DNA of 64,000 nt. It comes from Pedobacter sp. Leaf194. GTDB lineage: Bacteria > Bacteroidota > Bacteroidia > Sphingobacteriales > Sphingobacteriaceae. The notes under the pieces are model-generated. The model worked only from the letters and a program-made list of their open reading frames with translations. It did not search any database and was not told the origin of the DNA. The stretch is taken from positions 434,001 through 498,000 of the forward strand of contig NZ_LMPU01000008.1 in NCBI RefSeq assembly GCF_001423945.1. The letters are read 5' to 3'. Both the position numbers and the translations under genes were made by a program. Shown in pieces: positions 1 through 64,000 of this stretch (position 1 is its first letter; the number at the start of each line of letters is the position of its first letter).

Positions 1-1336
1 GGCACTTGCAAGTGTACTAATTCCCATAATTATTCATTTGTGGAATGTTAAGCAAGGCAAAACGCTGAAAATTGGCAGTATTGCCTTACTGGGAGAAAGT
101 GCTCGTGCAAGTTCGAAAAGTTATAAAATAAACGATTGGCTGCTATTTATACTACGCTGTTTACTGTTAGCGCTGCTAGCGATTATCATTGCACAGCCCT
201 TTAAAAAAAACAATTTATCAACGAAAAATTCAGGCTGGATATTGATAGAACGGTCGAATTTTTCAAAGGTATTTAAAACCAATCGCAAAACGATTGATTC
301 TTTAACGAAGCTTGGATACCAGATTCATGATTTCAACTTAGGATTTAATCTGATCGATCTAAAAGATACTTCGAAAACCTACACGCCGACCGGGAATTTA
401 CTGAACCATAACTCGCTGTTAAATCAGTTAAATGCTCTGGTCCCAGCTCAAAGTTCAGTTTATCTTTTTACCGACAACCGTTTGAAAAATTTTGGAAATG
501 AGTTGCCAGCGGTTTCCTATAAACTGGTTTTAAAAACGCTCAATCGTGCGGATACAACAAGTAACTGGATTACCGATTATGCAGGTAAGAAGTTTCAGGC
601 CGTATCAACTCCATCGAGCACCATTTATACAGCAGTTAATGATGTTTCATCGCCGTTTAGGGTAGCTGTGTATGAAACTCCCGGCCACGCAGACAAACAA
701 TATTTACTAGCAGCGTTGAACGCAATTGCAGGCTTCTCCGGAAGAAAAATCATATTTAACCCGGCGGGGAAAGCAGATATTGGCTTTTGGCTTTCTGAAG
801 AACCGGTTTCAGCAAATTTTAAATCAGCAATTGATACCAACGGAACTTTATTTGAATACGCAAAAGGCAAAGTAATTGCTGAGCGTTCTTTTATAAATAT
901 AAATGGGATTAAGGTTGCATTGTATAAACGAATTGAGGCGACGACAACATTTGATAAAAAATGGACTGATGGTTTTGGCAATTCAATTTTGTCGCTACAA
1001 GAGACGGAGAAACTAAAGGTTTTCCACCTGTACACCCGCTTTAACCCACAATGGAATCAATTGGTTTGGAACGAGGTCTTTGTTAAAGCATTAATGCCAA
1101 TGGTTATTGTAGATAAAAGCGCCGGGGAGTTTGGCTTCGAAGAAAACGCGGCAGATCAGCGCCAAATTGCTCCAAAGCAAAGAAAATTCACTCAAACTAA
1201 TGAAAGCGCAATTGCTTTAAAAGCAAACCAGGACGAATCAATTTCGCACATATTTTGGCTCGCAGCATTTATTATTCTGCTCGCCGAACGCATTTTATCA
1301 TTCAGAAAAAAAGCAAATGTTTATGATAAAAACTGA
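1..1336 (+). CDS. BatA-type membrane protein (5' end outside window)
   Basis: The reading frame is open from the first bases of the window, so the true start lies upstream; an internal TTG at 38 is not a convincing start because the hydrophobic BatA-like segment (ALASVLIPIIIHLW) precedes it. The visible part has the end of one membrane helix, a short cytoplasmic stretch rich in K and S, a second helix (about LLFILRCLLLALLAIIIAQPF), a long soluble region and a last helix near the C-terminus (FWLAAFIILLAERIL). This is the pattern of the Bacteroidetes BatA N-terminal domain family, usually encoded after MoxR AAA ATPase and DUF58 genes. No von Willebrand A domain is seen in the part present. The stop overlaps the next gene by 20 bases, which suggests translational coupling. 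The molecular function of this family is not known. Confidence 0.75.
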   Translation, partial: ALASVLIPIIIHLWNVKQGKTLKIGSIALLGESARASSKSYKINDWLLFILRCLLLALLAIIIAQPFKKNNLSTKNSGWILIERSNFSKVFKTNRKTIDSLTKLGYQIHDFNLGFNLIDLKDTSKTYTPTGNLLNHNSLLNQLNALVPAQSSVYLFTDNRLKNFGNELPAVSYKLVLKTLNRADTTSNWITDYAGKKFQAVSTPSSTIYTAVNDVSSPFRVAVYETPGHADKQYLLAALNAIAGFSGRKIIFNPAGKADIGFWLSEEPVSANFKSAIDTNGTLFEYAKGKVIAERSFININGIKVALYKRIEATTTFDKKWTDGFGNSILSLQETEKLKVFHLYTRFNPQWNQLVWNEVFVKALMPMVIVDKSAGEFGFEENAADQRQIAPKQRKFTQTNESAIALKANQDESISHIFWLAAFIILLAERILSFRKKANVYDKN

Positions 1337-3446
1337 AGGACAAAAATGGATTTACGACCTAAGAATGAAGTGGATATGGTTACACTTAGTTAGGCTTTTT
1401 GTGATTAGTTTGGCCGTCGCCCTCCTCTTGTCGGCGGTTTTGATTTACGTTTTACACATGCCGCCGCTGGTTTGTTGCATCATTTTACCTTTAGCGTTAA
1501 TTATTGCTTTGCTTCGCAAGCCAATATGGAAAACCAGCCAGCAAGAGTTTTGCCGTTATGCCAACAATAAATACCCCGAACTGGAAGAAAGCGCCGATTT
1601 GTTAATTCAAAACCCAGACAGTTTATCATTGCTTGAGCAACTTCAACGCTCAAAAATCGAAAAGAGAATTACGGAAATTAGTTCACCACAAGAGCCTGTT
1701 AAAAAGCTGTACGCTGGTTTAGCGCTTTTGGCGACAGCATTAATAATCAGCTTCGCAATTGCAAAAATCCCCAAAATTAAAGAAAACAATAAATCCGGGT
1801 CGCACGCTCTGCGCCCATTGCCTGCAATAAAGGAAAATACCCTTCCGGAAATTTCAGATTTCAGCGCAACCATAATTCCTCCGGCTTATACAGGCAAACC
1901 CGAACGTAAACAAAAGCAGTTTTCGATAAAGGCAGAAACCGGAGCAAAAATAAACTGGAAGATTGAAACGAACATTGCAGTCGAGCGCCTAAAAATCACG
2001 TTTAACGATAAAGAATCAGTTTCCCTCAAGGCCAGTAATAAAGAACGAACAACCTGGCTTTTTTCTAAAACTCTCGATAAAACGGGTTTTTACCAGTTGG
2101 AAATTGATGGTAAAAAGTCAGATTTGTACCAGCTCGAAGCAGTTGCCGATTTGCCGGTAATTATTAAAATAACACGGTCAAAACAACACACAACAATAGA
2201 TGTTGGGCAACCTCAAAAATTTAATCTAAATACCGTTTTGACGGATGACTATGGCGTCAACGACGCCTTTATCTCTGCTACGATGGCAAGTGGAAAAGGT
2301 GAAGGTGTAAGTTTCACCGAAAAAAAATTGAGCTTCAATACGCGTTTTAACAACGAGAAAAACAAGGTATTAAACAGGGAAATCGATTTGAAAAGCCTGG
2401 GAATGAAACCCGGTGATGAGCTCTACTTTTTCGTTAAAGCGATGGATAATCATGGTCAATCGAGCCGTTCTGATGTTTATTTCGTTTCCATAGTTGATAC
2501 AACTGAATTGATGAGCATGGCCGGAATGACAAATGGCGTTAATCTGGTTCCTGAATATTTCAGGAGTCAGCGGCAAATCATTATTGATACTGAAAAGTTA
2601 TTAAAAGCGCAATCTTCGCTCGCTGCTGACGCATTTAAAAACCGAAGCAATGAACTGGGAATCGATCAAAAACTCTTGAGGCTGCGCTACGGCCAGTTTT
2701 TAGGGGAAGAAAATGAAACAGAAATTGGAGGCGACCATGATGACCATGCAGAACACAGTGGCGAGGAGGAAAAATTCGGCGATGTGACCGCAATAATGGA
2801 TAAATATGCCCACAAACATGATATTGCGGAGGATGCAACCTTTTTCGAGCCGGAAATGAAAGCCCAATTAAAGGCTGTTTTAACAGAAATGTGGAATTCT
2901 GAGTTGCGCCTGAGAACCTATAAACCACAGGAAGCATTGCCATACGAATATAAAGCGTTGCGAATGCTGAAAGATTTGCAACAAAAATCGAGGGCTTATG
3001 TGGCTAAAACTACGGTCAAAACTGCTTCATTAAAACCTGAAAAACGATTAAGCGGCGAACTTGATAAAATCACGCAACCTGTTCAAAACATGTCTGCAGC
3101 GCAAAAAGACCAACGAACAACCAATTTGAAAACTACTTTAGCTTTACTTGAAAGTCGAAAAGCCGGCAAGAAGTTTTCCGAAGGTGACAGATATTTGTTA
3201 AGCGAGACGGAAAAATATATGATTGGCGCCGCGGCCGATAATCCTGCAACTTACCTAAATGCATTAACAAGTTTAAGGCGACTATCACTTAACAAGATTT
3301 TGCATCAAAAAGACATCGATGTTGTTCAGCAGGCCATTCAAAAAATGATTAAAGGCGATTCGCCTAAACCGCAAATACAAACTTCGCTGCCCGCAGCAAC
3401 ACTGTACCAAAATTACTTTAATAACCTAAATAAAACAGGGCGATAG
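1317..3446 (+). CDS. DUF4175-like membrane protein of the BatA cluster
   Basis: A 709-residue protein with two N-terminal membrane helices around residues 22-65 and a third near 131-150, followed by a large soluble region. That region has the signature layout of Bacteroidetes DUF4175-type proteins: a PPAYTG stretch, beta-rich repeats with a DDYGV motif, and a GDELYFFVKAMDNHGQSS segment. The C-terminal third is helical and charged, and holds an unusual acidic/histidine run (GGDHDDHAEHSGEEE) that could bind metal; that is inference. ATG 1317 overlaps the previous gene by 20 bases; a second ATG at 1323 is an equally possible start. Two bases separate its stop from the next gene, so the three genes form one transcription unit. 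The family's biochemical role is unknown; the BatA/MoxR context suggests a membrane-anchored assembly or stress-tolerance complex. Confidence 0.7.
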   Translation: MFMIKTEGQKWIYDLRMKWIWLHLVRLFVISLAVALLLSAVLIYVLHMPPLVCCIILPLALIIALLRKPIWKTSQQEFCRYANNKYPELEESADLLIQNPDSLSLLEQLQRSKIEKRITEISSPQEPVKKLYAGLALLATALIISFAIAKIPKIKENNKSGSHALRPLPAIKENTLPEISDFSATIIPPAYTGKPERKQKQFSIKAETGAKINWKIETNIAVERLKITFNDKESVSLKASNKERTTWLFSKTLDKTGFYQLEIDGKKSDLYQLEAVADLPVIIKITRSKQHTTIDVGQPQKFNLNTVLTDDYGVNDAFISATMASGKGEGVSFTEKKLSFNTRFNNEKNKVLNREIDLKSLGMKPGDELYFFVKAMDNHGQSSRSDVYFVSIVDTTELMSMAGMTNGVNLVPEYFRSQRQIIIDTEKLLKAQSSLAADAFKNRSNELGIDQKLLRLRYGQFLGEENETEIGGDHDDHAEHSGEEEKFGDVTAIMDKYAHKHDIAEDATFFEPEMKAQLKAVLTEMWNSELRLRTYKPQEALPYEYKALRMLKDLQQKSRAYVAKTTVKTASLKPEKRLSGELDKITQPVQNMSAAQKDQRTTNLKTTLALLESRKAGKKFSEGDRYLLSETEKYMIGAAADNPATYLNALTSLRRLSLNKILHQKDIDVVQQAIQKMIKGDSPKPQIQTSLPAATLYQNYFNNLNKTGR

Positions 3447-3448
3447 TT

Positions 3449-5236
3449 ATGGAATTTAAATATGCCGTTCTCATATTATCGTTACTGTTATTGATTTTCC
3501 TCCTCTACAAAGAAATCAAAAGAGCAAGCAAGGCCAGACTGTTGTGGAGGATTTTTGCCAGTATAATTGCTGTAAGTTGTTTTGCTTTGCTAATCATTCC
3601 GGTTAAGTATAAGTCGGGTTTTAAAAACAATGCGAACGAAATTATTTTGCTCACCAAAGGCGCCGATTTAGATGAACTGGCAAAAATTCGGGGAGCAAAA
3701 TATGTGCTAGGGGCATCAAATGCAAAAGTTAACAATGCAGTGCCGATTCCCGACCTCTCCTATTTCCTCGCAAACCATAAAGATGTTAGGAAACTTAACA
3801 TCTACGGCGAGGGATTATCAAAACATGAATTGCGCAACTTACATGAGTACGAATTAAACTTCCATCCTTCAGAAGGGATAACTGGAATAATTTCTGCCAG
3901 CTGGCCGGCTCAAATAAAATCAACGCAACAATTATTGGTTCAGGGAATTTATCAAAACAAGAGCGAAGAAAAAGTAAAACTTTTGTTTAAAGGAATGGGA
4001 AGTTCAATTGATTCCATCTCTGTTGAAGGTAAATCCAGTAAAAGCTTTTCATTTTCTACCCAACCAAAACAAATCGGAAAAGCAGTTTATAACCTTATTT
4101 CTTTCGACGGAAAAGATACGCTTGCCAAAGAACCCGTTCCTTTTTTAGTTGATGAGCAATTGCCTTTTAAGGTATTGATACTTGCTTCCTTTCCCGACTT
4201 TGAGTATAAGTTTTTAAAAAAATGGCTTTACGATAATCATTATCCTTTAGCTTTCAGAAGCCAGATAAGTAAAGATAAATACAGTTCAGAATTTCTGGCT
4301 ATGGATAGCATCAACCTGAACAAGATCAGTACAAACTCCATTAAAAAATTTGATATTTTAATCATTGATGAAGAGGAACTTGCAGCCATGAATGCAGGCG
4401 AACGAAGTGCTATTGATGCGGCTGTAACTGGTGGGATGGGATTATTCATTAGGGTTTCAAGCTTAAAAGCATTAACACCGGCAAGTAGTAAATTTGGCAG
4501 ATTTGAAGTGTCGAACACGAAAGAAAAGGAGCTTAAAGTGATGCTAAAAGACGAAAAACACAAGTTTAGCAGCTTACCCTTAGAACAAAAATTATTTTTA
4601 AGGAGTACCCAGAATGATCTGCCCTTGCTTACCGATGGCGGTGGCAAAGTTTTGGTGAACAGTACAATTAAAGGCGCCGGGAAAGTGTTAGTGTCTTCAC
4701 TACCATCTACCTTTAACTGGCTGCTAACGGGTAAAAAAAACGACTTTACCACATATTGGTCTACAATATTATCTGCCGCTGTAAAAAAGAGAAATGAAAA
4801 TCAATCTCTGAAAATTCTACCACAGTTTCCTGTTGTAAATGAAAAAGCCAGATTAATTGTCGACATCCCGACGTCAGGAAAAATTCCTTCATTAAACATT
4901 GATAGTATCCGCTTGACTCCCTTGCAAAATATCGAACTCCCTTTCGAATGGGAGGCGGTTTTTTATCCAACAAAAAATGGATGGCATAATTTAGTGGTAA
5001 ATCAGTCTGCAGAACCGTTTTTCATATACCAAAAAACAGATTGGCAGGCATTAAAAATTCAGCAAAAAATATTGGCAACCCGCCAGTTTGTAGCTAAAGC
5101 GAAAATTAAGGAATCAAAAATCAAACAATCAGCTGTTAATGTCGAAGAAGAACTATCAATCTGGTGGTTTTTTGTAGGATTTTTACTCGCCTCCGCTTTT
5201 TTATGGTTCGAAGCGAGAATTCTCGACGCTAAATAG
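3449..5236 (+). CDS. Conserved membrane protein of the BatA/DUF4175 cluster, function unknown
   Basis: A 595-residue protein with two N-terminal membrane helices (residues about 5-21 and 33-50), a long periplasm-type region and one C-terminal helix (WWFFVGFLLASAFLWFEARIL). The middle part (FKVLILASFPDFEYKFLKKW, later FDILIIDEEELAAMNAGE) reads like a Rossmann or glutamine-amidotransferase-like fold seen in other BatA-cluster membrane proteins, but no catalytic triad is evident. It starts two bases after the DUF4175-like gene and shares its orientation, so it is probably the last gene of that operon. An 87-base gap without a clear terminator follows before the first TldD gene, so readthrough is possible. 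I do not assign a function. Confidence 0.7.
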   Translation: MEFKYAVLILSLLLLIFLLYKEIKRASKARLLWRIFASIIAVSCFALLIIPVKYKSGFKNNANEIILLTKGADLDELAKIRGAKYVLGASNAKVNNAVPIPDLSYFLANHKDVRKLNIYGEGLSKHELRNLHEYELNFHPSEGITGIISASWPAQIKSTQQLLVQGIYQNKSEEKVKLLFKGMGSSIDSISVEGKSSKSFSFSTQPKQIGKAVYNLISFDGKDTLAKEPVPFLVDEQLPFKVLILASFPDFEYKFLKKWLYDNHYPLAFRSQISKDKYSSEFLAMDSINLNKISTNSIKKFDILIIDEEELAAMNAGERSAIDAAVTGGMGLFIRVSSLKALTPASSKFGRFEVSNTKEKELKVMLKDEKHKFSSLPLEQKLFLRSTQNDLPLLTDGGGKVLVNSTIKGAGKVLVSSLPSTFNWLLTGKKNDFTTYWSTILSAAVKKRNENQSLKILPQFPVVNEKARLIVDIPTSGKIPSLNIDSIRLTPLQNIELPFEWEAVFYPTKNGWHNLVVNQSAEPFFIYQKTDWQALKIQQKILATRQFVAKAKIKESKIKQSAVNVEEELSIWWFFVGFLLASAFLWFEARILDAK

Positions 5237-5323
5237 TGTTTGAAACTAAAATGTTATAAACCAGCGTGCCAAATTAACTCATAAATGGCTATCTTGGAAA
5301 CGTAAACCCCTAAACTGAACCAA

Positions 5324-6958
5324 TTGAAAAGAAAAGATTTCCTCTATTTATCCGGAATGGGTATGTCTGCTTTGATGCTACCCAACCTTTCCGCATTCGG
5401 AACTCCGATAGACCCTCTGCAGGCGCTGGATGGAGTTGATGTAAAAATTAAAAAAGAACTTGCTGATGTTGCCCTGAACGCCGCAAAATCTAAGGGAGCA
5501 ACTTATGCGGATATTCGTATCGGCCGCTACCTTAATCAGTTCGTTGCAACCCGCGAAAAGCGGGTACAGGGCGTAGCAAATACTGAATCGTACGGCGTAG
5601 GCATACGCGTATTAGCCAATGGATGCTGGGGTTTCGCTGCAACAAACAATGTAACCAAAGATGCTGTTGCCAAAGCTGCCGAACAGGCGGTTGCCGTTGC
5701 AAAAGCCAATTCGAAAATTCAGGGCGAGCCGGTTCAACTGGCACCTCAAAGAGGTTACGGCGAAGTAAGCTGGAAAACACCTATCGAGATTAATGCCTTT
5801 GAAGTTCCTGTTAAAGAGAAGGTAGATTTGCTGTTGAACGTGAATGATATAGCCATGCAAAACGGCGCCAACTTTGTCAATTCGGTAATATTTGCAGTAA
5901 ATGAACAAAAGTATTTCGCATCGACAGATGGTTCATATATCGATCAGGATGTGCATCGTATCTATCCAAATTTTAATGTTACGAGGATAGACAGGGCTTC
6001 CGGACAATTCAAAACCCGTAATTCGCTTAGTTCTCCAATGGGAAAGGGTTACGAGTATATGCATGCACGCCCGGAAGATAAAGTTTCTGGCATCGTTACC
6101 CGTTATAAAGGTCGCTACGATATGCTTGAAGATGTTAAGGAAGCGGCCCGCGTAGCTTCAGAAAAGATAAAAGCGAAATCCGTTGAGCCGGGGAAATATG
6201 ATTTGGTTCTGGATCCGTCTCACCTCTGGTTAACAATTCACGAATCTGTTGGTCACCCCACTGAGCTGGATCGTGTTTTGGGTTACGAAGCAAACTACGC
6301 AGGCACGAGTTTTTTAACCTTAGATAAATGGGAATCAAAAAAATTCAAATTCGGCAGTGATAAAGTTAACATTGTAGCCGATAAAACGCAGGTTGGCTCA
6401 CTAGGTGCTGTTGGTTATGATGATGAAGGCGTAAAATGCAAAAAGTGGGATTTAATTAAAGATGGTGTTTTGGTTAACTATCAGGCCATTCGGGATCAGG
6501 CACACATCATCGGTTTAAATGAATCTCAAGGCTGCTGTTATTCCCAGGGTTGGGATGATGTTCAGTTTCAACGCATGGCAAACGTATCGTTACAGCCAGG
6601 AAAAGAGAAACTGAGTGTTGACGATATGATTAAAAATGTTGAAAAGGGCGTATACATTATTGGTGACGGCAGTTTTTCAATCGATCAGCAACGTTATAAT
6701 TTCCAGTTCGGCGGACAAATTTTCTATGAAATTAAAAATGGAAAGATTGTGGGCATGCTGAACGATGTGGCCTATCAGGCCAATACACAGGAGTTCTGGA
6801 ATTCGTGCAATGCCGTTTGCGACGATGGTGACTACCGTTTAGGCGGCTCATTTAACGATGGAAAAGGTCAGCCGTCGCAAAGTAGTGCAGTTTCTCACGG
6901 TAGTTCTACTGCGAGGTTTAATGGTGTTAATGTTATCAATACAGCAAGAAAAATATAA
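5324..6958 (+). CDS. TldD/PmbA family metalloprotease, TldD type (copy 1)
   Basis: A 544-residue member of the TldD/PmbA (peptidase U62) family. The zinc-site motif HESVGH lies at residues 306-311, within LTIHESVGHPTELDRV, and a Cys pair (GCCY) farther on may supply the third ligand. It starts with TTG at 5324; this start is chosen because it gives the N-terminus KRKDFLYLSGMGMSALMLP, which closely matches the paralogue at 8337 and looks like a Tat-type or similar export signal. Known TldD proteins pair with PmbA/TldE (the inactive partner) to cleave unfolded peptides and mature some peptide toxins in the cytoplasm. Here the partner gene follows two bases downstream. The apparent N-terminal signal, if real, would make this an exported variant, unlike E. 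coli TldD. Confidence 0.9.
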   Translation: MKRKDFLYLSGMGMSALMLPNLSAFGTPIDPLQALDGVDVKIKKELADVALNAAKSKGATYADIRIGRYLNQFVATREKRVQGVANTESYGVGIRVLANGCWGFAATNNVTKDAVAKAAEQAVAVAKANSKIQGEPVQLAPQRGYGEVSWKTPIEINAFEVPVKEKVDLLLNVNDIAMQNGANFVNSVIFAVNEQKYFASTDGSYIDQDVHRIYPNFNVTRIDRASGQFKTRNSLSSPMGKGYEYMHARPEDKVSGIVTRYKGRYDMLEDVKEAARVASEKIKAKSVEPGKYDLVLDPSHLWLTIHESVGHPTELDRVLGYEANYAGTSFLTLDKWESKKFKFGSDKVNIVADKTQVGSLGAVGYDDEGVKCKKWDLIKDGVLVNYQAIRDQAHIIGLNESQGCCYSQGWDDVQFQRMANVSLQPGKEKLSVDDMIKNVEKGVYIIGDGSFSIDQQRYNFQFGGQIFYEIKNGKIVGMLNDVAYQANTQEFWNSCNAVCDDGDYRLGGSFNDGKGQPSQSSAVSHGSSTARFNGVNVINTARKI

Positions 6959-6960
6959 TT

Positions 6961-8277
6961 ATGGCTATATTAAGTAAAGAAGAAGCCCAGGCGATATTAA
7001 AAAAGGTAGTTGGCTTTTCAAAGGCCGAGTTTTGTGAGGTAAGTTTAAGAGGTTCTGATGGTGGAAACATTCGTTATGCTCGTAACGCCGTTTCCACAGC
7101 TGGCCAAATTAGCACCATGAGTTTGGGTGTTAGCTCAACCTATGGTAAAAAAACTGGCTCTGCAACAATTAACGAATTTGATGATGCATCGCTCGAAAAA
7201 GTTGTACGAAGAGCAGAAGAACTGGCAATGCTTGCACCGGAAAATCCGGAATTTATGCCGCTGTTAGGGCCGCAAACTTTCGCCGAATCGAAAACATTTA
7301 ATGAGAATACCGCTGCGATGACGCCAGATACCAGGGCAGAAATGGTAGGCAAAAGTTTAAGCGTATCAAAGGCAGCTGGCTTAGATGCTGCAGGCTTTTT
7401 AGAAAATTCTACAAGTTTCAACGCCGTGATGAACTCAAAAGGTTTATTCGCTTACAACAAAGGCACAAATGTTTCTTTTTCTGTAACAGTGAGAAATAAG
7501 CAGGGAACGGGTTCGGGCTATGTGGAGCAGGATTTCAACGATCTTTCGAAGATGGATACTCTTGCACTCAGTAAAATTGCGGCAAGCAAAGCCAATGGTT
7601 CGGCAGGAGCAAAAGCTATTGAGCCCGGAAAATATACGGTCATTTTAGAGCCGCTTGCTGCAAGTGATATTCTGGGTAACATGTTTAGAGGTTTTGATGC
7701 CCGCAGTGCTGATGAAGGCAGAAGTTTTATGAGTAAGAAAGGCGGTGGTACGCGTTTAGGCGAACAACTATTTTCTGATAACGTAAATATTTATTCAGAC
7801 CCGTTAAATCCAGAAATTCCATCCTCGACTTGGTCTGGAGATGGTTTACCTGTAAAAAGAACACAATGGGTTGAAAAAGGTGTGGTTAAAAATCTCTCCT
7901 ATTCGAGATATTGGGCCGCACAAAAAAATGTTGAGCCACTTCCGTTTAGCCGTGGTGTAATCATTGAAGGCGGCAATCAATCGCTGGCCGAACTTATCAA
8001 GAGTACAGAAAAAGGAATTCTGGTAACCCGTTTCTGGTATATACGTTCGGTTGACCCACAAACATTGTTACTTACCGGCCTAACCCGTGATGGTACTTTT
8101 TATATTGAGAATGGTGAAATAAAATTCCCGATTAAAAACTTCAGGTTTAACGAAAGTCCTGTAATAATGCTTAATAATGTTGAAGCAATGGGTAAACCTG
8201 TAAGAACTGCAAGCGGTTTAATCCCGCCGATGAAAATCCGCGATTTTACTTTCACATCCTTATCAGATGCTATTTAA
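6961..8277 (+). CDS. TldD/PmbA family protein, PmbA/TldE-like subunit
   Basis: A 438-residue PmbA/TldE-type protein. It keeps the family fold (start MAILSKEEAQAILKKVVG, then SLRGSDGGNIRYARN, and the GTFYIENGEIKFPIKNFRFN C-terminal signature) but has no HExxxH motif: the equivalent region reads PGKYTVILEPLAASDILGN. In the family the non-catalytic TldE subunit forms a heterodimer with the zinc-bearing TldD. It has no signal peptide, whereas both flanking TldD copies have a signal-like N-terminus; this mismatch is odd if the proteins are to meet. It lies two bases after copy 1, and its 3' end is followed by a strong terminator before the second TldD copy. Confidence 0.88.
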   Translation: MAILSKEEAQAILKKVVGFSKAEFCEVSLRGSDGGNIRYARNAVSTAGQISTMSLGVSSTYGKKTGSATINEFDDASLEKVVRRAEELAMLAPENPEFMPLLGPQTFAESKTFNENTAAMTPDTRAEMVGKSLSVSKAAGLDAAGFLENSTSFNAVMNSKGLFAYNKGTNVSFSVTVRNKQGTGSGYVEQDFNDLSKMDTLALSKIAASKANGSAGAKAIEPGKYTVILEPLAASDILGNMFRGFDARSADEGRSFMSKKGGGTRLGEQLFSDNVNIYSDPLNPEIPSSTWSGDGLPVKRTQWVEKGVVKNLSYSRYWAAQKNVEPLPFSRGVIIEGGNQSLAELIKSTEKGILVTRFWYIRSVDPQTLLLTGLTRDGTFYIENGEIKFPIKNFRFNESPVIMLNNVEAMGKPVRTASGLIPPMKIRDFTFTSLSDAI

Positions 8278-8284
8278 CTAATTT

Positions 8285-8317
8285 AAACAGCGGCGATTAC
8301 ATCACCGCTGTTTTTTT
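8285..8317 (+). terminator. Rho-independent terminator after pmbA-like gene
   Basis: Perfect 9-bp stem AAACAGCGG (8285-8293) with CCGCTGTTT (8305-8313), 11-base loop, then a T run to 8317. It lies only 20 bases before the TTG start of the second TldD gene, so that gene either depends on readthrough or has its promoter in this short gap. Confidence 0.8.
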
Positions 8318-8336
8318 AACTCCAAAATTTCAAAAA

Positions 8337-9977
8337 TTGAGAAGAAGAGATTTTTTATATATGACAGGTGTTGGCCTTGGCGCCACCATGATACCCAATA
8401 TGCCGGCATTCGGCAAAATTATTTCTGTTGAAGAATCTTTAACACCTGTTGATGTAGCTTTTAAGAAAAAGATGGCCGATGTTGCCCTTAACGCCGCAAA
8501 AAGCAAAGGCGCAACCTATGCTGATGTACGCATTGGAAGGTATTTAAATCAGGTTGTTGCCACAAGAGAAACCAGGGTCGAGAACATTTCCAATTCAGAA
8601 TCATACGGCTTGGGCGTTCGCGTTATTGCCGATGGAAGCTGGGGTTTCGCCGCAACAAACAACCTGGACAATGCGAGCATTGCCAAAGCCGCGGAAGCAG
8701 CCGTTGCAATTGCAAAAGGCAACTCGAAGCTTATGGAAGAGCCAGTTCAATTAGCTCCGCAAAAGGGATTTGGAGAGGTTAGCTGGAAAACACCTTTAGA
8801 AGTTAACGCTTTTGAAGTGCCGATTAAGGATAAAGTAGATTTGCTGCTGAAAGTAAACAGTGAGGCAATGAAAGGTGGCGCAAAATTCATCAACTCAAAT
8901 CTTTTCATGATTAACGAGCAAAAGTATTTCGCATCCACCGATGGTTCTTACATCGACCAGGACATCCATCGGATTTGGCCAACCTTTACTTTAACTAAAA
9001 CCGATGCTGCAAGTGGCAAGTTCGAAACACGAAATGCTTTAAGTGCTCCAATGGGCATGGGTTACGAATACCTAACACCTAAAGATTCAGAAAAAATTAA
9101 AGGTGGCCCGGTTACGATGTACAAAAAGCGTTACGACATTTTGGAAGACGTGCGGGAAGCCGCTGTGCATGTTGATGAAAAACTGAAAGCCAAACCTATA
9201 GCGCCAGGAAAATATGACCTGGTGTTAGACCCTTCACACCTATTCCTGACCATACACGAATCTGTTGGCCACCCTACGGAATTAGACCGGGTTTTAGGTT
9301 ATGAGGCAAACTATGCAGGAACAAGTTTTTTAACGCTTGATAAATGGGAGTCGAAGAAATTTAATTTCGGGAGTAAAGAAGTTAATATTCTCGCCGATAA
9401 AACGGAACGAGGCTCTCTGGGTGCTGTCGGATACGATGATGAAGGCGTCAAGTGTGGCAATTGGGATATCATTAAGGATGGAATTTTGGTTAACTACCAA
9501 ACGATTCGCGATCAGGCACATATTTTGGGCTTAAAGGCCTCGCAAGGTTGTTGCTATGCCGATAGCTGGGATAGCATTCAGTTTCAGCGGATGCCAAATG
9601 TTTCGCTGGCGCCAGGTAACGCTGCTTTAAGCGCAGCTGAAATGGTAAAAAATGTAGAAAAAGGCATTTATATGTTCGGAAGGAACTCTTACTCGATTGA
9701 TCAGCAGCGCTATAATTTCCAGTTTAGTGCGCAACTCGCCTACGAAATTAAAGAAGGAAAAATTGTAGGCATGTTTAAAGATGCGGCTTATCAGGCAAAT
9801 ACTCAGGAATTCTGGAATTCATGCGTTCAGCGCTGCGACAAAAATGATTATCGTTTGGGCGGCACGTTTTCTGACGGCAAAGGCCAGCCCGGACAAGCAA
9901 GTGCCGTATCACACGGTAGTGCAACAACCCGCTTTAATGGCGTAAATGTGATTAATACTGGTAGAAAACTTGGCTAA
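8337..9977 (+). CDS. TldD/PmbA family metalloprotease, TldD type (copy 2, with twin-arginine-like signal)
   Basis: A 546-residue close paralogue of the gene at 5324, colinear along the whole length, with HESVGH at residues 307-312 and the same GCCY element. The TTG start at 8337 gives the N-terminus RRRDFLYMTGVGLGAT followed by MIPNMPAFG, a good match to a Tat signal (RRDFL plus a hydrophobic stretch); copy 1 has KRKDFL at the same place. The duplication therefore includes the leader. Divergence is clearest near the C-terminus of the catalytic region (IIGDGSFSID in copy 1, MFGRNSYSID here) and around the YMHARPEDK/YLTPKDSEK segment. Substrate is unknown. A terminator upstream may separate its expression from the first two genes. 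Confidence 0.9.
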   Translation: MRRRDFLYMTGVGLGATMIPNMPAFGKIISVEESLTPVDVAFKKKMADVALNAAKSKGATYADVRIGRYLNQVVATRETRVENISNSESYGLGVRVIADGSWGFAATNNLDNASIAKAAEAAVAIAKGNSKLMEEPVQLAPQKGFGEVSWKTPLEVNAFEVPIKDKVDLLLKVNSEAMKGGAKFINSNLFMINEQKYFASTDGSYIDQDIHRIWPTFTLTKTDAASGKFETRNALSAPMGMGYEYLTPKDSEKIKGGPVTMYKKRYDILEDVREAAVHVDEKLKAKPIAPGKYDLVLDPSHLFLTIHESVGHPTELDRVLGYEANYAGTSFLTLDKWESKKFNFGSKEVNILADKTERGSLGAVGYDDEGVKCGNWDIIKDGILVNYQTIRDQAHILGLKASQGCCYADSWDSIQFQRMPNVSLAPGNAALSAAEMVKNVEKGIYMFGRNSYSIDQQRYNFQFSAQLAYEIKEGKIVGMFKDAAYQANTQEFWNSCVQRCDKNDYRLGGTFSDGKGQPGQASAVSHGSATTRFNGVNVINTGRKLG

Positions 9978-9990
9978 AAAAGGCAGCAAA

Positions 9991-10031
9991 GAAATGTCCT
10001 CATTAAGTGTGCAACGCATTGAGGGCATTTC
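9991..10031. terminator. Hairpin between convergent genes
   Basis: GAAATGTCCTCA (9991-10002) can pair with TGAGGGCATTTC (10020-10031), 12 pairs with one G-T wobble, 17-base loop. It lies between the convergent ends of the TldD copy and the SMP-30-like gene. There is no strong T run, so the termination role is inferred from position. Confidence 0.5.
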
Positions 10032-10047
10032 GCCAAAGCCTGCTTAT

Positions 10048-10929
10048 TTACTCTACTCCTTTTGCAGTCGTTTTTATCGAATAAAGCGATTTTGAAGCTG
10101 TTATGAAGAGAATATTCTTGTTTTTCCCACCAAAACAAATATTTCCACACCAATTTTCAGGTACATCGATGTGACCAATATGTGCTCCGCTTTTGCTGTA
10201 AATATCAACACCTTTTCCGGTGATGTAGATATTTCCCTCGCTATCTAGCGTCATCCCATCCGAACCTTGTTTAAGTAAAAGTTCCCGCTCATTAAGTGAA
10301 GCATCTTCATTAATTTTGTAGCGGTAAGTTACATCAGCAACCCGATCTGCAACATAAAGATATTTGCCATCTGGCGTACCTAGAATTCCATTCGGCCGCT
10401 TAAAACCATCTGCAACGGCATGCGGAGTTTTCTTTCCTTGCGGAAGATAGTAAACTTTTTCGCCAACAATTTGAGGAGCCGTTCTGGTCCAGTAATCTCG
10501 CTGATAGTATGGGTCGGTGAAGTAAATGCCGCCCTTTTTATCTATCCAAATATCATTCGGACCATTAACTTTCTTTCCATCAATATCAGTGAATAGAATG
10601 GATATTTTTTTGTTTTTATCGATAGACCAGATTTGGTTATTTTCATCGGCGCAAACAATCAGATTTCCTTTCTTGTCAAAATAAGTTCCGTTCGCCCTCC
10701 CCGATTTTTCCATATATAAACTTAGTTTTCCATCCGTACCATATTTCCAGATTTTATCGTTGGGCTGGTCGGTAAAAAAAACATTGCCTTCTTTATCAAC
10801 AGAAGCACCTTCAGTAAATTTAAATTGCGAAGAGATAAGTTTCAAACTATCCTGTACAAAGGTTGGCGTCTGCGCTAAACTGAAAAGGCACTTGATGCAG
10901 AACATCGAAAGAAAGAATAATTTTTTCAT
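10048..10929 (-). CDS. SMP-30/gluconolactonase/LRE family secreted protein
   Basis: A 293-residue protein with an N-terminal signal peptide (MKKLFFLSMFCIKCLFSLAQ). The rest repeats the six-bladed beta-propeller pattern of SMP-30/gluconolactonase proteins: FTEGASVDKEGNVFFTD, NGTYFDKKGNLIVCAD, VNGPNDIWIDKKGGIYFTD and KRPNGILGTPDGKYLYVAD. The family's metal ligands are a Glu in the first blade, an Asn in the NGPND element and an Asp later on; all have candidates here. Known members hydrolyse sugar lactones, but many Bacteroidetes homologues have unknown substrates. The protein is probably periplasmic. It is a single-gene unit, convergent with the TldD copy. A sugar-acid lactonase is the likeliest activity. 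Confidence 0.85.
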   Translation of the reverse strand: MKKLFFLSMFCIKCLFSLAQTPTFVQDSLKLISSQFKFTEGASVDKEGNVFFTDQPNDKIWKYGTDGKLSLYMEKSGRANGTYFDKKGNLIVCADENNQIWSIDKNKKISILFTDIDGKKVNGPNDIWIDKKGGIYFTDPYYQRDYWTRTAPQIVGEKVYYLPQGKKTPHAVADGFKRPNGILGTPDGKYLYVADRVADVTYRYKINEDASLNERELLLKQGSDGMTLDSEGNIYITGKGVDIYSKSGAHIGHIDVPENWCGNICFGGKNKNILFITASKSLYSIKTTAKGVE

Positions 10930-11092
10930 GGGCTGATATTTCGTTTACAAAGTGGCGATTAATCCTCTGGATTGCAAGTAAAAATTTTGTGTAGTTGTTT
11001 TTGTGCCGCCAGCCTTAACGCAATCGCGGTTTCAAATAATTTCGCTTCTGCTCAAGTGTAGAAACAACCCTTAGCAAAAAAATGATGATATT

Positions 11093-12853
11093 TTAACTTA
11101 CCCTTTTGCCTTTTAATAACATATCCAGTGCATCATTTAGCGTTCCTGCTTTTTGTACTTCACCTTCGTTCACAAAATAAATTTCATCGGCATTTTCGAT
11201 GGTATTTAAGCGATGGGCAATAATTACCAAAGTCGTGTCTTTTGATAATTTATTTAAAATGCTGCCTAAAAGTTGCTCGGTAATGGTGTCGATATTTGCT
11301 GTGGCCTCATCTAAAATCAACAATTCCGGATTACGCAAAACCGCCCTCATAAAGGCAATTAATTGCTTCTGCCCCAAACTGATGCTGTCAGATCCTGAAG
11401 TAATCGGCGTATCTAATCCTTCATCAAAAATTGCCAGTAGTGCCCCGAGGTTCGCATCCTGTATAATTTTTTTCAATTCGTTATCAGTTACATCTTTGTA
11501 TTGGCTGTTTCCGTAAAGAATATTCTCTTTTACCGTGCCGGTAAATAAAAATGGTTCCTGCAAAATGAAGCCAATCTTTTGCGTGCGCTCCGTAGCCGTA
11601 AAGGAACGGATATCCTTCCCGTTCAGCAAAACAGTTCCTTTGGTCGTATCGTACAAACGCGAGATTAAAGAGGCTGTGGTAGTTTTCCCGCCCCCAGTAG
11701 GACCAATTAAAGCATATGTTTTACCTTTTTCAAATCTCAGATTAACGTTGTGAAGGATTTCCTTTGAATCATCATAAGAGAAGTGAACACTTTTAAACTC
11801 AAGCAATGCATCTGAGCCCAGGGCGTTATCGTTTTCTGTCAGACTAAGATTTGTTTCGAGGTTTAAAATTTGAGAAATCCGGTCCCAACTCGCCATCGCT
11901 ACCTGAAAACTAGTCCATAAGGCAGCCAACTGCCTCAAAGGGTTATAAAAATTAGTACAATATGAAATGTAACTTACCAACAGGCCAAGAGAAAAACTTC
12001 CAATAGAAATTAAGTAAATGCCAAAAAGTAATACAATTAATTGCGCTGCGCTGGAAAGCAAACCGTAAACCGGAACAAAAATATTATTCGCCAATCCGGC
12101 ACCAATAGCAGTTTTATAATTCTCCTGATTCGCTTCATCGAATCGCTTTCTAAAATAATCGCGGCGATTAAAAGCGATGATGACCTTAAAATTGTTCAGG
12201 CTTTCCTGAATCTCTGCACTCATTCCGCCAACGCTTTTTAAGTTTTTGGCATTTTTACGCTTAACCCACGGAGATAAGGCCATGGTAAAAATCACGATAA
12301 CGGCCGCAGGTGAAAGCGCCGCAGCGCCGAGTTCAAAATTAATGGATAGTAAGAAAATTCCAGCACCTATCATGGTTATAATGCTGCTCACAAACTGCAT
12401 TAATGATTGCGAAAAAAACTGGTTAAGCTTGTCAGTATCGTTATTTACTCTAGATATTAAGTCGCCGGCCTTGTTCTCGTTAAAAAAGGAAACCGGCAAT
12501 TCCTGCAGTTTGTTAAAAATCGCATTCCGCAGGGTAAACAACATTCGCTGACCAATTCCGCCCATTAATTTTGTTTGCGTGTAGCCGGTAATCATTGCAA
12601 TCATATACATTACCAAAAGTATTCCGCCGAAAACTAAAACGCCATGAAACTGCCCGGTGCGAATATAGGCATCGATGGTGTGGCCAACCAGCAGTGGCCC
12701 CAGTAACAGCAGCCCGGAATTAACTAAAATAGCTACTAAAGCCAGCCAAAGGTTTTTGTGCTCGCCAGAAATGAATTTAAGCAATCTTTTAAGCGCCTGG
12801 TAAGTAGATTGCTTTTCCTGCTTTGATTGTAGCTGGTTAAGATTGTAGTTCAT
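11093..12853 (-). CDS. ABC exporter half-transporter, subunit with canonical Walker B
   Basis: A 586-residue protein with an N-terminal six-helix exporter domain and a C-terminal ATPase. Visible motifs are Walker A GPTGGGKTT, Q-loop GFILQEPFLF, Walker B LLILDEATANID with the catalytic Glu, and H-switch IIAHRL. The signature motif is degenerate (SISLGQKQ instead of LSGGQ). It follows the paired gene at 12837-14573 with a 17-base overlap, so the two are translated together and almost certainly form a heterodimeric exporter. The arrangement fits the asymmetric family (BmrCD, TM287/288 type): this subunit supplies the catalytic Glu to one composite site and a defective signature to the other. Substrate is unknown; multidrug or lipid export is typical. 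Confidence 0.9.
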   Translation of the reverse strand: MNYNLNQLQSKQEKQSTYQALKRLLKFISGEHKNLWLALVAILVNSGLLLLGPLLVGHTIDAYIRTGQFHGVLVFGGILLVMYMIAMITGYTQTKLMGGIGQRMLFTLRNAIFNKLQELPVSFFNENKAGDLISRVNNDTDKLNQFFSQSLMQFVSSIITMIGAGIFLLSINFELGAAALSPAAVIVIFTMALSPWVKRKNAKNLKSVGGMSAEIQESLNNFKVIIAFNRRDYFRKRFDEANQENYKTAIGAGLANNIFVPVYGLLSSAAQLIVLLFGIYLISIGSFSLGLLVSYISYCTNFYNPLRQLAALWTSFQVAMASWDRISQILNLETNLSLTENDNALGSDALLEFKSVHFSYDDSKEILHNVNLRFEKGKTYALIGPTGGGKTTTASLISRLYDTTKGTVLLNGKDIRSFTATERTQKIGFILQEPFLFTGTVKENILYGNSQYKDVTDNELKKIIQDANLGALLAIFDEGLDTPITSGSDSISLGQKQLIAFMRAVLRNPELLILDEATANIDTITEQLLGSILNKLSKDTTLVIIAHRLNTIENADEIYFVNEGEVQKAGTLNDALDMLLKGKRVS

Positions 12854-14573
12854 AATTGCTGGTGCTCTGTTGTGAATTGTAAATTTGAACGTATTCAGGA
12901 CTGCTTTTCAGCAATTCCTGATGTGTTCCCCCGGCAACGATTTCGCCTTGCATCAACAAAATAACTTTATCGTAATTTTCAACAGATGCTATTTTTTGGG
13001 TTACTGATAACAATGTTAAACCCGGATAATTTTGTTGTATGTTTTCCAGAATTCTCTTCTCCGTGTTGGTATCCACACGTGCGGTAAAGTCATCGAGTAA
13101 TAAAATTTTCGGATTTACGGCCAATGCCCTTGCCAACATAATACGTTGCTTTTGCCCGCCCGAAAGGCTATTTCCACGCTCGGATACAATGGTGTTTAAT
13201 TTATCCGGCAGGTTATCTACGAAATCTTTAAGCTCAGCAGTTTGAATGGCTTTCGCTAAAGATTCATCCGTAACAGCATCGCTGAAGGCAATATTTTCCC
13301 GAATGCTCATGTTAAACATAATACTATCCTGAAAAACAAAACCAACCTGTTTGTGAAAATTTTCCTGGTTGTATTGATTAAGCTCCTTCCCGTCGAATGT
13401 CGTTTCGCCACTGGTAGGCTTAATCAAGCCGGTTAAAATGTAAAGCAATTGGGTTTTCCCAGCTGCCGTCGGACCGATTATTGCCGTTTTTGAACCGGCT
13501 TTTGCCGAAAAGGAAATGTCTTTTAAAATTGGCTTTTGCCCGATCGACAGCGATATGTTTTTAGCTTCAACATCTCCAATAAGTTCATCATCCAACTTTC
13601 CGGGATGTTTAATTTCCGGGGCATTTAAAACCGCTTCTATTCTTTGGTAAGATGCGGTGGCTTGTGCAATCACATTGCTCATAAAACCGATGACCAAAAT
13701 CGGAAAAATAATTAAAGCGAGATAACTGTTAAAGGCAGCAAACTCACCCAACGTCATTGTACCGTTAATAACAAAATGACCACCAAGCACCAAAATTGTT
13801 AATCCTGATAAGTTGGCTACGAAAACGATAATTGGAATTAACCCGGCAAATAAGCGTAGAATTGATAAACCCAAATCGCGGGCCTTTGCATTTGCATCAA
13901 GGAATTTATTGTACTCGAGCTGTTGCGAATTGATTACCCTTATTAATGCAGCACCTAAAATGCTTTCACTTATTACTTTGTTTAACCAATCGATAACTTC
14001 ACGGCTTTTGATGAAAAGCACCCTTACTTTTTTCAATACAAAGAAAAATGCACCACCAATAATTGGTACTATGGCAATAACACAAAGCGCAAGTTTCCAG
14101 TTTATCATAAGCAACAAGATGCTGGCGCCTACAATTAAAAATAAAGATGAAGCTAAGGAAACGATTGCCTGCGAAACAAACAGTTTAATAGAATCAGCAT
14201 CAGAAGTAAGGTTTGTGAGTAATTTAGACGGATTTGCCTGAATCACATAAGCATGGCTCTGTCGCGAAATCTGGTCGGAAAGCTTTGTACGCAAATCTTT
14301 TGCCACACGTTCTGAAGCGTAGGTTTGCACAATGCTTTGCAGATATGTGAAGATGAAAACCAACACAATAGCCAACGAAAACTCAACCAATATCGAATTT
14401 AAATTAAACGTTTTGTTTGTGTATGAATCAATTCCGTGGGCGATAATTTTGGGTAGCAATAAATTAATTCCATTGCTTAATAATGCAAAAAAAACCAACA
14501 GGAAAATTAAGCCTTTGTATGATGCAAGCAAGCTAAAAACACTCGGTTTTTTAGCTTCTTTGGGTTTTGCCAT
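12837..14573 (-). CDS. ABC exporter half-transporter, subunit with degenerate ATPase residues
   Basis: A 578-residue half-transporter: six membrane helices, then an ATPase domain with Walker A GPTAAGKTQ and a canonical signature LSGGQKQR. Its Walker B ends LLLDDFTARVD, with Asp in place of the catalytic Glu, and the H-switch position reads SVTQKIAS, with Gln instead of His. Both changes hit the same composite site, which also receives the degenerate signature of the partner protein, so that site should bind but hardly hydrolyse ATP. This is what is known for heterodimeric type IV exporters. The gene is first in the operon, with a TAAATTTG -7-like box upstream (14599-14606, minus strand). Confidence 0.9.
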   Translation of the reverse strand: MAKPKEAKKPSVFSLLASYKGLIFLLVFFALLSNGINLLLPKIIAHGIDSYTNKTFNLNSILVEFSLAIVLVFIFTYLQSIVQTYASERVAKDLRTKLSDQISRQSHAYVIQANPSKLLTNLTSDADSIKLFVSQAIVSLASSLFLIVGASILLLMINWKLALCVIAIVPIIGGAFFFVLKKVRVLFIKSREVIDWLNKVISESILGAALIRVINSQQLEYNKFLDANAKARDLGLSILRLFAGLIPIIVFVANLSGLTILVLGGHFVINGTMTLGEFAAFNSYLALIIFPILVIGFMSNVIAQATASYQRIEAVLNAPEIKHPGKLDDELIGDVEAKNISLSIGQKPILKDISFSAKAGSKTAIIGPTAAGKTQLLYILTGLIKPTSGETTFDGKELNQYNQENFHKQVGFVFQDSIMFNMSIRENIAFSDAVTDESLAKAIQTAELKDFVDNLPDKLNTIVSERGNSLSGGQKQRIMLARALAVNPKILLLDDFTARVDTNTEKRILENIQQNYPGLTLLSVTQKIASVENYDKVILLMQGEIVAGGTHQELLKSSPEYVQIYNSQQSTSNYELQS

Positions 14574-14598
14574 GTTTTGCGCTGAGCTTTGTAAAACG

Positions 14599-14606
14599 CA
14601 AATTTA
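14599..14606 (-). promoter_or_regulatory. Candidate Bacteroidetes -7 box for the ABC exporter operon
   Basis: On the minus strand this reads TAAATTTG, an exact match to the Bacteroidetes -7 consensus TAnnTTTG, 25 bases before the ATG at 14573. No clear TTTG -33 element is seen. Prediction only. Confidence 0.4.
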
Positions 14607-14824
14607 ACCCATTTATTTGAATAGTCTACTGTTTATTTAAATTTTGAGAAACGTAATGTTGTGGTTTACGTGCAGATGTATAGCCACAAGGGACATGGTA
14701 ATTTTAAATCAATTATCGGTTTTTACTTTTATATATGTTGATGATAATAACTTGAGCAGCTATTGCCGATTGATAGCCTGAATATTTCCGGCAGATTTAA
14801 AAACGTATTCCACACAAACATTGC

Positions 14825-14832
14825 TACCTTTG
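14825..14832 (+). promoter_or_regulatory. Candidate -7 box for cvfB
   Basis: TACCTTTG matches TAnnTTTG exactly and lies 34 bases before the ATG at 14867. No convincing -33 element was found. The rest of the 293-base gap between the divergent exporter operon and this gene shows no ORF or RNA. Confidence 0.45.
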
Positions 14833-14866
14833 CAGCACAACCATTGAAGAAAATGGTGCCCAAATT

Positions 14867-15712
14867 ATGATTGAAATAGGAAAGTATAACGAATTAAGGG
14901 TATTAAGTAAAACTGAGGCCGGTTTGAATTTAACTGATGGCGATAAGTTGGTTATCTTGCCCTACCAATACGTACCAAAAGGTTTAGAAATTGGCGACAA
15001 TGTGAGCGTTTTCGTTTACATTCAAAAAGATGGCCGCTTAACCGGCACAACCCAGAAAGCATATGCCGAAGTAGGCGATTTTGCGTTCCTAAAAGTTGTT
15101 TCTGATGGCGACGAGGGCGTTTTCATGGATTTAGGCATCGACAAGGATGTTTATGTGCCTACGAAAGAACAAAAGAGACCGATGCAAAAAGGCTACAAAT
15201 ATGTGGTGTATTTGTATCTGGATGAAAATAACGACAGACTCCTGGCATCGTCAAAATTGTATGATTTTGTTGAAGAGGAAAACTTTGATTTTGAAGAAGG
15301 AGACGAGGTAAGCCTGTTGATTACCGAAGAAACCGATTTAGGATTTAATGCAATAATAAATAATGCCTACATCGGTTTGTTGTATCACAACGAGGTTTTT
15401 GACAACATTCAGATTGGGGAACAGCGAAGGGGCTGGATTAAGAAAATCCGTTTAGAAGGTAAGATTGATTTAACCTTGCAACCGAGCGGTTACGGTCATA
15501 TTTTAGATTCGAAAGAGACTATTTTAGCCGCTTTGAAAAAGGAAGGTGGAGTAATTGAGCTTGGCGACAAAAGTTCTCCGGAAGAAATCTATCATCGTTT
15601 CCAAATTAGCAAAAGTGCGTTTAAAAAAACAATTGGCTCGCTTTACAAAGAGCGTTTAATTGTCCTTTCTGATGATTCCATCCGGCTATTAACCGACAAC
15701 GACGCAGAATAA
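14867..15712 (+). CDS. cvfB: CvfB family S1-domain RNA-binding protein
   Basis: A 281-residue protein with tandem S1-like OB folds and a C-terminal winged helix, the arrangement of the CvfB/YitL family. The N-terminal part begins MIEIGKYNELRVLSKTEAGL. S1-type elements include GDFAFLKVVSDGDEGVFMDLG and the later AYIGLLYHNEVFDNIQIGE followed by RGWIKKIR. The C-terminal winged helix covers about residues 222-275 (SPEEIYHRFQISKSAFKKTI). Family members bind RNA and influence expression of stress and virulence genes in Staphylococcus; the role in Bacteroidetes is not established. The gene stands alone, with a -7 box upstream and a strong terminator downstream. Confidence 0.85.
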   Translation: MIEIGKYNELRVLSKTEAGLNLTDGDKLVILPYQYVPKGLEIGDNVSVFVYIQKDGRLTGTTQKAYAEVGDFAFLKVVSDGDEGVFMDLGIDKDVYVPTKEQKRPMQKGYKYVVYLYLDENNDRLLASSKLYDFVEEENFDFEEGDEVSLLITEETDLGFNAIINNAYIGLLYHNEVFDNIQIGEQRRGWIKKIRLEGKIDLTLQPSGYGHILDSKETILAALKKEGGVIELGDKSSPEEIYHRFQISKSAFKKTIGSLYKERLIVLSDDSIRLLTDNDAE

Positions 15713-15731
15713 TTGTTGTTTCAAGGTATCG

Positions 15732-15766
15732 GGAATGTAAGTACAACTAAGCTTACATTCCTTTTT
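15732..15766 (+). terminator. Rho-independent terminator after cvfB
   Basis: Perfect 10-bp stem GGAATGTAAG (15732-15741) with CTTACATTCC (15752-15761), 10-base loop and a run of five Ts. Confidence 0.85.
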
Positions 15767-15793
15767 AAAAGCCTGTATTCAAATCCATATCTT

Positions 15794-16459
15794 TTAATTT
15801 AAGTTGAATTTATCATTTTGGATTTTAACAATATTTGAGGCCGAAATGATGGATACAATCATGATGCCTATAATTACAGCCAAAATTCCTTGAAAAGTAG
15901 AGTAAATTTTAGTGCCCGAAACGAAGATTTTTGAATCTTTAATCAACTCATCACCCACCTTTGATTGAATTTTGATTAGTGCGGAAAGTTTATTCAAAGT
16001 TTGCGCAGAAGTGCTCCTTCCAATTACTTTGTAGGTTTCTTTTGCGTTGTCAACTGATAAACCAAGAATTTTACGTTCTATTTCCCGCTGCATTTTTAAC
16101 GCCTTTTTTAAATCTTCCAAAAATGTTTTTTCCTGTTTTACCAGCAAAGTCAGCTCAAATTTATTAACAACCGAATCAATTTTACGATTGTGTTTATCAA
16201 TTCGCGAAACGCTTTTTAATAAGTGTTCATTATCAGCCAACGCATTTTGAATGATGTCATTTTTGTGGTAGAGGTTTTCGGCAATAAAGTACAAGTCGGT
16301 GGCGGGCACCAGCCTGTCATTGTACATCGAGATGAAAGATTCGTTTATTTTGCTTACACTTTTATCCTCCAGAAAACGGATGAGTAGAGTGCAACACATA
16401 ATACAAAAAAGTAAGAAAGCTACTTTCAACTTGTTTTTTAGGCTAAATGCAAATTTCAT
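15794..16459 (-). CDS. Membrane protein with MCP-type four-helix-bundle sensor domain only
   Basis: A 221-residue protein with an N-terminal membrane helix (KLKVAFLLFCIMCCTLLIRFL), a helical periplasmic-type region of about 150 residues (sensor-like sequence SFISMYNDRLVPATDLYFIA), and a second helix near the C-terminus (GILAVIIGIMIVSIISASNIV) followed by only about ten residues. This is the sensory half of a chemoreceptor or histidine kinase (four-helix-bundle MCP domain) without HAMP, kinase or methyl-accepting domain. Similar standalone proteins are common in Bacteroidetes and their output is unknown. No kinase or chemotaxis gene lies nearby. The C-terminal coding end shows no frameshifted continuation that I could recognise, so it is called as complete. 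Confidence 0.7.
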   Translation of the reverse strand: MKFAFSLKNKLKVAFLLFCIMCCTLLIRFLEDKSVSKINESFISMYNDRLVPATDLYFIAENLYHKNDIIQNALADNEHLLKSVSRIDKHNRKIDSVVNKFELTLLVKQEKTFLEDLKKALKMQREIERKILGLSVDNAKETYKVIGRSTSAQTLNKLSALIKIQSKVGDELIKDSKIFVSGTKIYSTFQGILAVIIGIMIVSIISASNIVKIQNDKFNLN

Positions 16460-16697
16460 ATCAAATTAGTTAAAAAATCAATGTAAGAATTAAAGCTCAT
16501 TTACAGCTTGTAATTTTGTTTACTTCGTTAAATAAATGCTGATGCGCAGTAAGGGATTAAACACTAGAACTTGCTGCTTTTGTTAAACGCATTATTAAGC
16601 TGTTAGCAAATTGAACTCGGCTTTGAACCAGAATTTTCTTTTATTTCTGTGTATTTCAAATGCGCATCAATCCAAACTTGAACTTCGCGGCGAGCTT

Positions 16698-18131
16698 CTA
16701 AAAATAATCTTCCTGCGCAGTTTTTGCGAACAATTGCGGAGCAAAATTTACCAGGTAAAGTTCCTTTTTTGCCCGGGTTACAGCGGTGTACAACCAACGT
16801 AGAAAATCCAAATCGATCATCTCTTCGGTTAGATAACCCTGGTCGGCAAAAACAGCATCCCACTGCCCGCCCTGCGCCTTATGGCAAGTAACCGCATAAG
16901 CAAATTTAATTTGCAGTGCATTGTAAAAAGGGTCGGCTTTTATGGCCAGCATGCGTTCGCGTTTGTTGGCAATGTGTTCGTAATCTTCGTTTAAACCATC
17001 AAAAAGCTTCTTATTTTGTTCATAAGGTAGGTTTGCCGATTCAAGATTTAAGGTATCAAGCATCACTTTGCAACTGATTTGGCCGGCCGCCGGGAAATCC
17101 AAAAACTCCAATGTGGCATCCGCAAAGCGGAAACCATAGCGTTCTTCTTCGCCGCGAACCCGAATCACTTTGGCCATGTCGCCGTTCGCAATAAAGGCAG
17201 TCTCTTCATTTTCGGGTAGCCAAAAATAGTTATTTCGAACCACCATAATCTGGTCGCCGCCCGTAAGTTCTTCTTCCCGATAAAGCAGCCTTGCCCGGAT
17301 TTGCTGGTTGTAAACGTTTGCCGATTTATTGGAGCGGCACACCACCAGCGTATTTTCTATACCAAATTTTCGGTAAGCATATTCAAGGCCTTCAACCAAC
17401 CTTGCGCCCGCCATATTGTAAATGTCTTTATAATTTTTAGTCAAAAACCTGGGTAAAGGATTTTCAGGATTTTTAGAAATCTGCGTTCTTAACATTGTCG
17501 CATTTGCCAAAATACCCGATTTTTTCTCCTGCCGAACCACTTCTTTCAACTCTACAGAGCTCACGCTTAAAGCAAATTTATCCTGCAAATATTTTTCGTT
17601 CAAAGCCGGACTCTCTAAACTTCCAACCGGCGGTAACTGCGCCGTGTCGCCCACAAAAAGCAAAAAACAGTTCTTGGTATTGTAAACAAATTCAAGCAAA
17701 TCCCGCAATATAGACGAACCCGTTTCATTAAATTCATCAGCAATCATCGAGGCCTCATCAATAATAAAAAGCGTATGCTCAGCCAGATTTGGCGCTATCT
17801 GAAATTGCATTTCCGGCGATGCCGCTGAGCGTTTCCTATAAATTCTTTTATGTATGGTTAATGCCTTGCGGTAAGAATACTGACTCATTACCTTTGCCGC
17901 CCGGCCTGTTGGGGCCAACAATTCGCTCCGTAAATTAAACTTATTTAACACCTTAACCAATGCCGCCACCGATGTTGTTTTACCGGTTCCGGCATAGCCT
18001 TTCAGCACAAAACAGCGGTACTCATCACTTTCCTGCAAAAACCTCGACATCCGTTCGCAAAAAAGCAATTGCTCTTTGGTCGGCGTGTGTGCGTAAGCCT
18101 GGGCAATAAGTTCACTTTTGTCGATATACAT
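16698..18131 (-). CDS. RecD-like SF1B DNA helicase
   Basis: A 477-residue ATP-dependent helicase of the RecD/Dda group. Motif I is GYAGTGKTTS at about residues 44-53, motif II is LFIIDEASMI, motif III is LLFVGDTAQLPPVGS, and the C-terminal UvrD_C_2 region holds YAVTCHKAQGGQWDAVF and RWLYTAVTRAKKELYLV. It lacks the long N-terminal domain of RecD2, so it is short for the family and nearer to Dda-like or 'AAA family ATPase' proteins of Bacteroidetes. No recB or recC lies in the window. The likely role is 5'-3' unwinding in repair or recombination. It forms a single-gene unit. Confidence 0.88.
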   Translation of the reverse strand: MYIDKSELIAQAYAHTPTKEQLLFCERMSRFLQESDEYRCFVLKGYAGTGKTTSVAALVKVLNKFNLRSELLAPTGRAAKVMSQYSYRKALTIHKRIYRKRSAASPEMQFQIAPNLAEHTLFIIDEASMIADEFNETGSSILRDLLEFVYNTKNCFLLFVGDTAQLPPVGSLESPALNEKYLQDKFALSVSSVELKEVVRQEKKSGILANATMLRTQISKNPENPLPRFLTKNYKDIYNMAGARLVEGLEYAYRKFGIENTLVVCRSNKSANVYNQQIRARLLYREEELTGGDQIMVVRNNYFWLPENEETAFIANGDMAKVIRVRGEEERYGFRFADATLEFLDFPAAGQISCKVMLDTLNLESANLPYEQNKKLFDGLNEDYEHIANKRERMLAIKADPFYNALQIKFAYAVTCHKAQGGQWDAVFADQGYLTEEMIDLDFLRWLYTAVTRAKKELYLVNFAPQLFAKTAQEDYF

Positions 18132-18443
18132 GAATTGTTGAATCGTTTTATTGAAAAATAATTTTAAAAAGTATTTGCCTTAAGATTTGGAAAACCAACT
18201 ACGTTACAAATAGGTTTCGGCAGCCCGTCTTTTCGCTAAATCTTTTTTGCGAACGGAACACGAATGTTATCGGCTTCCTTACAAAAAAGTATAACGCTAC
18301 AATACGGTTTAGATGGCAAAGATATAAGCTATTTTTAAAGTCTTACCCGCAAAAATGCAAACATCCTGGCTTCGAATACAATATGTTTGAAGAAGATTAT
18401 CTCCCTTCCGTCTAAATCTGCTCTACAAATTACGGATCACAGC
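18132..18443. other. Intergenic stretch, nothing recognised
   Basis: The 312 bases between the start of the helicase gene and the end of the DisA_N-type gene (both minus strand) hold no convincing ORF, RNA, hairpin with T run or consensus promoter. The helicase promoter must lie here but no TAnnTTTG box was found on the minus strand. Confidence 0.6.
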
Positions 18444-19583
18444 TTACAATAATAACGTTTCGATTCTGTGCGCCATCACCATATTTTGCTGCTTACTCCA
18501 GCTAAAAATTGTAAAATGGCCATCCTGCGAGGCTACTAAACCAATTGCCTGAGGTTGGTCATTAACGAATTGGGCAACAGAAAAATGCCTTGTTCCACCC
18601 AGCTGACCAGGATACAAAATCTTATCTTCTCCACCAACAATTGGTTCTGAAAACGCAATTTGTTCTACAGTTGGCTTGCCTTTCGCCCGACCAATTTTGG
18701 CTCCAAAAGCGATTAAATCGAACTGTTCATTAATAATTGTAGCGCCATCAACAGCAGTTAATCCTGCTAAATGTTCTACCTCTCGGCGTAAAGCACCCTG
18801 AGAGAAAATTTCGCTTTGGTTGCCGCTCTGCTTTGCCAGATTTGATAGCCCGCAAAAGGGAGGTTCAACCAAATACTGTATAGGATGGATGATAGAATCT
18901 TCCCACTTTTCATCGCCCTTGGGTACAATTAGCAACGCCCCGCCCCGCCCATGGCTACGCATAGAAACCGAAAACTGAATCAAAATATTTATCGGGTCGT
19001 TCCAGCTTGCCAAAACGGTTAAATCTAATAATGCCTTCAAAATCGGCGGACAATCTCGATTTGTACAAGATGTATCATCAACGATTCTTATCTGCTCGCC
19101 TTTTAAAACAGCAACATTCGTGTATTTACCAATCCCATAAATTCTGCGGTGCTTAATTACGATGAGGCCGGGTTCAGAAACATCAACTACAAAACAAAAG
19201 TTCGGAATATTTAAAGTTGTACCCCAAATGTAAAGCTCTCCATCTTCTTCCCAAACGCCCAGGTGAATTCCCGAGCGTTCTACGCCGGGTGCAATTTTAG
19301 TAAGTGTGTTGGCGTTAAGGGGCAGTGGTTTGGCAAATTTTAGTGGTTTAGAGGTTTGCGAAGGCGGTAAAAAAGCAACCGAAATACGGGGCGAATGTCC
19401 CTCCTCTTTGCGTAAACTACTCCAGAAAGCAACATCTATCAAAGCCTCGATGGTCTTTCTATCTGGCTGCGTTGCCAAATCAACCTCACCCTGGGCAGCC
19501 GCATTAGCATGCAGCTTAATAAAATGTTGCTCTATTTTAGCCGCAACAGTGTTTGCAGCTTTATAAGTAGGCTTATAACTCAT
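18444..19583 (-). CDS. DACNV sensor plus DisA_N-type diadenylate cyclase-like protein
   Basis: A 379-residue soluble protein. The N-terminal half (about 1-190) fits the probable sensor domain named DACNV, and the C-terminal half has the landmarks of the DisA_N (DAC) domain that condenses two ATP into c-di-AMP: RGGALLIVP at about 213, the DGATII element with D279-G280-A281, and GGTRHFSVA at about 329-337. In classical cyclases the last motif is GTRHR; here Arg and His stay but the second Arg is Phe. It is therefore a plausible c-di-AMP synthase or a ligand-binding derivative. No membrane helix is seen, unlike CdaA. The gene stands alone; no phosphodiesterase or CBASS-type effector is nearby. 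The domain assignment is from memory of the motifs, not from a search. Confidence 0.7.
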   Translation of the reverse strand: MSYKPTYKAANTVAAKIEQHFIKLHANAAAQGEVDLATQPDRKTIEALIDVAFWSSLRKEEGHSPRISVAFLPPSQTSKPLKFAKPLPLNANTLTKIAPGVERSGIHLGVWEEDGELYIWGTTLNIPNFCFVVDVSEPGLIVIKHRRIYGIGKYTNVAVLKGEQIRIVDDTSCTNRDCPPILKALLDLTVLASWNDPINILIQFSVSMRSHGRGGALLIVPKGDEKWEDSIIHPIQYLVEPPFCGLSNLAKQSGNQSEIFSQGALRREVEHLAGLTAVDGATIINEQFDLIAFGAKIGRAKGKPTVEQIAFSEPIVGGEDKILYPGQLGGTRHFSVAQFVNDQPQAIGLVASQDGHFTIFSWSKQQNMVMAHRIETLLL

Positions 19584-20046
19584 GTTCCGAATTTAAGCTG
19601 AATATTTCGAATTTCAGATAATGCAAAGGTTTGATTTTGGTAAAAAGATTTTACCATATCACCCCCACAGAAAATACGATAAGGAAATTAACAGAGTCCG
19701 CATTGTATGGCAGAATACTATCTAACATTCACCAATAAAGCATGCCTACATCAAGAAACAAAACATATCAGATTCTGTAAATTTTGTGTTTCTGTGTCAA
19801 AAATACTGGACGACAATTATAAACAGACCGTGTTTTGAGCGTAATAAAACAAAAAATAATATCAGTTTCAATTAAATTCCGTCTTTGTGTGGCAAAACAT
19901 CTGCATCTGTAAATAAAAATCGAAAAATTGCCAGACGATCCGCAGAACACCGTTTAAACATTTGTGTAAAACACGTTTCATCCGTTTTTTTTGTTTTCTG
20001 TCATTTCAGTTGTAGTTAATCTCTAAAAAACTCTATTTTTGTTTCA
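19584..20046. other. 463-base divergent intergenic region
   Basis: Lies between the divergent starts of the DisA_N-type gene (minus) and the DUF3822 gene (plus). No believable ORF is present. The right end holds the promoter candidate at 20010-20041. On the minus strand, AACCTTTG (19624-19631) is one base off the -7 consensus and 40 bases before the DisA_N-type start. The remaining roughly 350 bases are AT-rich with no recognised structure. Confidence 0.6.
20010..20041 (+). promoter_or_regulatory. Promoter of the DUF3822-rsmD unit, likely near-leaderless
   Basis: TTG at 20010-20012, 21 bases, then TATTTTTG at 20034-20041, an exact TAnnTTTG -7 box. Only five bases separate the box from the ATG at 20047, so transcription would begin within a base or two of the start codon. 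Confidence 0.5.
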
Positions 20047-20853
20047 ATGACTAATAACAGCCTTTTACTAATCGACCCGAATTTTAAAACTGCTGAATCA
20101 ATTAATTGCCACTTGCTACTGAAAATAACGAACGATAGCTTTTCGTATGCAGTTGTAAACAAAGAGCGTGGGCAAGTGAATGTGATTTTCGACAAACAGC
20201 ATTCCGGAGATATAGAACAGGATTTGAAAGTAGCCTTTGAAACAGATGCCCATCTAACTCAAAAATATGGTGCAATCAAGGCGGCAGTGTACACTTCAAA
20301 TTTTATTTTTATTCCCCACGAATGGTTCGATGCCGACAATCAATCAGTTTATTCCAAGTTTCTGGGTTCGGAAGGTAAGTTTTACACTCAACATCATACT
20401 GAACTAGGCTTCAACACCCTATTCTCAATCAGTGAAAAAGTAGAAGATAAACTGCCTAAAGATACTCGGTTTTACCCGCAATCATCTCCCTTGTTTGCTT
20501 TATTTGGAAATTTGTCTGAAGATGCATTATTGATTGATTTTACTGCTTCGACGTTTAACGTATTATTTGTAAAAGACAAAAAGGTCATCTTTCAAAATCA
20601 TTACAGCGCAGAAACAGCCGAAGAATTCAACTATTTTTTATTGCTGATTATCGAACAACTGGGTTTAAATGAATCAGTTTCTGTTTATCTGCAAGGCATA
20701 ATTAATGAGGATGATGATTATTACAACACCCTTTTAAAATACTTCAATAACCTTTATTTCTTTCTTCCGGCTGGAAAACAAAGCAGTGACTTACTGGCCG
20801 ACATGCCTAAACACTATTTCAGCGGCTTACTTGCTTTAGATTTATGCGAATAA
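20047..20853 (+). CDS. DUF3822 family protein
   Basis: A 268-residue protein of the Bacteroidetes family DUF3822, recognised by length, by the actin/hexokinase-like feel of its strands (LLLKITNDSFSYAVVNKERG, then ALLIDFTASTFNVLFVKDKK) and by its fixed place just before rsmD. Function unknown. The fold suggests an ASKHA-like or PilM-like ATPase relative, which is inference. The stop overlaps the rsmD start by 10 bases, so the two are co-translated. The ATG at 20047 is the only good start, and a -7 box sits five bases before it. Confidence 0.75.
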   Translation: MTNNSLLLIDPNFKTAESINCHLLLKITNDSFSYAVVNKERGQVNVIFDKQHSGDIEQDLKVAFETDAHLTQKYGAIKAAVYTSNFIFIPHEWFDADNQSVYSKFLGSEGKFYTQHHTELGFNTLFSISEKVEDKLPKDTRFYPQSSPLFALFGNLSEDALLIDFTASTFNVLFVKDKKVIFQNHYSAETAEEFNYFLLLIIEQLGLNESVSVYLQGIINEDDDYYNTLLKYFNNLYFFLPAGKQSSDLLADMPKHYFSGLLALDLCE

Positions 20854-21380
20854 TTGGAGGAAAACTAAAAGGAATTCGTTTGCAGCCACCCGCAAATCTG
20901 CCTGTCCGCCCGACTACCGATATGGCAAAAGAGGCGCTTTTTAACATTTTAAATAACAAATTCGATTTCGAAAATTGCTCAGTTCTGGATTTATTCTGTG
21001 GAACAGGCAATTTAACCTTTGAATTTGCCTCCAGACATGCTGAAAAAATCCTGGCAATTGATATGGATTACGGATGTGTAAACTGGGTTAAAACTACCGC
21101 AAAAAAGCTTGAGTTTGATCAGGTAGAAGTTCGTAAAGGTGATGTTTTTAAGGTCTTAACGCAAATGACAGGGTCTTACGATTTGATCTTCGCCGATCCG
21201 CCCTACAACATGCCTAACATCCCGCAAATACCTGTAATGGTTGCTACACAGGCGCTATTAAAACCCAACGGTTTATTAGTTGTTGAACATCAAAGTAACA
21301 TGAAACTTAACAGCCAGCCTGGATTTACCGATACCAGGAAGTATGGCAATTCATCGTTTAGCTTTTTCGAATTTAGTTAA
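20844..21380 (+). CDS. rsmD: 16S rRNA (guanine966-N2)-methyltransferase RsmD family
   Basis: A 178-residue class I SAM methyltransferase of normal family length. Visible motifs: MRIIGGKLKGIRL at the N-terminus, RPTTDMAKEALFNIL, SAM motif I VLDLFCGTGNLTFEFASR, and the catalytic DPPYNMP in YDLIFADPPY, which marks amino-group N-methylation. RsmD modifies G966 of 16S rRNA in the assembled small subunit. It overlaps DUF3822 by 10 bases. The gene is followed by a 253-base gap before coaD. Confidence 0.93.
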   Translation: MRIIGGKLKGIRLQPPANLPVRPTTDMAKEALFNILNNKFDFENCSVLDLFCGTGNLTFEFASRHAEKILAIDMDYGCVNWVKTTAKKLEFDQVEVRKGDVFKVLTQMTGSYDLIFADPPYNMPNIPQIPVMVATQALLKPNGLLVVEHQSNMKLNSQPGFTDTRKYGNSSFSFFEFS

Positions 21381-21621
21381 CCGAAAATCGCATAGATTTT
21401 AGGTTATAAAGGCCGAGACAAACCCAGTAAAACGGTTTTTCGGTGCTAAGGATTACAATCTTTTTTTCGTATTTTTTCTACAAAAGCAATTAAGAAAAAC
21501 GACATATTAATAAGTTCACTCCGCTATTATTTTTCCGAGCGAGCATTAAAGATTCGTCGTTTGCTGCAATGACGGGTGTGAAGCTCTATACTTTAAACTT
21601 TTTCCTTTCAGCTTAAAAATT

Positions 21622-21629
21622 TATATTTG
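21622..21629 (+). promoter_or_regulatory. Candidate -7 box for coaD, four bases before the start codon
   Basis: TATATTTG is an exact TAnnTTTG match ending four bases before ATG 21634. This places the predicted transcription start at or very near the start codon. No clear -33 TTG is visible. Confidence 0.45.
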
Positions 21630-21633
21630 AGTT

Positions 21634-22095
21634 ATGAAAATAGCACTGTTTCCAGGTTCATTTGACCCAATCACAATCGCCCATGTAAACATTTTACAAC
21701 GTGCTACTCCACTTTTCGACAAGATTGTTATCGGCATCGGACTAAACAGTTCCAAGCAAAATTTTCTTACTGCCGAACAGCGACTTCAAATTTTAGAAAC
21801 AGTTTTCGAAGGCTATAAAAATATCGAAATTAGAACCTATGAAGGCTTGACAGTTGATTTTTGCAGAAAAATAAGCGCAACCTATATGGTTCGTGGCATT
21901 CGTTCAGCTTCTGATTTTGAATACGAAAGAGCCATCGCACAAATTAACCAAACCATGATGCCTGAAGTAGAAACGATTTTACTTTTGAGCAAGCCTGAAT
22001 ACTCAGCAATCAGCTCTACTATTGTAAGAGATATTTTAAGAAACCATGGGGATGTTAGTCCCTTTGTACCCAAAGAAGCACTTCGTTTTCTATAA
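21634..22095 (+). CDS. coaD: Phosphopantetheine adenylyltransferase
   Basis: A 153-residue enzyme of coenzyme A synthesis that transfers AMP from ATP to 4'-phosphopantetheine. It starts KIALFPGSFDPITIAHVNIL; the nucleotidyltransferase GSFDP and the H-x-x-H-like element are clear, though the usual NGH is IAH here. Later motifs are ARGIR-like MVRGIRSASDFEYE and the C-terminal ISSTIVRDILRNHGDVSPFV with the ISSTxVR signature. Length matches the family. The gene stands apart from rsmD, though the pair is commonly adjacent in this phylum. Confidence 0.95.
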   Translation: MKIALFPGSFDPITIAHVNILQRATPLFDKIVIGIGLNSSKQNFLTAEQRLQILETVFEGYKNIEIRTYEGLTVDFCRKISATYMVRGIRSASDFEYERAIAQINQTMMPEVETILLLSKPEYSAISSTIVRDILRNHGDVSPFVPKEALRFL

Positions 22096-22130
22096 TAAAC
22101 CTAAAATTCCCTTTTTCTTTTAAAAAAGTC

Positions 22131-22156
22131 TGTAACGTTTTCAAAAATCGAATACC
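22131..22156 (+). promoter_or_regulatory. Possible ECF-type promoter upstream of the sigma factor gene
   Basis: TGTAAC (22131-22136) followed 12 bases later by CGAATACC resembles the GTAAC -35 plus CG-containing -10 layout of ECF promoters and lies about 100 bases before the sigma gene at 22253, so autoregulation is possible. The spacing is shorter than usual for such promoters. Confidence 0.2.
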
Positions 22157-22252
22157 TATAATGTAAACGATTATTTATGAAAGCATATTTCTCGATATGA
22201 AGACTTGCCGGTTTGTTCAGAAACTTCTTTCATTTAGCCCAACCAGATCTAA

Positions 22253-22756
22253 ATGAAAGAGATTGAAACGAAATTTCTCGCCTTGATTAATCAGCATAAA
22301 GCAATTGTACATAAAGTTGCGAAAATGTATATGGATGATGCTGAGCAACAACGAGACTTATTTCAGGAAATCGTGATGCAGCTTTGGAAAGCTTACCCAA
22401 CCTTTAAGGGCAACAGCAAATTTTCTACCTGGATGTATCGCGTAGCACTAAATACGGCTTTAGTTTATTTTAAAAAAGAAAACCGGAAAGTAGATAAAAC
22501 GCCCTTAGATGATAATATCGATGTTATCGACACTAATGAGGGCGAGCACAAGGAAGAGAGACTTGCTTATTTATACAAAGCCGTTCATGAATTAAACGCA
22601 GTAGAGAAAGCATTAATATTTCTTTTTCTCGAAAATTTATCACACAAAGAAATCGCTGAAAACCTCGGGATTAGCGAGGTAAATGCCAGGGTTAAACTCA
22701 ATAGAACGAAAGAAAAATTACAACTCATTATTAAGAAAAACGGTTATGAATTTTGA
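22253..22756 (+). CDS. ECF RNA polymerase sigma factor
   Basis: A 167-residue sigma-70 family factor of ECF size. Region 2 covers the DLFQEIVMQLWKAYPTFKG part with STWMYRVALNTALVYFKKE. Region 4 covers LNAVEKALIFLFLENLSHKE and the helix-turn-helix AENLGISEVNARVKLNRTKE. Regions 1.1 and 3 are absent, as expected. The next gene starts within its last bases and encodes a small membrane protein that may act as its regulator. The regulon is not evident from the window. Confidence 0.9.
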   Translation: MKEIETKFLALINQHKAIVHKVAKMYMDDAEQQRDLFQEIVMQLWKAYPTFKGNSKFSTWMYRVALNTALVYFKKENRKVDKTPLDDNIDVIDTNEGEHKEERLAYLYKAVHELNAVEKALIFLFLENLSHKEIAENLGISEVNARVKLNRTKEKLQLIIKKNGYEF

Positions 22757-23354
22757 CGATATAAAAAATGATTGGGGTGCTGATGGCATCGAAGACACTG
22801 CTATTTCTGTAGACATGCTTAAAATAAAGCAAGCCAGAACGCCTGTCGACATTATCAGAAGAAAAATGAAACACGAGTTTAATTACCAGATAATTGCACT
22901 GGTTTTGATGGCCGCTATCCCCTATCTTTTCGGCTTTGCCGCAATCATGACGACCGTGTACCTAACTTTTTACGCGGTTATTTGCGGTTTTACGGCCTAT
23001 TACTTTTTCAAATTTTATCGGTTTTATAAAAACTCTTATGATATGACGATGGATAGTCGAAAGAGTATACTTTGGTTTTTCTACGAAATGAAATTAAACA
23101 TAGAACTCTATAAAGCACTTACTTATATTATCGCTTTTATAGGGCTAGCCTTTATTGCTGTTTATCTTTTCATTGAGCGATCGACTGTTTTTGCAAGAAT
23201 CCTGACTAAACTTTCACCTGTTTACCTAATTTTAAACTGTTTCATCTCGATTTTAGTTATCGGGGCAATTACTGAAATGTGGGCATGGTTTTACTATGGA
23301 AGATACCTGAACAGGGTGAAAAAAATTGTTGATGAACTTGACTACGAAAATTAG
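22746..23354 (+). CDS. Small integral membrane protein paired with ECF sigma factor
   Basis: A 202-residue protein from ATG 22746 (MNFDDIKNDWG); an upstream in-frame ATG at 22683 would overlap the sigma gene by 74 bases and is less likely. A soluble N-terminal section of about 35 residues is followed by hydrophobic segments (about 37-78, 110-132 and 145-170), giving four or so helices. It overlaps the sigma gene by 11 bases. Position and topology, with a short cytoplasmic N-terminus before the membrane, suggest an anti-sigma factor, but no zinc-binding HxxxCxxC motif or known anti-sigma domain is visible. This assignment is inference from context. Confidence 0.65.
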   Translation: MNFDDIKNDWGADGIEDTAISVDMLKIKQARTPVDIIRRKMKHEFNYQIIALVLMAAIPYLFGFAAIMTTVYLTFYAVICGFTAYYFFKFYRFYKNSYDMTMDSRKSILWFFYEMKLNIELYKALTYIIAFIGLAFIAVYLFIERSTVFARILTKLSPVYLILNCFISILVIGAITEMWAWFYYGRYLNRVKKIVDELDYEN

Positions 23355-23445
23355 CCGTCGAGTTAAGAATCACTATTTTTTTGCCACAATTGCAATAGCT
23401 GTGAAAGAAATTGAAGCCACCAAGGTTATAAAATACCCTTGTTTT

Positions 23446-24057
23446 TTACAAAATTCCTCCGGCCCTTAACACATCCATAATTGATGGAAAAGTGTTTTTT
23501 ACAACGGGTCCGATGTGATTTTTATCCAACCAAACGGCCTCATCAATTCCTTCTTCTTTTTGAGGAATCAACTTAGGTTCGCCTTTTACCTTCATTTTGT
23601 ACCAGTTGGTTTTTTTGATTACCATTTTCGAACCCATCGGGTAAACGTGATAGGTTTTACAAAGCTTTTCCTCTCGCTTGGCAACCTTAATTCCACATTC
23701 CTCTTCTACTTCTCTAACGGCGGTTTCTTTCATATTCTCACCATCTTCAAGCTTTCCTTTAGGCAAATCCCACTTCTTGTTTCTAAAAATAAAAAGATAG
23801 TTACCATTAATACTTTCCACTAAGCCACCCGCAGCCTTAATAATTTCACAATTCTTTTTTAGCTTTTTAAAGGTTTCCTTCGGGTTTTTAGTTAAAAAAA
23901 TGTAGCTCTTCTTCGACCCATTTTTTAATTTTTTGTAAAATGTCTGCAAATCAAAATCCTGAAATTCAAGCTGTTGAATTTTTTCCTTTTGTTCTGGCAA
24001 AACATCTGATATAAAGAGGGTGTTATCGTTGATATAAATTCTGTATTTTTGGGCCAT
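23446..24057 (-). CDS. Nudix hydrolase domain protein
   Basis: A 203-residue protein with a complete Nudix box at residues 101-123: G(5x)E, then seven residues, then REVEEECGI. An N-terminal extension of about 75 residues precedes it. Nudix enzymes cleave nucleoside diphosphates linked to other groups; this could be housecleaning or a specific pyrophosphatase, and the sequence does not say which. Its start codon CAT (24055-24057) overlaps the ATG of the divergent pyrE by two bases inside a shared CATG. The start fits the N-terminus MAQKYRIYINDNTLFI and no better downstream start exists, so each gene must take its promoter from the coding region of the other. Confidence 0.9.
   Translation of the reverse strand: MAQKYRIYINDNTLFISDVLPEQKEKIQQLEFQDFDLQTFYKKLKNGSKKSYIFLTKNPKETFKKLKKNCEIIKAAGGLVESINGNYLFIFRNKKWDLPKGKLEDGENMKETAVREVEEECGIKVAKREEKLCKTYHVYPMGSKMVIKKTNWYKMKVKGEPKLIPQKEEGIDEAVWLDKNHIGPVVKNTFPSIMDVLRAGGIL
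24029..24051 (+). promoter_or_regulatory. Candidate promoter of pyrE inside the Nudix gene
   Basis: TATTTTTG at 24044-24051 is an exact TAnnTTTG -7 box that ends four bases before ATG 24056. It lies within the antisense of the first Nudix codons. A TTG at 24029-24031 is too close to be a normal -33. The predicted start is at the ATG itself, giving a leaderless message. Confidence 0.45.
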
Positions 24058-24715
24058 GTATAATAAAAGTGATATTGAATTAAAGGTAGCGGAATTTTTA
24101 TTACAAATAAAGGCAATTAAATTACAACCTAATAATCCTTTTACATGGGCATCTGGTTGGAAGTCGCCAATTTATTGCGATAACCGGATTACACTTTCTC
24201 ACCCACAGGTTAGAACTTACATTCGTCAGAAACTAGCACAAGCCATCCAGGAAGAATTTGGTTCGGTTGATGTTATTGCTGGTGTGGCAACTGCCGGAAT
24301 TCCTCAAGGCGTTTTGGTAGCGCAGGAATTGGGTTTACCTTTTATCTATGTAAGGGCTAAAGCCAAAGAACACGGCACCGGGAGCCTTATTGAAGGAGAA
24401 GTTGTAGAAGGGCAGCGTGTGGTGGTTATCGAAGATTTGATTTCTACCGGAAAAAGCAGCTTACAAGCAGTTGAAGCGCTTCGAGCGGCCGGTTTATCGG
24501 TTGCCGGTTTAGCCGCAATTTTTACTTACGGCTTTGAAAAGGCAGATGAAAACTTTACCTCAGCAAAATGCCGTTACTTAACCTTATCAAATTACGGGGC
24601 GCTGATTGATTACGCTGCCGAGCACAGCATTATTGCCAAAAGCGATATGGAATTGCTGAGCAAGTGGCGATTAAATCCATCAGAATGGGGACAAGTAGAA
24701 AGTCCCGAATCTTAG
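24056..24715 (+). CDS. pyrE: Orotate phosphoribosyltransferase
   Basis: A 219-residue enzyme of pyrimidine synthesis that makes orotidine 5'-phosphate from orotate and PRPP. The N-terminal part contains FTWASGWKSPIYCDNR, the central part DVIAGVATAGIPQG and the PRPP-binding VVVIEDLISTGKSS (about residues 122-135). Length is typical for Bacteroidetes PyrE. It shares the CATG start with the divergent Nudix gene. A TAnnTTTG box overlapping its stop codon may serve the next gene. Confidence 0.95.
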   Translation: MYNKSDIELKVAEFLLQIKAIKLQPNNPFTWASGWKSPIYCDNRITLSHPQVRTYIRQKLAQAIQEEFGSVDVIAGVATAGIPQGVLVAQELGLPFIYVRAKAKEHGTGSLIEGEVVEGQRVVVIEDLISTGKSSLQAVEALRAAGLSVAGLAAIFTYGFEKADENFTSAKCRYLTLSNYGALIDYAAEHSIIAKSDMELLSKWRLNPSEWGQVESPES

Positions 24716-24720
24716 ATTTG
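24713..24720 (+). promoter_or_regulatory. Candidate -7 box for the SRPBCC gene
   Basis: TAGATTTG, an exact TAnnTTTG match that begins with the pyrE stop codon and lies 29 bases before ATG 24750. Could give independent transcription of the downstream gene. No -33 element seen. Confidence 0.3.
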
Positions 24721-24749
24721 AATTTAGAATAACTCTAATAAAATACATA

Positions 24750-25148
24750 ATGACGATTATCGAAAGCGCTGTAGAAGTAAATAAACCTGTTTCGGAGGTT
24801 TATACTTTTCTCTCAAACATGAACAACCATCAGCAACTGATGCCCGAAAATATTTACAATTGGGAATCTACTGAAGATGAAGCCCGTTTTACCATCCAAA
24901 ACATGGCTAAACTAGCTATTAAAATTTCCAATCGCGTAGAAAACCAGGAGTTAACCGCCATTCCTACAGAAAAAGCACCCTTTGAAGTAGAATTGAAATG
25001 GACAGTTGAAGACAATGGAAACGGGACTACTACTGCGAAACACATCATCTCTGCAGACTTAAATATGATGATGAAAATGCTAGCCTCCGGTCCGCTGCAA
25101 AAACTTGCCGATCACCAAACAGAAAAATTAAAAGAGATTTTGGGATAA
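24750..25148 (+). CDS. SRPBCC (START-like) family protein
   Basis: A 132-residue small protein of the polyketide-cyclase/START superfamily: N-terminal ESAVEVNKPVSEVYTFLSNM, a central EDEARFTIQNMAKLAIKISN and a beta-rich middle, and a C-terminal helix ALASGPLQKLADHQTEKLKE-like segment near the end. Such proteins form a helix-grip cavity that binds hydrophobic ligands; the ligand is unknown. It follows pyrE by 34 bases and is followed by a clear terminator, so it closes that unit. Confidence 0.75.
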   Translation: MTIIESAVEVNKPVSEVYTFLSNMNNHQQLMPENIYNWESTEDEARFTIQNMAKLAIKISNRVENQELTAIPTEKAPFEVELKWTVEDNGNGTTTAKHIISADLNMMMKMLASGPLQKLADHQTEKLKEILG

Positions 25149-25205
25149 ACATACGGTTAGTTTTCAAGAAACCGTTAAACTGTTCCAAATCGATCATAAA
25201 AAAAA

Positions 25206-25235
25206 GCATTTGCCTTCTGGCAGATGCTTTTTTTT
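25206..25235 (+). terminator. Rho-independent terminator after the SRPBCC gene
   Basis: Stem GCATTTGCC (25206-25214) with GGCAGATGC (25219-25227), one wobble pair, TTCT tetraloop, then eight Ts; a run of As precedes it, so it may also work on the other strand. The remainder of the 323-base gap to clpB (to 25471) shows no recognised promoter, CIRCE element or ORF. Confidence 0.88.
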
Positions 25236-25471
25236 GTGCATTATCTTTTTTTCGTTACAGGATGCAGGAGTTTATACATTGGAATTGATCTTTGCCACCT
25301 TCAATAAATGATTTTCATTTTGAATACCCCCGCATCCAAAAAATACGACAAATTTTCAGCACAAATTACTAGTTATCAGTATTTTAGTCAGTCTGTAATG
25401 TTTTGGGCAGACAAAATTTCCGATCGTAAAAGTAAAACTGCTATGGCATCTGTTTTGATTAAAACCGTTAT

Positions 25472-28069
25472 ATGAACTTCAACAATTATACAATAAAAGC
25501 CCAGGAAGCAATTCAACAGGCTTCTGAGATAGCCCAAGGCAACCAGCAACAGGCTATTGAAACGGCACACCTGCTTAAAGGTTTGCTTACTGTTGATGAA
25601 AACGTGGTTTCTTATGTGTTAAAGAAACTGAATGTTAACCTTAATTTATTAAGTCAAAATCTAGATACAGAAATTTCGAGGTTCCCGAAAGTAAGCGGAA
25701 GTAATGTCTATTTGTCATCAAACACAAATAATGTACTTCAAAAGGCACAGTCATTTTTAAAAGAGTTTAAAGATGAGTTTGTATCTGTGGAACACTTGCT
25801 GTTAGGTATTTTAGCCGTTAATGATAGTACATCAAAATTATTGAAAGAACAGGGCGTTAACGAAAAAGACCTTAAAAAAGCAATTACCGAGCTACGCGGC
25901 GATAATCGCGTAACGGACCAAAATGCGGAGGCAACGTATCAGGCTTTAGGAAAATATGCACGTAATTTAAATGAGTATGCCGAGAGTGGTAAGTTAGATC
26001 CGGTAATCGGACGTGATGAAGAAATCCGCCGTGTTATTCAGATTTTATCTCGTAGAACTAAGAACAATCCAATACTAATTGGCGAACCTGGCGTTGGTAA
26101 AACGGCGATTGCAGAGGGAATTGCCTTTAGAATTATTAAAGGTGATGTACCTGAAAATTTGAAGAGCAAAACCGTTTATTCATTGGATATGGGGGCTTTA
26201 ATTGCCGGTGCGAAATATAAAGGTGAATTTGAAGAACGTTTAAAAGCCGTAGTAAAAGAGGTTACGCAAAGTGATGGCGATATTGTGCTGTTTATCGATG
26301 AAATACACACTTTAGTTGGCGCTGGCGGTGGAGAAGGTGCCATGGACGCCGCAAATATTTTAAAGCCTGCCTTAGCCCGTGGCGAATTGCGTGCTATAGG
26401 CGCAACTACGCTAGATGAGTACCAAAAATATTTAGAGAAAGACAAAGCGCTCGAACGCCGTTTCCAAAAGGTAATGGTTGAAGAGCCTGATACTCAGGAT
26501 GCGATTTCTATTCTTCGTGGGCTAAAAGAACGCTATGAAACCCACCACAAAGTTAGGATTAAAGACGAAGCTATAATCGCGGCAGTTGAGATGAGTCAGC
26601 GGTACATTTCTGACCGCTTCTTGCCGGATAAGGCTATAGATTTGATGGATGAAGCTGCTTCAAAACTGCGCATGGAAATGGACAGCGTACCGGAAAATGT
26701 TGACGCTCTTGACCGTGAAATTATGCGGCTTGAAATTGAACGTGAAGCGATCAAACGGGAAAAGGACGATAAAAAAGTAAAAGAACTTTCAGAGGATATT
26801 GCGAACCTCTCAGCAGAACGCGATGAGTTGAAAGCAAAATGGCAAAGCGAAAAGAGTTTAGTTGATAGCCTGAACAGGCAAATGGAGCTTATTGAGCAGT
26901 ATAAACTTGAAGCTGAACAGGCTGAAAGAGCCGGAGATTATGGCAAGGTTGCCGAAATCAGGTATGGAAAAATTAAAGAGGCTCAAGACACTTTTGAAAA
27001 GCTCAAAGTAGATTTGGAAAATCAGCAGAGCGATAGCAGAATGCTGAAAGAGGAAGTAACTGCCGATGATATTGCAGGCGTAGTGGGCCGCTGGACTGGC
27101 ATTCCTGTTACAAAACTGATCGCCAGTGAAAGAGAAAAACTGCTCAACCTGGAGGCAGAATTGCATCAGCGGGTTGCTGGTCAGGATGAAGCTATAGAGG
27201 CCATTTCAGATGCCATCCGTCGCTCTCGTGCAGGCTTGCAGGATAAGCGGAAACCAATCGGTTCCTTCATCTTTTTAGGTACAACCGGCGTGGGTAAAAC
27301 CGAGCTGGCAAAAGCACTGGCTGAGTTTTTATTTAACGATGAAAATGCGCTAACCAGAATCGACATGAGTGAATACCAGGAACGCCATGCAGTTTCACGC
27401 CTGATTGGTGCGCCTCCAGGATACGTGGGCTACGATGAAGGCGGACAATTGACCGAAGCCGTTAGGCGTAAACCATATTCTGTTGTTCTGCTTGATGAGA
27501 TTGAAAAAGCGCATCCGGATGTTTTTAATATTTTATTGCAGGTTTTAGACGATGGCCGCTTAACTGATAACAAAGGTAGAACGGTGAATTTCAAAAATAC
27601 AATCATCATCATGACCTCGAACATTGGTGCACACTTAATTCAGGATAACTTTAAAGATTTGCGTGATGAAAACAGAGACGAAGTAATCGCGAAAACCAAA
27701 AACGAACTGTTCGAGGTATTGAAGCAAACAATTCGGCCCGAGTTTTTAAATCGAATTGATGAACTGATAATGTTTACACCGCTAAACCGCAACGAAATTA
27801 GAGATATTGTTGCTTTGCAATTTAAACAGGTACAGCAAACACTTGCGGAAATGGGTATTGAAATGGATGCTAGTGATGAAGCCTTAGATTGGCTGGCACA
27901 GTTGGGTTACGATCCTCAATTTGGTGCAAGGCCTTTGAAAAGGGTGATTCAAAAACGTATTTTAAATGAGTTATCTAAAGAAATACTTGCCGGAAAAGTT
28001 GAGAAGGATAGTAAGATTAAACTGGATATGTTTGATCACAACTTCGTTTTCCTTAATCAAAACGCATAA
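25472..28069 (+). CDS. clpB: ATP-dependent disaggregase ClpB
   Basis: An 865-residue Hsp100 protein of standard ClpB length. The N-domain covers about 1-150. The first AAA module has Walker A GEPGVGKT at 204-211 and Walker B-type [14 protein letters not shown]. The middle coiled-coil domain spans roughly 400-520 and distinguishes ClpB from ClpA/C. The second AAA module has GTTGVGKT at 603-610 and [15 protein letters not shown]. The protein works with DnaK to rescue aggregated proteins after heat stress. It lacks the ClpP-binding IGL/F loop signature as far as I can see. Single gene with its own terminator; no HrcA-type operator found upstream. Confidence 0.97.
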
Positions 28070-28088
28070 GTTCAAATAAATGATTTGT

Positions 28089-28120
28089 AAAGAGGCTGTT
28101 AACAAACGGCCTCTTTTTTT
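28089..28120 (+). terminator. Rho-independent terminator after clpB
   Basis: AAAGAGGC (28089-28096) pairs with GCCTCTTT (28109-28116), 12-base loop, in a run of nine Ts. Confidence 0.85.
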
Positions 28121-28125
28121 TTAAC

Positions 28126-28368
28126 TTAAAATATGGCGATAACAAAACTTTCTATAGCCCGAAATATACTGCTATAACCAGGTATAGTGCAACACCCGAT
28201 TTTCGGTCAACTATATACTGGAACCCTAACGTGTTGACGAATGAAGCCGGACTTGCCAGCTTTTCCTTCTTTTCTGCAGATAAGAAAGGAAGTTACACCG
28301 TCTGGATTGAGGGTTCAGACATGGCAGGTAATCTCGGTTACAAAACCATGAAGATTGAAATAAAATGA
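28126..28368 (+). pseudogene. 3' remnant of a large Bacteroidetes surface protein gene
   Basis: An open frame of about 80 codons ends at TGA 28366-28368 but has no start codon at its head and begins right after the clpB terminator. The translation reads like the C-terminal tail of large secreted carboxypeptidase-regulatory/MG2-type or TonB-receptor-like proteins: YGDNKTFYSPKY, then TPDFRSTIYWNPNV, LTNEAGLASFSFFSADKKGS, YTVWIEGSDMAGNLGY and a final KIEIK. The STIYWNPN element with a following beta strand rich domain is characteristic of such tails in Sphingobacteriaceae. I infer a deletion that removed the bulk of the gene and left the end. The exact family name is less certain than the fact that this is coding debris. 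Confidence 0.6.
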
Positions 28369-28451
28369 ATCCCGAATGTTGAAAAACGCCATTAGCTAAG
28401 TCACAATCCCTACCAGGCCAAACATTTTCACTATGTGCTGGTTTATTCTAA

Positions 28452-29006
28452 ATGGAAAATAAAAAAATTGTTGGTTTATGTGGCAGCCTGAGAAAAGGCT
28501 CATATAATGCAATGCTATTAAAATTAGCTGGCACTTTGCTCCCACAAGATGTTGATTTCGAAATTATTTCATTCGATGACATTCCGGTTTACAATGCAGA
28601 TATAGACATTCCTGAGGTAGCAGAACGCCCGGAAAGCGTTGTCAGATTTCGATATGAGCTTGCAAAAGCCAGTGCGTTCATAATAGTTTCTCCAGAATAC
28701 AATTATTCTATCCCCGGCGGACTAAAAAACGCGATAGATTGGGCCAGCCGCGGTAAAGATTCTCCGCTAATGCACAAGCCGGTGGCCGTAATGGGCGCTA
28801 CACAGGGTATGTGGGGAACAGTAAGAATGCAAGCCGCATTTCTGCCGGTATTTACTTTCTTGAACATGAATCCGGTTTTACAACCTGAAGTTCTTGTTGC
28901 CCAGGCACAAAATAAATTCGATGAAAAAGGCAACCTGACTGATGAAGCCGCAGTTGGAATTATAAAAAAGAAACTCGAAAACTTGCTGTCGGCCTGCAAA
29001 GTATAA
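28452..29006 (+). CDS. NADPH-dependent FMN reductase family protein
   Basis: A 184-residue flavodoxin-fold reductase. The phosphate-binding loop is GLCGSLRKGSYNAMLLKL near the N-terminus and the FMN-contacting SPEYNYSIPGGLKNAIDWAS is in the middle; both are hallmarks of the NAD(P)H-dependent FMN reductase/azoreductase-like family (ArsH, ChrR, YieF relatives). It should reduce FMN or quinones and protect against redox stress; the natural substrate cannot be told. Single gene, with a weak hairpin downstream at 29043-29069. Confidence 0.9.
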   Translation: MENKKIVGLCGSLRKGSYNAMLLKLAGTLLPQDVDFEIISFDDIPVYNADIDIPEVAERPESVVRFRYELAKASAFIIVSPEYNYSIPGGLKNAIDWASRGKDSPLMHKPVAVMGATQGMWGTVRMQAAFLPVFTFLNMNPVLQPEVLVAQAQNKFDEKGNLTDEAAVGIIKKKLENLLSACKV

Positions 29007-29042
29007 TTTAATTAACCTCGGTACAGACCCGAATTTAAAATT

Positions 29043-29069
29043 AGAGATGGTCTTTAATGTTCCATCTCT
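29043..29069 (+). terminator. Weak hairpin after FMN reductase gene
   Basis: AGAGATGG (29043-29050) with CCATCTCT (29062-29069), 11-base loop, only short T content afterwards. Role inferred from position. The rest of the gap 29007-29378 holds the regulatory elements listed next. Confidence 0.4.
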
Positions 29070-29289
29070 CCTTCTCACCTACCCCTAAAATGCGTCAGTT
29101 TTTCAGTAAAAATGACTGACAACAATGCCCAAAAACTGCAATTGCCAATCTGGCATACTGATAAAATTAATCGCTCGATTAATTTTTAGTCACCATAAAA
29201 TAATATTGATTTAACACCAAATTTTTATCTGTTTACTAATAAGGAACTTAACCTTAAACTGATTTTTTAATGACTTAAATAAAGTTTTT

Positions 29290-29304
29290 TGGCACAAGTG
29301 TTGA
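29290..29304 (+). promoter_or_regulatory. Sigma-54-like promoter candidate of the porin gene
   Basis: TGGCACAAGTGTTGA resembles the -24/-12 consensus TGGCAC-N5-TTGC: GG and the -12 dinucleotide are ten bases apart as required, but the latter is GA, not GC. It is about 75 bases before the outer-membrane protein gene. Confidence 0.3.
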
Positions 29305-29318
29305 CTTTTAGGCTAATA

Positions 29319-29350
29319 TAGTCAGAAATTAAAAAAGTAAAATCTGACTA
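29319..29350 (+). promoter_or_regulatory. Inverted repeat in the leader of the porin gene
   Basis: TAGTCAGA (29319-29326) and TCTGACTA (29343-29350) form a perfect 8-bp inverted repeat with a 16-base A-rich spacer, 28 bases before ATG 29379. It could be an operator or a 5' end hairpin that stabilises the message. Confidence 0.5.
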
Positions 29351-29378
29351 ATTTTTAAACAAATAAATATTAAAAAAA

Positions 29379-29981
29379 ATGAAAAAACTATTATTATCGT
29401 TAGTAGCCGTTGCGGGTTTAGTTTATGGTGCAAAGGCACAAACAGAAAAAGGAAAATTGATTTTAGGTGGTAGTGTTGGCTTCAACTCTTCAAAAGTTGA
29501 AGGTGCTGCGAAATCAGATGTTAGCTTCAATATTATTCCAAGTGCTGGTTTTTTTGTAGCTGATAATTTTGCTATTGGTACAGGCGTTGGCTATAGATAC
29601 GACAAACAAGTAAGTGGTTTAAATCAGAATGAAGCTTTCGTAGTTGCGCCTTTCGGTCGTTATTATGTTGGTTTATCAGATCAATTCAAGTTTTTCGGCC
29701 AGTTATCGGTTCCTATGGCTTTCGGTTCTAACAAAGTAGTTGCCCCAAATGGTGATACAGGTGCTAAAGTTGGATCTACTACGTCTATCGGTGTTAATGT
29801 AGCACCAGGTTTTGCTTTCTTTCCTACTAAAAGAATCGGCATCGAAGTTTCCGTTAATGGTTTAGGTTACCAAAACTTCCAGACTAAAAATGAAGCAACC
29901 GGAAATAAAGTTACTACAAACTCTTTCGGTTTAGAGGCTGATACTTTTGCGCCAAAATTAGGAGTGATGTTCCACTTCTAA
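29379..29981 (+). CDS. Outer-membrane beta-barrel protein
   Basis: A 200-residue protein with an N-terminal signal peptide (KKLLLSLVAVAGLVYGAKAQ) followed by alternating-residue strands typical of an eight- to ten-stranded barrel (GKLILGGSVGFNSSK, FFVADNFAIGTGVGYRYD, FVVAPFGRYYVGLSDQFKFF). The last residue is Phe (GVMFHF), the usual barrel C-terminal signal. It belongs to the small porin/OmpA-barrel-like families of Bacteroidetes. The strong leader (possible sigma-54-like box, 5' hairpin, A-rich start MKKLL) and a long downstream hairpin point to an abundant message. Function is structural or transport; not known. Confidence 0.85.
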   Translation: MKKLLLSLVAVAGLVYGAKAQTEKGKLILGGSVGFNSSKVEGAAKSDVSFNIIPSAGFFVADNFAIGTGVGYRYDKQVSGLNQNEAFVVAPFGRYYVGLSDQFKFFGQLSVPMAFGSNKVVAPNGDTGAKVGSTTSIGVNVAPGFAFFPTKRIGIEVSVNGLGYQNFQTKNEATGNKVTTNSFGLEADTFAPKLGVMFHF

Positions 29982-30001
29982 GCATTAGAAATTCTGGTTA
30001 C

Positions 30002-30050
30002 AAGCCACAGATTTGCAGTTGCTTAATCAATCTGCAAATCTGTGGCTTTA
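30002..30050 (+). terminator. Long perfect hairpin terminator after the porin gene
   Basis: AAGCCACAGATTTGCAG (30002-30018) pairs perfectly with CTGCAAATCTGTGGCTT (30032-30048), 17 bp, 13-base loop. A short T run follows. Unusually long stem; it may also protect the 3' end of the message. The following 140 bases to the convergent M28 gene contain no recognised feature. Confidence 0.8.
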
Positions 30051-30188
30051 TCATTTAAAAGCATTTGAGCAGTACTTAGGGTTTACCAGACGAAACTTTT
30101 TAAGCGCACACAAACTTTGGGTTCGCGGGTTCTGCACCTCGGCCAAAATGATTGCCTGTCTTTGCGAAGCCCTTTTAGCAAATCGAAA

Positions 30189-31841
30189 TTATTCCTTTTC
30201 TCTTATCTTTTTGAACTCCGAGCCATCTTTCCATTTCGGGTATGTGCTTTCATTGCTTAACCGATAACCCATATCAAAAAGCAGGCGAACATCTTCAACG
30301 ATGCCAGATAAATCCCATGTTTTTGCATCAAAATTATCTTGCGGCGAGTGGTAACGGTTTTTGGTAAAATCGGCTACCTGCTTTAGTCCCCAAGCCCTTC
30401 CATTAACGATGTTATCCAGGCCGGAACCGGTAAATAATGAAGGAACTCCAACCTTTGCCAGATTAAAATGGTCGGAGCGATAATATAAACCTGACGATGG
30501 AACTGGATCTGGAACCAATACCCGATTCTGTTTCCTGGCAGAAACTGCGGCATAATCTTCCAACTCTGATTGTCCGTAGCCATAAACGACAATATCTTTT
30601 GTTTTTCCGGCAAGCCCCATCATGTCCATATTAATATTGGCAACAGTTTTCGCCAATGGAAAAGCGGGATGTTTGGCGTAATATTCAGAACCGAGCAAAC
30701 CTTGCTCCTCTGCTGTGTAGGAAATAAACAGGATTGTTCTGGCTGGGTTCTTCGGCAATTTTTTAAAAGCCGAAGCAATCTCAAATAAGGAAGCTACACC
30801 CGTCGCATTGTCAACCGCTCCGTTGTAAATTGAATCGCCCTGAACTTTTTCGCCAACGCCTAAATGGTCCCAGTGCGCAGAATAAATAATCGCTTCATCT
30901 TTAAGCTTATTTCCTGGAATGGAAGCCAGCACATTGTAGGTAATTGATTTTTTAATTTTGTTTTTCACTGTTAATGAGGTTGTCAATTTCAAATCTACTG
31001 CCTTAAAATCTTTTCTACGGGCCTTTGTAACCAGGGCGTCGAAAGATTGTCCGCCCAATGCGAATAGTTTTTTCGCCACATCCAAGCCGATCCAACCTTC
31101 CACAACGGTTCTGTTCATGCCATTATCTTCCGATTGCAACTGAAGTTTTGATTTAGACCAGCCGCTGCGCACCACCGTCCACGGATAAGCTGCAGGCTCT
31201 GTATCGTGGATAATTAGAACACCCGCGGCGCCCTGTCTTGATGCTTCTTCAAATTTGTAAGTCCAGCGCCCGTAGTAAGTCATGTTCTTCCCCTTAAACA
31301 AAGTCGAGTCGGCAAAACCAGGGTCATTTATCAAAACCACAACTGTTTTACCTTTCACATTCAGATTCTTGTAATCGTTCCAACCGTATTCTGGTGCAAC
31401 AATTCCGTAGCCCGCAAAAACCAAAGGCGAATTTTTAATGCTCACTTCATCCTGCACGCGACGTGAACCGGCTACAAATTCGGTAAGGTAGTTTAAAAAG
31501 TGTTCTTTCGAACCCGCCTTTACAATCATCCTGTCATCAGGGGTAGACTTAATCTCTACCATTGGCACTTCCTGGAAAAAGCTATCGCCATTGCCTGGGT
31601 TTAAGCCCAATTTCTCAAATTCTGATTTTAAATAATTTATTGTTTTCGTTTCGCCAGCCGTAAATGGCTTTCTGCCTGTCAAACTATCAGCGGCAATAAC
31701 CGATAGATATTTCGTGATGCTTGAGTCGTTTATAGCCTTAATGGCGGAGGAATCAGGACCATTAGCCGTAGTTTCTGCAGATTCTTTGCATGCAGAAAAA
31801 CAAACAGCGAGCGCAGATAGGTAAAATAAGCTTTTCTTCAT
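30189..31841 (-). CDS. Secreted M28 family metallopeptidase (lipoprotein)
   Basis: A 550-residue zinc aminopeptidase-type enzyme. It starts with a lipoprotein signal (LSALAVCFSAC, lipobox FSAC). The domain order is a PA-type insert region (about 130-260) and an M28 catalytic domain with the metal-ligand motifs SAHWDHLG, GAVDNATGVA, YTAEEQGLLGSEYYAK, INMDMMG and SDHFNLAKVG. Two zinc ions are expected. It probably hydrolyses peptides at the cell surface or in the periplasm for nutrition or turnover. It is transcribed on the minus strand with the S9 peptidase gene upstream, 244 bases apart and separated by a possible terminator. Confidence 0.92.
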   Translation of the reverse strand: MKKSLFYLSALAVCFSACKESAETTANGPDSSAIKAINDSSITKYLSVIAADSLTGRKPFTAGETKTINYLKSEFEKLGLNPGNGDSFFQEVPMVEIKSTPDDRMIVKAGSKEHFLNYLTEFVAGSRRVQDEVSIKNSPLVFAGYGIVAPEYGWNDYKNLNVKGKTVVVLINDPGFADSTLFKGKNMTYYGRWTYKFEEASRQGAAGVLIIHDTEPAAYPWTVVRSGWSKSKLQLQSEDNGMNRTVVEGWIGLDVAKKLFALGGQSFDALVTKARRKDFKAVDLKLTTSLTVKNKIKKSITYNVLASIPGNKLKDEAIIYSAHWDHLGVGEKVQGDSIYNGAVDNATGVASLFEIASAFKKLPKNPARTILFISYTAEEQGLLGSEYYAKHPAFPLAKTVANINMDMMGLAGKTKDIVVYGYGQSELEDYAAVSARKQNRVLVPDPVPSSGLYYRSDHFNLAKVGVPSLFTGSGLDNIVNGRAWGLKQVADFTKNRYHSPQDNFDAKTWDLSGIVEDVRLLFDMGYRLSNESTYPKWKDGSEFKKIREKE

Positions 31842-32019
31842 AAAATTTGATTTGACTTGTAATTTATGAAATTTTTAAGGATTTGGATTTACATCACCAA
31901 TTCGATTTGTCTATTTCCGATGTGATCATATTTATCCTGATCAGCTATTACCCACCGATAAGGAATATTCAGTTTTCCGCTTACCGGAAATAAAGATTTC
32001 GCTGTAGCTATATAAAACG

Positions 32020-32049
32020 ACAATGGCCCGCATAAATGCAAGCCATTGT
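32020..32049 (-). terminator. Possible terminator of the S9 peptidase gene
   Basis: ACAATGGC (32020-32027) pairs with GCCATTGT (32042-32049); on the minus strand the stem is followed by TCGTTTTATATA. It lies 37 bases past the stop of the gene at 32086. The same bases also belong to a 58-codon open frame described in the findings. Confidence 0.5.
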
Positions 32050-32085
32050 AAACAATTGCCTTTAGTCAGGCATCAAAACTTTTAG

Positions 32086-34593
32086 TTACTTTCCATTCTG
32101 CTCAATATCTCTATCCATTTCAACTAAATCCACATCGCTTGGGTCAGAGAAATCACCGATTAGGTATTTATTAAAATGGTCGGCAAGTTTCCAGAAAGCA
32201 TATTCAGTTAAATCGCCATAAGCATGGCGCTGCCCTGGCACAATAAGCATATCAAAACGTTTTCCTGCTTTAATTAAAGCATTCGCCACACGTATCGTGT
32301 TTGCCGGGTGAACATTATTATCCACATCGCCGGTCATCAAAAGTAAATGCCCTTTTAAGTTTTTAGCTAAATCCGGGTTCTTTTCAATATTATATTTAAA
32401 GGTGGTATCCCCTTTCGGACTAATAATTTCTTTAACGCCATGATGTTTTTCGCTCCACCAGCGGTTGTAAATACTGTTATCATGGTTTCCCGAATTACTA
32501 ACCGCAGCTTTAAAGAAATCCGGATAAACCAACATGGCTGCTGTAGACATAAAACCACCGCCAGAGTGACCGGTAATGCCGACTTTATTATCATCAATAA
32601 ACGGATACTTTGCCGCAAGTTGTTCTACAGCCGTTTTCTTATCTGCCAATCCATAATCGCGTAGGTTTCCGTAGCCATAGGTATGGTAAAATTTAGAGCG
32701 GGATGGATTACCGCCCCGGTTGCCAACAGTGATTACAATGTAACCGAACTGAGCCAAACGTTCGGTACGATCCATGCTTTTGCTAAAAGCTTTATTTACA
32801 GCTTCTGTTTGTGGACCAGGATAAACATACTCAATAATCGGGTACTTTTTGGTCGGGTCGAAATCAAATGGCTTATACATTACACCATATAAATCGGTTA
32901 CGCCATCATCTGCTTTCACTTTAAAAGGTTCAGGGAATTTGTAGCCCGATGCCATCAATAAAGACAAATCGGTTGTTTCAAGGTCCATTACTTTCTTACC
33001 GTTTCTATCGTAAACGGTTGATTTTGGCGCTGTGTTAACCCGCGAATAATTATCAACAAAAAAAGTATTGTTGTCGTTCAGGCTCGATGCATGGTCGAAA
33101 TCGCCGGCGTTAAGCAATTTCATGTTTGAGCCATCAAAGTTGATGCTGTATAAATGCAGGTAATATGGGTCTTCCTTCCCTTCCCGACCGTTGGCGGTGA
33201 AATACAATACTCGATTTTTCTCGTCGATATTTACAATGCTTTCGCAATGGAATGAACCTTTGGTAATCTGATTTTTAAGTTTACCATCACCATCAAACAA
33301 GTAAAAATGCGCCCATCCATCGCGTTCGCTCCAGTGAATTAATTCTTTACCATCATTAACCAGACCCGGCCTGTTTACTTCAACGTAGGTATTAAAGCGT
33401 TCATCAATTAAAGGCGTAACTTTGCCCGTAGCAATTTCGACGGTACCAATGTCGATTCGTTTTAAATCACGGCTGGTGCGTGAAAAGTAAAATTTGCTGT
33501 CATTTCCCAGCCAAACCGATGGACGAAACTCATTATCTCTATCTTTAGCCAGGGATGGTTTACTCCAGACAGAAATACTTTGATCTTTAAAAGCCGAAAC
33601 ATTTAGTTTTTTGTAAGATTTAGCTGCAAAATCAAAAAGCAAAACTTCATCCTGAGGTGCTTCCGCTTCTCCTGGCATTTGGTATTTGTAAGTTTCTAAA
33701 GTGGGGCGGCCTGGCGTTACACTGTTTATAACCCATAAATCTTTTACCTTACGGGAATCGGTTCTGTCTAAAACAAAATATTTTGAATTTGGCGACCATA
33801 AAACATAAGCGCCTCTACGTTTTTTATTATTTTTCTCGTTTTCAACATTATTTTCGCCATCACCATCGCTTCCGTAAGAAAAAAACTTAACGCCATCTTT
33901 CGTTAGCTGATGCTCTACAATGGTGCTGTCGTCTTCATTTTTAACAGCCTTTTTATAATTTTCCTTATCCATCCAATACAAATTGTAATTGCGTGAAAAG
34001 ACAATTGCCGAAGAATCTGGAGCGACTGAGCCCCACATTGGCTTTGGTTTTGGCTTGCTAAAATTTGGAATCTCGCTGACCTTGGCGGTTGCTAAATCAT
34101 ATTTAAACGAATAAATTTTCTTCTGCATCGAATCTGCAGCTTTTTTATCCTTTCTATCCTTTTTAAGCTCTTCAATGGTGCTCTTTACTTCAAAGGTGAT
34201 GCTTTTTTCATCAGCAGCAAATTTCAAATTCTCGAGTGGCAAATGTTCCGCATCAAAAGGATCGCGAACAATCAGCGTAATCTCAGCGGCAAGCTGAGCG
34301 TTATCAAACATCAGCTTTTTTGATTTCACTGCCGGATCTACTAAATACCAGAATTTGCCTTTCGGACTTTCGAACGTATACCAAAACCTGTTACTAAGTT
34401 TCAGCCAGTGGGGATCTACCGAAGTTGAGTAAACCATTTTCTTTAACTTATTCGGCGAAAACCTCGATGCGAGCTGGTAATTTGCTTTCGGTTGTGCTGC
34501 TACGTTTTCAGTTATTGTAAAGGTTTTGGTTTGTGCGGCAACTGCAAACGATAAAAGTTGTGCACATAAAACGAGTTTGTAAAATTTATTCAT
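32086..34593 (-). CDS. S9 family prolyl oligopeptidase / dipeptidyl-peptidase-like enzyme
   Basis: An 835-residue secreted peptidase. The signal peptide is MNKFYKLVLCAQLLSFAVAAQ. The first half is a beta-propeller (repeated SPNSKYFVLDRTD-type strands). The C-terminal alpha/beta hydrolase domain has the nucleophile in GITGHSGGGFMSTAAMLV, an Asp in LLLMTGDVDNNVHPAN and a His in GQRHAYGD. The arrangement fits the DPP IV/S9 group. It should release dipeptides from peptides in the periplasm. The gene has no clear promoter motif; a 176-base gap separates it from the divergent deacetylase gene. Confidence 0.93.
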   Translation of the reverse strand: MNKFYKLVLCAQLLSFAVAAQTKTFTITENVAAQPKANYQLASRFSPNKLKKMVYSTSVDPHWLKLSNRFWYTFESPKGKFWYLVDPAVKSKKLMFDNAQLAAEITLIVRDPFDAEHLPLENLKFAADEKSITFEVKSTIEELKKDRKDKKAADSMQKKIYSFKYDLATAKVSEIPNFSKPKPKPMWGSVAPDSSAIVFSRNYNLYWMDKENYKKAVKNEDDSTIVEHQLTKDGVKFFSYGSDGDGENNVENEKNNKKRRGAYVLWSPNSKYFVLDRTDSRKVKDLWVINSVTPGRPTLETYKYQMPGEAEAPQDEVLLFDFAAKSYKKLNVSAFKDQSISVWSKPSLAKDRDNEFRPSVWLGNDSKFYFSRTSRDLKRIDIGTVEIATGKVTPLIDERFNTYVEVNRPGLVNDGKELIHWSERDGWAHFYLFDGDGKLKNQITKGSFHCESIVNIDEKNRVLYFTANGREGKEDPYYLHLYSINFDGSNMKLLNAGDFDHASSLNDNNTFFVDNYSRVNTAPKSTVYDRNGKKVMDLETTDLSLLMASGYKFPEPFKVKADDGVTDLYGVMYKPFDFDPTKKYPIIEYVYPGPQTEAVNKAFSKSMDRTERLAQFGYIVITVGNRGGNPSRSKFYHTYGYGNLRDYGLADKKTAVEQLAAKYPFIDDNKVGITGHSGGGFMSTAAMLVYPDFFKAAVSNSGNHDNSIYNRWWSEKHHGVKEIISPKGDTTFKYNIEKNPDLAKNLKGHLLLMTGDVDNNVHPANTIRVANALIKAGKRFDMLIVPGQRHAYGDLTEYAFWKLADHFNKYLIGDFSDPSDVDLVEMDRDIEQNGK

Positions 34594-34745
34594 TAATGCC
34601 TGATTTTTGAGCTGACTAAATTATTCAATTAACTGCAATGAGGTGCATTAAACATGTAATAAATGCGATAGTTTATCAAAAAAACCATCGCCTGAAATAG
34701 TTATCAACAAGGATATATTTAGCTATTAATTTTTGATAGAATTTT

Positions 34746-34753
34746 TAGTTTTG
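34746..34753 (+). promoter_or_regulatory. Candidate -7 box of the deacetylase cluster
   Basis: TAGTTTTG, an exact TAnnTTTG match, 16 bases before ATG 34770. No good -33 element seen. Confidence 0.4.
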
Positions 34754-34769
34754 TACGAAATACTTATTT

Positions 34770-35648
34770 ATGAAATTCAATTTTTTAACGATTTTTTCGG
34801 CTTGTTTAATTTTATTTGCAGGCTGCCAATCTAAATCGCAGCCCAATGGCGAAAATACCACAGATTCTACAGCGCTAACTGCCCAAAACGGACAAACAGC
34901 GGTTAGCAAAATAGATGTGTCTAAAATTAAAGTGGCAGATGCGAAAACAATTTTAGCAAGAAAGCAGGTTCCGATTTTATGCTATCATCAGGTAAGAAAC
35001 TGGAAACCTACAGATGGTAAAGTAGGTAAGGATTATATCGTTGAAATTCAGAATTTTAAAGATCAGATGAAGATGCTTGCTGATAGCGGTTACCATACCA
35101 TTTTGCCAGACCAGCTTTATGCATACTTAAATACCGGTGCCGCGTTACCAAGTAAGCCAATTATGCTAACTTTTGATGATACTGATGAAGATCAGTTTAC
35201 AATTGTTCGCCCAACACTAAATAAACTCGGTTATAAAGCAGTTTATTTTATCATGACTGTTTCTATCGGCAGAAAAGGAAAGTTCGTTAACTATATGAAT
35301 AAGGAGCAAATTAAGCAACTTTCTGATGAAGGAAATGTGATTGGTTCGCATACTTATGACCACAAAAACTTCAAAAAATACGCTGGAAAAGATTGGGAAG
35401 AACAGTTAGATAAGCCGACTAAAAAACTGGAAGAAATAACAGGCAAACAGATGACCGAATTTGCTTATCCATTCGGTTTATGGAATGCAGAAGGAATACC
35501 AGAACTAAAGAAACGTGGTTTTAGAATGGCATACCAATTATCGACTAAACGCGATGAAAACGATCCGCTTTTCACAATTCGCAGAATTATTGCAAGCGGT
35601 TACTGGAGCCCTAAAACGTTAAGCAACAGCATAAAAAATAGTTTTTAA
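34770..35648 (+). CDS. NodB-type polysaccharide deacetylase lipoprotein (copy 1)
   Basis: A 292-residue carbohydrate esterase 4 family protein with a lipoprotein signal (ACLILFAGCQ). Catalytic-site motifs are PIMLTFDDTDEDQF, where the usual TFDDG is TFDDT, and the metal-binding HTYDH in NVIGSHTYDHKNF. Preceding VPILCYHQVR is the first family strand. CE4 enzymes remove N-acetyl groups from peptidoglycan or other GlcNAc polymers. It has a paralogue two genes downstream with the same lipoprotein layout, and a terminator separates it from the next gene. The role is probably in envelope glycan modification; the substrate is unknown. Confidence 0.9.
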   Translation: MKFNFLTIFSACLILFAGCQSKSQPNGENTTDSTALTAQNGQTAVSKIDVSKIKVADAKTILARKQVPILCYHQVRNWKPTDGKVGKDYIVEIQNFKDQMKMLADSGYHTILPDQLYAYLNTGAALPSKPIMLTFDDTDEDQFTIVRPTLNKLGYKAVYFIMTVSIGRKGKFVNYMNKEQIKQLSDEGNVIGSHTYDHKNFKKYAGKDWEEQLDKPTKKLEEITGKQMTEFAYPFGLWNAEGIPELKKRGFRMAYQLSTKRDENDPLFTIRRIIASGYWSPKTLSNSIKNSF

Positions 35649-35655
35649 AACACCG

Positions 35656-35690
35656 CAAAACCTCGATATTTATCGGGGTTTTGTTTTTTT
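35656..35690 (+). terminator. Rho-independent terminator after deacetylase copy 1
   Basis: CAAAACCTCGAT (35656-35667) pairs with ATCGGGGTTTTG (35672-35683), one wobble, ATTT loop, then seven Ts. It falls only 20 bases before the next gene, so expression of the downstream gene may partly rely on readthrough or a local promoter. Confidence 0.8.
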
Positions 35691-35710
35691 AACTTTCCAG
35701 AATAAACTTC

Positions 35711-37072
35711 ATGAAAAAAATTTTAACGCTTTTAATTTTAGTTTCCGCTTCCTTTTTGCTTAAAGCACAAGGGCCACATTTAAGTGGAAAAGTTGAGGTT
35801 GTAATGGCAACAGGGCAAATTACCTGCGATTTTGTTTTGAGCAACATTCCCGATTTGGGAAAAGACTATCAAATTCTATTAAACAAGGGTTTCAATGTAA
35901 AAGCAATTAAAGATTCACTTAACAACACTATCAGTTACGACGGCTTTTATAATGGTAAAATGCGTGGCGAAGGGTTAACATACATTCCGCAAAACGGAAA
36001 TGATGTATTGCAAAACCCGAAAAAGCTGCATATAAGTTATACAGGAGCGTTTCCAATTTATACCGATACATTAAACTTTGTTGATTTTAAAGGGCTAATT
36101 GCTTTCAATGGGAAAACCCTTCGAGCTACTGACCAATCCAAATGGTATCCAATCATTTACGATATCAAAAATGACAGGCAAATTGAGCAAATGACTTTTA
36201 ATATTGAAGTAACGAGCAAAGATTCGAAAACCATTTTCGTAAATGGCGATTTGCCAAAAACTGGGCCGGTTGCCAGCTTTAAATCTGCGATTGCCGTTGC
36301 GCCACTGCTTTTTGCAGGCGATTATGGCATACAAAAAACGAATAATGCGCTGTTTTTAAATACAGCAATGAGTGATAAGCAACTGGCTGTATTTGAGCAC
36401 AATATTGCTGAGATTAAGGCGTACTATTCTAAATCATTAAAAATTCCTTACGATACAAAAAATGTATTTATAGAACATTCGCCTGTAGAAAAATTTAACA
36501 AGGGTCGCAGCTGGGGCTTTGTTTCCTTTCCTGTAATTGCATTTGCTGGTCTAAAGCTCGGCGATATGGTTGATGAGGAACATTCAAAACTGAAAGATTC
36601 TACTAATTATCCTTTCATTGCCCATGAGATCGGGCATTATTATTTCGGCAACGTGTTACAGCCAAACGCTACTTTATTCTGGTTTTTTCTGGAATCAACC
36701 GCCGAGTACCTTTCGGTTAAGGCCGCCGAAGAAAAATTCGGTAAACCCTTTGCCGCCAAATATTTTCAAAGCAGGGCTAAACAACTCAAAGATTTTAAAG
36801 CAATTCCATTGAATCAGATCAAGGATATGAACAGCATTTCAGGAACCTACCGGTATACTTATGGGCCATTTTTATTGAGAGGTTTGGAACAGATGATTGG
36901 CGAGAAACGAATGTTTAAGTTCTTAAATACCTGCTTAACAACGAAAAACGAGTTAACAGATTACGATTTTTTCAAGCGCAATGCGCTAAAATCCGGCATC
37001 AGCAAAGCCGAATGGGATACTTATGAGAAAGACTATATTTTAGCTGAAAACGCAGTATCTTTAATTAAATAA
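35711..37072 (+). CDS. Secreted M1-like gluzincin metallopeptidase-type protein
   Basis: A 453-residue protein with a signal peptide (KKILTLLILVSASFLLKAQ). The hallmark is HEIGH at residues 305-309 followed by exactly 18 residues and a Glu (E328), the M1 gluzincin zinc motif HExxH-x18-E. The N-terminal half is beta-rich (IAVAPLLFAGDYGIQ, QKTNNALFLNTAMSDKQ) and the C-terminus is helical. The usual exopeptidase GAMEN motif of M1 aminopeptidases was not seen, so endo- or exo-activity cannot be told. It sits between two deacetylase lipoprotein genes, which suggests a joint role at the cell envelope. The exact substrate is unknown. Confidence 0.7.
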   Translation: MKKILTLLILVSASFLLKAQGPHLSGKVEVVMATGQITCDFVLSNIPDLGKDYQILLNKGFNVKAIKDSLNNTISYDGFYNGKMRGEGLTYIPQNGNDVLQNPKKLHISYTGAFPIYTDTLNFVDFKGLIAFNGKTLRATDQSKWYPIIYDIKNDRQIEQMTFNIEVTSKDSKTIFVNGDLPKTGPVASFKSAIAVAPLLFAGDYGIQKTNNALFLNTAMSDKQLAVFEHNIAEIKAYYSKSLKIPYDTKNVFIEHSPVEKFNKGRSWGFVSFPVIAFAGLKLGDMVDEEHSKLKDSTNYPFIAHEIGHYYFGNVLQPNATLFWFFLESTAEYLSVKAAEEKFGKPFAAKYFQSRAKQLKDFKAIPLNQIKDMNSISGTYRYTYGPFLLRGLEQMIGEKRMFKFLNTCLTTKNELTDYDFFKRNALKSGISKAEWDTYEKDYILAENAVSLIK

Positions 37073-37084
37073 ATACTCAAAAAC

Positions 37085-37972
37085 TTGAACCTAGATCTAA
37101 AATCAAAGCCTCATACCCTAATCTCAATTGCACTTTTTGGAATTTTTTTAACCGCGTGCTCCGGCAGGGCTGCGAAAAGCAATGGCTCAGACAATGTCCT
37201 AACGAAAGTCAACATTGCAGATTCGACCCAGGTGCATGCTAAACCGGCAGACAATAAAACGATATTGGCCCGACGCGAAGTCCCGGTTTTGTGCTACCAT
37301 CAAATTAGAAACAACATTGCCAGCGACAGCAAAAGAGCGCACGATGATATTATTAGTCCGGATAAATTTAAAGACCACATAAAAATGCTGGCAGATAGCG
37401 GCTACCACAGCATCTTACCTCCTCAACTCTTCAATTACCTGGTTTATGGCGCTAAATTGCCTCAAAAACCCATCATGATCACGTTTGATGATACGGATGA
37501 GGATCAATTTACCACTGGCGCCGCAACATTAAAAAAATACGGCTTCAAAGGTGTTTATTTTATCATGACGGTCTCAATCGGTAGAAAAGGCAGAATTAAC
37601 TACATGACTAAAGCACAGATTAAGCAACTATCTGACGAAGGAAATACGATTGCAAGTCACACTTATGACCATAAAAATTTCGCTCAGTTTAATGATGATG
37701 ACTGGACAAAACAGATAGACGAACCCACTAAAAAACTTGAAGAAATAACTGGTAAGAAGGTTGAATACTTTGCTTTTCCTTATGGTGTTTTTAAATCTTC
37801 AGCATTGCATAAGCTGAAAGAACACGGCTTTAAAGCCGCCTTTATTTTATCGACAGCAAGAGACGAAAATTTCCCTTTATTTACTGTTAGGAGAATTATT
37901 GACCCGGGAAGGTATACAGCAAGAAACCTCTATTATAGCATTAATAAGAGCTTTAATAAAACAAAATCATAG
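37085..37972 (+). CDS. NodB-type polysaccharide deacetylase lipoprotein (copy 2)
   Basis: A 295-residue paralogue of the gene at 34770, colinear throughout. Start TTG at 37085 gives a lipoprotein signal (SIALFGIFLTACSG, lipobox LTAC). Motifs correspond: PVLCYHQIR, IMITFDDTDEDQFTTG with TFDDT, and IASHTYDHKNF. The downstream RRIIDPGRYTARNLY parallels copy 1's RRIIASGYWSPKTL. It begins 12 bases after the M1-like gene, so the two are likely cotranscribed. Both copies share the uncommon Thr in place of Gly after TFDD, an apparent subfamily trait. Probably deacetylates peptidoglycan or a surface polysaccharide. Confidence 0.88.
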   Translation: MNLDLKSKPHTLISIALFGIFLTACSGRAAKSNGSDNVLTKVNIADSTQVHAKPADNKTILARREVPVLCYHQIRNNIASDSKRAHDDIISPDKFKDHIKMLADSGYHSILPPQLFNYLVYGAKLPQKPIMITFDDTDEDQFTTGAATLKKYGFKGVYFIMTVSIGRKGRINYMTKAQIKQLSDEGNTIASHTYDHKNFAQFNDDDWTKQIDEPTKKLEEITGKKVEYFAFPYGVFKSSALHKLKEHGFKAAFILSTARDENFPLFTVRRIIDPGRYTARNLYYSINKSFNKTKS

Positions 37973-38008
37973 GTTTAAGTGTAAAATACTAAGCGAACTC
38001 CCAATTTT

Positions 38009-39178
38009 ATGAAAAACCCGATCCTGGCCTCACTTTTCTTGCTTCTGTTTTTTGCCGCCTGCAATAATCGCGACGGCAAGAGCACCAAAACTGAAAAATC
38101 AGTTAATACGAAAAAGCCAAATGCTGCGTTAACCGAAAACTTTTATAAGCGGCTGGAAGGTACAATTGCGGGCAAAACCGTTGTCATGCATTTGCAAAAG
38201 CTTAACGGCGAAGTAGATGGCAATTACTACTACAATGGCTCATGGTTAAACCTAATGGTTGACACCCTGATTGGCAAGGACAGTCTTGTTTTCTCAGAGC
38301 ATAGTTTTAACGATTACTATTTTAATGAGAATGGAAACCAGGCTAAGTTATCGTTTAAATGGACGGGAAATGGCTTTAAAGGGAATTGGATGAGTGGTGA
38401 TAAGGCCAAAACCTATCCTGTTTTATTGGAAGAAAAATATCCCGAAGGGAGTTATGAATTTACGACGGGTATTTTCAAGGACTCGGTAAAGGCATTTGCT
38501 GATAAGCCAAAATCACCGGTTGCAGAAATAGGATTTGAATACTTAAAAGCAAAGGCGAACACCGAACAAGGTAGCTGGCTGGACAATCAGCTTAAACGAA
38601 TTTCGGGAATTAAAAAAGGAAATGTAAGCAGAGAGATTGCTTTCAGGGAAATTGCGGATACATATTTCGATGATTACAGGAATGAGGTTGTTGAAGAAGA
38701 AAAAAATAATTCTGACCGTGGTTTTCTGGGATGGATGAACTACACGGACGACAGCCAGCAAACTATTGTTTACAATGATCGTGGCTTTGTGGTTATCGAT
38801 TTTCTTGCAGATGCTTATACGGGTGGCGCTCATGGAAATTACAGCAGCACAATGTATTGTCTGGATGTGGAAAATAAAAAACAGATGGTGTTAAGCGATG
38901 TAGTAAAAATAGATTCTAATACGCTTCAATCTATACTAGAAAAAAATCTTCGCAAGCAGTATAATATTAAGCCGGGAGAAAAGATAAGCACCGTGCTGTT
39001 TGATGATTTTTTGAAGCCAAATAACAACTTCTATTTCAATAGCAACGGCCTCGCTTTTATGTACAATCCTTACGAAATTGCCAGTTATGCCCAGGGCCAG
39101 ATTGTAATATTTATCCCTTTTACTGAACTTAAACCATATGTGGTGCCCGCTTTCGCATCTAGAATTGGCCTTAAGTAA
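38009..39178 (+). CDS. DUF4163/DUF3298-like lipoprotein
   Basis: A 389-residue lipoprotein (LLLFFAACNN). The C-terminal part has the DUF3298 look (FLADAYTGGAHGNYSSTMYC followed by LDVENKKQMVLSDVV and a late helix-strand end), while the preceding region resembles the DUF4163/PdaC_SigV segment. In Bacillus PdaC the same DUF4163-DUF3298 pair precedes a NodB deacetylase domain in one polypeptide. Here the NodB domain is supplied by the neighbouring gene 36 bases upstream, so a partnership is a reasonable inference. It may bind glycan or act as a substrate adaptor. It is convergent with the GreA-like gene, only six bases apart. Confidence 0.65.
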   Translation: MKNPILASLFLLLFFAACNNRDGKSTKTEKSVNTKKPNAALTENFYKRLEGTIAGKTVVMHLQKLNGEVDGNYYYNGSWLNLMVDTLIGKDSLVFSEHSFNDYYFNENGNQAKLSFKWTGNGFKGNWMSGDKAKTYPVLLEEKYPEGSYEFTTGIFKDSVKAFADKPKSPVAEIGFEYLKAKANTEQGSWLDNQLKRISGIKKGNVSREIAFREIADTYFDDYRNEVVEEEKNNSDRGFLGWMNYTDDSQQTIVYNDRGFVVIDFLADAYTGGAHGNYSSTMYCLDVENKKQMVLSDVVKIDSNTLQSILEKNLRKQYNIKPGEKISTVLFDDFLKPNNNFYFNSNGLAFMYNPYEIASYAQGQIVIFIPFTELKPYVVPAFASRIGLK

Positions 39179-39184
39179 ATAGGG

Positions 39185-39637
39185 TTATAAAATTTCTTTC
39201 AATAGATAAACTTTCCCGTTAAAGCTGAATTGTTCGCCTACGTGCTTGCCAATAAAAGCCTTGCCAATTGGCGACGCTTGTGATACTGCGAAAAAAATCT
39301 GATTATCTAGCTTTAATTCGCCTGCGCTAATGCTAATGTAAAAATTTCCGCTTGTTGTTAAAACCAAACTACCGTTTTTAACCTCTCCAGCAGCCTCGAC
39401 ATTTTCCAGCTGTTGCAACGCAATTTTTTGTTGTCCGGCTTCATATAGTAGCTTACTATTTCTATCCATTTCCTGCTGCATCATTTCGCGGGTAGTTTCA
39501 TACTTATCGCCAGCACTGCTTTTTGTATCATCGTTTGATGCCTGCCGGGCTTGTAGAAGGGCATATTCAATGTTCTCTATCCTATTCTGAATGAAAGTTG
39601 CGCAAAGCTGGAAAAGTTGAGATTTTAAGTTAGACAT
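39185..39637 (-). CDS. GreA/GreB-like C-terminal domain protein
   Basis: A 150-residue protein of a Bacteroidetes family often misnamed 3-oxoacyl-ACP synthase. It has an N-terminal coiled-coil with SSAGDKYETTREMMQQEMDR, and a C-terminal FKBP-like GreA domain ending SPIGKAFIGKHVGEQFSF, close to the SPIGRAL-type signature of GreA. GreA stimulates RNA cleavage in backtracked polymerase; whether this family binds polymerase is not shown. It is transcribed towards the DUF3298 gene. A 'ketoacyl synthase' name would be wrong: no Cys-His-His triad is present. Confidence 0.65.
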   Translation of the reverse strand: MSNLKSQLFQLCATFIQNRIENIEYALLQARQASNDDTKSSAGDKYETTREMMQQEMDRNSKLLYEAGQQKIALQQLENVEAAGEVKNGSLVLTTSGNFYISISAGELKLDNQIFFAVSQASPIGKAFIGKHVGEQFSFNGKVYLLKEIL

Positions 39638-39741
39638 ATGTTATGGCAAATACCTGGAATAATGATGAATGGTTTTTGAATTGGATTACTAAGCGCACGA
39701 GCCTTTAATTCTAGCAGAAGCAAATATGAGCTATTATGAGA

Positions 39742-40314
39742 CTACTCTTCTATCCACTTTACTTTTTCTTCTATTGGCGTGCGATTTGGCTGCCAAGGTT
39801 TTTCGTTGTGATAGCCCATGTAAAAAAGCCCGATACATCTTTCGCTTTCACCTAAATTTAAAAACCCACCTAAATTATCGATTAGAGGAGGTGAGCTCCA
39901 ATAAGCACCAACCTTTAAACTTTCTGCGGTTAAAGCCATATTTTGAACGGCACACGATACAGCTGCCAATTCTTCCCACTCTGGTATTTTACCGCTTAAC
40001 TGCATATTGATGGCAATTATACAATCTGCCTGACTTGTTTTTTCGCCAAAGCTATCGAACTTTTTTTGCAGAAACTGTTGTGGAGACACATGCTGTTTGT
40101 ACAAGTTACCTAGCGCTTCGCCGAGCCTGGCCAAGCCACCTTTTCTTATAACCGTAAAACGCCAGGGTTGTGTTAGTTTATGCGTCGGGGCATAATTTGC
40201 AGTTTCCAGAATCTGTTTTATCACCTCAACCGGGATTTCTTTCTTTATATAACTGGCCGGAAAAATACTGCGGCGTTCTTTTATAACTTGTGATAAGATT
40301 TCATAATTGCTCAT
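39742..40314 (-). CDS. Nitroreductase family protein
   Basis: A 190-residue FMN-dependent nitroreductase-fold protein. N-terminal RRSIFPASYIKKEIPVEVIK and ILETANYAPTHKLTQPWRF match the family's FMN-binding start (xRRSx, APTxxNxQPW type), and the C-terminal GLFYMGYHNEKPWQPNR is the usual end. It likely uses NAD(P)H to reduce a quinone or nitro compound; substrate unknown. Single gene on the minus strand. Confidence 0.88.
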   Translation of the reverse strand: MSNYEILSQVIKERRSIFPASYIKKEIPVEVIKQILETANYAPTHKLTQPWRFTVIRKGGLARLGEALGNLYKQHVSPQQFLQKKFDSFGEKTSQADCIIAINMQLSGKIPEWEELAAVSCAVQNMALTAESLKVGAYWSSPPLIDNLGGFLNLGESERCIGLFYMGYHNEKPWQPNRTPIEEKVKWIEE

Positions 40315-40351
40315 GGTGTAAAAGTAGCGAAAAGGTGAAAGATAAAGCTAA

Positions 40352-40579
40352 ATGCCCAAATCAAAGTTGCTAAAACATCAGGCTTTTGACTTTTTTATGT
40401 CTCGATATTTTGTGCTTAAATTTCTTGGTGTTGAAATGAACATTTTCATTGTGATGATGCAGGCGTCGATGAACAGGCTAATTGCTAATTTTTTAAATGA
40501 ACATTATTCGTCTGCTGAAGCAGACGCAATGAATAGGAAGTTGGATAAGCAAATAGCCAGTTCATTGCCTTGGTTTTAA
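40352..40579 (+). CDS. Short ORF, possible small protein
   Basis: A 75-codon frame between the nitroreductase and ABC-F genes. The first half is hydrophobic and the second part is helical and charged (SSAEADAMNRKLDKQIASSL). A later ATG gives a 47-residue version (MNIFIVMMQASMNRLIANF). I see no family match or ribosome-binding context; it could be real or chance. Confidence 0.25.
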   Translation: MPKSKLLKHQAFDFFMSRYFVLKFLGVEMNIFIVMMQASMNRLIANFLNEHYSSAEADAMNRKLDKQIASSLPWF

Positions 40580-40846
40580 CCAATGGCGCTAATGAAAGAT
40601 ACAAAGTGGTTTTTGCCAACAATGTGCCTGGGTTTTTAAGCTGCGTGCCTTGAGGATACTTTGTTAAATAAACCCGATTGAAATGAAATACTTTTTGAGG
40701 CAGTTACTTGCGTGCTTCCGCCAACCTTCACTAAAAAGATTGAATTGAAAGCGGGACTACAAAAACAATGAAACAGAACCGCTCATTTTCAAATTCTTAA
40801 TGGTACAGGTTTTCGCTTCTATCTTTCTACCCTCAACCTTTTTGCC

Positions 40847-40854
40847 TATCTTTG
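40847..40854 (+). promoter_or_regulatory. Candidate -7 box of the ABC-F gene
   Basis: TATCTTTG, a typical Bacteroidetes -7 form of TAnnTTTG, 19 bases before ATG 40874. The preceding gap from 40580 also has a GATTGAA-TGAAA motif twice (near 40677 and 40739) that resembles dispersed intergenic repeats of this family, at low certainty. Confidence 0.45.
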
Positions 40855-40873
40855 CGGCTTATTTCTATTTAAT

Positions 40874-42496
40874 ATGATTTCAGTTTCTAATTTATCATTA
40901 CGATACGGCAAACGCACTTTATTTGAAGATGTTAACCTTAAATTTACGCAAGGCAATTGCTATGGCGTAATTGGAGCTAATGGCGCAGGTAAGTCTACAT
41001 TCCTAAAAATTTTATCGGGTGAGGTGAATCAAACTTCTGGCAGTGTGGCTTTTACGCCTGGCGAAAGGATGGCTGTTTTAAAGCAAAACCATTACGAATT
41101 TGATGAGTTTTCGGTATTAGAAACGGTGATGATTGGCCATAAGGAGCTTTACGCGATTATGAAAGAAAAAGACGCCATCTACATGAAAGAAGATTTTACG
41201 GAGAAAGATGGTGAACGTGCCGGAGAACTTGAAAATCTTTTCGCTGAAATGGACGGCTGGAACATGGAAAGTAATGCTGCTACCATGCTTAGCAACCTGG
41301 GTATTACAGAAGATAATCATTACAAACTGTTAAAAGAGCTTGATAATACGCAAAAAGTAAGGGTGTTATTGGCCCAGGCTTTGTTTGGTAATCCGGATAT
41401 TTTGTTACTGGATGAGCCAACCAACGATTTGGACATTGAAACGATTGCATGGCTGGAAAACTTTTTGGCCGATTACCAGAATATTGTATTGGTTGTTAGT
41501 CACGACAGGCACTTTTTAGATGCAGTGTGTACGCATATTGTGGATATCGACTTCGCGAAAATGAGTATTTACACGGGTAACTACACATTCTGGTACGAAT
41601 CTAGTCAGTTAGCGTTGAAACAACGTAGCGACCAGAATAAAAAGATGGAGGATAAAGTGAAGGAGCTACAGGAATTTATACGCAGATTTAGTGCGAATGC
41701 ATCGAAATCCAAGCAGGCAACTTCACGTAAAAAAGCCCTTGATAAAATCGACATTACTGAAATTAAGGCCTCGAGCCGTAAATACCCGGCAATTATTTTT
41801 AACAATACCGGCCGTGAGGCGGGCGACCAGATTTTACAGGTAGAAAACCTGGGCAAATCTGGCAATGATGGAATTTTGTTCGACAAGGTTACCTTTATGG
41901 TAAACAAAGGCGATAAAATTGCAATTTTGTCTCAAAATAGCTTAGCAACGGCAGCATTTTACGATGTTTTAACTGGTAGAACGCCTGCAGATAAAGGCGA
42001 ATTTAAATGGGGTGTTACCATTAGTACGGCTGATATTCCGAATGATAACTCAGAATATTTTGCCGGCAAGGACGAAAATTTGGTTGATTGGTTGAGGGAA
42101 TATTCAGGTACAGATGCCGATGAGCAATTTGTACGGAGCTTTTTAGGCCGGATGTTATTTTCTGGCGAGGAAGTACTGAAGAATGTAAAAGTACTCTCAG
42201 GGGGCGAAAAAATGCGTTGTATGTTCTCTAGAATGATGTTGCAGCAGGCAAATTTGTTGATGTTTGATGAACCAACGAATCACCTTGATTTGGAATCTAT
42301 TGAAGCGTTAAATAATGGTATGAAAGATTTTAAAGGTGCAATCTTATTCACTTCACGAGATCACCAGTTAACAGAAACTGTTGCAAACAGAATTATCGAG
42401 ATTACCCCAAAAGGTACAATAGATAAACTAATGGCATATGATGAATACATTAACAATGCTGATGTTGCAAAACTCCGCGAGGAAATGTACGCTTAA
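40874..42496 (+). CDS. ABC-F family ATPase, YbiT/YkpA-like
   Basis: A 540-residue cytosolic protein with two ABC ATPase domains and no membrane helices, the mark of ABC-F translation factors. The first domain has Walker A GANGAGKST (34-42) and Walker B LLLDEPTNDLD. The second has signature LSGGEKMRC and Walker B LLMFDEPTNHLD, but its Walker A position reads SQNSLATAAF (353-362), without Lys or the GxxGxGK pattern, and the H-switch is SRDH (Arg 495) instead of SHD. Proteins of this class act at the ribosomal E-site during translation; the second site may be non-hydrolytic here. A strong terminator follows. Confidence 0.88.
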   Translation: MISVSNLSLRYGKRTLFEDVNLKFTQGNCYGVIGANGAGKSTFLKILSGEVNQTSGSVAFTPGERMAVLKQNHYEFDEFSVLETVMIGHKELYAIMKEKDAIYMKEDFTEKDGERAGELENLFAEMDGWNMESNAATMLSNLGITEDNHYKLLKELDNTQKVRVLLAQALFGNPDILLLDEPTNDLDIETIAWLENFLADYQNIVLVVSHDRHFLDAVCTHIVDIDFAKMSIYTGNYTFWYESSQLALKQRSDQNKKMEDKVKELQEFIRRFSANASKSKQATSRKKALDKIDITEIKASSRKYPAIIFNNTGREAGDQILQVENLGKSGNDGILFDKVTFMVNKGDKIAILSQNSLATAAFYDVLTGRTPADKGEFKWGVTISTADIPNDNSEYFAGKDENLVDWLREYSGTDADEQFVRSFLGRMLFSGEEVLKNVKVLSGGEKMRCMFSRMMLQQANLLMFDEPTNHLDLESIEALNNGMKDFKGAILFTSRDHQLTETVANRIIEITPKGTIDKLMAYDEYINNADVAKLREEMYA

Positions 42497-42519
42497 AACA
42501 TTTGGCGAAATATATTTTG

Positions 42520-42552
42520 AAAAGCGTTTTGATATTACATCAAAACGCTTTT
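42520..42552 (+). terminator. Rho-independent terminator after the ABC-F gene
   Basis: AAAAGCGTTTTGAT (42520-42533) pairs perfectly with ATCAAAACGCTTTT (42539-42552), 14 bp, five-base loop, T-rich end. Confidence 0.88.
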
Positions 42553-42577
42553 TCTTTATATAACTAATCTCAATCCC

Positions 42578-43231
42578 TTGAAAACGCTCCACTTACTCTT
42601 CTTGTTATTAATATGCTTTTCGGCAAACGCACAAAAAAGCGATTCTACCAGAACTTATTACAAAATAATTAGAGGTACCATTGAACATGCTACTGAATTA
42701 AAATCTAAAAGGTACGTTAGAAATGGTGCAGCTGAAATAATTTCGGAGCGAAAAATTATTGCCTCTGGTTTATACAAAGACGACTTACGCTACGGAAGAT
42801 GGAGCTTTTTCAATGCTAAAGACAGCTTGGAGCAAGTTTATAATTATACAACTAAAAAGGTTGAATTCAATTTAAGGGATAAACATTTATCTTATTATAT
42901 TGATTCATTAAAAACTGGAGACAAAGTAATTTACCCCATAAAAATAGGTGGCGTAAATTATGCCATGTACTACTTACTTAACGTATTTAAAGTTCCGTAT
43001 GAGCTGAGGAGGTCGTTAGGCAATTATGATTTGTTTTATATTTTTAATTTGGATGAAACTGGCAAGCTCATCAAGTTTGAAACAAAAATTGCATCCCTCA
43101 ATTACAATAAAATCGACGTGGTAGATCTTGCTAAGCTTAGAGCGGAAGATCTAGAATTTGCCCCTGCCGTATTAAACGGCAGAAAAGTGGCAAGCATAAT
43201 CGTTTACGAAAGTAAAATTATCGTAGAATAG
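42578..43231 (+). CDS. Secreted protein of unknown function
   Basis: A 217-residue protein from a TTG start at 42578, chosen because it gives a signal peptide (KTLHLLFLLLICFSANAQ). The mature part contains GLYKDDLRYGRWSFFNAKDS, which resembles a MORN-like toxin-antitoxin YwqK or TonB-tail type beta hairpin, and ends with FAPAVLNGRKVASIIVYESK, similar to TonB C-terminal strands. No enzyme motif is seen. It probably acts in the periplasm. The terminator of the previous gene lies just upstream, so it has its own promoter. Confidence 0.6.
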   Translation: MKTLHLLFLLLICFSANAQKSDSTRTYYKIIRGTIEHATELKSKRYVRNGAAEIISERKIIASGLYKDDLRYGRWSFFNAKDSLEQVYNYTTKKVEFNLRDKHLSYYIDSLKTGDKVIYPIKIGGVNYAMYYLLNVFKVPYELRRSLGNYDLFYIFNLDETGKLIKFETKIASLNYNKIDVVDLAKLRAEDLEFAPAVLNGRKVASIIVYESKIIVE

Positions 43232-43336
43232 ATAAATTTTGAATTTTAATGTAGCGTTTCTAAAGCCATGCCCGTTTTATCCAAAAATTGTTAATGGCCA
43301 TTTACCAGTTTTATTCGAAAATTGATTTACATTAAA

Positions 43337-44041
43337 ATGAAAACTACTTTGAAAAACTTTAAAACAACTGCTAAAACTATATTTGCGCTCCTTGCTGTTA
43401 CCTTATTTCTTTCTGCCTGCAAAAAAGATTGGGGCGATTCGAATTCTATAACGGTTGCCGGAATTGGTTTTGTTCATGCATCGCCAGGTACAGGTGCTTT
43501 AGATTTTATTGTAGATAATCAAAGGGCCAACAATAGAGAATTTAAGTACACAAATGATTTAGGTTACTTTGGCGCCTACCCAGGCACACGCTTATTCGGC
43601 ATTGCGAAGAAAGATTCGGTAAAATACCTTTCAACCACTAACGTAAATTTACAGTCGGGTTTTTTCTACTCTGCATTTGTTATCGATGTGTTGCCATCGC
43701 CAAAAATTCTGGTAATTCAGGATGATTTAACTGCGCCTGCAACAGGAAAAGCAAAGATTAGGTTCATCAATTTAAGTCCTGATGCACCAGCATTGGATTT
43801 AGCAGTAGAAGGAAATGCTACTGCTTTAGTAACCGGAAAAGCTTATAAAGAAACTTCTCCTTTCATTTCAATCGATCCTGCAGCTGCCTATACCTTCCAA
43901 ATTAAAGAAAGCAATAATGTAACGGCCACTTTGCCTGCTACCAAAATTGAGGCTGGAAAAATTTACACCTTATGGGCAAAGGGCCTGAAGAGCAAAACAG
44001 ATAGCACAAAATTCGGACTATCGATACTTACGAACAAATAA
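43337..44041 (+). CDS. DUF4397 lipoprotein
   Basis: A 234-residue lipoprotein from ATG 43337; a TTG 15 bases upstream is possible but less likely. The lipobox is LFLSACKKD. Two DUF4397 repeats are visible: VAGIGFVHASPGTGALDFIV and later RFINLSPDAPALDLAVEGNA. This domain is found in cell-surface proteins of many Bacteroidetes and has an Ig-like beta-sandwich; its function is unknown. A terminator follows, and then the second ECF sigma factor gene. Confidence 0.85.
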   Translation: MKTTLKNFKTTAKTIFALLAVTLFLSACKKDWGDSNSITVAGIGFVHASPGTGALDFIVDNQRANNREFKYTNDLGYFGAYPGTRLFGIAKKDSVKYLSTTNVNLQSGFFYSAFVIDVLPSPKILVIQDDLTAPATGKAKIRFINLSPDAPALDLAVEGNATALVTGKAYKETSPFISIDPAAAYTFQIKESNNVTATLPATKIEAGKIYTLWAKGLKSKTDSTKFGLSILTNK

Positions 44042-44063
44042 CACCTACATATGAAACGAATTT

Positions 44064-44095
44064 GGCACCATCTTTAAATCAGATGGTGTCATTTT
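44064..44095 (+). terminator. Terminator after the DUF4397 gene
   Basis: GGCACCATCT (44064-44073) pairs with AGATGGTGTC (44081-44090), one wobble, seven-base loop, followed by ATTTTC. The following promoter box at 44099 overlaps its end. Confidence 0.7.
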
Positions 44096-44098
44096 CAT

Positions 44099-44106
44099 TA
44101 AATTTG
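44099..44106 (+). promoter_or_regulatory. Candidate -7 box of the second ECF sigma gene
   Basis: TAAATTTG, an exact TAnnTTTG match 37 bases before the TTG start at 44144, immediately after the upstream terminator. Confidence 0.4.
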
Positions 44107-44143
44107 CATCGCAATAAGCTAATCTCTATTAAGTTCGCAAAGG

Positions 44144-44728
44144 TTGATAAAAAAAATACTCAGCATTGAGGAAATTATAAAAGGCTGCCAGAAGAACGAT
44201 AACAGCTGTAAAGAAATGATGTACAAATCATTTTACGGCTACCTGATGGGTATTGTTTTGCGATATGTTAACAATAGTTATGATGGCGAAGAGCTTGTTA
44301 ATGATTGTTTCATAAAAATTTTTAAAAATATTGAAGGCTTTCAACCGCCAAATAATCCTGCAGATTTACATAAAACCTTTAAGGGTTGGATTGCCAAAAT
44401 TGCTTCGAGAACGGCAATTGACAAACTCCGTACACTAAAAAATCAATCATATGTTGATGATTTATCAGAAAGTGAACATCCGGTTAGCACGGTTTCGGTA
44501 ACGTCTGATTTAGATGTTCAGGATATTTTAAAGTTGTTAAATAACCTGCCAGATACGCAGAGACTGGTTTTTAACCTTTATGAAATTGAAGGATTTGCCC
44601 ATGATGAAATTTCGAAAATGATGAATATACCCGAAAGTTCGAGTAGAGTATATTTGACCCGGGCAAAAAATAAGCTGCGAACCTTGTATTTGAAAACACT
44701 GGTTAATTCGTATGAGAAAAATGGATAA
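44144..44728 (+). CDS. ECF RNA polymerase sigma factor
   Basis: A 194-residue ECF sigma factor from a TTG start (MIKKILSIEE as translated). Region 2: YLMGIVLRYVNNSYDGEELV and NDCFIKIFKNIEGFQ. Region 4: NNLPDTQRLVFNLYEIEGFA with the helix-turn-helix HDEISKMMNIPESSSRVYLT. It overlaps the next gene by 17 bases, and that partner carries a membrane helix, so it is probably co-regulated with it. This class in Bacteroidetes often controls surface functions, but its regulon cannot be read from the window. Confidence 0.9.
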   Translation: MIKKILSIEEIIKGCQKNDNSCKEMMYKSFYGYLMGIVLRYVNNSYDGEELVNDCFIKIFKNIEGFQPPNNPADLHKTFKGWIAKIASRTAIDKLRTLKNQSYVDDLSESEHPVSTVSVTSDLDVQDILKLLNNLPDTQRLVFNLYEIEGFAHDEISKMMNIPESSSRVYLTRAKNKLRTLYLKTLVNSYEKNG

Positions 44729-46034
44729 AGAATTAATTGACCATATAAAACATAACCTTCAGGCGCATGAAGAAACCTACACCCCTGGTGCTTGGGAGCG
44801 TTTTAATGTGCCCGAAGAAAAAAAGAAAAGAGGTATCGTTTACTGGCCGCTATGGTCTGCGGCTGCAATAATTTTGGTTGTTACGGCTTTCTTTGTCCTG
44901 CGTAAGGAAAATTCCAATCACACGAATCAAATCGTAAAAACTTCTAAATCCTTCCCTAAAAAACTAAGGAATCCGCAAGTAGAAAAATCGTTAGAAAAGG
45001 TTGCCACCGGCGATTTAACTAAGGCTTCGGCTCGGGTGGAGGAAAACAATTTAACTAGGTCGCGGAAACCGGACCTTATCGAAAACAATAATTCAGATGA
45101 TGATAAACTGCTGACTGTAAGAAAAACAGATCATGAGCTCGAAGGATACCAAACGAAAATATCCGATAATAATGTTACCGGAAATGAGGTAGCAAGTCAG
45201 TCAACATTGTCGGGTACTATTTACTCAGAAAAAATTGAATCCAGTTCTAAGGTCAAACTAGTTCTAATCAATCCGGAGAAGAAAAAAATTCCGCAGTCTA
45301 AACTGACTTTCGAACAACTTTTAGAACAAGACAGCCATCGCGACAATATTGCCAAGACCTCGAAAAATAAAGCCTTAACAAAGTGGGAGCCTGGCCTTTT
45401 TGTTGCGCCATCAATTGGGAACGATAATAAAGTAAATATGAATTATGGGTTTTCGTTATCTTACAATCTTGCCGACAAATTATCGATAAGTTCTGGAATT
45501 GCCTATGGAGCGTTAAGCACGACAACAAATCCTTCAGCCAGTAGCGAAAGCCTGAATGATGGCGCTGCAAATGCGCCGTCGGCTGCGAAGGCGGTTGCAT
45601 ATGTTAGCGCATCCAAAAGTTTGGAATCTATTAATGCAAATGTGCGGGGGATTAATATTCCTTTAGAATTGAAATATAACATAAGCAGTAAACTCTATAC
45701 CGGCATTGGGGTATCGGCACTTGCCATTACCAACAATAAACAAAACAATAATTATGTGGTTAGCAGTGCCCGGAATACAGCAGTGGCAAATACTTTTGGC
45801 ATTACAGAACAAAAAATGCTTATCGTTACAGAAAGAGTTTCGGAAGCACCGACAGAAACGAACGCTACCGACAAATTGATTGGCTTTTACAACTTCTCTT
45901 TAGGTTACAAGCAAAAAATTTCAAAGAAGAATAACTTTGCGGTCGAGCCGTTTTTGCGGCTGCCGATGAAAACGTTTTCTACCGATAAACTTAATCTAAC
46001 CAATGGTGGCATTAAATTGAAGTTCGATTTTTAA
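44712..46034 (+). CDS. Membrane protein with cytoplasmic head and outer-membrane-barrel-like C-terminus, coupled to sigma factor
   Basis: A 440-residue protein that overlaps the ECF sigma gene by 17 bases. The first about 45 residues are charged (ELIDHIKHNLQAHEETY), then comes one membrane helix (YWPLWSAAAIILVVTAFFVL), a long hydrophilic and Ser/Asn/Lys-rich linker, and a C-terminal region that reads like barrel strands (GLFVAPSIGNDNKVNMNYGF, later FAVEPFLRLPMKTFSTDKL) ending in Phe (KLKFDF). The N-terminus and context suggest an anti-sigma or sigma-regulator head, and the tail a barrel, which would make it span both membranes. Such hybrids occur after ECF sigma genes in Sphingobacteria but the mechanism is unknown. 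Confidence 0.7.
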   Translation: MRKMDKELIDHIKHNLQAHEETYTPGAWERFNVPEEKKKRGIVYWPLWSAAAIILVVTAFFVLRKENSNHTNQIVKTSKSFPKKLRNPQVEKSLEKVATGDLTKASARVEENNLTRSRKPDLIENNNSDDDKLLTVRKTDHELEGYQTKISDNNVTGNEVASQSTLSGTIYSEKIESSSKVKLVLINPEKKKIPQSKLTFEQLLEQDSHRDNIAKTSKNKALTKWEPGLFVAPSIGNDNKVNMNYGFSLSYNLADKLSISSGIAYGALSTTTNPSASSESLNDGAANAPSAAKAVAYVSASKSLESINANVRGINIPLELKYNISSKLYTGIGVSALAITNNKQNNNYVVSSARNTAVANTFGITEQKMLIVTERVSEAPTETNATDKLIGFYNFSLGYKQKISKKNNFAVEPFLRLPMKTFSTDKLNLTNGGIKLKFDF

Positions 46035-46144
46035 AGGTGATGTTAGTTTGTATTAATGCATGTTTTATTCTTGATTAAAAAAAGCGGGCATTAAGAAAAC
46101 GCAAACCATCGTAAAGGAAAGCAATAAAGTATTGAAAATAAAAA

Positions 46145-46168
46145 AGCCTCAGAAACTAATCTGAGGCT
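46145..46168 (-). terminator. Terminator of slyD, minus strand
   Basis: AGCCTCAGA (46145-46153) pairs with TCTGAGGCT (46160-46168), six-base loop. On the minus strand the stem is followed by TTTTTTATTTTC. It serves the slyD gene and lies in the convergent gap. Confidence 0.8.
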
Positions 46169-46193
46169 CATTATATTTTGTCGCAAATGCTAA

Positions 46194-46700
46194 CTAATGA
46201 CCTGAATGACCATCAGCACCATGTGCATGACCATGTGCCAACTCATCTTGTGTTGCTTCGCGAACGTTAAGAATAGTTCCGGCAAACATTAAGTTTTTAC
46301 CAGCCATCGGGTGGTTTAAATCAACGGCTACAGTTTCATCGTGAACGGCAGTCACACCTGCTCTAAACTGGTTTCCCTGGTTATCTTGCAAAGGAATAAC
46401 GTCTCCAACGTTTGGAACTTCGCCACCAGCTTCGGTAAACATCGATTTTGGTAAGTCGGCGAAAGCACCAGGATCTAATTCTCCATAACCATCAGCAGCA
46501 GATAATTCGAAACCATACTCATCGCCGGTTTTTAAACCAGTTAAATGTTCTTCGAATTTAGGCAACATCATGCCAACGCCATATAAAAATACTAAAGGAT
46601 TTTGCTCATCAGCTTTTTCAACAAAAACTTGTTGTCCTTCTTCGTTAGTAGTGTGCAGTTCATAAGTTAATGCAACTACTGAGTTTGGTGAAATATTCAT
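46194..46700 (-). CDS. slyD: SlyD-like FKBP-type peptidyl-prolyl isomerase
   Basis: A 168-residue protein with an FKBP-type N-domain (VVALTYELHTTNEEGQQVFV at the start, and LVFLYGVGMMLPKFEEHLTG at the flap) and an inserted IF domain typical of SlyD. The C-terminal tail HGHAHGADGHSGH is His-rich and metal-binding, as in E. coli SlyD. It acts as a chaperone and isomerase and may handle nickel. It begins ten bases after the YyaL-type gene, so both are one operon. Confidence 0.92.
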   Translation of the reverse strand: MNISPNSVVALTYELHTTNEEGQQVFVEKADEQNPLVFLYGVGMMLPKFEEHLTGLKTGDEYGFELSAADGYGELDPGAFADLPKSMFTEAGGEVPNVGDVIPLQDNQGNQFRAGVTAVHDETVAVDLNHPMAGKNLMFAGTILNVREATQDELAHGHAHGADGHSGH

Positions 46701-46710
46701 TCAGATTTTT

Positions 46711-48732
46711 TTATTGTAAATACTCTAATGCTTCCTCAACAGTTTTAACCGGCAACTGGCATACTTTATTTCGGCAAATATAAACTTTTGTTTCATCGCT
46801 TTGCTTACCTTTTAACAAGGGTAAGTTACTTTTTGTTCCGCCTAATGTAATTTTATTTGGAATATAATAATTGCTCAGTTCAAGCTTAACCAGGTCGGTT
46901 TCTAAACCTGTTAAGGCAATTTCATTCAATCCATAAACCTCATTAAGCAGCTGAACCGCCCAATTGGAATAAGCAGAGCCATAGGTTTTTATCTTCTGAT
47001 GTACAGCGGCAAGCATTTCTGACGCTTTTTCATGGTAATTTTGCAAATCGAAAAGCAAACCCAATTTTTTTAGGTTTTGAGCCATTACAGAATTTGCCGC
47101 CGGAATTACATTATCCATTATTTCGTGCTTGCGGGCTATTAAACTTTCACTCTCTGCAGAGGTATAAAAAAACATAGGCGAATCTGTATCCGAGAAATTA
47201 GCCAGCACATAATCTGCAAAGTCTTTCGCTTCCTCCAACCATCTTTCATCAAAATCATATTCGTACAGCGCAATTAACGCGTCAATTAAAAAGGCATAAT
47301 CATCCAAAAATCCTGTAATAGAAGCCTTTCCATTTTTATAGTTTCGATACAACCCACCATTGGGTGCTTTTAAATTATTGAGTAAAAAATCTGCTGCTTT
47401 TGCTGCACCCCGATAATACAGATCATGATTTAGTACCGTGGCAGCATCCGCCAAGCCTTTTATCATCATTGCATTCCAGGCAGTTAAGCACTTATCATCA
47501 AGGCCGGGCCTGATTCTTTTAGTTCTTTTCTCTAGTAGCTTTGCCTTTGCTGATTTTACCTTATCGTAAAGTGCCTCAGCATCGATGCCATACTTTGCAA
47601 TTAAATCATCATCGAGGATGGTTTTCCTGAGGATATTTGTCTGCTCCTCTTCCCAGTTGCCATCTTCGGTAACATTATAATATTCGCCAATTAATGAGGC
47701 ATCATCACCTAAAACATCATCAAATTCGGCCTTGTTCCACACATAAAATTTACCTTCAACCCCTTCACTATCCGCATCAAGTGCCGAATAAAACAACCCT
47801 TCAGCTGAAGTCATTTCATTGAAAACCCAGTCGATGGTTTCAACTAGTGTTTGTTTAAAGGAATCAAACTTGGTACATTGATAAGCTTCAGCATACAAGC
47901 TTACCAGCTGCGCATTGTCGTAAAGCATTTTTTCGAAATGCGGCACATGCCATTTGTCGTCAACGGAGTAGCGGGCAAAACCGCCTCCTATCTGGTCGTA
48001 AATTCCTCCGCGACTCATTTCTTCAAGCGTCTGGCAGACGGCAGTAAACACAGATTCGTCATCTTTAAGGAAACCATAGCGCAGTAAAAAAAGCCAGTTA
48101 TTTGGCAAGGGAAATTTAGGTGCACGGTTGTAGCCGCCAAAACTAATGTCGAAATGCCGCTTCCAGGGTTCTACTATCTCCGTTAAGTGCTCCTGTGTGT
48201 AAACCTCCTTTACATCTACAGCTATTATTTTTTCGCTGTCGCGGATGCCTGATGTCAGGCGTTCAGCATATTCAATTGCCTTTTCCGGTTCCTTCGCCCA
48301 AAGGTCGGCTACGTTTTCAAGAATATTTATCCAATCGTTTTTACGGAAATAAGTGCCGCCATATATTGGTCGTTGGTCGGGCAGGCAAATGCAATTAAGC
48401 GGCCAGCCGCCACTTCCAGTCATTAACTGTATGGCATACATGTAAATCTGGTCAATATCCGGGCGCTCTTCCCTATCCACTTTAACGCAGATAAAATGTC
48501 TGTTCATAACTTCGGCAACCTCATGATTTTCGAAACATTCACGTTCCATAACATGGCACCAATGGCAAGCCGAGTAACCTATACTTACCAAAATTAATTT
48601 ATTTTCTGCCTTTGCTTTTTCTAGAGCCTCCTGCCCCCACTCGTGCCAATGCACCGGGTTATAGGCATGTTGCAGTAAATATGGCGACGAAGCATTTATT
48701 AAACTGTTCGGTTCTGAATGTACGTTTGACAT
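46711..48732 (-). CDS. YyaL/DUF255 thioredoxin-domain protein
   Basis: A 673-residue protein of the spermatogenesis-associated protein 20/YyaL family. The likely start is the ATG at 48732 ([20 protein letters not shown]); an ATG nine codons upstream (48759) is less likely. The thioredoxin-like N-domain has CHWC in [17 protein letters not shown] and [15 protein letters not shown], followed by [19 protein letters not shown]. The rest is a six-hairpin glycosidase-like (alpha/alpha) toroid with [13 protein letters not shown] and DAASEG-type segments ([14 protein letters not shown]). The family's activity is unknown. It is cotranscribed with slyD. Confidence 0.9.
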
Positions 48733-48794
48733 GGAAATATGATATGAATAATGAAACAATAAAGCTATAAAATATCTACAATGCTAATCTGTTT

Positions 48795-48802
48795 TAGTTT
48801 TG
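48795..48802 (+). promoter_or_regulatory. Candidate -7 box of the dipeptide epimerase gene
   Basis: TAGTTTTG, an exact TAnnTTTG match 35 bases before ATG 48838, in the divergent gap with the YyaL-type gene. Confidence 0.35.
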
Positions 48803-48837
48803 TTTTTATACTTTAGTTCTAAAATTGAAATTGTAAA

Positions 48838-49935
48838 ATGAAAATTACACATACCGAAATTTTTCGCTTTAGTATCCCTATGGAACCCTTTGTTATTGCC
48901 ACAGGGACGATGCATTTTGCGCAAAATGTGCTGATTAGAATTCATACTGATAGCGGCATTCACGGTATTGGTGAATGCTCAGCCTTCCCGATGATTGTTG
49001 GAGAAACGCAGGAAACCTGCATTGCCATGGCTAAGGATTTTGCAGCGATTTTGAAGGGTAAAAATCCTTTGGAAATTCCGGAAAGGATGAATGACCTCCT
49101 CGGATATGCCGACCATAATAACACGATTAAAAGTGCTTTTGATATGGCTTTGTTCGATATTGCCGCTAAAGATGCTAGTTTGCCACTATATAAATTTTTA
49201 GGTGGAAACAAGCGCACAATAGAAACTGATATGACCATTGGGATAGACACACCTGAGGGTATGGCTAAAACCGCAATGACTTACAAAGACAAAGGCTGTA
49301 GAATTTTAAAAATAAAACTTGGTAAGCAAGTTCATGAAGACATCGAGCGGGTTAAATGTATTCGTGAGGCTGTTGGTGCAGACACAATTTTACGGCTGGA
49401 TGCCAACCAAGGATGGAATTTTGACGATGCATTATTTGCTTTAGGACAGCTGGAGCAATATAATATCGAATTTTGTGAACAGCCTATGAGAACGTGGTAC
49501 GATGACAAGCTACCCGAACTGAACGTGAATTCTCCCATTAAACTGATGGCTGATGAGAGCTGTTACAACCATCACGATGCCAGAAAATTAATTAACAGTC
49601 AATCTACTTCTTATTTAAATATTAAATTTTCAAAATCGGGCGGAATTTTAGAAGCGCAAAAAATTCATGAGGAGGCCTTGCAGACAGGCGTAAAGTGTAT
49701 GATTGGAAGTATGCTTGAGAGCCGCATCGCCTTGAGTGCTAACCTCCATTTCGCGCTTGCAAGCCCTAACATTGTATTTTTTGATTTAGACACCGCCCTA
49801 CTTGGCCATTTAGTAGATCCGGTTATAGATGGGTTAACTTATAACGGCTATTTTCTTGATGTACAAGACACACCAGGAATCGGCGCAGAAGCAGACGAAT
49901 TCTTTCTGGAAAAATGCGAAAGCTGGGTGGTTTAG
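48838..49935 (+). CDS. Dipeptide (L-Ala-D/L-Glu type) epimerase, enolase superfamily
   Basis: A 365-residue member of the enolase superfamily, muconate-lactonizing-enzyme subgroup. Catalytic positions are visible: the KIK of RILKIKLGK (first Lys of the base pair), metal ligands Asp in LRLDANQGW, Glu in IEFCEQPM, Asp in KLMADESCY, and the second Lys in NIKFSKSGG. The C-terminal FFDLDTALL region is typical of dipeptide epimerases that act on murein-derived peptides (YcjG-like). It fits the peptidoglycan-recycling theme of the region. Single gene. Confidence 0.88.
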   Translation: MKITHTEIFRFSIPMEPFVIATGTMHFAQNVLIRIHTDSGIHGIGECSAFPMIVGETQETCIAMAKDFAAILKGKNPLEIPERMNDLLGYADHNNTIKSAFDMALFDIAAKDASLPLYKFLGGNKRTIETDMTIGIDTPEGMAKTAMTYKDKGCRILKIKLGKQVHEDIERVKCIREAVGADTILRLDANQGWNFDDALFALGQLEQYNIEFCEQPMRTWYDDKLPELNVNSPIKLMADESCYNHHDARKLINSQSTSYLNIKFSKSGGILEAQKIHEEALQTGVKCMIGSMLESRIALSANLHFALASPNIVFFDLDTALLGHLVDPVIDGLTYNGYFLDVQDTPGIGAEADEFFLEKCESWVV

Positions 49936-49950
49936 TGTTGGTTTATTTTG

Positions 49951-50065
49951 TTCATTGGGCACTGGTTCATTAGTTCATTGGCCGATAGTTCATTGGGCAT
50001 TGGTTCATTAGTTCATTAGTTCATTGGGCATTAGTTCATTAGGGATTAGTTCATTAGTTTATTCG
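49951..50065. repeat. Phased short repeat of TTCATT in 8- and 15-base steps
   Basis: TTCATT occurs at 49951, 49966, 49974, 49989, 50004, 50012, 50020, 50035 and 50050, i.e. in steps of 15, 8, 15, 15, 8, 8, 15 and 15 bases. The units are TTCATTAG (8 bases) and TTCATTGGGCATTGG-like (15 bases). A further TTTATT at 50058 continues it weakly. It lies just after the epimerase stop; function unknown. The rest of 49936-50194 shows nothing else recognised. Confidence 0.8.
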
Positions 50066-50194
50066 CTTAGCAATCATTAGTTTATTGGAAATTGATTATT
50101 GGTTGCTGCGCATAAAACTTATGTTAGTGCCGGTGTCATTACTTAAGTATTGAGTGCTTTGGCTAGTGAATTATTACAATTTAAAAAATTCAAC

Positions 50195-51064
50195 TTAGCG
50201 TACGAGCATTTCAGCTAGTGCAGTGCTATCTCCGTTAAATGCATTAAAATCTACAACATGGCCTATTCCATTGATTTTGGCCTTGTCAGAATGTTGCCAA
50301 AACTTCCATCGGCTACGATCTAACCTAAGTTTAGGCTGCTAATAATGCGCAATCCAAAGTGGATACTCATCAAAATTATCCTGAAGATAATCTTCGTAAA
50401 ATTTTAAACCAGTATAAATTATTGGGCGAACTTTAGTTTTTACTTCCACATAATTTAGAAAATCAGCAAGCTCGGCCCTCATTTTCAAGGGTGAAACACC
50501 ATCAAGCGTTTCAATGTCGACAACAGGCGGCAAATCTCCTTTCTCCACATTTACAACCTGAAGAAAAAACTTCGCCTGGCTTTTTCCATCGCGTTTAGGT
50601 CTGAAAAAGTGATAAGCCCCACAAATTATTCCGGCCTTAGGTGCCTCCCGCCAGTTTCGCTGAAAATATGGATCAACAAGTAAGAGCCCTTCAGTGGCCT
50701 TGATAAATGCAAAACGAATGCTCACATCATCATCTTTCATCGATTTAACTTTTTGCCAGTTTATTTTACCCTGATAATAAGAGACATCAATACCATGAAT
50801 TGAGTATTTTTTTGGGATTTTGATATTGAAGCTCTCGTAAACCCGATAATTGGGGTCTTGTCCCCAATCTTTAACCCAACGCCAGCTTGCAACAAATCCT
50901 TTTACAACGTAGCCGTAATAAAACGGAGAGCATAAAATCAAGATTAACCCGGCAATGGCCACCTTCCATTGCGTTGAAAAAGCTTTTGACTTTTTCTTTC
51001 GCACCGGGCTTTTTCTCACGGTTGGTTTCTTTTTTACTGGCGGCATTAAATTGATTTCAGGCAC
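50195..51064 (-). pseudogene. GH25 lysozyme-family gene interrupted by an in-frame amber codon
   Basis: A 241-codon frame (51064 down to 50342) starts with a membrane helix after a K-rich N-terminus and encodes a GH25 domain: IHGIDVSYYQGKINW, FAFIKATEGL, CGAYHFFRP, VVDIETLDGV and RPIIYTGLKFY, with catalytic Asp and Glu in the VVDIE strand. It stops at TAG (50339-50341) after LWIAHY, where the family continues. The same frame then runs another 47 codons to TAA (50195-50197) and encodes the missing C-terminal part: SRWKFWQHSDKAKINGIG and HVVDFNAFNG. All GH25 features are there, so a recent nonsense change, a sequencing error or amber suppression are possible. GH25 enzymes cut peptidoglycan. Treated as a broken gene. 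Confidence 0.8.
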
Positions 51065-51150
51065 AAATTTGATAAAAAAAATGAATGTTTGAGGTTCCTA
51101 TCAGTTAGTTTTTTATCAACTGCCGTTGAGTAAAGTCTTTTTGTTTTTGG

Positions 51151-51158
51151 TAATTTCG
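51151..51158 (+). promoter_or_regulatory. Weak -7 box of the MFS gene
   Basis: TAATTTCG differs from TAnnTTTG at one position, with TTG at 51126-51128 about 22 bases upstream as a possible -33. ATG 51176 follows 17 bases later. Confidence 0.3.
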
Positions 51159-51175
51159 CAAATCAAGACGCTGGC

Positions 51176-52402
51176 ATGCTTAAACTCATTTATAATACTT
51201 ATAGAACATCTTTTAGTGGATTAAGTAGGGAAACCTGGCTTTTAAGTATTGTGATGATGTTTAATCGTTGCGGCAGTATGGCCGTTCCATTTATGGGTTT
51301 GTATGTGACGCAAAGTCTGCATCGGTCGGAAATGGACGCCGGGCTAATTATTACGCTGTTTGGTGTAGGCTCAATTCTTGGCTCGGCAATAGGCGGTAAA
51401 CTTACAGATATCATCGGCTTCAGACCTGTTCAAATCTTATCTTCTATTATCGGTGGCTTGCTATTCATTCTATTTTCGACCATAACCCACTTTTCTACCT
51501 TATGTATTTTAGCCGTTGTAATCAGCTTCTTTTCCGAAGCATTTCGACCGGCTAACTTTACAGCAGTTGCGCATTATGCCGGGCCAGATACCATAACCCG
51601 CTCCTATTCGCTAAACCGGCTCGCAGTAAATATTGGCTGGTCTGTAGGGATTAGCCTTGCCGGGATTATTGCATCAATAAATTATAAGTTGTTATTTATC
51701 GTTGAAGGCGGAGTAAGTATAATAGTTGGCGTACTAATCCTTTCGTTTTTACCAAAAGTTAAAGATTTCATTAAACAGGCCAAAGCAAGGGCAAACAGCA
51801 TGGTGATTAAAAAACCATGGCAGGATATTTTCTATGTGAAATTCATTCTGCTCACAACAGTTTTTATCACCTGTGCATTCCTGATGTTTAGGGTAGTTCC
51901 AGTATTTTTCAAGGAACAGTGGCACATAGATGAGTTTGAAATTGGAATAATTATCGGATTAAATGGAGCTATAATTGCACTCTTTGAAATGATAATGATT
52001 AACCAGATTGAGAAGAAACGCTCGCCAATGTACTTTATCGTTATCGGCTCGATATTATTTGCCGCATCTTATTTAATTTTAAGTGCGCCGGTTAGTTATC
52101 ACCTTGCCGCAGCAGTGCTTACCATCGTAATTTTTACCGGTGGTGAAATGTTTGCCTTGCCCTTCATAAACACGATTGTAATTAGCAGAAGCAACGAACA
52201 TAACCGCGGCCTGTATGCTGCCGGGTATACCTTAAGTTGGTCATTTGCGCAAGTTATAGGACCGCTGGCCGGATTTTTCATTGCAAGGCACTTTGGTTAT
52301 AACTGGCTTTGGCTCGGTCTGGCATGCATGTTATTGTTATGTGCATACACTTTCAGCTTGTTGAATGCGAAAAAAGCGGAGCCAATAATCGAAGCAAATT
52401 AG
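51176..52402 (+). CDS. Major facilitator superfamily transporter
   Basis: A 408-residue MFS protein of about twelve membrane helices: the first half contains MFNRCGSMAVPFMGLYVTQS and LFGVGSILGSAIGGKLTDII with the GGKLTD loop motif between helices 2 and 3. The second half follows a cytoplasmic loop (KDFIKQAKARANSM). Likely a drug or metabolite exporter; the substrate is unknown. It ends at a hairpin shared with the convergent GH43 gene. Confidence 0.9.
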   Translation: MLKLIYNTYRTSFSGLSRETWLLSIVMMFNRCGSMAVPFMGLYVTQSLHRSEMDAGLIITLFGVGSILGSAIGGKLTDIIGFRPVQILSSIIGGLLFILFSTITHFSTLCILAVVISFFSEAFRPANFTAVAHYAGPDTITRSYSLNRLAVNIGWSVGISLAGIIASINYKLLFIVEGGVSIIVGVLILSFLPKVKDFIKQAKARANSMVIKKPWQDIFYVKFILLTTVFITCAFLMFRVVPVFFKEQWHIDEFEIGIIIGLNGAIIALFEMIMINQIEKKRSPMYFIVIGSILFAASYLILSAPVSYHLAAAVLTIVIFTGGEMFALPFINTIVISRSNEHNRGLYAAGYTLSWSFAQVIGPLAGFFIARHFGYNWLWLGLACMLLLCAYTFSLLNAKKAEPIIEAN

Positions 52403-52404
52403 AA

Positions 52405-52430
52405 TCAGCCGGAAATTAAAATCCGGCTGA
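52405..52430. terminator. Hairpin between convergent MFS and GH43 genes
   Basis: TCAGCCGG (52405-52412) and CCGGCTGA (52423-52430), perfect 8 bp, ten-base loop. T runs on either side are short, so bidirectional termination is inferred from position. Confidence 0.6.
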
Positions 52431-52437
52431 GTATTGG

Positions 52438-53418
52438 TTATTTTACTTTCTGAGCTTTTACACCTTCTGTCGTAATTTTTACAGGAAGGATGTTTCCATT
52501 TTTATCGAAATTGAGCTCATCAATGCAGGTTTCGCGATGGTTACCATCTTTATCACCTAAAGGCCGGCGGTGATAAACAATATAATATTTATCTTTCTTC
52601 TTATTGATTATAATGGAATGATGGCCTGCACCCGTTGCGATTGTTGCATCCTGCTTCAAAATTTTATCTACTCTTTTAAATGGTCCGAATGGAGAATCGC
52701 CAACTGCATAGGCTACAGAGTAGTCGGGCCCAGTCCAGCCGCCCTCGCTCCACATAAAGTAATATTTACCATTTCTGATAAACATGTAAGGGCCTTCAAC
52801 ATACTTATCCGGTGTTATCTCTTTGAAAATCGTACCATCGTCAAATGGTAGGAAACCCGTAAAATCATTATTCAGTTTTGCTATATTACAATGGCGCCAT
52901 CCTCCGTAAATTAGATAATACTGCCCATCTTTATCTTTGAAAACGAACTGATCGATCGGTTGCGCACCATTATGAAACTTATCCACCAGTGGTTTTCCCA
53001 GGTGATCTTTAAACGGGCCTTCAGGCTTGTCTGCAACGGCCACGCCAATTCCGCCAACTTCCTGGTCGCTTTGAATATCATTAGCGCCGAAAAACAAAAA
53101 GTATTTTTTGTCTTTTTCTACAATTGCAGGCGCCCACATTGCTTTATTTGCCCATTTTATTGCCGCGGTATCTAATACATAAGGGTGTTTTTTCCATTCC
53201 ACCAAATCCTTAGATGAGAAAGCATCCAAGAAAACCTGCTCGCGGTATCTGGCAGAATATGTTGGGTAAACCCAGTATTGATTATTGAAAATTGCCGCCT
53301 CGGGGTCGGCGTACCATCCCTTAAAAATAGGGTTTCCAGACTGATTAATCGTTTTAGTACTTTGAGCAAAGGAAGTAGCCGCTACAAAAAGTAAAAGATA
53401 TGAGCATATGTATTTCAT
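52438..53418 (-). CDS. Glycoside hydrolase family 43 protein
   Basis: A 326-residue secreted enzyme with signal peptide (YICSYLLLFVAATSFAQ). The GH43 five-bladed propeller signs are ADPEAAIFNNQYWVYPTYSA (catalytic Asp), KAMWAPAIVEKDKKYFLFFG (with WAPA), PIDQFVFKDKDGQYYLIYG (second Asp) and YVEGPYMFIRNGKYYFMWSE (acid Glu). It should act on arabinan, xylan or related plant or fungal glycans. It is a single minus-strand gene with no neighbouring polysaccharide-utilisation SusCD pair. Confidence 0.92.
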   Translation of the reverse strand: MKYICSYLLLFVAATSFAQSTKTINQSGNPIFKGWYADPEAAIFNNQYWVYPTYSARYREQVFLDAFSSKDLVEWKKHPYVLDTAAIKWANKAMWAPAIVEKDKKYFLFFGANDIQSDQEVGGIGVAVADKPEGPFKDHLGKPLVDKFHNGAQPIDQFVFKDKDGQYYLIYGGWRHCNIAKLNNDFTGFLPFDDGTIFKEITPDKYVEGPYMFIRNGKYYFMWSEGGWTGPDYSVAYAVGDSPFGPFKRVDKILKQDATIATGAGHHSIIINKKKDKYYIVYHRRPLGDKDGNHRETCIDELNFDKNGNILPVKITTEGVKAQKVK

Positions 53419-53744
53419 GTCGACAATTTAAGAAAATTAGCGGGATAATTCAAAAAGGTATCCGGAAGATCAAATTGATCTCAGCAAATTGATTTCGAAT
53501 TATAGTAACAAAATAGTAATCTGCGTAATGAGCGTAATCTGAGGAGAATTCAAAAAGAGTAGCCGCTGATTTAATTGATTTTCGGGGATTGATTTGACTT
53601 TTTCAATCTCTCCAGAGTTGATTAGCTTGCTTAATAGCAATAGTTTTAATTAAAAAACAAAACTTCAACCCAAAGAAGCATCTTCAAAAAAAAATCTGCA
53701 AGCGGTTCATCCCACTTGCAGATCTTATAAGAATCATCCAGAAA
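53419..53744. other. 326-base intergenic gap
   Basis: Between the GH43 gene start and the M20 peptidase end, both on the minus strand. The right end holds the M20 terminator (53686-53723); the rest is AT-rich with no ORF, RNA or recognisable promoter. Confidence 0.6.
53686..53723 (-). terminator. Terminator of the M20 dipeptidase gene, minus strand
   Basis: ATCTGCAAG (53694-53702) pairs perfectly with CTTGCAGAT (53715-53723), 12-base loop; on the minus strand eight or more Ts follow (53686-53693). Confidence 0.88.
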
Positions 53745-55115
53745 TTACTTACTCAAAGCCGCAAAATATTTATGGAAGAGTGGCAAGGTTTCTATCCCTT
53801 TATAGTAATTATAGATGTCGTATTTTTCGTTTGGAGAGTGCAAAGCGTCACTATCTAAACCAAAACCGAAAAGAACCGATTTAATCCCTAACACATCTTC
53901 AAACAAGGCTACGATAGGAATACTGCCACCGCCGCGAGTTGGGATGGCTTTTTTGCCGAAGCTATCTTCAATCGCCTTTTCCGCAGCACGGTACGCAACA
54001 CTATCCGTTGGCGTTACAACAGGCTCCCCACCATGATGTGGCATAACTTTCACTTTTACATTTTTAGGCGCTATACTTTCAAAATGTTTTGTAAAGATTT
54101 CAGCAATTTCTTCTGAGCTTTGATTTGGCACCAAACGCATTGAAATTTTTGCATTCGCTTTACTAGGCAATACGGTTTTGGCACCTTCGCCAATGTAACC
54201 GCTCCATATTCCGTTCACCTCTAAAGTTGGACGAGTACCAGTCCGCTCCAATGTTGAGTAACCTTTTTCACCCCAAACTTCTTCAATGTTTAAATCCTTT
54301 TTATATTCGTCTTCATTATAAGGAGCAGAATTTAAAGCTTTCTTCTCTTCATCCGTCAGTTCGATAACCTTATCGTAAAAAGCCGGAATGGTGATGTGAT
54401 TATTTTCATCGTGTAACGATGCTATCATTTTACACAAAATGGTTGCCGGATTTGCTACTGCCCCCCCATACACTCCAGAATGTAAATCGCGGTTCGGACC
54501 AACAACTTCTACTTCCATGTATGCAAGCCCACGTAAACCAGTTTCAATCGATGGGTTGTCCATGCTAATCATTGAAGTATCAGAAATCAAGACAACATCA
54601 GCCTTCAAACGCTCCGCATTATCTTTTACGAAAATACCCAGGTTTGCAGATCCAACTTCCTCCTCGCCTTCAATCATAAACTTAACGTTACAGGCCAAAG
54701 TATTTGTTTGCATCATCAGCTCAAATGCTTTTACATGCATGTAAAACTGTCCTTTGTCATCGCAGGCGCCCCGAGCATAAATCTTTCCGTCGCGAACGGT
54801 TGGTTCAAAGGGCGGTGTATGCCACAGCTCTAACGGGTCTGCAGGCTGAACATCGTAATGACCATATATTAAAACGGTTGGTAACGAACTGTCTATAATT
54901 TTTTCACCGTAAACAATAGGATAACCCGCAGTTGTACAAATCTCCACATTCTCAGCGCCCGCATCTTTAAGCTTTTGGGCCACAAAATCTGCAGTTTTTA
55001 ATACATCGGCTTTATACTTTGGGTCGGCACTTACCGATGGGAAACGCAGTAATTCGAACAACTCGTCTAAAAAACGTTGCTTATGTGTTTCTACATAATT
55101 TTTAATCTCTTGCAT
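53745..55115 (-). CDS. M20/M25/M40 family dipeptidase
   Basis: A 456-residue zinc dipeptidase. Ligand motifs: LIYGHYDVQPADP (His), ARGACDDKGQFYMHV (Asp), FMIEGEEEVGSANLG (Glu pair), LISDTSMI (Asp), and LDSDALHSPNEKYD at the C-terminal His. A dimerisation lid domain lies between. It is cytoplasmic, with no signal peptide. Family members split dipeptides such as carnosine-like or Xaa-His peptides. A TATATTTG -7 box lies on the minus strand just upstream (55132-55139). Confidence 0.92.
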   Translation of the reverse strand: MQEIKNYVETHKQRFLDELFELLRFPSVSADPKYKADVLKTADFVAQKLKDAGAENVEICTTAGYPIVYGEKIIDSSLPTVLIYGHYDVQPADPLELWHTPPFEPTVRDGKIYARGACDDKGQFYMHVKAFELMMQTNTLACNVKFMIEGEEEVGSANLGIFVKDNAERLKADVVLISDTSMISMDNPSIETGLRGLAYMEVEVVGPNRDLHSGVYGGAVANPATILCKMIASLHDENNHITIPAFYDKVIELTDEEKKALNSAPYNEDEYKKDLNIEEVWGEKGYSTLERTGTRPTLEVNGIWSGYIGEGAKTVLPSKANAKISMRLVPNQSSEEIAEIFTKHFESIAPKNVKVKVMPHHGGEPVVTPTDSVAYRAAEKAIEDSFGKKAIPTRGGGSIPIVALFEDVLGIKSVLFGFGLDSDALHSPNEKYDIYNYYKGIETLPLFHKYFAALSK

Positions 55116-55131
55116 AACAAATGAATTTGGG

Positions 55132-55139
55132 CAAATATA
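55132..55139 (-). promoter_or_regulatory. Candidate -7 box of the M20 dipeptidase gene
   Basis: On the minus strand TATATTTG matches TAnnTTTG exactly and ends 16 bases before ATG 55115. No -33 TTG is clear. Confidence 0.4.
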
Positions 55140-55372
55140 GGGTTTTACAAGAAAAGCCTTTACATATTCGCGTGTAAATGAACAAAATCAGATGGTATAA
55201 ATACGGATTATACAACTGTATTAGTAAAGCTACAGGTTTTAGAATTTTGGTTTATGTAATTTAACTGATGAATATTGAAAATAAATATTTCCCCGGGAAG
55301 TTTTGTTTCGATTTTTTATTAAATTGCGCCCTTTAAACACAACATAGAAACCTCAAAGTAAGAAAGTTATCA

Positions 55373-56344
55373 ATGAAATTAAGCGCAATTGTATCGCATA
55401 TTCTGCTGCTGTTTTCATTTTTAACACCAGTTTTGGTTTTTTCTCAAACTAACGTAAAAGTTAGTTGTCCGGAGGCTGCGCAATATTATGCTAAAGACAG
55501 CATTAACATTGTAACTTTTGGAGCCAGTACTGTTGAAGGCGTTAAAGGGCTTGGTTTCCAAACAATGCTTGAAAGCAATTTTACAAACTGTTATACTGGC
55601 AAAGTTATAAACATTACCAATCAAGGTATCGGCGGACAAACAACGCTTCAGGGTTTACTGCGGATTGACAAAGCGATTAAGGATCGAACCGGTTTCATCG
55701 TGATAGATATGGGCATAAACGATGCGCTTTCAATTGCCGCCGGGAGAGGCAGCGTGGCAGAAACTGAATCGAATATGCGCTTGCTGATTACCACAAGTTT
55801 AAAGCAAAATTTGGTGCCGATAATCTGTACGCTTCAAAATGTAGACGATAGAACGAATACAAGCCTGGTGGCTGTTAATACCACTATCAGACAGATTAAT
55901 GCTGTTTACAGACGATTGGTAACAGAATACAAATTATACCTTGCGGATGTTAACGCAGCAATGAGACGAGACTTTTCGCTATATCAGGATCCTTACCATC
56001 CAAATGCGAGAGGCTATAGATTAATAAGTTACGTGATTTTTGATGCAATTAACAAGGCAATTTTTGATAAATTCTTATTGTTTGTTGTTTCGCAAAATTA
56101 CCCGAACCCGGCATCTACCCAAACATCTATTGATATTGTTTTGCCTGAGGCAGATAAAATTAATGTGCAGATTTACGATTTAATGGGACGTTTAGCTAAA
56201 ACGGTTGTAAACGAATATTTTAATACCGGCAAACATACTTTGGAAATTAATACCACCACATTTGTACCTGGAATTTACTTCTTCAAAATATCTTCCGATT
56301 CCGGACGGTTTAATGCCGTAAAAAAGTTCATTGTGGCGAAATAA
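55373..56344 (+). CDS. SGNH/GDSL hydrolase with type IX secretion C-terminal domain
   Basis: A 323-residue secreted esterase-type protein. After the signal peptide (ILLLFSFLTPVLVFSQ) the SGNH fold is clear: block I VTFGASTVEGVKG (Ser nucleophile in GAS), block III IDMGINDAL (Gly-x-Asn), and block V DPYHPNARGYRLI (Asp-x-x-His). The last about 75 residues form a type A T9SS sorting domain: VVSQNYPNPASTQTSID, INVQIYDLMGRLAKTVV and GIYFFKISSDSGRFNAVKKF. So it should be exported through the T9SS and cleaved or attached at the surface. It may act on acetylated polysaccharides or lipids. Confidence 0.92.
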   Translation: MKLSAIVSHILLLFSFLTPVLVFSQTNVKVSCPEAAQYYAKDSINIVTFGASTVEGVKGLGFQTMLESNFTNCYTGKVINITNQGIGGQTTLQGLLRIDKAIKDRTGFIVIDMGINDALSIAAGRGSVAETESNMRLLITTSLKQNLVPIICTLQNVDDRTNTSLVAVNTTIRQINAVYRRLVTEYKLYLADVNAAMRRDFSLYQDPYHPNARGYRLISYVIFDAINKAIFDKFLLFVVSQNYPNPASTQTSIDIVLPEADKINVQIYDLMGRLAKTVVNEYFNTGKHTLEINTTTFVPGIYFFKISSDSGRFNAVKKFIVAK

Positions 56345-56403
56345 GAAACACCCAGACTTTTAATTGCTTTGAATCTCCTGTTTCGCCACTTAGAAACTTA
56401 AAA

Positions 56404-56727
56404 TTAAAGTGTCATTATGCCCGAAATGTTTCCAGCCGATTTGTAAATAGCAATCACTTCATCTGCATTTTGCATTTGTTTTTTTACAGTTATAGAAACA
56501 TATTTGCCGGTTTTTGAGGGCTGTTCGATAAATTCGTCATAAGGTAAAATGGTGCGTAATTCATCTATCTTTTCGCGTCCGCCGGTAATTATAAATTTGA
56601 AGTTATACACGCCAGGAAACTTTTCTACGCTTTCTAATTTCTCTTTTAAATTTGCATAAATATCGGTGCTTGTTCCTTCCGGAATATCTGTAAATTCGAT
56701 TTTTTTGTTAATTTTTTTCTCTTCCAT
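56404..56727 (-). CDS. DUF493 (YbeD-like) family protein
   Basis: A 107-residue protein with the DUF493 layout: KLESVEKFPGVYNFKFIITG, a central LPYDEFIEQPSKTGKYVSI and a final helix DEVIAIYKSAGNISGIMTL. The family is related to E. coli YbeD (ferredoxin-like fold, ACT-type regulator) and its function is unclear. Single minus-strand gene. Confidence 0.8.
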   Translation of the reverse strand: MEEKKINKKIEFTDIPEGTSTDIYANLKEKLESVEKFPGVYNFKFIITGGREKIDELRTILPYDEFIEQPSKTGKYVSITVKKQMQNADEVIAIYKSAGNISGIMTL

Positions 56728-56804
56728 GATGATAACTATATATCAATTTCTATTCCTAAACAGATAAAGTGAAATTTTGGCAGAGAAATGATTAGACACT
56801 GCCC

Positions 56805-56820
56805 AGCGGTTGCAACCGCT
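56805..56820. repeat. Perfect 16-bp palindrome
   Basis: AGCGGTTGCAACCGCT is fully self-complementary. It lies in a gap of otherwise AT-rich DNA and could be an operator or part of a dispersed repeat. Confidence 0.7.
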
Positions 56821-57099
56821 AAAGTAACCACATGGAGTATGCTTAAAAAAAACGTTTACGCCTTTGGGCTTTTCGGTTAGGCACAGCAATGAATTGTAGA
56901 GGCGCCGAACCCAACCGCTGTAAGTAGCAGGAAACTAATTTCTTTAAACCTTGGCGCAGCGGATACCGGCCCTGAGCCTAAGGCCTGCAGCCGTATGAGC
57001 GAAGCAAAGGACCGGCTATGTACTGATACAAAGGTTTCGCTTTTCAAAAAAAACAGCGTTCTATTTCTCCACAAATTCAATAAAAAACTTTTGAATTGT

Positions 57100-57107
57100 T
57101 ATTTTTG
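57100..57107 (+). promoter_or_regulatory. Candidate -7 box of pcrA
   Basis: TATTTTTG matches TAnnTTTG exactly and gives a leader of about 20 bases to the TTG start at 57132, which is preceded by an AGGAG-like run. Confidence 0.4.
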
Positions 57108-57131
57108 AGCCTCAAAAAAACAGGAGCCGAT

Positions 57132-59429
57132 TTGGACTATTTAGAAGGATTAAACCCACAACAAAGAGCAGCAGTAGAGAATACAAAAGGACCGGTAATG
57201 ATTGTTGCGGGTGCTGGTTCGGGTAAAACACGCGTAATTACCTACCGTGTTGCACACCTGATTCAAACCGGTACAGATCCGTTCAACATTTTGGTTTTAA
57301 CCTTTACCAACAAGGCGAGTAAGGATATGCGTGAGCGTATTTCTAAAGTTGTTGGCGCCGAGGCGAAGAATATCTGGATGGGCACATTTCACTCTGTTTT
57401 TGCAAAAATTTTACGTGTTGAGGCTGAAAAAATTGGTTATCCAAACAACTTTACCATTTACGATACCGACGATAGCAAGAGCGTTATCCGTGCCATTTTG
57501 AAAGAAATGCAATTAGATGATAAATTATATGCGGCTAATTTTGTGTATGGCCGAATTTCATCTGCTAAAAACAACCTGATTTCCTGGGGCGAATATCAGG
57601 CAAACGACCAAATTCAGGCAGAAGATATTCAGAATAAACGCCCGTTGCTGGGGCAGATTTATGAACAATATGCCAAGCGCTGTTTTAGAGCAGGTGCGAT
57701 GGATTTTGATGATTTACTGTTCAAAACGAATATTTTACTTAAAGAACACCCTGATGTTTTGAACAAATACCAACAAAAATTTAGGTATTTAATGGTTGAT
57801 GAGTATCAGGATACTAACTTTTCGCAATATACGATTGTAAAAAAACTGGCTGCTGCTTACCAGAACATTTGTGTGGTGGGCGATGATGCACAAAGTATTT
57901 ATGCGTTTCGTGGGGCTAATATTCAAAACATTTTAAATTTTGAACGCGATTATCCCGACCTGAAAGTTTATAAATTAGAGCAGAATTACCGTTCTACCCA
58001 AAATATTGTTGATGCCGCAAGCAGCATCATTGCCAACAACAAAAATCAGCTGGAAAAAAATGTATTTTCTGAAAATGTTGAGGGTGATAGAATTAAAGTA
58101 TCGCGAGCCTTTACTGATAACGAAGAAGGTAAGTTAGTTGCAGAATCGATTATTCAGGAGCGCAGTTTGAAGGGTTACCAATACCATGATTTTGCAATTT
58201 TGTACCGCACAAATGCGCAAAGCAGGGCGATGGAAGAAGGTTTGCGCAAACTTAATGTTCCTTACAGAATTTATGGCGGCACGTCTTTTTACCAGCGCAA
58301 AGAGATAAAAGATTTGATTGCGTATTTCCGCCTAACATTTAATCCGAAAGATGAGGAGGCAATAAAGAGGGTAATTAACTATCCGAAGCGGGGAATTGGA
58401 GATACATCAATAGATAAAATAATTGTTGCTGCCGACCAGAACAACATTACCATGTGGGATGTAATTTCCAATGCCCATCAATATGTTGACGGACGTTTAG
58501 CGAACCAGCTAAACGATTTTTCGATGATGGTTCAAAGCTTTCAGGCAGAAGCTAAAAAGCTTGATGCATACGATTCTGCGCTGTTTATTGCCCAACATGC
58601 GGGTATTTTGAAGGAACTATATACTGACGATAGTGTGGAGGGCCGGGCAAGATATGAAAACATTCAGGAGTTGTTAAACGGTATAAAAGAGTTTGCGGAG
58701 CGTGAAGATATAGAAGAAAAAGGCCTCGACATTTTTATGCAGGATGTTGCGCTTTTAACCAATGATGATAAGGATGGCGATAAAAATAAAGATACAGTTT
58801 CTTTGATGACCATCCACTCTGCTAAAGGTTTAGAGTTTAAAAATGTGTTTATTGTAGGTTTGGAGGAAAATCTTTTCCCATCTCAGATGTCGGTTAATTC
58901 GCGTGCTGATTTGGAAGAGGAACGCCGGTTATTTTATGTTGCTATTACTCGGGCAGAAGTAAAGCTGACGATAACTTACGCAACCTCACGCTATCGTTGG
59001 GGGACGCTAACGAATTGCGAACCGAGTCGTTTTATTAATGAAATTAACCCTAAATTTTTAGAGTTAGATGTTAAACCTGCCAAGAGCAATGTGTTTGAAG
59101 GCAACTTTGATGATGAACGCAAAACCTGGACTTCACAACCACGTGATTTCTTTAGTAAGCCGAAACCTGCAGGTACTGCCTCTGCCCCACCGCCCCGTCC
59201 GAAAACGACCTCGCTTTTGGCCAAAGCCCACGTTCCAACACCTGGTTTTGCACCTTCGCAGCCGCACGAATTTCAAGGCGGTATGGAAGTAGAACATGAA
59301 AAATTCGGCTTTGGCAAAATTATTAGTCTCGAAGGTAATTTACCGGACGTTAAAGCGACTGTGTTTTTTCAAGGGTTGGGCAACAAGCAGTTGCTGCTTA
59401 AGTTTGCTAAGTTAATGATTGTTAGGTAA
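57132..59429 (+). CDS. pcrA: UvrD/PcrA-type ATP-dependent DNA helicase
   Basis: A 765-residue superfamily 1A helicase. The TTG at 57132 (LDYLEGLNPQQRAAVENTKG) is preferred over the TTG at 57096 because it matches the usual MDYLxGLNPQQ start and follows an AGGAG-like site. Motif I GAGSGKTRVITY at about 27-38; motif II LMVDEYQDTN; motif III GDDAQSIYAFRGANIQN; motif IV LEQNYRSTQNI; motif V SLMTIHSAKGLEFKNVF; motif VI LFYVAITRAEVKLTITYA. It unwinds DNA in excision and mismatch repair and removes RecA filaments. The C-terminal end is Pro-rich then ends with the Tudor-like PcrA domain. A repeat array follows. Confidence 0.95.
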   Translation: MDYLEGLNPQQRAAVENTKGPVMIVAGAGSGKTRVITYRVAHLIQTGTDPFNILVLTFTNKASKDMRERISKVVGAEAKNIWMGTFHSVFAKILRVEAEKIGYPNNFTIYDTDDSKSVIRAILKEMQLDDKLYAANFVYGRISSAKNNLISWGEYQANDQIQAEDIQNKRPLLGQIYEQYAKRCFRAGAMDFDDLLFKTNILLKEHPDVLNKYQQKFRYLMVDEYQDTNFSQYTIVKKLAAAYQNICVVGDDAQSIYAFRGANIQNILNFERDYPDLKVYKLEQNYRSTQNIVDAASSIIANNKNQLEKNVFSENVEGDRIKVSRAFTDNEEGKLVAESIIQERSLKGYQYHDFAILYRTNAQSRAMEEGLRKLNVPYRIYGGTSFYQRKEIKDLIAYFRLTFNPKDEEAIKRVINYPKRGIGDTSIDKIIVAADQNNITMWDVISNAHQYVDGRLANQLNDFSMMVQSFQAEAKKLDAYDSALFIAQHAGILKELYTDDSVEGRARYENIQELLNGIKEFAEREDIEEKGLDIFMQDVALLTNDDKDGDKNKDTVSLMTIHSAKGLEFKNVFIVGLEENLFPSQMSVNSRADLEEERRLFYVAITRAEVKLTITYATSRYRWGTLTNCEPSRFINEINPKFLELDVKPAKSNVFEGNFDDERKTWTSQPRDFFSKPKPAGTASAPPPRPKTTSLLAKAHVPTPGFAPSQPHEFQGGMEVEHEKFGFGKIISLEGNLPDVKATVFFQGLGNKQLLLKFAKLMIVR

Positions 59430-60068
59430 GAGGGGCCTCGCCCTATTGATGGTAGAAATATATCATGTTCCTCTGCAATCCCTCCAGAGGAGAGGGAAAC
59501 AACACGCGGTGATTTTAACCATTAAAGTTCAAAGCAATATCTGCAAAACCCTCTCTTTCAGGAGAGGGTAGCTACCAAATTTGCCAAACCACAAACTTTC
59601 ATAGGGTGAGGCTCTAAACCATTAGGTTCGAAGCACTACCAATTAAACCCTCTCTTTCAGGAGAGGGCAGCTACGAAATTTGCCTAACCACAAACTTTCA
59701 TAGGGTGAGGCTCTAAACCATTGGTTCGAAGCATTCCCCAATAAACCCTCTCTTTCAGGAGAGGGCAGCTACCAAATTTGCCAAACCACAAACTTTCACA
59801 GGGTGAGGCTCTAAACCATTAGGTTCGAAGCGGTCCCCGCAAAACCCTCTCTTTCAGGAGAGGGCAGCTTCCAAATTTGCCTAACCACAAACTTTCATAG
59901 GGTGAGGCTCTTTGTTCGCTACTCCGAAAAAACTCCGCTCCTCTGTGGCAAAACGCCTCAATTTCTTCGCAAAAAGCTTTCATTCCTTTACGATTAAACG
60001 TAGAACTTGCGTTTGAAAAACCCCAAAATTATCCTTAATATTGAGTTCGGTTCCCGTGTTAAAAAACC
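59430..60068. other. 639-base gap between pcrA and smc
   Basis: Contains the hairpin repeat array (59546-59910), a degenerate leading hairpin at 59480-59496 and a stretch (59433-59446) that is inverted-complementary to the repeat ends. After 59911 nothing notable is seen up to the smc start except AT-rich DNA. Confidence 0.7.
59546..59910. repeat. Four tandem copies of an about 99-bp unit with a central hairpin
   Basis: Four units start with the hairpin CCCTCTC-6-GAGAGGG at 59549, 59648, 59746 and 59845 (periods 99, 98, 99). After the hairpin each reads CAGCTACCAAATTTGCC, CCACAAACTTTCATAGG, then GTGAGGCTC with TAAACCATTAGGTTCGAAGC leading to the next copy. Copies differ by a few bases, such as CACAGGG for CATAGGG near 59800. 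Unit ends are imperfectly inverted to a sequence just after the pcrA stop, so the array may have grown from a REP-like element. Possible RNA structures, transcription or replication roles are unknown. Confidence 0.9.
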
Positions 60069-63000
60069 ATGCAACTTACCCGGTTAGAAATTAAAGGATT
60101 TAAGAGCTTTGGCGACAAAGTCACCATCAATTTTAATGAGGGAGTTACCGCTATTGTTGGACCGAATGGTTGCGGCAAATCCAATATAATTGATGCCATG
60201 CGTTGGGTTTTAGGTGAGCAAAGCACAAAAGCCTTACGTTCCGAAAAGATGGAAAACATCATCTTTAACGGCACCAAAAACCGCAAGCAAGCGCAGTTAG
60301 CAGAGGTTTCCTTAAGTTTCGACAACACAAAAAACATCCTTCCAACGGCCTATTCACAAGTTACCGTTACCAGGAAATTGTACCGGAACGGCGATAGCGA
60401 ATATCGCTTAAACGATGTGCAATGCAGATTAAAAGACATTACAGATTTATTTCTCGATACCGGAATTGGCTCGGATAGTTATTCTATTATCGAACTTAAA
60501 ATGGTTGATGAGATTATCACGAACAAAGAACATAGCCGGCGTTCTTTGTTTGAAGAAGCCTCGGGCATTTCGAAGTATAAATTACGTAAGAAACAGACAT
60601 TTAACAAGTTAAAAGACACAGAAACCGACTTGGAACGTGTGGAAGACTTGCTTTTTGAAATCGAAAAGAATCTGAAAACACTCGAAAATCAAGCCCGGAA
60701 AGCCGAGCGCTATTATAAGCTGAAAGAGCAGTATAGAGCATTGAGCGTTCAGCTGGCAACCCATCGCATTGCGTTTTTTAGAACCGATTTGAACGCCCTG
60801 GAAAGTCAGGAACAAAGTCAGCAGGTTTTAAGAACCGAGTTAAGTGCAAACATTGATACGCAGGAAGCACAGATACAAAAATTAAAATTCGAAAGCATTA
60901 ACCAGGAAAAGAATCTTTCGATACAACAAAAAGCGACTAACGAACTGGTTTCGAAGATTCGAACCTATGAAAGCGAAAAGAAAGTTAAAAATGAGCAAAT
61001 GCGCTTTCTGCAGGAGAAAGAAACACGTTTATCTGGCGAACTCGAGAAAGATAGAAATCAGCTAAACCACATAAAATACAACATAAAGCGCTTAAACGAA
61101 GAAATTTTAACCGAAACAGACGTCTTCAATAAAATTGAGTCTGATTTGAAATTGCTTAAGTCTTCACTTGATTCGCTTCGCGAACAACAACAAATTGAGA
61201 AAAACCGCATCGATAATCTTTCGAAATCGGTAAATGAAATTCAAAGTCAGGTTTACCAGTCGCAAAAGGAAATCGACATTTTAAACATCCAAAAGGACGC
61301 TTTGCTACAGGAAAGCAATAGAAATATTGACGATACCGAAACAAAGACCTCCGAATTAAAAGCTTTCGACCACGCTTTGGCCGAGTTAAACATTCAGGTT
61401 GCAGAAAGACAGCATAAAATTAAACAACTCAAAGAAGCCGAAGAGTTGTTGAAAGAAAAGTTGACGGCATCGGAAATTAATTTAAATGCAAACAAAGAGC
61501 GACTCACTGCAGAGAACAGAAAAAAAGATGCTAAACAAAACGAATACAACCTTACAAAGTCGCTTGTAGATAGTTTGGAAGGTTTTCCAGAATCTATCCG
61601 TTTCCTGAAAAAGAATAGTGCCTTTTCAAAAAACGCTTTGCTCCTATCTGATATTCTCTTTTGTGATGAGGATTATCGGATTGCCATTGAAAATTATCTG
61701 GAACCTGTTATGAATCACTATGTTGTTGATAAATATGCAGATGCAGTACAGGCGATTAATTTGCTGACAGATGCTAGTCGTGGAAGGGCTAACTTTTTTG
61801 TTTTGGAAAACATTCCCGATAAAAATGCTACGGCAGGCCAGTACGACGGCTTAATTCCTGCACTATCGGTTACCGAGGTTGATAAAAAATACCAAAGTCT
61901 TTGCAGCCTACTTTTGCAAAACGTGTATATCGCCATTACTGAGCAAGAACACCTTTTCAAAACTACACCAACAGAAGGCATAACCATCCTGGCGAAAAAC
62001 GGAAAATATGCACAAACCAGATTTACCTTAGCTGGCGGTTCAGTTGGATTGTTTGAGGGAAAAAGAATAGGCCGGGCAAAGAATTTAGAAAACTTAGCGA
62101 AAGAGATGAAAACGTCAGAATCCCTTATTAATCAATACGATACAGCCATTTCTGCAGAAACAGATAATATTTTCAATTTAAAGGAAGCTTCACAAATTAA
62201 TCAGATTAATGCGCTCCAACAAGAATTAAACCGTCTTGTAAACGAACAAATTTCCGTTCAAACACGCCGCGACCAATACCAGGAATTTATTACGACCAGC
62301 GAAAACCGAAAAACTGACATTGCGCAAAAGATTGTTTCAATTGAAAAATCACTCAGCGAAAAGCTGCCTGCACTGATCGAATTGCAGAAAAAACAACAGC
62401 AAGAACATGTAAACCTGCAAGAACAGCAACTAAATTATCAGGAACTGGCAGAGCAGGTAAATGAATCAGCCGGAAAATATAACCAGGATAACATTCGTTT
62501 CCACCAACAGCAGAACAAATTGTCGGGTTTAGAAAAAGATTTAGATTACCGTTTTGTACAGGAAGAGGCACTTAATAAACGCGTTACCGAAAATGAAAAA
62601 GAACTGCAGCTAACGCTTACCCAAATTACCGAAACGCTACAACATACCGATCTAAGTGATGATACACTTTTAGAGATGTACCAACAACGGGAAGACTTAG
62701 AAAAAGGCCTCGCTGAGGTAGAAAAAGAGTATTTTCAGCGTAAAGGCGACATCAATGAGGCGGAGAATATGTTGAGTGCGATGCGAAAAAGAAGGGAAGA
62801 AACTGACTTCCTTTTAACCGAACTTAAAGACAAAAAGAATGCGCTAAAAATTGATTTGAACTCGCTAAAAGAGCGGTTGGCTGTAGAATTTAATATCGAT
62901 ATTAATGACCTTTTAGAAACCGAAGTAGCGTCAGAGGCATCGGAAACAGAGTTCGAAATACGCCAAAAAGTAGAAAAAATGAAGCGCCAGCTCGAGGAGT

Positions 63001-63608
63001 TCGGCGCAATAAATTCTATGGCAATGGAAGCTTTTAGAGAAATGGAAGAGCGTTATACCTTTATCCAGGACCAGAAAAAAGATCTTACCGCCGCAAAAAC
63101 CGACTTGTTACAAACCATCAAAGAGATTGATAACACCGCAAAAGACAAGTTTATGGAGGCCTTTACGCAGGCCCGATCACATTTCATCGTTGTTTTTAGG
63201 TCACTCTTTAACGAAGAAGATAGCTGCGATTTAATCTTATCCGATGTAAACAATCCTTTGGAGGCGGATATTGACATCGTTGCACGGCCTAAAGGAAAAA
63301 GACCGCTTTCCATCAACCAGTTATCCGGAGGCGAAAAAACGCTCACGGCAACCGCCCTGCTTTTCTCGCTTTATCTACTAAAACCGGCTCCGTTTTGTAT
63401 TTTTGATGAGGTTGATGCGCCCCTGGATGATACCAATATCGATAAATTCAACAACATCATCAGAAAGTTTTCAGACCAGTCGCAATTTATTATCGTGTCT
63501 CATAATAAAAGAACTATTGCCAGTACCGACATAATTTATGGCGTTACCATGGTAGAACAAGGAGTTTCGAGAGTTGTTGCAGTAGATTTAAGAGAGGTTG
63601 CGGCGTAG
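60069..63608 (+). CDS. smc: Chromosome segregation protein SMC
   Basis: A 1179-residue condensin subunit of full length. The N-terminal ATPase half has Walker A GPNGCGKS at about 31-38 after LEIKGFKSFGDKV. Two long coiled-coil arms (about 170-500 and 670-1020) flank a hinge at roughly 510-660 (ILFCDEDYRIAIENYLEP). The C-terminal half has signature LSGGEKTLTA (from 1085) and Walker B FCIFDEVDAPLDD. It works with ScpA and ScpB to compact and segregate the chromosome; those genes are not in the window. Confidence 0.97.
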   Translation: MQLTRLEIKGFKSFGDKVTINFNEGVTAIVGPNGCGKSNIIDAMRWVLGEQSTKALRSEKMENIIFNGTKNRKQAQLAEVSLSFDNTKNILPTAYSQVTVTRKLYRNGDSEYRLNDVQCRLKDITDLFLDTGIGSDSYSIIELKMVDEIITNKEHSRRSLFEEASGISKYKLRKKQTFNKLKDTETDLERVEDLLFEIEKNLKTLENQARKAERYYKLKEQYRALSVQLATHRIAFFRTDLNALESQEQSQQVLRTELSANIDTQEAQIQKLKFESINQEKNLSIQQKATNELVSKIRTYESEKKVKNEQMRFLQEKETRLSGELEKDRNQLNHIKYNIKRLNEEILTETDVFNKIESDLKLLKSSLDSLREQQQIEKNRIDNLSKSVNEIQSQVYQSQKEIDILNIQKDALLQESNRNIDDTETKTSELKAFDHALAELNIQVAERQHKIKQLKEAEELLKEKLTASEINLNANKERLTAENRKKDAKQNEYNLTKSLVDSLEGFPESIRFLKKNSAFSKNALLLSDILFCDEDYRIAIENYLEPVMNHYVVDKYADAVQAINLLTDASRGRANFFVLENIPDKNATAGQYDGLIPALSVTEVDKKYQSLCSLLLQNVYIAITEQEHLFKTTPTEGITILAKNGKYAQTRFTLAGGSVGLFEGKRIGRAKNLENLAKEMKTSESLINQYDTAISAETDNIFNLKEASQINQINALQQELNRLVNEQISVQTRRDQYQEFITTSENRKTDIAQKIVSIEKSLSEKLPALIELQKKQQQEHVNLQEQQLNYQELAEQVNESAGKYNQDNIRFHQQQNKLSGLEKDLDYRFVQEEALNKRVTENEKELQLTLTQITETLQHTDLSDDTLLEMYQQREDLEKGLAEVEKEYFQRKGDINEAENMLSAMRKRREETDFLLTELKDKKNALKIDLNSLKERLAVEFNIDINDLLETEVASEASETEFEIRQKVEKMKRQLEEFGAINSMAMEAFREMEERYTFIQDQKKDLTAAKTDLLQTIKEIDNTAKDKFMEAFTQARSHFIVVFRSLFNEEDSCDLILSDVNNPLEADIDIVARPKGKRPLSINQLSGGEKTLTATALLFSLYLLKPAPFCIFDEVDAPLDDTNIDKFNNIIRKFSDQSQFIIVSHNKRTIASTDIIYGVTMVEQGVSRVVAVDLREVAA

Positions 63609-63804
63609 TTTCGTCGAAAAAGGAAGCATAATCCGCATCATTCTTTTTCGAAAATGAGAGGAACAGCTTTTGGAGGTTTTCAGTCCTGCTGTCCATTATT
63701 TCCGATGAAAAACCAGAACCATTACCATCAGGTTTATGTACGCAATACAGCAAATGGAACAACGTTTTCCTTTCAATATCCCAAGAATTAATATCTTTAA
63801 GCAT
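63544..63804 (-). CDS. Doubtful short ORF convergent with smc
   Basis: An 86-codon frame (SWDIERKTLFHLLYCVHKPD near the start) overlaps the smc end by 65 bases. It is preceded by an inverted repeat at 63809-63832. It has no recognised family, and overlap with a conserved gene argues against it. Kept only because the N-terminal half reads like a soluble helical protein. Confidence 0.2.
   Translation of the reverse strand: MLKDINSWDIERKTLFHLLYCVHKPDGNGSGFSSEIMDSRTENLQKLFLSFSKKNDADYASFFDETTPQPLLNLLQQLSKLLVLPW
63614..63651 (+). terminator. Hairpin after smc
   Basis: TCGAAAAAG (63614-63622) pairs with CTTTTTCGA (63643-63651), 20-base loop, beginning five bases past the stop. No T run after the stem; the arms themselves are A/T-rich. 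Moderate terminator candidate. Confidence 0.4.
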
Positions 63805-63888
63805 AATTTAAAATCACGCCATGGCGATTTTATAAGCAAATAACAAGTTATCATTTGTTTAAAATACATTGTGGCGAAAATAAAAAAT

Positions 63889-64000
63889 ATGAAAATCCTA
63901 TATATCGTTTCCTTAGCCATAATGCTAGGTGGCTGTTCAACAGTTAAAAACCAGCACGCTGATAGTTCAAATAAGTTGGACAACCAGCTATTAAAAGATG
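63889..64000 (+). CDS. Lipoprotein, 3' end outside window
   Basis: A reading frame starts at ATG 63889 with a lipoprotein signal: KILYIVSLAIMLGGCSTVK, lipobox LGGC. The next residues are hydrophilic (NQHADSSNKLDNQLL) and the window ends there. An AAAAAAT-rich leader precedes it. The rest of the protein is not visible, so no function is assigned. Confidence 0.65.
   Translation, partial: MKILYIVSLAIMLGGCSTVKNQHADSSNKLDNQLLKD

Follow-up and report, generated by a model that had tools for sequence, protein, structure and literature searches.

The window, a stretch of 64,000 nucleotides, corresponds to positions 434001-498000 of contig 8 of a Pedobacter genome (G000), a 4.57-Mb assembly of 15 contigs rated 100% complete and 0% contaminated. 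The minus strand of the window carries a gene of the GH25 lysozyme family that is interrupted by an in-frame TAG at 50341-50339. Translation gave the order ...YPLWIAHY-TAG-QPKLRLDRSRWKFWQHSDKAKINGIGHVVDFNAFNGDSTALAEMLVR-TAA in a single frame throughout, with 47 sense codons (50198-50338) between the TAG and the TAA at 50197-50195. No second stop lies in between, and the frame ends at a length usual for the family. A sequence-only reading of the region had described this TAG, the 47 codons and the TAA, and the minus-strand translation bears that description out. The same reading started the gene at a GTG at 51064, which adds six residues. When the start was placed by alignment with 40 relatives, most of them began at an MPP matching the ATG at 51046. 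The ATG is the more likely start by this alignment, which would give a gene spanning 50195-51046 with 235 codons ahead of the TAG (50342-51046). This pre-stop part contains a hydrophobic stretch near the N-terminus, which by eye is probably a membrane anchor, followed by most of the predicted barrel.

With the TAG entered as X, the Pfam GH25 profile (PF01183) was covered from position 1 to 180 of 180 with a score of 162.9 bits. The pre-stop part alone covered positions 1-152 of 180 with 141.9 bits, and both scores exceed the curated cut-off of 27 bits. Judged by these matches, which exceed chance, the two sides of the TAG belong to one putative GH25 gene, as had been supposed from the family-consistent look of both parts. 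NCBIfam profiles gave no match for the gene, its closest named relatives are from Pedobacter, and it was the only GH25 match in a genome-wide search of the window's genome. Like the GH25 muramidases with solved structures (2wag, 1jfx ["Cellosyl"], 2x8r, and 6zm8), it shares the full profile, provided that the stop is read as X, and the D-x-E motif; the closest chains by sequence are 2wag and 1jfx. Unlike them, the gene as written is without the last two barrel strands and has a hydrophobic N-terminal stretch. It is an interrupted relative of the GH25 family, whose working membership is only putative.

A search of 145 genus genomes, among them that of the window, matched the gene in 131. The window's genome alone was listed with a TAG inside its match, against 0 of the 130 other matched genomes. 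To a total of 137 extracted coding sequences, Pedobacter contributed along with the more distant Mucilaginibacter and other relatives. Many of these sequences, which came from two genome collections, are identical, and 101 are distinct. The site of the TAG was readable in 100 of the latter; the remaining one, L035, contains a stretch of N within the gene. At this site (50339-50341 in the window), the 100 sequences encode Tyr (80), His (19), or Asp (1), using the codons TAT (56), TAC (24), CAT (18), CAC (1), and GAC (1). No stop codon occurs at the site in any of the 100. The codon after the TAG is CAG, for Gln, and most relatives likewise have Gln at that position. The relatives continue for 34-53 residues past the site (median, 47), and the window for 47. 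Therefore, the family does not end at the TAG, and this rules out a natural family terminus, one of the circumstances that the sequence-only reading had named as fatal to its account.

Five further genus genomes (G035, G036, G037, G133, and G153) were listed with one TAA inside the match. In the last four, this TAA is taken to be the normal end of the gene, because the aligned protein reaches query residue 288-289 without an internal stop. The copy in G035 (L034, G035:C5:257799-259202) has undergone a separate change of frame close to its 3' end, in the last codons after VDFNA. The copy in G002 was split into two matches by the search and includes a stretch of N within the gene (L035 has 43 N); it is therefore uninformative on gene integrity and was dropped from the site count.

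The fold description in PMC7954357 gives GH25 enzymes a (beta-alpha)5(beta)3 architecture, that is, an eight-stranded barrel with an antiparallel last strand, and places the D-x-E catalytic motif in the first half of the fold. In the window, the motif reads VVDIE and lies within the pre-stop part. Its D183 and E185 are invariant in an alignment of 41 rows, which comprises the window plus 40 of the 101 distinct relatives and leaves out the damaged L034 and L035. The same alignment contains 13 invariant positions after the stop: L246, F255, W256, Q257, H258, S259, D260, G266, I267, D272, F276, G278, and D279. A structure predicted from the 41 rows for the read-through protein (mean pLDDT, 84.1; pTM, 0.75) has a strand at residues 237-240, just ahead of the stop at residue 242, and two strands (255-263 and 270-276) and a helix (280-286) after it. 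Residues 241-250 form a loop for which the prediction is poor. The model aligned with 1jfx over residues 83-289 (Z, 25.6; rmsd, 2.0; 200 aligned) and with 2wag over residues 80-288 (Z, 25.5; rmsd, 2.1; 200 aligned), so that solved GH25 structures follow the read-through model to its end. When strands are counted from residue 89 in keeping with the description in PMC7954357, the stop would by our own assignment fall after strand 6 and remove strands 7 and 8. An eight-stranded barrel is complete only in the model, with the TAG taken as a residue; the gene as written does not encode one. The missing part thus belongs to the predicted barrel, as the sequence-only reading had held. According to the model, the truncated protein keeps the D-x-E motif and loses the closing part of the barrel, and because it would be without the two final strands and the final helix, it is probably unfolded or inactive.

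We then considered how TAG is handled in this genome. Scoring of 150 out of 404 first-look candidates yielded 46 tRNA matches, whose anticodons were assigned by ARAGORN. None of the 46 has a CUA anticodon; with 150 of the 404 candidates scored, an odd tRNA could be missed. A loose pattern combining a CUA anticodon with a T-loop produced 10 hits in the genome as opposed to 17 for a backward control. One of the 10 was called tRNA-Arg(TCT) by ARAGORN and the others were not called as tRNAs, and the hits were rejected as CUA tRNAs. The suppressor tRNA that the sequence-only reading proposed to look for was thus found neither among the 46 tRNAs nor by the loose pattern. Two frames match the release-factor domain PF03462. 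One of them, 368 residues long, contains VPDTETQGR with a P-x-T triplet, which we take to be the mark of release factor 1, and by this sequence feature the genome has a predicted release factor 1 gene. The 47 other genes listed in the window end in TAA (33), TAG (12), and TGA (2), and the same GH25 gene ends in TAG in 75 of the 137 extracted relative sequences, duplicates included. TAG is common as a gene end and release factor 1 is present; thus, TAG is an ordinary stop in this genome. Neither loss of release factor 1 nor avoidance of TAG, the signs of amber suppression or TAG reassignment, was found.

The age of the interruption was approached through changes private to the window. When the window and 14 selected relatives were placed in a tree, the window branch had a length of 0.194 compared with 0.201 for its sister, L075. 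Pairwise synonymous distances were saturated or nearly so in most comparisons, and dN/dS values were therefore not used. Among five close sequences, the window-private changes numbered 10 synonymous and 11 nonsynonymous before the stop and 6 synonymous and 2 nonsynonymous after it, the latter two both in one codon (Fisher P = 0.24, with low power). The nonsynonymous share before the stop was 11 of 21 in the window versus 27 of 84 in four relatives pooled; the difference is not significant (P = 0.13), but the higher share could hint at relaxation. In the tail, the private-change counts, which are a weak test, showed neither decay nor relaxed selection following the lesion: with a conservative neutral count, selection on the tail may have been absent, at the 95% level, during as much as 62% of the private branch. 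The undecayed tail gives no close date for the stop and is no proof of translation beyond it. It fits a very young mutation, and it fits a base error or continued translation equally well.

A GH25 match was absent from 14 of the 145 genus genomes, 10 of which reach a completeness of 90% or more with contamination of 5% or less. Absence of the gene therefore seems to be tolerated in the genus. With these 14 genomes and the frame change in G035, there are precedents in Pedobacter for the gene being lost or shortened.

The explanation that we favor, with a probability of roughly two in three, is a young nonsense mutation that is private to this genome among those examined and that makes the gene a young pseudogene or loss-of-function allele. 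A single-copy GH25 muramidase gene, kept by most Pedobacter, would have gained a nonsense mutation at the Tyr/His position that immediately follows barrel strand 6. Release factor 1 would most likely end translation at the TAG and leave a 235-residue, probably membrane-anchored protein with the D-x-E motif kept and the last two strands and helix gone. A trace of full-length protein might arise by ordinary leaky termination. As expected of a young pseudogene, the disabling change is absent from the relatives examined. Young nonsense pseudogene alleles likewise show a private stop, intact surroundings, and absence of the gene from part of the genus; the case differs from them in that a second lesion is so far absent.

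The main rival is an error of one base in the assembly, in which case the true codon would be a sense codon and the gene intact. TAG is one base away from TAT and TAC, the codons of 80 of the 100 relatives, the remainder of the gene is in good order, and no other genus genome was listed with a TAG inside the match. However, the assembly is rated complete and uncontaminated and comprises 15 contigs, and substitution errors are rare in a consensus of ordinary depth. The surroundings of the gene also argue against an error. An 80-kb stretch of a relative, G003, was compared with the window using frames of at least 90 residues with more than 45% identity, and 33 frames were matched. By their position, nine were judged to be antisense shadows of larger genes, and six of these nine had stops. 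The other 24 were judged to be real genes, and only the GH25 gene had an internal stop. All 23 other window genes with a counterpart in this G003 stretch (23 of the 47 listed) were free of internal stops, so such errors are not common here. We regard a base error as unlikely but as a serious contender. Alternatively, useful readthrough of the TAG by a near-cognate tRNA in a leaky context would supply a little full-length lysozyme and keep the tail under selection. The tail is indeed not eroded, small amounts of a wall hydrolase may be enough, and in-frame stops under purifying selection are reported by Belinky et al. 2021 (PMC7918605) to be widespread in bacterial genes and mostly short-lived. 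The stop considered here resembles those in being a single stop in a conserved gene with an uneroded tail; the focus of that report is on stops common to at least two species, whereas here one genome is concerned. Against readthrough, a stop conserved at the same place in relatives, the mark of programmed readthrough, was seen in 0 of the 100 readable sequences, and the following Gln codon is shared with most relatives, so that the context shows no sign of having been shaped for readthrough. The lack of a CUA tRNA among those found and the presence of release factor 1 point the same way.

Useful readthrough is improbable on these grounds. Recent nonsense mutation, read error, and readthrough were the right options for the sequence-only reading to have raised, but the weight that it put on readthrough is out of keeping with a site without stops in the relatives and with a genome in which TAG is a normal stop. 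Were readthrough true, it would add a new example to a phenomenon that is already known, because widespread in-frame stops are described in PMC7918605. A variant in which the TAG sets the dose, with leaky termination yielding a trace of anchored lysozyme beside a mostly truncated, possibly regulatory product and the tail selected through that trace, strikes us as very improbable. It is scarcely credible that the truncated 235-residue protein is itself functional, for example as a membrane-anchored binding protein. In such a protein, the helices at the N-terminus and the D-x-E motif would still be present, together with six of eight barrel strands (counted from residue 89), but the lost part holds the 13 positions invariant in the 41-row alignment, FWQHSD among them, and not one of the 100 readable relatives ends at the site. 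In appearance, the interruption is nothing out of the ordinary: a recent nonsense mutation, or else an error in one base, appears to account for it better than a novel mode of translation would.

The main consequence is for annotation: the sole GH25 lysozyme gene that the search found in this genome merits a flag as interrupted. If the base is real, this genome would provide a natural loss-of-function example for a lysozyme retained by most of the genus.

Several further features of the window were noted. Imperfect direct repeats built on GTTCATTAG/GTTCATTGGGCATTA occupy positions 49950-50086, between a plus-strand gene (48838-49935) and the GH25 gene. A search with 49936-50110 returned 11 further matches in the genome, of which two overlap, and in G003 the corresponding gap is only 92 bases long and contains a short piece of a similar kind of repeat. 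At 59546-59911, between two large plus-strand genes, a 99-base unit starting with AAACCCTCTCTTTCAGGAGAGGG is present in 3.7 tandem copies. The plus-strand gene at 44712-46034 has 58% identity to its G003 counterpart, as opposed to 84-99% for the flanking neighbors, and by this comparison seems to change fast.
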